From positions 1 to 23,553 of IMG/VR virus record IMGVR_UViG_3300002835_001114: 23,553 nucleotides of DNA; one strand, given 5' to 3'. A model generated the notes under the pieces. That model made no database searches. It was given only the letters and a program-made list of their open reading frames with translations, and had not been told where the DNA came from. Positions 1 through 23,553 of the stretch are shown piece after piece. This DNA comes from a virus. Each line of letters opens with the position of its first letter. Positions within the stretch are counted from its first letter, which is position 1. The position numbers and the translations under genes were made by a program.

Positions 1-38
1 GCTAAGGTTCTATCGGTTAGTCTATTATAAGTTGGCAT
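1..38 (-). CDS. Start of a further gene, cut by the left window edge
   Basis: An ATG at 38-36 on the minus strand opens a frame that reads MPTYNRLTDRTL and has no stop before the window ends. It lies 27 nt after the stop of the 94-aa gene, in the same orientation as all other genes, and a TATAAATA-like element lies 8 nt upstream. Only 12 complete codons are visible, so no family can be recognised. By position it could be another tail or fibre component. Twelve open codons can occur by chance, so the call rests mainly on spacing and context. Confidence 0.4.
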   Translation of the reverse strand, partial: MPTYNRLTDRTL

Positions 39-45
39 ATCACTT

Positions 46-53
46 TATAAATA
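46..53. promoter_or_regulatory. TATAAATA-like element in the gap before the left-edge gene
   Basis: The octamer TATAAATA is read on the plus strand (TATTTATA on the minus strand), 8 nt before the putative ATG at 38. It matches the T4-type late promoter octamer, but on the strand opposite to the genes. It shares the ATAAATA core with elements before three other minus-strand genes. The 27-nt gap is AT-rich, so chance is possible. Confidence 0.3.
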
Positions 54-65
54 TTGTCGAAATTA

Positions 66-350
66 TTATTGAAACACATTAATGTCTCCATCCATGAAAA
101 TAAAAATATTTGCATCTTGGAATCCATATAATCCGCATTCTAATAAATATAATTTCTCACATAAAGTGCCGTCTAAAATTTTAAGATATACCGCAGGAGC
201 ATAAGGAAAAAAACTATCAGTATTAAATACTACTGAAGGTGGTATTGATGTTACTCCTGTAACAAAAAAACAAGCAGTGTTATTTGAATCACAAACATAA
301 ATGTTGTAAGGACTTGTTCCACTTGTTATACCTGTAATCGTTACTAACAT
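66..350 (-). CDS. Small one-domain SprB-repeat-like protein, 94 aa (second of a pair)
   Basis: This is a short, beta-rich, Cys-containing protein. Its core (SGTSPYNIYVCD, then paired Cys, FNT.FF, LKILDG..C) lines up with the protein encoded immediately upstream (GGTPPYQFYVCD, FNT-like TLNTFF, IKVVDSTGC). Both resemble a single SprB-type repeat, with PPY/SPY near the start and D..GC near the end. No signal peptide or membrane segment is visible. I start it at the ATG at 350-348; a longer TTG start at 356 adds only two residues. With the ATG it overlaps the preceding stop by 7 nt, so translation is probably coupled. It lies at the 3' end of the fibre gene cluster, so a small fibre-tip, adaptor or decoration subunit is plausible. 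The function is inferred from context only. Confidence 0.6.
   Translation of the reverse strand: MLVTITGITSGTSPYNIYVCDSNNTACFFVTGVTSIPPSVVFNTDSFFPYAPAVYLKILDGTLCEKLYLLECGLYGFQDANIFIFMDGDINVFQ
314..334 (-). repeat. 21-bp exact repeat, copy 1 (other copy at 14014-14034)
   Basis: The 21 bases at 314-334 recur exactly at 14014-14034 inside the 1632-aa gene. In both places they encode the peptide word GITSGT in the same frame. Shared peptide usage explains part of the match, but codon-for-codon identity over 21 bp in two unrelated genes is unusual. It may be a trace of exchange between structural genes. Confidence 0.5.
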
Positions 351-634
351 ATCCAAAGAAGTCTTTCTCCACTTTCTGTGGTTATTATAAGTTCTGTTTC
401 GGTTAATATATAGAATGTTTCACCTTGACAATAAACATATTTGAAATTGATACATCCTGTACTATCAACAACCTTTATTAAAAGAACATTTGCGCTTGAA
501 AAAAATGTATTTAAAGTAAATGTTCCACCGGTTTGACCCAATAGAAAACAATTATTCATGAATTCATCACATACATAAAACTGATAAGGAGGAGTTCCAC
601 CTGTTTGCCCCGATATGATTAGTTGTGATGACAT
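344..634 (-). CDS. Small one-domain SprB-repeat-like protein, 96 aa (first of a pair)
   Basis: This short beta-rich protein has a core (SGQTGGTPPYQFYVCD at about residues 8-23, then NNCFLLGQTGG, VVDSTGC and a YVYC end) that resembles one SprB-type repeat and is paralogous to the next gene downstream. A C-terminal tail of about 30 residues follows the domain and ends in LLWIC. I choose the ATG at 634-632, which gives a TAATG overlap with the stop of the 1005-aa gene, the arrangement also used by its neighbours. The upstream TTG at 643 would add three residues and is less likely. Its place right after the repeat-rich fibre gene suggests a fibre-associated subunit or a split-off copy of one repeat. 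No enzyme motif is seen. Confidence 0.6.
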   Translation of the reverse strand: MSSQLIISGQTGGTPPYQFYVCDEFMNNCFLLGQTGGTFTLNTFFSSANVLLIKVVDSTGCINFKYVYCQGETFYILTETELIITTESGERLLWIC

Positions 635-3600
635 TAAGGACAAGTTTGAACATTTGTTATTGCTCCTGAAGCATTAATTTGAATTGCGTATTTCGTGTTA
701 TACGTGAAACCTGAACTATAACCAAGACCGGTTGGTACTGGAGCCGAGTAAACCGAAATCCACCTATTATTTCCATTAACTAAATTAGTTCCTGTTGTAC
801 CTGAATATACCGTAGAACCAACATTAGGTGTTGCACCCGTATTAACTAACCTATATGATGTGTTATAAGTTATGTTGTTACACGCATCACCACTTGTTGT
901 TGCTGAAATTGAGCTACCACCAATCCAATTTTGACTACCGAAATCCGGTGCAGTATATCTCCATCTTAAAAATGAAGAACCAGTTCCTGGTGGGCCGATA
1001 GTTGACCCTGAACTTGAATTCAATATTTCTAAATAATGTAACTTTTGACCGTAAACTCCTGTAAATGTTGTTGCACTTGATATAACATTTAAAGTTCCAA
1101 CTCCTGAACTGTTTGTCGATGCGGTAAATGTGTTAGCACTATATTCATTGTAATTAATTCCATTCACTGATGTCCCACCAGAAAGATTAATTAAATTTAC
1201 TAATGACATTCTCATTGTTAGAATCTCATTAGGTGCTCCTGAATATGATATAGTTCCCGTTTCAACACCAGACACAGGCCATAAACCACCACCTACATTA
1301 GAAAATGAAGTTGATGTAAATAAAGCTGAATATGTAGGTGTTGGAGGTGGATACACATACCCTGAACAAGTTACATCATAAACAATTTCCAATCCTAAAG
1401 TAAAATCGGCATCACCCAGTGGGTCATCATCACCATTACAATTTGAAAGTATAGTTAAAGTATTATTTAATAAATCGATGTTATAACTTTGTATTTGGCT
1501 AATGTTAGACAAAATACTTTCGATTGTTGATTGCCAAACCGTATCTTGAGGAACGTCGTTCAATGTTGTTGCAGTATAGAATGTTTGTGTAAATGCACTT
1601 CCATTGATGTCTATTTCACAAATAAGCTCAGCAGAATTAAACGAACACCCTGTATACCCTGATGTTATATCCAAATAACCTTCATTCAACATTTCAATTA
1701 AACCTCTTTGCCCACCAGATGTTGTTGTAAATGTATTTGTACAAAGATTAAAAGTTTGATATGAACTAACTAAATTACCAATACAATTTATTAAAACATT
1801 TTGTGTTTGTGTACAACCTGACCCATCTACAATAGTAACCGTATAATTACCTTCACCTAAATTAGTTAAGGTTGAGCCTGTTGCACCATTTGACCAATTG
1901 TACGTGAATGGTGGTGCCCCATCATAAATTTGAACTTGAGCGGTCCCGTCATTAGCCCCCGTACAATTTGTGGTTACAATACCTGTAATCAAATTACCTC
2001 CTGTTGTGATTGAGAATCCTGTGGAAACGACACATCCGTCAGCATCAGTAACACTGATTGTATATGACCCAGCCGCTAAATCTGTATAAGTTACAGACGA
2101 TAGTGGAGAATCTATTAGAGTGTCACCATTACTTAAAATATAATCTAAAGGTGCAGTATAACCCGTACCCACCGTAATAATCGCTTCGCCATTTAATTGT
2201 CCACATGTAGAACCTGTAGTCGAAGCGCTTATTGTAAATTTAGGTGTTGATGTTACGTTTACCTGTTCTGTATAAACACAATTACTACCACTACCTGAAA
2301 TTGTTACAAGATATGTGTCTGTTTGTAGGTTTGAAAATGTGTAAGTTTGACTTTGGCTATTTTCTGATTGAACATTTCCTGACGTTTGTCCCGATAATGT
2401 AAAAACATAAGACTGATTAGTCCCACCAACGGTAACTTGTATTGCTCCTCCGTTTGCATTACAAACAGGATTTGTTGTTGATATATTTACAGTATCAAAA
2501 CCTCCCGGTGTTATTACGTTACCGCCAACAAAAATCTCACAATAACTTGCGTCTCTTACTAATACTTGGTAATTTCCAGCACTTAAGTTTGGAAGTGTGA
2601 ACGTATTATTAAGTGTATAACTTACATAACCAGTTGTTGCCGAATAATAAAAAGGTAAGGTTCCACCTGTCACTGTGAAAGTTAAAGAACCATCATTTTG
2701 AAAGCACGTAGGTTGTGTTGCCGTTAAAAACCCTAAACCTAATGGGTCTGCAACACCAACGGTTTCGCTTTTGGTTGTTTGACATCCAAGACTATCCGTT
2801 ACAGTACAACTATAAACCCCTTGAGTTAATCCTGTAATAATTTGTGTTGTTTCACCATTACTCCAAGAGTACGTATATGGTCCTGTACCCGTAACACCTG
2901 TGACTGCCAATTTACCCCAATTCTGAACACAGTTTGAAGTATTTACCTTCCAAAACCCAAAATCGACCGCAGTACTTGTACTTATAAGTGCATTTTCAGT
3001 ATATGCGGTCGCTAAACCATTATCTACAACAATCGCATAATATATACCATCACCTAAGTCCGTAAAATTATGTGGAAAAACCGTCGCAACTTCTGTTGAG
3101 TCATAAACACCATTTTTATATAATAGTATGGTATATGGTGACCCTGACGTTGCAGCACTTACTTGTAAAAATCCGTTATTTACCCCACAAGTGGTTCCAC
3201 TTGCATTAAATATTTTAGCATCAAAACAACCACTCACAGTTACGTTGATGTACAATTCATTATTTTGTAATCCTTGTGAGTCGTTTAATCTAAAAACATA
3301 TGTTCCACCCGAAAGACCTGAAAACGTAATTTGTGTTGTCCCTGTTTGAGCACTTATTGTTGGGTCAAAAACATTATCAATCGTATAAGGTGGAACACCA
3401 CCAATAGGATTAAATTGAATTGTTCCTGTTGCCGCAGAACATACCCCAGTTAATGAAAAACTATAGTCAAGAATTCCTTGATTACAATTTATAGTACAGG
3501 TTTGTCCTGTTGCAATGTATACACCTATTGATGAACCTGTATATGTTTCATCCAAACAAATACCTTCTCCAACGGATGCGCCTGTTCTTGTGAAACCACA

Positions 3601-3651
3601 ACAATCCACATATGTATATACCCCGTTAGTTAAACCTGAAACACAAGCCAT
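634..3651 (-). CDS. Tail-fibre-like protein with SprB-type repeats, 1005 aa
   Basis: This is a probable tail fibre or adhesin. A Cys-rich N-terminal segment (residues 1-70, with VDCCG and GICLDETYTG) may be the anchor. About seven degenerate repeats of 60-100 residues follow (about 71-628), with hallmarks such as GTGPYTYSWSNGETTQ, GLTQGVYSCTVTDSLGC and GAPPFTYNWSNGATGST. These match the SprB repeat known from the Flavobacterium gliding adhesin and related Bacteroidota surface proteins. A Cys-bounded domain (about 645-762) resembles one in the 1119-aa neighbour and leads into a PPPTPT linker. A Gly/Ser/Thr-rich beta domain of about 240 residues ends the protein and is a candidate receptor-binding tip. 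No signal peptide or enzyme motif is visible. The start at 3651 follows the A-run typical here, 8 nt after the upstream stop. The fibre role is inferred from composition and position. Confidence 0.75.
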   Translation of the reverse strand: MACVSGLTNGVYTYVDCCGFTRTGASVGEGICLDETYTGSSIGVYIATGQTCTINCNQGILDYSFSLTGVCSAATGTIQFNPIGGVPPYTIDNVFDPTISAQTGTTQITFSGLSGGTYVFRLNDSQGLQNNELYINVTVSGCFDAKIFNASGTTCGVNNGFLQVSAATSGSPYTILLYKNGVYDSTEVATVFPHNFTDLGDGIYYAIVVDNGLATAYTENALISTSTAVDFGFWKVNTSNCVQNWGKLAVTGVTGTGPYTYSWSNGETTQIITGLTQGVYSCTVTDSLGCQTTKSETVGVADPLGLGFLTATQPTCFQNDGSLTFTVTGGTLPFYYSATTGYVSYTLNNTFTLPNLSAGNYQVLVRDASYCEIFVGGNVITPGGFDTVNISTTNPVCNANGGAIQVTVGGTNQSYVFTLSGQTSGNVQSENSQSQTYTFSNLQTDTYLVTISGSGSNCVYTEQVNVTSTPKFTISASTTGSTCGQLNGEAIITVGTGYTAPLDYILSNGDTLIDSPLSSVTYTDLAAGSYTISVTDADGCVVSTGFSITTGGNLITGIVTTNCTGANDGTAQVQIYDGAPPFTYNWSNGATGSTLTNLGEGNYTVTIVDGSGCTQTQNVLINCIGNLVSSYQTFNLCTNTFTTTSGGQRGLIEMLNEGYLDITSGYTGCSFNSAELICEIDINGSAFTQTFYTATTLNDVPQDTVWQSTIESILSNISQIQSYNIDLLNNTLTILSNCNGDDDPLGDADFTLGLEIVYDVTCSGYVYPPPTPTYSALFTSTSFSNVGGGLWPVSGVETGTISYSGAPNEILTMRMSLVNLINLSGGTSVNGINYNEYSANTFTASTNSSGVGTLNVISSATTFTGVYGQKLHYLEILNSSSGSTIGPPGTGSSFLRWRYTAPDFGSQNWIGGSSISATTSGDACNNITYNTSYRLVNTGATPNVGSTVYSGTTGTNLVNGNNRWISVYSAPVPTGLGYSSGFTYNTKYAIQINASGAITNVQTCP
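1365..1715 (-). other. Cys-bounded domain shared with the 1119-aa protein (copy in the fibre gene)
   Basis: Residues of about 645-762 of the 1005-aa protein run from GLIEMLNEG to YDVTC. They align by eye with about 862-978 of the upstream 1119-aa protein: common positions include a QxFYT word, LND-P versus IND-YP, a YN..L..N.L.I.SN.C stretch, and an L.L.I..D..C end before a Pro/Thr linker. Similarity is low but runs over roughly 110 residues in the same order. The function of the domain is unknown. Confidence 0.5.
1770..3440 (-). repeat. About seven tandem SprB-like protein repeats
   Basis: This is a protein-level repeat array inside the 1005-aa gene. Each unit tends to hold a Cys near its start, an NDG/NGG/NNG word, a PY or PFTY word, SNG in the best copies, then G.Y...V.D..GC at its end. 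The third and seventh units are the clearest (GPYTYSWSNG and PPFTYNWSNG); the second and fifth are the most degenerate. DNA identity between units is low, so the array is old and not a recent slippage product. Confidence 0.7.
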
Positions 3652-3659
3652 TTTTTATA

Positions 3660-6600
3660 TTAACAAATTACGTATCCGCTACCAGTGTTTTGGATGTTTA
3701 TGTAGATAAGGTTTGAACCACTAACTACTGTGTGTGTATTGTATGAACTAATTCCACAATAACCCGTATAAATACCACTATTGTTACCACTACCAAATCT
3801 AATATTATTAAATGTCGAATTTAATACCCCAAAGTCAATAACACTACCAACAACCGCAGAAGTCCCGTAAGGTTGGTAGTTTTGGAAAGTGGATGGTTTA
3901 TTTCCAACAGTTTGTCCATTCAAATAAGTCCAAGCACCACCATTAACTCTATAAACAAACGATACATTTGCTGGTGACGCAACAGGCGCCCCAAAATAGA
4001 AATTAACCTCAGAATAAACCGGAGTTGGTGTTGGCGTCGGTGTAGGTGTTGGCGTCGGTGTAGGTGTTTGAGTAGGTTCAGGCGGTGTACAATTTATATC
4101 TATATCGATACCAATATTCAAATATAATGTACTAGCCGAGAAATTATCATAACAAGATGAGTTACTAACAATTAAACTATTACCCGCAAAGTAGTAGTTT
4201 AATCCATAGTTATATAATCCCGCAAGTTCTGTATCTAAAGCATTAATTAATTGAGTCTGTGTTGGGTAATCATTAATACCGTAACCAGTGTAGAATTGTT
4301 CTTGTACTAATATTTGTGAGTCCAATCTACAATCAACGTACCAATTAGAAACAATACTATTTAAGTCACACATGTTTTGTGTGAATCCACTTTGAGTTAA
4401 TAAACTTGAAAGTAATGATTGAATCATTTCTGAAGGTGAACCTTGAATTGTACAAGTAAGTGTTTGGTCTATGCAATCGTAAGCAAATGGTTGTCCTGTA
4501 TATTTACAAGGAATACAAGCTACAGGAATAATTTGACAACCTCTTTGTCTTCTCCAAACATATTTTTGTCTATGGAAAATAGAGTTTTCCATTTTTTGAC
4601 CTGTTAACCACAATGATGTGCCAGGAACCATTTGTTCTAAAAGTCTTTGCCAATAATCACCAAGACCCAAAGTATAATCAATCATTTTTTGGTAAGTGAA
4701 GTTGTTGTTTGGAATACCTATAGTTTGTTCCGATTGTAAGTAATTCCAAAACACAGATTGCAAAGTCGGATATCCTCCTGTTTTACCATCACTTATAGTT
4801 TGCCTGTTTCTTACATTTATAAAATTGTTATAGAAACTTTGAGCAAACTCAAAGAAAGTTTTTTGTTTTGGTTTTGGGTCAATATGCGTCCAATCGACAT
4901 TACCAGGATACGGGTATGGTGCGGTTAGACCTGAATTAGGAATCGGATAGTCATACTTAACGGACATATCCCATACATCATATACCATACCTTGCCCCAT
5001 ATTAACGTATAGTTCAAGATTTTTTGAGTTGATTACTAATTTATCGTTTGATACTGAATAATCAACCCCATTAAAGTTATCGTTATTTTTTCTTGTTCCA
5101 ACTTGACCAACCACCCAAGATTTTTGATTATCAGATACTCTTCTTAAAGTATACCCGACATTCATGTCAGGAAACTTTCTAAGACTATTCATGTAATCTT
5201 GTCCAAAATTAAATGGTTGTAACTTTGTTATTAAGTATGGGTTTGACCCAGTAAATGATGAATTCTCAGAATCAACAACTTGAGCTGACCTATGTTTTGC
5301 GGTTTTTTCAAACCAACCTGAACCTTTTTGAAAAAAGTTATCACTTGTTTGTTGTGGACTTTTTGGGTATCCGTCACCATCAACACCATAATCACCTAAG
5401 GTCGTGTTAACTAATTTGATTAAACCGCTGTTTGTATACCCTGTATATTGAACTCCTTGTATTTTAAAAACATTAGTCCCATCTAAAACCGGTGTTGTCA
5501 CATATTTTGTTCCACCTGATATACTAGCATATTCTTCATTAAATTTATCTACATTAATTTTAGCGTCCGCAACGTATACAATCTCATTAAACTCCAACAA
5601 AGCCTCAGGAGCACCAATGAATCTCATAACATACTCTAAAGATTGTCTTGTACCTTTAGTTTTGTACATATAAGCCGCATTCAATATTAAGTTTCTATAA
5701 TATTGATAGTTTAACTCGGTTGGTGATGGTGTATTTTGTTGACCAGGATAAATTTGTTGTGGTTTTGGATTGAAGACTGATGTTAAAAAGTCTTCATTCG
5801 TATTTGGTGAAATGTTTGGGTTTATACCTAATGTTTGAGCTAAATTAAAAAGTAATTGTGATGGTATGTCATTACCCACTTGGTAATTAACAGATGTCAT
5901 ATTGGCTAAGCTGTCTATGAATTTTTTTACCTCATCAAAACTTCTACCATAAATTTGTAAAACTTTTTCAACTTTTTGGTCGGTAGTATCAAATTCTTTA
6001 AATGACCCTGTGATTAAGAACCTACTAATTAAGTTTGTTTTATACTCATCTAATCTTTCAGCAACTAACTGTAATCCATCAAGATATTCTGTAAATATGC
6101 TCGATTGAATATCTAAATTCCATGCTCCACCAATAGGCCAATTTAAAGTCCTATTATATTGAGTGTACTTACCATTACTATCGTATTCAGGATAAGAAAA
6201 CGTAGCACTATATTTTGGAGTTGTGTTTTGATTTAATAAGAATTTTTCAACCTCATCAAAATCATTTGTAAAAATTTGTTGAGTTTTATCATTATTTGGC
6301 CTGATAACTAAAGTCCTTATTGATGTTGTCAAACCACTAAACACATTACCTTTAACGGTTATAGTTAAGGTTCCACCTGCTAAATTTGGTGTTGGTATAA
6401 TATCAGTTAGAGGGTATTCAGTTTGTAAATCACTATAATAAAGAGCGTAACTTTCGTACTCACTTGTAAGTGCTCTAATTGGACTTATGGGAAATGGTCT
6501 TACTTCTATATTTCTTTTTGCATTTACTGAATAGTCTATTTCAAATGGGTTTCTAAATAACCCAGTGTCCATGTCAAATGTCGTCTCATCGTTTATAGAA

Positions 6601-7019
6601 TTATAAACAATATTAAATGCGGTGTTACCTGAATATAAACTAGATTGTTGGTCGGCATAAACCTCAATCGCCGCTGGAAAATTGTTAATTATTTTAATCG
6701 CACTGGAAGATAACCTTTTAGCTAACGAACCATACAATGAAAAACTTGTAATTTCCGATAAATCAAAGTTTGGGTAAACTTTAAAGTTTTGTTCAATTAT
6801 CGCTTTAGCTTCTTCAATACTACCTACATTAAGATTTTCTAACGTATAAGGTTGTGAAAAGACACCTGTATCAAATTTTCTATTTGTTTTTTCATAAATG
6901 GCACTTGTGAATTGAAAATTCCCCTGTGTAAGTCCACCGGCATCAGTAATCTGAACTCCGACAAGATTATCTGCGAAAGTATTAGTTCCAATAGGTGGGT
7001 AAAATATTTTATTTGCCAT
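3660..7019 (-). CDS. Large baseplate/tail protein with Thr-Pro linker and C-terminal beta domain, 1119 aa
   Basis: This is a probable structural tail protein. The first 860 residues form a large unrecognised body. Within it, at about 440-475, is a helical stretch with NAAYMYKTKGTRQSLEYV followed by MRFIGAPEA; a K.KGT...(I/L)..(L/M)..(I/F)G pattern is familiar from baseplate/tail proteins of the P2 gpI-like kind, so a wedge role is possible. About 830-860 is Cys-rich (VACIPCKYTGQPF). About 862-978 resembles a domain in the downstream fibre gene. A linker of eight Thr-Pro pairs then leads to a terminal beta-rich domain of about 115 residues ending in GSGYVIC. It starts at a TAATG junction with the 302-aa gene. 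The stalk-and-tip layout suggests it carries or is a receptor-contacting arm. No enzyme motif was recognised. Confidence 0.65.
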   Translation of the reverse strand: MANKIFYPPIGTNTFADNLVGVQITDAGGLTQGNFQFTSAIYEKTNRKFDTGVFSQPYTLENLNVGSIEEAKAIIEQNFKVYPNFDLSEITSFSLYGSLAKRLSSSAIKIINNFPAAIEVYADQQSSLYSGNTAFNIVYNSINDETTFDMDTGLFRNPFEIDYSVNAKRNIEVRPFPISPIRALTSEYESYALYYSDLQTEYPLTDIIPTPNLAGGTLTITVKGNVFSGLTTSIRTLVIRPNNDKTQQIFTNDFDEVEKFLLNQNTTPKYSATFSYPEYDSNGKYTQYNRTLNWPIGGAWNLDIQSSIFTEYLDGLQLVAERLDEYKTNLISRFLITGSFKEFDTTDQKVEKVLQIYGRSFDEVKKFIDSLANMTSVNYQVGNDIPSQLLFNLAQTLGINPNISPNTNEDFLTSVFNPKPQQIYPGQQNTPSPTELNYQYYRNLILNAAYMYKTKGTRQSLEYVMRFIGAPEALLEFNEIVYVADAKINVDKFNEEYASISGGTKYVTTPVLDGTNVFKIQGVQYTGYTNSGLIKLVNTTLGDYGVDGDGYPKSPQQTSDNFFQKGSGWFEKTAKHRSAQVVDSENSSFTGSNPYLITKLQPFNFGQDYMNSLRKFPDMNVGYTLRRVSDNQKSWVVGQVGTRKNNDNFNGVDYSVSNDKLVINSKNLELYVNMGQGMVYDVWDMSVKYDYPIPNSGLTAPYPYPGNVDWTHIDPKPKQKTFFEFAQSFYNNFINVRNRQTISDGKTGGYPTLQSVFWNYLQSEQTIGIPNNNFTYQKMIDYTLGLGDYWQRLLEQMVPGTSLWLTGQKMENSIFHRQKYVWRRQRGCQIIPVACIPCKYTGQPFAYDCIDQTLTCTIQGSPSEMIQSLLSSLLTQSGFTQNMCDLNSIVSNWYVDCRLDSQILVQEQFYTGYGINDYPTQTQLINALDTELAGLYNYGLNYYFAGNSLIVSNSSCYDNFSASTLYLNIGIDIDINCTPPEPTQTPTPTPTPTPTPTPTPVYSEVNFYFGAPVASPANVSFVYRVNGGAWTYLNGQTVGNKPSTFQNYQPYGTSAVVGSVIDFGVLNSTFNNIRFGSGNNSGIYTGYCGISSYNTHTVVSGSNLIYINIQNTGSGYVIC
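4020..4067 (-). repeat. Thr-Pro coding microsatellite (6-bp unit, 18-bp tandem)
   Basis: Eight Thr-Pro dipeptides are coded by near-identical hexamers. Within them an 18-mer, GGTGTTGGCGTCGGTGTA on the plus strand, occurs twice in exact tandem (4027-4044 and 4045-4062). It encodes an extended linker between the shared Cys-bounded domain and the terminal beta domain of the 1119-aa protein. Such tracts vary in length by slippage in steps that keep the reading frame. Confidence 0.9.
4083..4430 (-). other. Cys-bounded domain shared with the fibre protein (copy in the 1119-aa gene)
   Basis: Residues of about 862-978 run from SLLSSLLTQSG to GIDIDINC. They contain DSQILVQEQFYTGYGINDYP, an NYG-LNYYFAGNSLIVSNSSC stretch and the closing INC before PPEPT. 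The same order of landmarks occurs in the 1005-aa protein. Both copies sit directly before a proline-rich linker, which supports a common origin as a domain-linker module. Confidence 0.5.
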
Positions 7020-7927
7020 TAAGTAATAATATTTGTAAAGTTTTTACTAAAATCTATATTGTTACCTCTATCTTGTCTAACTTCATATAGTAACTCGTTA
7101 AAGTTATCTCTAACCTCAAATAAGTTGTATTGTTTATATATATTGTTGTTACTATCGTATAATGTGTAAATTCCGTCTTCCATACTTTTTGTTTGGTTTC
7201 CGTAAAGTGCAATAGCCAACGTATCCAAATCATAATCCGCCATTTGTATGTCGATTGTGATTGGATTAAAGAAAGTATTAGTTACAATAATATTTTGATT
7301 TGGTTGACCAATAAATGGTGTTGCCGTTGGTTTGTTTGTTGGTGATGATGATGGTGACAAAGTACAAAATACTAAATCGCTTCCTCCATCAACATATCTA
7401 TATCTTATTGTTTTTTGTGATGAGTTAATTTGTTCAGTTACAACTGGTTCACAAAAGAAAGATGAGGTTACTATTCTATAGAAATTAGGTATTTTACTAC
7501 CATCATTATTTAAGTATTCAACTCTAAACCCAACTAAACCTTGATTTGTAAATTTATTTCTAAATTGTGATGGTACATCATTAAGATTTATGATAATACC
7601 TTTTACATTAGGTAACGCAGATAATACACCACAGTCAGTAATTGTTGTTCTTATTTCTGCAGGTTTGATGTATAATGTGTAAATCCCCTTCTTATTAAAT
7701 TCACTTGCAGGTAATTTTAAATTATAAAGTCCTCCTAATATTTCAACCCCCGCATTTCCACCTGTATCCGCATTATGGAAATAAGGTGTTAAAATACTTT
7801 GTGAGTTTAATTTTTTAAGTAAAAAATTATTTGTCACATCCCTACTTGGGGTGTAATGTAATATTATATCAACATCTGCTGGTGATACGTCTGAAGGTCT
7901 TACAATACCATAAGTTCCTAATGCCAT
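7019..7927 (-). CDS. Unrecognised structural protein with Pro/Thr/Ser linker, 302 aa
   Basis: I do not recognise this family. It appears to have two parts: an N-terminal beta-rich region (1-190) with motifs such as GTYGIVRPSDVSP, and a C-terminal part (about 212-302) rich in Asn, Asp and aromatic residues with ALYGNQTKSMEDGIYTLYD. They are joined by a short linker, SPSSSPTNKPTATP, at about 193-206. The linker resembles in composition those of the two downstream proteins, which supports a shared structural role. It starts at an ATG after AAAATAAAAAA, 11 nt after a conserved gap element, and its stop overlaps the next start as TAATG. A baseplate-peripheral or connector role is inferred from position only. 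Confidence 0.6.
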   Translation of the reverse strand: MALGTYGIVRPSDVSPADVDIILHYTPSRDVTNNFLLKKLNSQSILTPYFHNADTGGNAGVEILGGLYNLKLPASEFNKKGIYTLYIKPAEIRTTITDCGVLSALPNVKGIIINLNDVPSQFRNKFTNQGLVGFRVEYLNNDGSKIPNFYRIVTSSFFCEPVVTEQINSSQKTIRYRYVDGGSDLVFCTLSPSSSPTNKPTATPFIGQPNQNIIVTNTFFNPITIDIQMADYDLDTLAIALYGNQTKSMEDGIYTLYDSNNNIYKQYNLFEVRDNFNELLYEVRQDRGNNIDFSKNFTNIIT

Positions 7928-7938
7928 TTTTTTATTTT

Positions 7939-7948
7939 ATAAATAGTT
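7939..7948. promoter_or_regulatory. Conserved gap element ATAAATAGTT before the 302-aa gene
   Basis: In the 32-nt gap between the 380- and 302-aa genes the plus strand reads TATAAATAGTT (minus strand AACTATTTATA). The same 10-mer occurs in the gaps before the gp25-like and 1632-aa genes. Here it ends 11 nt before the ATG. It may be a late promoter element or an initiation-related signal. On the plus strand it also holds an exact T4-type late octamer, TATAAATA, which would point away from the gene. Confidence 0.4.
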
Positions 7949-7959
7949 TATCTATATTT

Positions 7960-9102
7960 TTATGCAGTATTAATTTTAAAGAAACCATAACCGTATCTTT
8001 CTAAATCTCCAATATTATCAACTTCACCTAACCTTTCAATTGATTCAAAGGCACTATATTTTCCTCTTTCAACATACACATCAGTTTGAATTTGGGGTGC
8101 CATAACAAAATCAAGTAATTGTTCGTTTTTAACAATCATGGACGTATCAAAATCATTAGCGGTTAAACCATTACTATTCATAACATAGAATGTTTTTCCA
8201 TTAGGTAAATCGTAATAAGTTATTGCTTCAATAGTATATCCCGTTATCCCGTCGATTATTGAATCTATTTTTCCATAAAACTGATTGTTTTTTGTAAAAA
8301 TGTACCCAACAGTAAATGGGTTTGACCCATATCTCTTTAAGTCTTGTATTTTTGATTTTGTAAAACCTGAAACAACAAATGGTGTGGTTGTCCAGTTAGA
8401 TGACGCTTGATATGATGGGTTATTAACACTATCTAATGGATAAATGTAGTTATACGCAATAGGTGTCCCATTCCAACTTCCTCCTTGTGGTGTGAAAGAT
8501 ATAAAACCATTTGGGTTTGGTGTAAATGCTGGAGCTAAGGGTATTGTTACAGGTTTAGATATGGTTGTTAAACCAAATGGGTTTGAGCCTGATAATGTTA
8601 TTGTATAATTACCTGCATTTTGATATACGTGAGTTATTTGTGTCCCCACCAATTGTTGAATCGATGAATTGTCTCCCCAATCAACCGCGTAAGTACTAAA
8701 ATCTAAATAACTTAAAGTGAAATCTCCTGATGTATTATACAGAGTTAATGAATATAAATTAAGTGATGTTGTTGCTGAATATAAAAAATTAGTAACCACA
8801 TCTTTTTGACATAATAAACCATCAAATTCTGAATAATACCCCACATCATTATATGTTTGTGTTAACATAATCGGTATCGTTAAACCTGTAAGTAATGAAG
8901 AACCATTTGTCCCACCACTTAAAATTTGTGACATACCCGAATAGACTGTAAAATTCTGAGTTACTGAAGTAAAAGGTGTTGTGTTCGTAGGAACGCCCCC
9001 ACTAGGTAAGTCATAATAAGTTTTTGCAGTATAAACTAAATTAAAGATGTCACTCGATAATACTTCGGGCGATATTTTAAAACTATATTCTTCAGCTTCC
9101 AT
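7960..9102 (-). CDS. Structural protein with a PKD domain, 380 aa
   Basis: This is a probable virion protein. Residues of about 115-190 form a clear PKD-type beta-sandwich: VDWGDNSS at 140-147 replaces the usual W.FGDG, followed by THVYQNAGNYTITLSGSN at 157-174, the classic closing strand signature. PKD domains mediate protein or glycan contacts on surfaces. The N-terminal 110 residues and C-terminal 190 are unrecognised; the word YYDLP.G appears in both (about 29-35 and 297-303), and the C-terminus ends with an IGDLERYGYGFF stretch. No signal peptide is visible. It starts in a TAATG overlap with the 280-aa gene, so the two are probably translated together. A peripheral baseplate protein, perhaps joining fibres to the wedge, fits its position. 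Confidence 0.65.
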   Translation of the reverse strand: MEAEEYSFKISPEVLSSDIFNLVYTAKTYYDLPSGGVPTNTTPFTSVTQNFTVYSGMSQILSGGTNGSSLLTGLTIPIMLTQTYNDVGYYSEFDGLLCQKDVVTNFLYSATTSLNLYSLTLYNTSGDFTLSYLDFSTYAVDWGDNSSIQQLVGTQITHVYQNAGNYTITLSGSNPFGLTTISKPVTIPLAPAFTPNPNGFISFTPQGGSWNGTPIAYNYIYPLDSVNNPSYQASSNWTTTPFVVSGFTKSKIQDLKRYGSNPFTVGYIFTKNNQFYGKIDSIIDGITGYTIEAITYYDLPNGKTFYVMNSNGLTANDFDTSMIVKNEQLLDFVMAPQIQTDVYVERGKYSAFESIERLGEVDNIGDLERYGYGFFKINTA

Positions 9103-9944
9103 TATGGGTTTACGTATTCATACCAGGTTATAGCTTCATTTGCTGTTTGACCAACACCCACCCTAACTTGTGCTGGTGATTCTCTATATATCTTATACTC
9201 GTAAGTGCTTTCATCCATTACTACCTTGTAATAGAAAAATTGCTCTTTATCAAAATTAAACTTAACAGGTCCCGCAAATCCGGATTGTGGTTGATTAATC
9301 ATTCTAACAAATTGGCCTATTTTAGCATTAAAGAATTTACAACTCATATAAAATGTTGTTCTTGATATGTAAGACTTGTTTCTTAACCAATAGAAAAAGA
9401 AACCTTCTTTATCTTGACCAACATAATCTAAAATGTATTTTGGTTTTTTAACCATGACGTTTGTAGGGTTTAATGCCGGACCTATTGTTCCCGGTTCTTT
9501 TACACCTTGTTGTGTTGGTAAAATCACACTAAACATTATCTTTTGACTTTCGGCAATCTTCGTATCATAAAAGTCTAACTTGAAAAACGAACCTTTAAAA
9601 GAATTTGAAAAATAATATATCTCAGAATCGGTAAAAGTGGCGTATTGATAATCATCTAACCAATTACCAATACTAGGTGGGTTTGTGTTAAATGTTGTGG
9701 GTAAGTTTGGATTAAAGAAATTAAAAATATAATTTATTTCTGTCTTTTCAGGATTAGAATCCCATGGCGCATGAGCAAATCTACCAATTTCAAAATCTTC
9801 AATACCGTTTATTAATTGTTGTACTGCATTTTTTTCAAACTCTTCAACCCCCTGTTCTCTACCTTCAATATCGAAAGTAATATTAATAGGTATATTAATT
9901 TCGGTATCGTTAGGATTTAATGTATATCTATAGTAATTACTCAC
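9102..9944 (-). CDS. Unrecognised baseplate-region protein, 280 aa, GTG start
   Basis: I do not recognise this family. The protein is rich in Phe, Tyr and Asn and looks mainly beta, with short acidic stretches (EGREQGVEEFEKN at about 27-39). There is no membrane segment, signal peptide or enzyme motif, and few Cys. The start is a GTG at 9944-9942 within an 8-nt overlap with the 583-aa gene stop; no ATG lies near, so GTG is the only start that keeps the conserved-looking N-terminus. It is the only non-ATG start I accept here, which may lower its yield relative to its neighbours. Size and position allow comparison with wedge proteins such as T4 gp8, but the sequence alone does not show this. 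Confidence 0.6.
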   Translation of the reverse strand: MSNYYRYTLNPNDTEINIPINITFDIEGREQGVEEFEKNAVQQLINGIEDFEIGRFAHAPWDSNPEKTEINYIFNFFNPNLPTTFNTNPPSIGNWLDDYQYATFTDSEIYYFSNSFKGSFFKLDFYDTKIAESQKIMFSVILPTQQGVKEPGTIGPALNPTNVMVKKPKYILDYVGQDKEGFFFYWLRNKSYISRTTFYMSCKFFNAKIGQFVRMINQPQSGFAGPVKFNFDKEQFFYYKVVMDESTYEYKIYRESPAQVRVGVGQTANEAITWYEYVNP

Positions 9945-11688
9945 AATCGTCTGTTGTAGGTTGGTTTATAATTGTTGTAACAATTTCATTAGTTCTTTGC
10001 ATTGGTTTTTGTAAAAACAAAACTTGTTTGTAAGGATAATGGGCTCCATTTATAAATGGATAATCTAAACCATTACCTTCAGAATCAATATACCCAAAAC
10101 CATAGATATCCCTCCAAATAAATGATTGGTTATATTCTGAAAACCACGCATAGGTTGGGATATTGTCAGTTTTAGTTTTTAATGCGGTCTCTATGTATCC
10201 ACTAAAAACTCTAATAGGTATTGATTGATGTGGTTCGTAAACATACCCACTTGGTAAATTTAATGGTGAATTATCAGAAAAATATGAACTATTAAATGAA
10301 TACTTATGATGTATGGGTGATAACACATATTCTTTTTGTTCGATATAATTGTATTCACAAAAATCACCTTTTATTGTTGAGCCGGTTGTTAGAAAATCAT
10401 TATAATAAAATTTTTGACCACTTCCTGTTGGTTGCTCATAACTAGATAATGGTATGTTATCTTTATTATTTATTGATGTATGGTCCCACCATGTGTCAAC
10501 AGAATTTGATAAGAAATTGAATCCCCAACCTATATCAATACCTGTTGGTTGATTATTTGAATTTATTGCTGGTGGGTTAAACCAACCCATATAACCTCTT
10601 TGAATAAATGATAAGAATAATTCTGTAACCGGTTTCCCGTTATTATCCTTTAATCCGGATATACGTATATCTTTATTTAAAACAAAACTAAAAGTTTTAG
10701 AACCTTCTTTTACTGAAATCCTTTGTGTATTATTGGGAGTTAGTGCCGAGTATTCTATTTTAGATTTGGTGTTAAATGGTATATTTTCAAACCCCGCCTG
10801 TGTAATATTAAAATCACTATTTGTTGATATCACTTTGTGTAATCTGATATAGTAAATTGATTTTGTTTCAGTACTATTTACGATGTTTGTAATTCTTTTA
10901 AAAGTTCCATTTAACCCTGTTGTAGTTTGGTTTAATGGGTATTTTAAATTAAACACTGAAAATACTTTTTCTTCTGAACGATACTGACTATCCCCTAACC
11001 CAAACACTTCAAAAACCTTTTTACCACCAATACCTCCAGGTAGTGTCGGCATATTTATTTCGATAAATTCACCAACATTAAGGTTATGCGGAACCCCACA
11101 ATAGAAAAATAAAACCTTTTTACCGTTTATTACTCCAGTTGTTAAGATAAAAGGAATACCATCACCTGAAGTAAAATTGACACTTACATTGAATTTTTCA
11201 GAAGTATACTTCATAGGTTGTGTGGTGTCACTACTATATGGATAGGTTAAATTCATCATCCAATTGTATGATGTTGCACTCTTTGAGACGTATGTTCTGT
11301 GTCCTGTAACCGCAGAGTATCTTACTAATGTAAATTCATCAAATTGTGGGTAACCTTCCCATGGAACGTTAGGGTTTGGTGGTGTGTTTAATGTCGCATT
11401 TGCAATAGCATTAGTATAATAAAGAATGTTCCTATATGGTGTATAAGTGGTTTTACCTGAAACCGTATTTTGAAATATGTTTGTTAATTTTCCTGATATT
11501 CTAAATGTATCACTATCTTGTCTTTCAGTTTCAAACTGGTCTGTTAAATTTACAGTTATTGACCTATCACCTTCAACCATAGTTCTTCTATCCCCAATAA
11601 GTGGTGGTTGAATCCAAATGTCTTTGTCAGTATTACCTGCAAATTGTTTTGAACCTAAAACTATTTGTATTTCGTTTTGATTAGACAT
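9937..11688 (-). CDS. Unrecognised baseplate-region protein, 583 aa
   Basis: I do not recognise this family. It is soluble, beta-rich, and rich in Asn, Thr, Tyr and Phe throughout, as virion proteins often are. It has no transmembrane segment, no signal peptide and very few Cys (FFYCGVPH, GDFCEYNY and the terminal DDCE). N-terminal residues 35-75 hold charged stretches (VEGDRSITVNLTDQFETERQ), and the C-terminus has an aromatic-rich IYGFGYIDSEGNG block. The ATG lies in an 8-nt overlap (ATGTCTAA) with the end of the 1632-aa gene, and its own end overlaps the next gene by 8 nt, so this stretch is one polycistron. A structural role in the baseplate is inferred from position between gp6-like and fibre genes. 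Confidence 0.6.
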   Translation of the reverse strand: MSNQNEIQIVLGSKQFAGNTDKDIWIQPPLIGDRRTMVEGDRSITVNLTDQFETERQDSDTFRISGKLTNIFQNTVSGKTTYTPYRNILYYTNAIANATLNTPPNPNVPWEGYPQFDEFTLVRYSAVTGHRTYVSKSATSYNWMMNLTYPYSSDTTQPMKYTSEKFNVSVNFTSGDGIPFILTTGVINGKKVLFFYCGVPHNLNVGEFIEINMPTLPGGIGGKKVFEVFGLGDSQYRSEEKVFSVFNLKYPLNQTTTGLNGTFKRITNIVNSTETKSIYYIRLHKVISTNSDFNITQAGFENIPFNTKSKIEYSALTPNNTQRISVKEGSKTFSFVLNKDIRISGLKDNNGKPVTELFLSFIQRGYMGWFNPPAINSNNQPTGIDIGWGFNFLSNSVDTWWDHTSINNKDNIPLSSYEQPTGSGQKFYYNDFLTTGSTIKGDFCEYNYIEQKEYVLSPIHHKYSFNSSYFSDNSPLNLPSGYVYEPHQSIPIRVFSGYIETALKTKTDNIPTYAWFSEYNQSFIWRDIYGFGYIDSEGNGLDYPFINGAHYPYKQVLFLQKPMQRTNEIVTTIINQPTTDDCE

Positions 11689-14600
11689 CTTGATTAAAAA
11701 TATATTTAGTTATGTATCTGTTCATCACACTTTTACCTTTAAATAAACCAAAATAGAAATGGTATGGTGCACCAACAACAAATTTATCGTTTTGTCCCGG
11801 TGGGAATGTTGCGGTATTTCCATTACTATTTGTATTATAGATATAACCTTTCTTACCGTAATTTGTCGTATTAAAGTAATTTGAGAATGGTGCTTGGTAA
11901 AAACTCATCGTTTGGTATTTTTGTTTATAAAATCCTAAACCTTGTAGTCCTGTTTGCCATTCGTTTTCATCAGAACCAAATATGGTATTGGTGTTAGCTA
12001 ACTTCCATAAATAAAATGGAACTTCCTGAGTTTTAGGGTAACCAAAATAATTTGTTAGTGTTGGTGTAAATGTTGTTATACCAGGAGTTAGTTTAATTCG
12101 GTTTTCGGTATTACCCGTAAAGAAGACGCCAACTAACGCATCACCTGAACCGGCAACATATAGTGTATCATCATCGTAGACATCATCACTAAATCCTTCG
12201 ACACCATATTCTGAGTTAATACTGAATAATTGTGCAATATCACCATCAATTCTATCTTCACTTCTTGAGAACATTCTGTTGATTGACGCATCTCCAATAC
12301 CTAACATTTGACCTAAGAAATTGGAATTTATCAATCGTGAAATAATAAACAATTGTAATAAATCTGATGTATCATTAAACGACGTAGATTGGAAGGTTTC
12401 CATTAGGTACCCTTCAAATTGTGGGTTAGCACATATTTCTTTTGTAAATTGGTCTCTCGGACCTAAATCCATTATTGTTGTTGGGAAATATAAGTTCCTT
12501 TCATTCATACCTCCATATCCGGCAGGTACAAATGGTGTTAATGGTACAAGTTTTCTTTTTGGCATTTGACCAACAAATTGGCTACCTGTGTAAGGTGTTG
12601 CCCGATAATACAATCCATTTGTTTTTCCTTCGGCATAAAATACAGGTCCTTGACCAGGTCTAAAGACGCTATCATAACTACCACAGAATTGATATTTTTT
12701 GGGTTGTCCTGTAATATTAAAAATTGTTTTTTTCTTAAACGAGAACATATATAAAGAACCGTTTACCCAATTATTCTGAAATACTTGTGAAAACACACCC
12801 CTACAAGCCCCAAACATCATTCTAAATCTAGCCTTCCACTCAATAAAATATTTAATATCCTTAGGTATTGAAATAATTAATGGTTTGTCCACAAAATAAT
12901 AACACCCACCACTTACTCGTTTATTATCTAAATTTCCATCACAAGGGTCATTAACACCAAAACTTGTACCCGTACCACTATAACATTCTAAAAGTGTTAA
13001 GTTCTCACATTGTAAAGAACCGATAACAGCATCTGTAATGGCGTTAGAAGTGTCACCAGTTAAATCCGCTAAATTATTAGTCGTATCTGTTGGTTGTAAT
13101 GAAACAAAAGGAGCCACCGTTCCATTACCATCTTCACCAACCAAATACACCGCAAAATTATCATTAAGGTGTAAAGAATATGATGTATTACCACTTGTTT
13201 GTGTTTTTGTTGATGTTGGTAACCTATCGGACCTTAACACCATTCTATTATTATTTGTAATTGTTACATTAGCATTTAACTGTAAATGGTACGCCGGTGA
13301 CATTAATCTTGCTTGACTATTAGGGTTAGCAATAGGGTTAAAAGGTGTTCCAGCAGGTATACTGGAAGTTAATAGAGTACCCCCTTCAAAATTACCTTGT
13401 CCGATAAATGCGTTAGTTATGTAATTATACTGAAAGGTAAAATTATTAACAGTGTTATTACTAATAGCCCCTCCGTTATTTGAATAATGACCTAAATTAT
13501 AACTGTCACCATTAAATGATTTATGAGTTGTTTGGCTTTTATCAGTTGAGTTATAGTAGTAAACTGAATTATTTGTGAATGAAGTAAACTGAGTTGGGTC
13601 CACAGTAAATCCATATGGTTCAAAGTATAGGTTAGCTCCATTATATGGTGAGGTTGTGGTATTATCTGTAACTTTATGTGTTTGTGGTGTCACATATGAA
13701 CTATACCAAGGATACATACCTTGTCCAAATGATTGTGGACCCGAATTTGGTTGTATAGGTATATTCAAATGATATATACCCTCTACCGTAGGTCCATTTG
13801 ATAATGCGTAACCAAATAATTTTGAGAGGTCATATTTTATTTTTTGTTTCTCAGTGTAAGGGTCAACCCCTCTACTAAGAATTAAAATTTCCATTTCTAA
13901 AAATCCATCTAAGAATTTCCACGGAGTGATATAATCATTATGATTAAATGATGGTGGTAATCCATAATTATATGTTTGTGTTTTTCTAAACAAATACTGA
14001 TTTAATAAACCAGTTGTTCCACTTGTTATACCTGAAAATTGCTGAGTGGTGGCACCTGTAATAAGTTGGAAGTACTCGACCCCAGCTTTAAATTTATATT
14101 CTTTTCCGTTTTCAGTGATTTTTAATTTTAAAGTCCCACTTTGTACGTTACCGTTTGTATCAACCCAACTAAATTGTTTGTTATATAAACTGTTTGGACT
14201 ATAAGGCGTTGAACCTGTTATATTATTTGTATTATACTGATTAATTGTCGTTAACCCTGTAGTGTTTGGGTCATTGATTGCACTTAAATCTGTAAAGGTT
14301 AATAATTGTCCTGGAGGCATATTTGATATGGTTCCTGAATCACATAACATAACAAGAACACTATCATCAAAGGTTGTTGATGGGTCAACCGTATTAGTAA
14401 GCGGATTAGTATTATTTACAGTAACTTTGATATGATTTAACCCGTCAAAATATCTTTGTCTTACGTTTGCTAAATTCATTGATTGAGCTAAATGAACGTC
14501 ATATCCTATTGAAGGTATTCCCCCTTGTACTAAAAATTGCGTCACAGGAACTTTTAATAGTTTATCTAAGTTGTTTCCTGAATTCAGTACTTGATATCCT

Positions 14601-16579
14601 GCATATGCTTGTCTAATCGCATTATTATAACTTTCAGGACTACTAGATGTTGATGCATATGAACTATTATATGTTTCAAATGAAGATATAGAATTTAAAT
14701 CCGCCAATGGGCTAAAATTACTTGCTGATATTGTAACAGTTGCACTTTGTTGGAATGACGATTCATCCGGAGGTAATGCAACATCTTCACAAGGACACGC
14801 TTCACAATCAGGATAAGACATCATAGGTAAAGAAATTCTTTTAAATGGATTTTCTTTATCTAATGGGGTTATGTTTTCTTGTTTACAATCTTCTTTTTTC
14901 TTTTTAGTTGATATTGCAGCAATAATTAAACAAATCCCATATATTACTACGTTTATTATCCATATTATAAGATTTATTATTATTCGAATTACAGGGTATA
15001 GTAATGCTAAAACATGTAATATTATAATTAAAGACACAAAAACAGGTGTTAAAATTGTAACAAGTAAGTTTAATATGAATACCAAGAAATCAAAATTTCT
15101 AACACCATCGTTAACCGGAAACTTATTAACCGTATTAACACAAGTCCTATCTGTAATATCTTTAATACCTAAATGTCGTAATCTATTTGAACCCCATTTC
15201 CATCTATCGACTAATCCCGATATCGTATAAACTTTATTATAATTAAATTGGTAGAACCTATCTTCACAATCAATAGCTTCTTGTATCATTTGTTGACCTA
15301 TTGTTGTTGTTGGGTCCCCGTATTCAGTCCAATCTAAACTAAAGGCGTATGAGTATAACTGAGCGTCGGTATCGGTTGGCTCGTCATTGTTATTAGATGA
15401 CCAACCCCATTCTTTAACATTAGGAACTAAATAATCACCACGCATAATACTATTTTCCATACCAGCCTCATTCTGATATTGAATTCTAAATCTGTATTTA
15501 CCTTTTGTTGGGATTCCTACTGATGGGTCATTTGATAATACTTGTTCCCCAAATTCATTAGTTGTGACATAATCTAAGTTCATAGGAACTTCAATTAACC
15601 ATGTTCCGTTGTCATCAATTACTTTACCACCTTCAGGTAATGTGTATTGTTCTAAAACAGGTCTTCCATCATTATCGTAATTAATTGTTTGTCTAACCGC
15701 TAAAATTCTACCAGGAGCAGTTACTAAACTACATAGATTACCTGTTTCTTTTCCGGGTTTACAATTTGTTTTCAAATAGTCTTCATCGGCCGATGAAAAA
15801 ATTGACCCCATAAAAACAGCGTGAGGTTTAATATCAATTCCAAAATCTCTTAAATCGAAATCGGCCCTTGTAATCCCAACATTACATAATTCGGTTTCAC
15901 CCCAAAATGAAGTAACATCAACATCTTGTTTGATGTTAACAATTTGTGGTAAGGAATTTAAATCTGTTGATGATTTGAATTGGTCTCCGTCAAATTGCTC
16001 AGTAGTTGCTAAACCCGCTCTTATTAAATCTGCAGGTCTTAAAGAAAAACAACCAATGTTTGATAAATCTAAATCTAAAATTAATGTTTGAATTCCAAGT
16101 GGGGCTCCGATTATCATAAAGTCACCACTTTCATTAGTTTTAACGGTAAACTTATAATACTTTTCGTATACCTCTAAAACTTCAGTTCTTGTTAAAACAT
16201 CATTTTTATCAGGAAAAGTTCCAGTTGCAGTATGCCCATCATATTCTTTTACGTAAGGTAATAGGTTATATCTATAACCATCTTCATTTTTTTGTTCTAC
16301 GTTTTTATAAGGATAAAGTGTGGATATTACCGGGTCATTTTCATCAATTGCATCAAGAGGAATAAATATAGATACATTTGCGTTTGGTACACCATATCCA
16401 CCGTTAACAATTACCCTACCAGCAACTACACCATAATCAGCACAAAACCTCGTATAAACGTCTTCTTGTCTTAATTTTAAAGACAGCATTTCTAAAAAAT
16501 CAAAATCCTGAGTGACGTTAATTCGTATACTTCTTTCTTTTTTTCCTGGTGTTGATTTTATCCTATAACTTTTGGTCAT
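11681..16579 (-). CDS. Giant baseplate-region protein, 1632 aa, with regulatory-like beta domain and hydrophobic core
   Basis: This is the largest gene in the window and sits where T4 has gene 7, just after gp6; a wedge-scaffold role is inferred from that only. Residues of about 45-185 look like a CarboxypepD-regulatory/transthyretin-like beta-sandwich: VVAGRVIVNGGYGVPNANVS, then TVKTNESGDFMIIGAPLG. Residues of about 500-558 are almost all hydrophobic (FLVFILNLLVTILTPVFVS, a second block LIIILHVLALLYPVI, then RIIINLIIWIINVVIYG) and could form two or three membrane spans. STKKKKEDC follows, then a Cys cluster DCEACPCED. The remaining 1000 residues are Asn/Thr-rich and beta-like, ending with FYFGLFKGKSVMNRY. 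Membrane-type segments within a tail protein are unusual. No enzyme motif is seen. The ATG lies 13 nt after a conserved gap element. Confidence 0.7.
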   Translation of the reverse strand: MTKSYRIKSTPGKKERSIRINVTQDFDFLEMLSLKLRQEDVYTRFCADYGVVAGRVIVNGGYGVPNANVSIFIPLDAIDENDPVISTLYPYKNVEQKNEDGYRYNLLPYVKEYDGHTATGTFPDKNDVLTRTEVLEVYEKYYKFTVKTNESGDFMIIGAPLGIQTLILDLDLSNIGCFSLRPADLIRAGLATTEQFDGDQFKSSTDLNSLPQIVNIKQDVDVTSFWGETELCNVGITRADFDLRDFGIDIKPHAVFMGSIFSSADEDYLKTNCKPGKETGNLCSLVTAPGRILAVRQTINYDNDGRPVLEQYTLPEGGKVIDDNGTWLIEVPMNLDYVTTNEFGEQVLSNDPSVGIPTKGKYRFRIQYQNEAGMENSIMRGDYLVPNVKEWGWSSNNNDEPTDTDAQLYSYAFSLDWTEYGDPTTTIGQQMIQEAIDCEDRFYQFNYNKVYTISGLVDRWKWGSNRLRHLGIKDITDRTCVNTVNKFPVNDGVRNFDFLVFILNLLVTILTPVFVSLIIILHVLALLYPVIRIIINLIIWIINVVIYGICLIIAAISTKKKKEDCKQENITPLDKENPFKRISLPMMSYPDCEACPCEDVALPPDESSFQQSATVTISASNFSPLADLNSISSFETYNSSYASTSSSPESYNNAIRQAYAGYQVLNSGNNLDKLLKVPVTQFLVQGGIPSIGYDVHLAQSMNLANVRQRYFDGLNHIKVTVNNTNPLTNTVDPSTTFDDSVLVMLCDSGTISNMPPGQLLTFTDLSAINDPNTTGLTTINQYNTNNITGSTPYSPNSLYNKQFSWVDTNGNVQSGTLKLKITENGKEYKFKAGVEYFQLITGATTQQFSGITSGTTGLLNQYLFRKTQTYNYGLPPSFNHNDYITPWKFLDGFLEMEILILSRGVDPYTEKQKIKYDLSKLFGYALSNGPTVEGIYHLNIPIQPNSGPQSFGQGMYPWYSSYVTPQTHKVTDNTTTSPYNGANLYFEPYGFTVDPTQFTSFTNNSVYYYNSTDKSQTTHKSFNGDSYNLGHYSNNGGAISNNTVNNFTFQYNYITNAFIGQGNFEGGTLLTSSIPAGTPFNPIANPNSQARLMSPAYHLQLNANVTITNNNRMVLRSDRLPTSTKTQTSGNTSYSLHLNDNFAVYLVGEDGNGTVAPFVSLQPTDTTNNLADLTGDTSNAITDAVIGSLQCENLTLLECYSGTGTSFGVNDPCDGNLDNKRVSGGCYYFVDKPLIISIPKDIKYFIEWKARFRMMFGACRGVFSQVFQNNWVNGSLYMFSFKKKTIFNITGQPKKYQFCGSYDSVFRPGQGPVFYAEGKTNGLYYRATPYTGSQFVGQMPKRKLVPLTPFVPAGYGGMNERNLYFPTTIMDLGPRDQFTKEICANPQFEGYLMETFQSTSFNDTSDLLQLFIISRLINSNFLGQMLGIGDASINRMFSRSEDRIDGDIAQLFSINSEYGVEGFSDDVYDDDTLYVAGSGDALVGVFFTGNTENRIKLTPGITTFTPTLTNYFGYPKTQEVPFYLWKLANTNTIFGSDENEWQTGLQGLGFYKQKYQTMSFYQAPFSNYFNTTNYGKKGYIYNTNSNGNTATFPPGQNDKFVVGAPYHFYFGLFKGKSVMNRYITKYIFNQDV
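14014..14034 (-). repeat. 21-bp exact repeat, copy 2 (other copy at 314-334)
   Basis: This stretch in the 1632-aa gene is identical to 314-334 in the 94-aa gene. Here it encodes GITSGT within FSGITSGTTGL. See copy 1 for interpretation. Confidence 0.5.
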
Positions 16580-16592
16580 TTGTGCTTTTAAA

Positions 16593-16602
16593 ATAAATAG
16601 TT
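16593..16602. promoter_or_regulatory. Conserved gap element ATAAATAGTT before the 1632-aa gene
   Basis: The plus strand reads AATAAATAGTTAT at 16592-16604, a 13-mer identical to the one before the gp25-like gene. On the coding (minus) strand it is ATAACTATTTATT and ends 13 nt before the ATG. It lies next to an inverted repeat in the 71-nt gap after the gp6-like gene, so the gap may hold a terminator-like hairpin and a new start of transcription. Confidence 0.45.
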
Positions 16603-16605
16603 ATT

Positions 16606-16628
16606 TTACCCATTTTAAAAATAGGTAA
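16606..16628 (-). terminator. AT-rich inverted repeat in the gp6/1632-aa gap, possible weak terminator or operator
   Basis: On the minus strand TTACCTATTTT and AAAATGGGTAA face each other and can form a stem of about 10 pairs with one T-G wobble and a 3-nt loop. A clean U-tract does not follow, so efficient intrinsic termination is doubtful. It could be an RNA-processing site, a weak terminator, or a binding site next to the conserved gap element. Confidence 0.3.
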
Positions 16629-16650
16629 GTAGTTTAGGAAATAAATAATC

Positions 16651-18489
16651 TTAGGAGAAATCTACGGTCGCAAGATTTTTAACATACACTCGTATGTCTT
16701 TATTATCAAAACGTATTTGATAAACCTGTGAAGGTTCTGCGTAAATATTATCGTCAATTAATCTAATCTCACGAGTTGCTTTATTGATATACGACTGTGA
16801 CGTTTCTGATGTTGAATATTGTCCACCTACTAAGTTAAAAACTTGTAAATTAGATAAACTTATCACACCTGCGGTATTTTGAATTAACCTTCTTACATCA
16901 GATATGTTTACGTTTTGTCCCATATCACGATTTCCTGGTGTCATATAATTTGAAACTTGATTAATAATTTCAGTAATAACTTGACCTCTATTAACATTTG
17001 ATTCCACAACCACATATATATCAAAAGCTAAGTCGATAACTTTAGCTACATCAATTTGTATGTAGTCATTTATCATTCTATATTTTGAAAGGTAAGTTGC
17101 TAAGTTTGTCTTAAGATTATTAGAAACCGTTTGTGTCAATTTACCATTTTCATCATAAGCTAAAATTTGAACGGTGATTTTATTATCTAATTCAGTAATT
17201 GCAACTTTTGCGGGTGCTCCAAATTTTCCTGGCATCGTATCAATTAATGATTTATAATCGTTTACAGTTACTGCTCTTTTTTGTGCCGCAAAATTAAATG
17301 CCACCATGTTTCTCACTTCTTCTGTTGTTGGTGGGTTTGACCCTCCAATCGCTGCAGTTACATTATTAACCGTTAAAGAATCAATTACATTTGAGTTAAT
17401 TGAACTTGATGGACCATTTACCGAAAAATCAATTGTTCCTACTTGATTGATTACCCCAACACCAACATTTGACGCTAAACCACCACCTGTTCTATATTGG
17501 ACAAAAATTGTTGTATTTGGTTGAACCGTTAACCCTAAACCAATGTTATTTTGGTAATTAGCCAAGTCTAAGTTTATACCTAACTTAGCAAAGTTAGCCA
17601 ATTGAATATTTGGAGTTGTCGTTCCTCCTCCAAATTGAACTTTTAAAAATCCTTCGGGTGTGTATTCGGTAATGAATCTATTTTCAGTTTTAATATATTT
17701 TCCAACTTTAACACCAGCATTATCCACAGGTTTTGTTGGGTCTTCTATGAATACCGTATCTTCAGCCAATGCATCAACTTCATACCATCTATTTGTAGCC
17801 GTTACAAATTCAGTATAATCGGGAACGTTTGGATATCCAGTTCCGTCTTTTTGAATTATAGAATTAACACCTAAAACGTTTCTTTCAGGTAAAAAGAAAT
17901 TAAAGAAAGGAACCACATCGGATGGGTTGATTACTCTTTTAAAAACTTTGGTTGTTCCGTTAACCACAACCTCTTGTTTTGTGATTACGTAATTAATGAT
18001 TTTTTGGTTAGCATCAAAAGTAGGTACTTTAGTTCTATTAACTTCACCTTCTTGGTTATATTGATTAGTGAAGTCAATATCATAAACCGTTTCGAATGAA
18101 TTTCCTCCTCCGTTAAATTGTGAACCCGCTCTTAAAATTCCTAAATATCTAAAATCTTCAGCATCACCTAATGGTGGGACTGTGATTGAAATATTAACCA
18201 CGGCAACGGATGGTCTGTAACCAGGTATTTTTAAACCATAAGTTCTTGCAATATTAAAGATTGAAGACTTCTGTTGGGCATATTGTAATACAGTCTCTTG
18301 TACACTTCTATCAATATGATAATGTAAATTATCGGCAACCGCAGCATTTAAATCCATTAAAACAGAGAATACAGATGCATCATTAAAATTTTGAACGAGC
18401 TCAGGATAATACTGTTTAGTGTAATTAATTAAACCATCTCTGATTGATTCAAAATCCCTATCGGTATAGTTAATTTTATTATTAGCCAT
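16651..18489 (-). CDS. Baseplate wedge protein, T4 gp6-like (Baseplate_J family), 612 aa
   Basis: In T4, gp6 dimers join the six wedges into the inner baseplate ring and control its change of shape; this protein should do the same. The N-terminus (NYTDRDFESIRDGLINYTKQ, then NFNDASVFSVLMDLNAAVAD) matches the start of gp6/J-like wedge proteins. At about 388-418 is the conserved region TTEEVRNMVAFNFAAQKRAV followed by TVNDYKSLI, diagnostic of Baseplate_J. The C-terminal third (NISDVRRLIQNTAGVISLSN) fits the family's last domain. Its length is close to T4 gp6 (660 aa). One base separates it from the gp25-like stop, and gp25-gp6 adjacency is a common arrangement in contractile tails and type VI secretion clusters (TssE-TssF order). 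The start at 18489 is an ATG with MANN. Confidence 0.9.
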   Translation of the reverse strand: MANNKINYTDRDFESIRDGLINYTKQYYPELVQNFNDASVFSVLMDLNAAVADNLHYHIDRSVQETVLQYAQQKSSIFNIARTYGLKIPGYRPSVAVVNISITVPPLGDAEDFRYLGILRAGSQFNGGGNSFETVYDIDFTNQYNQEGEVNRTKVPTFDANQKIINYVITKQEVVVNGTTKVFKRVINPSDVVPFFNFFLPERNVLGVNSIIQKDGTGYPNVPDYTEFVTATNRWYEVDALAEDTVFIEDPTKPVDNAGVKVGKYIKTENRFITEYTPEGFLKVQFGGGTTTPNIQLANFAKLGINLDLANYQNNIGLGLTVQPNTTIFVQYRTGGGLASNVGVGVINQVGTIDFSVNGPSSSINSNVIDSLTVNNVTAAIGGSNPPTTEEVRNMVAFNFAAQKRAVTVNDYKSLIDTMPGKFGAPAKVAITELDNKITVQILAYDENGKLTQTVSNNLKTNLATYLSKYRMINDYIQIDVAKVIDLAFDIYVVVESNVNRGQVITEIINQVSNYMTPGNRDMGQNVNISDVRRLIQNTAGVISLSNLQVFNLVGGQYSTSETSQSYINKATREIRLIDDNIYAEPSQVYQIRFDNKDIRVYVKNLATVDFS

Positions 18490-18490
18490 A

Positions 18491-18955
18491 TTATATGTTA
18501 ATTATAACAAATTGTCGACTACCAAATGCTCTTGCATCATTTGTATAATCAATTTTTATTTTTGCACTATATTCTGCGGTGTTTGCTCCCGGTATACGAT
18601 AAATACTCGCCTGACCCAATAATTCATAGTCTAATTGACCTGAAGTTTCTCCAGCATCGGTATACGATTCTACAGTTATACTATTAATAGTAATATTTGG
18701 GATATACTTACTAATTTGTTCTTCTATTTCAGATTTAATCTCTTCAAAGGTTGCCCCATCTAATGGTTCAAAAATATATTCATACATTCGAGTACCAAAA
18801 TCAGGTAAAAAATACCTAGAACCTCTCCTTGTTAATAACAAGTGAACAAGATTTGCCCTTATTTCTTCATCCGTAGTTTCAGTTAATTTTAAATAATTAC
18901 CCTTTTCACTTTGTATGAATGGAAAATTTATACCATATGTTATTCCGTTAGCCAT
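18491..18955 (-). CDS. Baseplate wedge/sheath-initiator protein, gp25 (GPW/TssE) family, 154 aa
   Basis: gp25-family proteins sit at the top of the wedge and nucleate sheath polymerisation. The sequence has the family core: NLVHLLLTRRGSRYFLPDFG at about 35-54, YEYIFEPLDG at about 58-67 (the loop that carries the EPR signature in TssE; here EPL), and an EEIKSEIEEQISKYIPNITI helix-strand at 71-90, followed by a C-terminal beta hairpin. It is somewhat longer than T4 gp25 (132 aa). It is the first gene after the strong terminator at 19004-19030, and so heads the structural operon; the gap element at 18987-18996 lies 31 nt upstream. No Shine-Dalgarno is visible before the ATG. Confidence 0.9.
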   Translation of the reverse strand: MANGITYGINFPFIQSEKGNYLKLTETTDEEIRANLVHLLLTRRGSRYFLPDFGTRMYEYIFEPLDGATFEEIKSEIEEQISKYIPNITINSITVESYTDAGETSGQLDYELLGQASIYRIPGANTAEYSAKIKIDYTNDARAFGSRQFVIINI

Positions 18956-18986
18956 ATTACATAAATATAGTGTCTCGATATTTTCA

Positions 18987-18996
18987 ATAAATAGTT
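18987..18996. promoter_or_regulatory. Conserved gap element ATAAATAGTT before the structural operon
   Basis: The plus strand reads AATAAATAGTTAT at 18986-18998 (minus strand ATAACTATTTATT). Between this spot and the gp25-like ATG there are 31 nt, and directly upstream in the transcription direction is the terminator of the nrd operon. A promoter for the structural genes must be close by if the terminator works, which makes this element the best candidate in the gap. A second ATAAATA lies at 18961-18967. Confidence 0.5.
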
Positions 18997-19003
18997 ATAA
19001 AAT

Positions 19004-19030
19004 AAAAAATCCCGACATAGTGTCGGGATT
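19004..19030 (-). terminator. Intrinsic terminator after nrdA
   Basis: On the minus strand AATCCCGACA, loop CTA and TGTCGGGATT form a perfect 10-bp stem followed by a run of six T. It begins 11 nt after the nrdA stop and separates the replication/nucleotide genes from the structural genes. No T-run exists on the other side, so it acts in the minus direction only. Confidence 0.93.
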
Positions 19031-19043
19031 AGTGTCGCGATTA
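19018..19043 (-). repeat. 14-bp direct repeat overlapping the nrdA stop and terminator arm
   Basis: TAATCGCGACACTA (minus strand, 19043-19030) and TAATCCCGACACTA (19031-19018) differ at one base and overlap by two. The first copy contains the nrdA stop codon and the second holds the terminator's left arm, so the arm seems to be duplicated. The upstream copy could pair imperfectly with the right arm as a competing hairpin. Confidence 0.7.
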
Positions 19044-21467
19044 AGATGAACAACCAAAACATTCAAAATCAGTATTTGTTGGTTTTGGTGGTAAGTTCAT
19101 TGTCGAGTAATCAACTTGTGGCACCTCAACCTTTTTAGGTTTTTCTCTTTTACTCATGTCAAGTGCCAAATGTTTCGCTCCCGTTGAGATAGCTTTGGTT
19201 CTTACATAATAACAAAGAGTCTTTAAACCTTTTTCCCAAGAGTGGAAGTGTGATGATGTAATTTTAGATAGGGTTGGGTTACCCATATAGATATTCATTG
19301 ACTGTGATTGGTCGATGAATGGTGCTCTATCGGCAGCCATATCAATTAATTGTTTCTGTGAAATCTCCCAAATAGTTTTATACTTAGGTATTAAGTGTTC
19401 AATTCTTTTTACTTTTTTCAAATAATTTTTGTCTTCAGAATCTAAGTAATTATTAAAATTAATATTTTGAATCGACCCTTCATTTAAGATAATTTCATTT
19501 TTTAAATCTTCAGACCAAATACCAATCTTTTCAAAATCATTGATGAGGTATTTGTTAACAATCATAATTTCTCCGCCAACAACTCGTCTATTAAATATTG
19601 CCGAGTGTGCTGGTTCTGTCATTTCATATGAACCTGTTATTTTCGCTGAAGAGGCAACTGGCATCTGTGCGGTAAATAATGAATTACATATACCATAGTC
19701 AGAAACACTTTTCTTTAGTTTGTTCCAATCCCACATTCCTGAAAGTTCTGTTTCATTAACTCCCCACATATCGAATTGGAAAATACCTTTTGACATTGGT
19801 GAATCTTTAAAGAATGAATATGATTCATATTTACCGTTCATACATAACTCATTACTTTCTGTAATCGCAGCGTAATAGATAGTTTCAAAAATATCTTTAT
19901 TTAATTTTTTAGCTTCATCAGATGTGAAAGTATAGTCCATTAAATAAAATACGTCAGCCAAACCTTGTGTTCCAATAGCGATTGCTCGTTGTTCTAACCC
20001 ACCTTTTAATCCTTTTTCGGTTGAGTAATTATTAATGTCGATAACTTTGTTTAGTCCCTTAACGACTTTACGTGTTTCTTCATATAATAAATTGAAATTA
20101 AACTCACCATCTTTAACAAAGTTTTTCAATACCATAGATGATAAAGTACAAATCGCAGTAGTCTTTTCATCGGTATATTGGTAAATCTCATTACACAAGT
20201 TAGATTGTTTAATTACACCAATATTTTGGTGGTTAGTCTTTCTATTTGCATTGTCCTTAGAACATAGATAAGGAACTCCCGTTTCTACTTGTGACTCAAC
20301 AATTTTAGACCATATGTCTTGTGCTTTAACTTTTTTACCAAGACCCATACTTACTGCGGTGTTATATACTTCTTCGTATTCTTCGCCATAACATTCTTGT
20401 AAACCTTTTAATCCCGCCTTTTTAATATCATTAGGACAGAACAAATACCATTCAGCATTATTTTTAACAGCCTTCATAAAATTGTCAGGAATCCAAAGTG
20501 CCGTAAATAAATCACGAGCTCTCAATTCTTCGGCGCCTGTGTTCTTTTTAATATCTAATAAATCAAAGATGTCTTTGTGCCATGGTTCAAGATAGATAGC
20601 AGCACTACCCGGTCTACGTCCTTGCTGATTAAAGAATCTAAGTGATTCATTAACAATCTTTAAGTATTTTAAAAGTCCACCCGCATAACCACCTGAAGTT
20701 GATATTCTACTTTCTTTACTACGGATGTTTGACATTGAAAGTCCGATACCCGCGGCATCTGAAGAGAACGTTGAAATGTCTCTTAGAGTTCCTAACAAAC
20801 CTTCTCTTGAATCCGAGTCGTTATAATGTAATACACAAGATGCTAATTGTGGCACTTTAGTACCTGAGTTAATCATGATTGGTGTTGCCTTAGAAATAAG
20901 TTGATTTGATAAAGAAGTATAATATTCTTTAGCCTGTTCCAACGTTTCTGTAACCCACAATGCAACTCTCATATACATATGTTGTGGTCTTTCAATAACC
21001 TGACCTGTTGGTCTTTTTAACAAATACATTTCTTGTAATGACCTCCAAGCAAAATAATCAAAGTTATAATCATTTTCATGTCTTATAATCGCATCGATGT
21101 TTTCTTCACCATATTGATTTATTTTATTCATCAATTCTTCATGAACTACACCATCTCCGTATAATACTTTCATAGTATCACAAAAACTATCTGAAGTTTC
21201 TTTATGGTAAGATGAAATAGCAACAGATGAAGCAAGTCTTGAATAGTCGTGATGACTTCCGGTATACGCCGCAGCAATTTCATAAATCAACTTATCCAAC
21301 TCTTTAGTTGTGACTTTACCTTCTGTTGGTACAGAAGTAATAACTTTGATGAAAATCTCATCAGAGTTAACGTTTAATCCTTTTGCGGAACGCTTTACTC
21401 GGTTGTAAATTTTTTGTGGGTTAAAGGCCACAAGGTCTCCGTCTCTTTTAATTATTTTTAATGACAT
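19041..21467 (-). CDS. nrdA: Ribonucleotide reductase class Ia, large (alpha) subunit, 808 aa
   Basis: It reduces ribonucleoside diphosphates to deoxy forms with the NrdB radical. Residues of about 3-90 are an ATP-cone allosteric domain (KRDGDLVAFNPQKIYNRV). The barrel holds the catalytic set: C211 (QLASCVLHY) and C440 (AICTLSSMVL) as the redox pair, and N423, C425, E427 in SNLCNEI, with C425 the thiyl-radical residue. Y753-Y754 (CYYVRT) continue the radical path. The C-terminal tail ends in CFGCSS, with C803/C806 as the CxxC shuttle that passes electrons from thioredoxin or glutaredoxin. Words such as PVASSAKITGSYE and EPAHSAIFNRRV are nearer the eukaryotic R1 type than E. coli NrdA. It appears complete, without intein or intron. 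nrdB lies 10 nt upstream. Confidence 0.97.
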   Translation of the reverse strand: MSLKIIKRDGDLVAFNPQKIYNRVKRSAKGLNVNSDEIFIKVITSVPTEGKVTTKELDKLIYEIAAAYTGSHHDYSRLASSVAISSYHKETSDSFCDTMKVLYGDGVVHEELMNKINQYGEENIDAIIRHENDYNFDYFAWRSLQEMYLLKRPTGQVIERPQHMYMRVALWVTETLEQAKEYYTSLSNQLISKATPIMINSGTKVPQLASCVLHYNDSDSREGLLGTLRDISTFSSDAAGIGLSMSNIRSKESRISTSGGYAGGLLKYLKIVNESLRFFNQQGRRPGSAAIYLEPWHKDIFDLLDIKKNTGAEELRARDLFTALWIPDNFMKAVKNNAEWYLFCPNDIKKAGLKGLQECYGEEYEEVYNTAVSMGLGKKVKAQDIWSKIVESQVETGVPYLCSKDNANRKTNHQNIGVIKQSNLCNEIYQYTDEKTTAICTLSSMVLKNFVKDGEFNFNLLYEETRKVVKGLNKVIDINNYSTEKGLKGGLEQRAIAIGTQGLADVFYLMDYTFTSDEAKKLNKDIFETIYYAAITESNELCMNGKYESYSFFKDSPMSKGIFQFDMWGVNETELSGMWDWNKLKKSVSDYGICNSLFTAQMPVASSAKITGSYEMTEPAHSAIFNRRVVGGEIMIVNKYLINDFEKIGIWSEDLKNEIILNEGSIQNINFNNYLDSEDKNYLKKVKRIEHLIPKYKTIWEISQKQLIDMAADRAPFIDQSQSMNIYMGNPTLSKITSSHFHSWEKGLKTLCYYVRTKAISTGAKHLALDMSKREKPKKVEVPQVDYSTMNLPPKPTNTDFECFGCSS

Positions 21468-21477
21468 GTTATAAAAT

Positions 21478-22425
21478 TTAAAAATCGTCTGTGAATGCTA
21501 TAGTTTCGTTTAACTTCGCTTTTTGGTATTCCATCGTTCTAGATTCAAAGAAATTACCTTTAGTTTCAACCGCAATTTGTTCCATGAACTTAAACGGTTG
21601 TTCTACATTAAATTCTTTACTACATCCGAATTTAAGTAAGAGACCATCAACAACAAACTCCAAATATTGTTTCATCAAGTTTGAATTCATACCGATTAAA
21701 GATACCGGTAAGGATTCAGTGATGAATTCTTTTTCGATTTCTAAAGCCGATAATAAAATCTCTTTAATTCTTTTTTCAGATGGTTTTTCTTCCAAGTGGT
21801 TATTCAGCAAGTGAATTGCAAAATCACAATGTAAGTTTTCATCTTTAAAGATAAGTGAGTTAGCATTACATAGTCCTTGCATAATTCCTCTTGATTTCAT
21901 CCAGAAAATAGAACAGAATGAACCTGAAAAGAAGATACCTTCAACAGCCGCAAACGCAACCAATCTTTCTGCGAATGATGCATTTTCAATCCATTCTAAT
22001 GCCCATTTAGCTTTCTTTTGAACCGCAGGTAGTCTATCAATCGCATTGAAACACTCGTCCTTTTCTTTAGCGTTTGAGATGTATGTATCAATCAATAATG
22101 AATACATTAATGAGTGAATGTTTTCCATAGCCAATTGGATTCCGTAGAAAAACTTAGCTTCAGGATACTGTACTTCACGATAGAAGTTTTCGGCCAAGTT
22201 TTCATTTACAATACCATCTGAAGCCGCAAAAAATGATAATACGTTCTTAATAAAGTATTTTTCATTGTCTGTTAGATTTTCCCAATCTCTGATGTCATTG
22301 GTTAAATCTACTTCCTCTGCCGTCCAAAATGCGGCTTGGTGTTGTTTGTAAAATTCCCATATATCGTTGTGTTCAATAGGGAAGATGACGAACCGACCAG
22401 GATTTTCTGTTAATATTTTTTCCAT
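21478..22425 (-). CDS. nrdB: Ribonucleotide reductase class Ia, small (beta) subunit, 315 aa
   Basis: It makes the tyrosyl radical that starts catalysis in NrdA. All expected di-iron ligands are visible: D40 (AEEVDLTND), E101 and H104 ([10 protein letters not shown]), E162 ([10 protein letters not shown]), E196 and H199 (KDENLHCDF). The radical Tyr is Y108 ([12 protein letters not shown]). Spacing and wording follow the mammalian R2/p53R2 type more than E. coli NrdB. The acidic-aromatic C-terminus ends in FTDDF, the usual docking peptide for NrdA. It is somewhat shorter than E. coli NrdB, mostly at the N-terminus. It lies between the helicase gene (15 nt) and nrdA (10 nt), so the operon couples fork opening to dNTP supply. 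Confidence 0.97.
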
Positions 22426-22440
22426 AATTTTTTAATTAAT

Positions 22441-23553
22441 TTAAGATTGTTGTTCTTTTTGCTTTTTCTTTTCTAAAAGCTCTTTGATTCTATTTCTGTT
22501 TCTATCTTCTTTCTGTTCTTCTAAACCTAAGAAAGTAACACTTTGTTCTGTATCTATTTCAAGCATTGCATTGTCAAATTTACAATTTTCAAACACAATA
22601 CCGTCTTTTCCGATTCTTGATTTTGTAATCGCTATGGTTGCCAAGTTCATTTCTTTTTGTTGTAATGATTTAGCAATCGTAATGATTACGTGACCAACTT
22701 GAGCCTTTTTAATTGACCCCCCCATTTGGTCTGTGGTTACGACATCTGATGAAATCGAATTACGATTTCCTTGTGTTGCCGTCCATCCTGCGATATCCAA
22801 TTCGTGACACATCGCCTCAAATGCTCTCATAACCGAACCTTCACTTTTCCACTCATCTGCCAACATTTTATCAGGAACTACACAATCAATGTAGTCTAAG
22901 ATAATCATATCTACTTTATTACCCTCAGCAATCATTTTTCTAACCTGATTTTTAATCTGATTCATAGTTACTGTATCTGAAGGTAACTTTTTCATTATCA
23001 ATTTATTTTTTCTTGTAGATTGGATGTGTCTTACTTTTTCAATAACATCTTCTCTATTTTCTGTTAAATCGTCAGGGTGAATTCCAGTCCAAAGAGTGAT
23101 GTGTTTTCTTTGGATAATTTTAGGATTGTCTTCAAAAAATATTTGTAAAACATTGTATCCCAAATTAAACGCGTGGTTTGCAATCTTTGTCGTAAATGTA
23201 GACTTACCAACCCCTGTAGGTGCTAATATAACACCAATTTCTCCTTTTGCCAAACCTCCACGAAGAAGATTGTCAATACCGGGAATTCCAATTGGAACTG
23301 GATGTCTATAGTCGTCATCTAAAACCTCTTCAAGGTTAAAGAAAACGTCGGTTGTTCCTTTATCGACCTCACCAACCTGTAACGCTCCTCTTACCATTTC
23401 TTCTAAGTGGTCATAACTTTCAAACTCACCTTTATCAATGATTGATTGAGCCTTTGTCATAACCTTCTGTAATTCTTGTTGTTTACAGAATTTTAATGAC
23501 TTCTCTTGAACAAAGATTGAACCTTCATCAGATACGTCTTTTACTTGTTGTAG
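22441..23553 (-). CDS. DnaB/T4 gp41-like replicative helicase, 5' end outside the window
   Basis: It is a hexameric RecA-fold helicase that unwinds DNA ahead of the phage fork. The frame has no stop from 23460 to the window edge: 31 further codons precede the ATG at 23460, with FVQEKSLKFCKQQELQKV joined directly to MTKAQSIIDKGEF, so that Met is internal. Numbered from that Met: G.PGIDNLLRGGL at 59-70, Walker A APTGVGKST at 80-88, likely catalytic Glu in IFFED at 110, Walker B DMIILDY at 184-190, sensor Gln in ATQGNRNS at 230, and K280/R282 in ITKSRIGKDG as the arginine-finger region. The C-terminus is a charged helix (ELLEKKKQKEQQS). The N-terminal primase/loader-binding domain lies outside the window. 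It is the first gene seen of the helicase-nrdB-nrdA operon. Confidence 0.9.
   Translation of the reverse strand, partial: LQQVKDVSDEGSIFVQEKSLKFCKQQELQKVMTKAQSIIDKGEFESYDHLEEMVRGALQVGEVDKGTTDVFFNLEEVLDDDYRHPVPIGIPGIDNLLRGGLAKGEIGVILAPTGVGKSTFTTKIANHAFNLGYNVLQIFFEDNPKIIQRKHITLWTGIHPDDLTENREDVIEKVRHIQSTRKNKLIMKKLPSDTVTMNQIKNQVRKMIAEGNKVDMIILDYIDCVVPDKMLADEWKSEGSVMRAFEAMCHELDIAGWTATQGNRNSISSDVVTTDQMGGSIKKAQVGHVIITIAKSLQQKEMNLATIAITKSRIGKDGIVFENCKFDNAMLEIDTEQSVTFLGLEEQKEDRNRNRIKELLEKKKQKEQQS

Follow-up and report, generated by a model that had tools for sequence, protein, structure and literature searches.

Bacteria export their gliding adhesins by way of the type IX system. What, then, is the role of a protein bearing the SprB repeat of such adhesins when its gene lies in a phage tail cluster, and does it act as an adhesin of the cell or as a fibre of the virion? 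The question is raised by a 23,553-nucleotide stretch of viral DNA, positions 1 to 23,553 of IMG/VR record IMGVR_UViG_3300002835_001114, referred to hereafter as the window. Few receptor-binding proteins are known so far from large phages of Bacteroidota. With a probability of roughly 70%, the product of the gene is an adsorption fibre attached to the baseplate of a large contractile-tailed Bacteroidota phage and composed of an SprB-type stalk and a replaceable receptor-binding tip. In the proposed arrangement, an N-terminal domain, which a distant clade lacks, would probably anchor the fibre on the baseplate or on the 1119-aa protein encoded upstream; seven SprB-type β-sandwich repeats, apparent in both sequence and model, would form a stalk of fixed length; a cap domain is seen to close the conserved part; and the tip beyond the cap most likely contacts the host receptor. 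The features of the locus are as follows.

634..3651, minus strand: SprB-repeat fibre gene, an ORF of 1005 aa (Pfam SprB E 6.2e-12; 36 IMG/VR relatives)
3454..3651, minus strand: N-terminal Cys-rich domain, residues 1-66, from the alignment; missing in the distant clade L130-L138
3223..3453, minus strand: repeat R1, residues 67-143 (model, alignment, Pfam stretch)
2962..3222, minus strand: repeat R2, residues 144-230 (hhalign to R6 and R5, model; missed by Pfam)
2743..2961, minus strand: repeat R3, residues 231-303, the most conserved repeat by far
2500..2742, minus strand: repeat R4, residues 304-384 (Pfam stretch, model, hhalign)
2245..2499, minus strand: repeat R5, residues 385-469 (Pfam stretch, model, hhalign)
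1993..2244, minus strand: repeat R6, residues 470-553 (Pfam stretch, model, hhalign)
1777..1992, minus strand: repeat R7, residues 554-625 (best Pfam stretch; model)
1363..1776, minus strand: alpha/beta cap domain, residues 626-763, with which the part found in all relatives ends
637..1362, minus strand: short PPPTPT linker and 242-residue C-terminal tip, residues 764-1005 (alignments of relatives)
344..634, minus strand: 96-aa single-domain protein of a small Ig-like family; its start overlaps the fibre stop (TAATG)
66..350, minus strand: 94-aa paralogue of the 96-aa protein; its start overlaps the stop of the 96-aa gene
3660..7019, minus strand: 1119-aa baseplate-region protein (weak TIGR02242 tail domain, E 0.037; cap homology)
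16651..18489, minus strand: baseplate wedge/J-like protein (Pfam PF04865, 5.9e-6; 28% to Flavobacterium phage immuto over 99%)
18491..18955, minus strand: gp25-like baseplate assembly protein (tblastn to the annotated immuto baseplate assembly protein, 2.8e-14)
21478..22425, minus strand: ribonucleotide reductase beta subunit (NrdB), host marker (65-66% to Tenacibaculum phages Larrie and pT24)

The SprB array and its place among baseplate genes

The fibre protein contains seven tandem repeats of ~80 aa at residues 67-625 (1777-3453), which bears out the roughly seven SprB-type repeats that the initial annotation had placed at 1770-3440. The Pfam match that it had expected is also significant: SprB (PF13573) scores 45.4 bits against a cut-off of 28 over the whole protein (E 6.2e-12), in six stretches, and is the sole Pfam family above its cut-off. 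The six stretches found in a search of the window DNA (1879-1968, 2119-2226, 2389-2484, 2629-2724, 2848-2925, and 3379-3441) share one open frame; one exceeds the cut-off alone (30 bits), and a second one only together with its neighbours. The PYTYSWSNG and VTDSLGC motifs both fall within repeat 3. R2 was tied to its siblings by profile-profile comparison (hhalign; R2-R6 97.4%, R2-R5 95.3%), and AlphaFold2 predicts a β-sandwich there despite the absence of a Pfam match. The model, computed from an alignment of 21 sequences, comprises seven β-sandwiches from residue 62 to 621 (pLDDT mostly 65-90), followed after R7 by a mixed alpha/beta domain and then by a poorly modelled C-terminus (pLDDT under 50). 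A PHROGs search of the fibre protein returned a weak Hoc-like match alone (E 0.021). Given these E-values, and since 20 further phage proteins (two of them cut off by a contig end after the array) have all seven repeats in register, the SprB-type repeats are, on sequence grounds, not a product of chance. Since the seven repeats are in register in all complete relatives, the length of the array is, as judged from the alignments, fixed.

The same fibre gene was found at 36 IMG/VR loci, among which the conserved part extends from residue 1 to ~763, the last 242 residues being absent from most. In the window it directly follows the gene of the 1119-aa baseplate-region protein and overlaps or abuts its neighbours; J-like and gp25-like baseplate genes are present, and a sheath gene occurs in 8 of the 11 relatives' records. 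Together with the conserved gene order, this agrees with the earlier description of a fibre-like gene within a phage tail cluster. In a second clade (L130-L138), the fibre is 36-39% identical and lacks the N-terminal domain, the repeats are kept, the cap is kept wherever the contig extends far enough, and the gene still directly follows the homologue of the 1119-aa protein, at ~37% fibre identity. In a third group (L139-L143), SprB-like repeats sit instead on a homologue of the 1632-aa baseplate-region protein. A long run of hydrophobic residues lies near positions 498-560 of that 1632-aa protein (11681-16579); its L142 homologue keeps the first 568 residues and then continues with SprB-like repeats.

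A cap with an exchangeable tip

Comparison by hhalign (93.4%, E 2.5e-7) shows the cap to be a homologue of a domain that the upstream 1119-aa protein has near its C-terminus, where this cap-like domain is followed by a PTPTPT linker and a tip of 118 aa. With cap, PT linker and tip in common, the two neighbouring proteins would thus present their tips on the same kind of cap. Fold searches with the cap gave a best Z of 5.9; flagellin, FliD and the nozzle, baseplate and sheath domains of phages all matched weakly (Z 3.2 with T4 gp11), and no weight is placed on these matches.

Beyond the cap, the relatives diverge. Many stop right after it (764-775 aa); in others it is followed by a PTPTPT linker and a short SGYTFEINQ end, or by a tip of ~107 to 416 residues. 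The window-type tip occurs in only two IMG/VR relatives; it is 78.5% like the L047 tip, and the stalk of L009 is closer to that of the window than the L047 stalk, yet L009 is tipless. The loci L014 and L015 are ~98% identical in DNA over most of 18 kb; identity falls to 62-69% exactly at the cap/tip border (L014 position 10305), stays low to the end of the tip, and resumes at 11406 after an extra gene in L014. In a pair with stalks 99% identical the tips are 58% identical, and in the pairs L135/L136 (stalk 80%) and L039/L047 (stalk 82%) the tips are unrelated. Across these alignments, the tip behaves as an exchangeable cassette, missing, unrelated or replaced at the cap border from one relative to another. 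That many relatives end after the cap indicates that some of them can do without a tip, and in these, small neighbouring proteins may serve in recognition. The tip has no Pfam match, and no chaperone or trimerisation domain was found in the fibre gene. As to diversification of the tip by a DGR, a search of 11 related records, all likely fragments, yielded no reverse transcriptase (RVT_1). Leucine-rich-like repeat tips (NNQIVTFNPSIALPTNL) form the fibre C-terminus of L134 and L135 on the same stalk. Separately, a short hairpin-like stretch, ILTEDxxxITTEDGxxLVW, ends several small proteins (window 344-634) and is inserted within the L039 cap (L039:9876-10472); it is possibly a tiny mobile module.

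A related alternative is a whisker- or Hoc-like accessory adhesin on the neck, collar or head, providing weak, general binding to glycans or the cell surface, with a tip that only tunes it. Indeed, the window gene lies just past the baseplate genes, as does the T4 whisker gene. Among the distant matches of the array, those in Klebsiella phages are Ig-like proteins with whisker, Hoc or tail-fibre annotations, and another match is the solved “putative neck whiskers protein gp24” (9occ, E 0.0016). However, the cap is common to the upstream baseplate-region protein, adjacency to that protein is conserved, and exchange of the tip is typical of receptor-binding fibres, so an accessory adhesin is considered unlikely here and an adsorption fibre attached to the baseplate is preferred.

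Repeat 3, host and origin of the array

One repeat of the stalk stands out. Mean pairwise identity is 0.74 in R3 vs 0.48-0.61 in the other six repeats, and R3 ranks first in 18 of 19 comparisons with the window protein; identity at 4-fold sites is 0.38-0.43 in all seven. Because divergence at 4-fold sites is equal across the array, the conservation of R3 is attributed to selection at the protein level. Recent gene exchange was rejected as its cause, synonymous sites in R3 being as diverged as elsewhere. Of the residues common among 1218 bacterial repeats, 22 are retained in R3, which has phage-specific conserved residues as well (F231, F233, W234, K235, K247, T254, and K294), with FGFWK at its start. 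Since selection is tighter on R3 than on its neighbours, this repeat is probably more than a spacer, and a fixed contact with another virion protein or with a common surface feature is proposed. It is quite improbable that R3, close to canonical for SprB while its siblings drift, binds a surface partner also used by the SprB-type proteins of Bacteroidota, in which case the stalk would be active, the phage would mimic the contacts of a host adhesin, and the tip would be a second, replaceable receptor binder. In Flavobacterium columnare, phage resistance is tied to loss of gliding and receptors have been proposed in the gliding machinery (PMC7345892), which is no evidence for mimicry by R3 yet gives this reading its interest. 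The earlier suggestion that the fibre binds the same partners as the gliding adhesin is unsupported: a type IX sorting domain was not found in the protein, the array acts as a spacer of constant length and the variable part is the tip.

The initial annotation had also pointed to a Bacteroidota host. When 51 residues of R3 were scanned against one genome per species (84,980 bacterial and archaeal species), 226 relatives were obtained, and the best 80 of these 226 are, by record title, all from Bacteroidota or Chlorobiota. The best of these relatives are large surface proteins, mostly with several such repeats and up to 34 hits per locus. NrdB is 65-66% identical to that of Tenacibaculum phages and 61-64% to that of two uncultured huge phages, the next named phages being at ~28%, and the closest cultured relative of the baseplate J-like protein is found in Flavobacterium phage immuto (28% over 99%), in which no SprB repeats were found. 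A Bacteroidota host is well supported, because NrdB, the baseplate protein and the genome relatives of R3 all point there.

Could the resemblance to SprB nevertheless be convergent, the array consisting of ordinary phage Ig-like or PKD-like repeats with no special history among Bacteroidota adhesins? The K319L-like PKD and Y_Y_Y families score just below their own Pfam cut-offs in the fibre protein, similar motifs occur in Ig-like proteins of Proteobacteria phages, and R1, R2, and R5 are far from bacterial repeats. On the other hand, SprB alone passes its cut-off, and R3 and R7, the former one of the two repeats most like bacterial ones, reach 54.7 and 57.9 bits against bacterial repeats and 42.4 and 47.0 against their best phage sibling, a comparison in which the larger bacterial sample favours higher bacterial scores. 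With the phylum-level consistency of the best 80 genome relatives, convergence appears very unlikely.

The most likely source of the repeats is the pool of surface proteins of Bacteroidota, from which they would have been drawn well before the divergence of these phages, to duplicate and drift afterwards. The idea that host modules were captured as a stalk is in this respect plausible; transfer may have gone either way and may have happened once or several times, the AU test on the repeat tree (76 columns) leaving a single phage clade unrejected (p-AU 0.897). Each repeat position mostly forms its own clade across phages, so the repeats are old, and a single recent capture was rejected.

Least credible of all is a cargo gene for a host-type adhesin, expressed in the course of infection and sent out to the surface of the infected cell: a huge phage, LR756502, does encode such an adhesin (14 SprB repeats plus a type IX sorting domain), but the window protein has no sorting-domain match and no apparent hydrophobic signal at its N-terminus, and its gene overlaps or abuts neighbours of the baseplate cluster, a place kept in the distant clade. 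Neither CHU_C nor TIGR04131 was found in the window protein, whereas both match the LR756502 protein; read by eye, the fibre N-terminus has no hydrophobic signal (MACVSGLTNGVY) and no hydrophobic core (MACVSGLTNGVYTYVDCCG). By place and build, the window protein is not a gliding adhesin; it reads as a virion-type fibre that shares the repeat. The complete host-type SprB adhesin of this 642-kb uncultured phage (LR756502.1, L043:10927-15939; 1670 aa) has a signal-like N-terminus (MKKLILITSILLTSLLAWAQ) and, in addition to its 14 repeats, PKD and T9SS type B sorting domains; the GC content of its gene is 0.35-0.39 vs ~0.29-0.33 around it, and no relative of it was found in IMG/VR.

Likeness to known systems

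The SprB proteins of Bacteroidota (PF13573) and the window protein have the same repeat sequence, with its Cys pair and its PYTYxWSNG and TVTDxxGC hallmarks. They differ in that the window protein has seven diverged repeats vs up to 34 per bacterial locus, no T9SS sorting domain found, no apparent signal peptide, and a gene in a phage baseplate cluster. No paper describing SprB repeats in phages was found in the literature, although automatic annotations of phage SprB exist, and the BACON arrays of crAss-like phages are the closest precedent. In crAss-like phages, BACON repeats occur in tandem in tail-associated proteins (PMC6949934). Both cases place Ig-like surface domains of Bacteroidota in tandem in a phage tail gene. 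In both, too, sequences from one repeat position mostly group as a clade of their own, so that the arrays are stable; the window differs in its domain family, its phages, its cap and exchangeable tip, and its one extra-constrained repeat. The reuse by phages of surface modules from the host phylum, known for BACON, would thereby be extended to the gliding-adhesin repeat. The anatomy of SprB array, cap and tip also marks the fibre gene and the exact swap border in dozens of metagenomic contigs, and with this recognisable anatomy the predicted tips can be tested directly against hosts.

The best viral structural match of the model (E 6e-56) is A0A6J5LD72, “SprB repeat [uncultured Caudovirales phage]” (UniProt/BFVD), a protein of 714 aa with 32% identity whose cap also matches (TM 0.78); its annotation is automatic, and none of the papers searched was found to describe how it is built. 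In T4-like phages, the fibre shaft is conserved and the tip is swapped by recombination at a fixed border. The window fibre is alike in having a conserved shaft and a tip replaced at the border, and none of the searches linked it by sequence to T4 fibre proteins. The grappling-hook protein GhpA of Aureispira (9flw), a giant cellular surface protein of solved structure with beta repeats, aligns over 433 model residues (Z 10.3, 17% identity); only the repeat fold is alike, and the overall rmsd of 43.6 Å is meaningless because the chain is flexible. Fibres of another kind occur among the relatives as well. In L008 (11614-16310), a collagen-repeat fibre gene (PF01391) adjoins a glycosyltransferase gene (PF11397), and the same kind of glycosyltransferase gene is found in the fibre cluster of several relatives, as if the phage glycosylated its own fibres.
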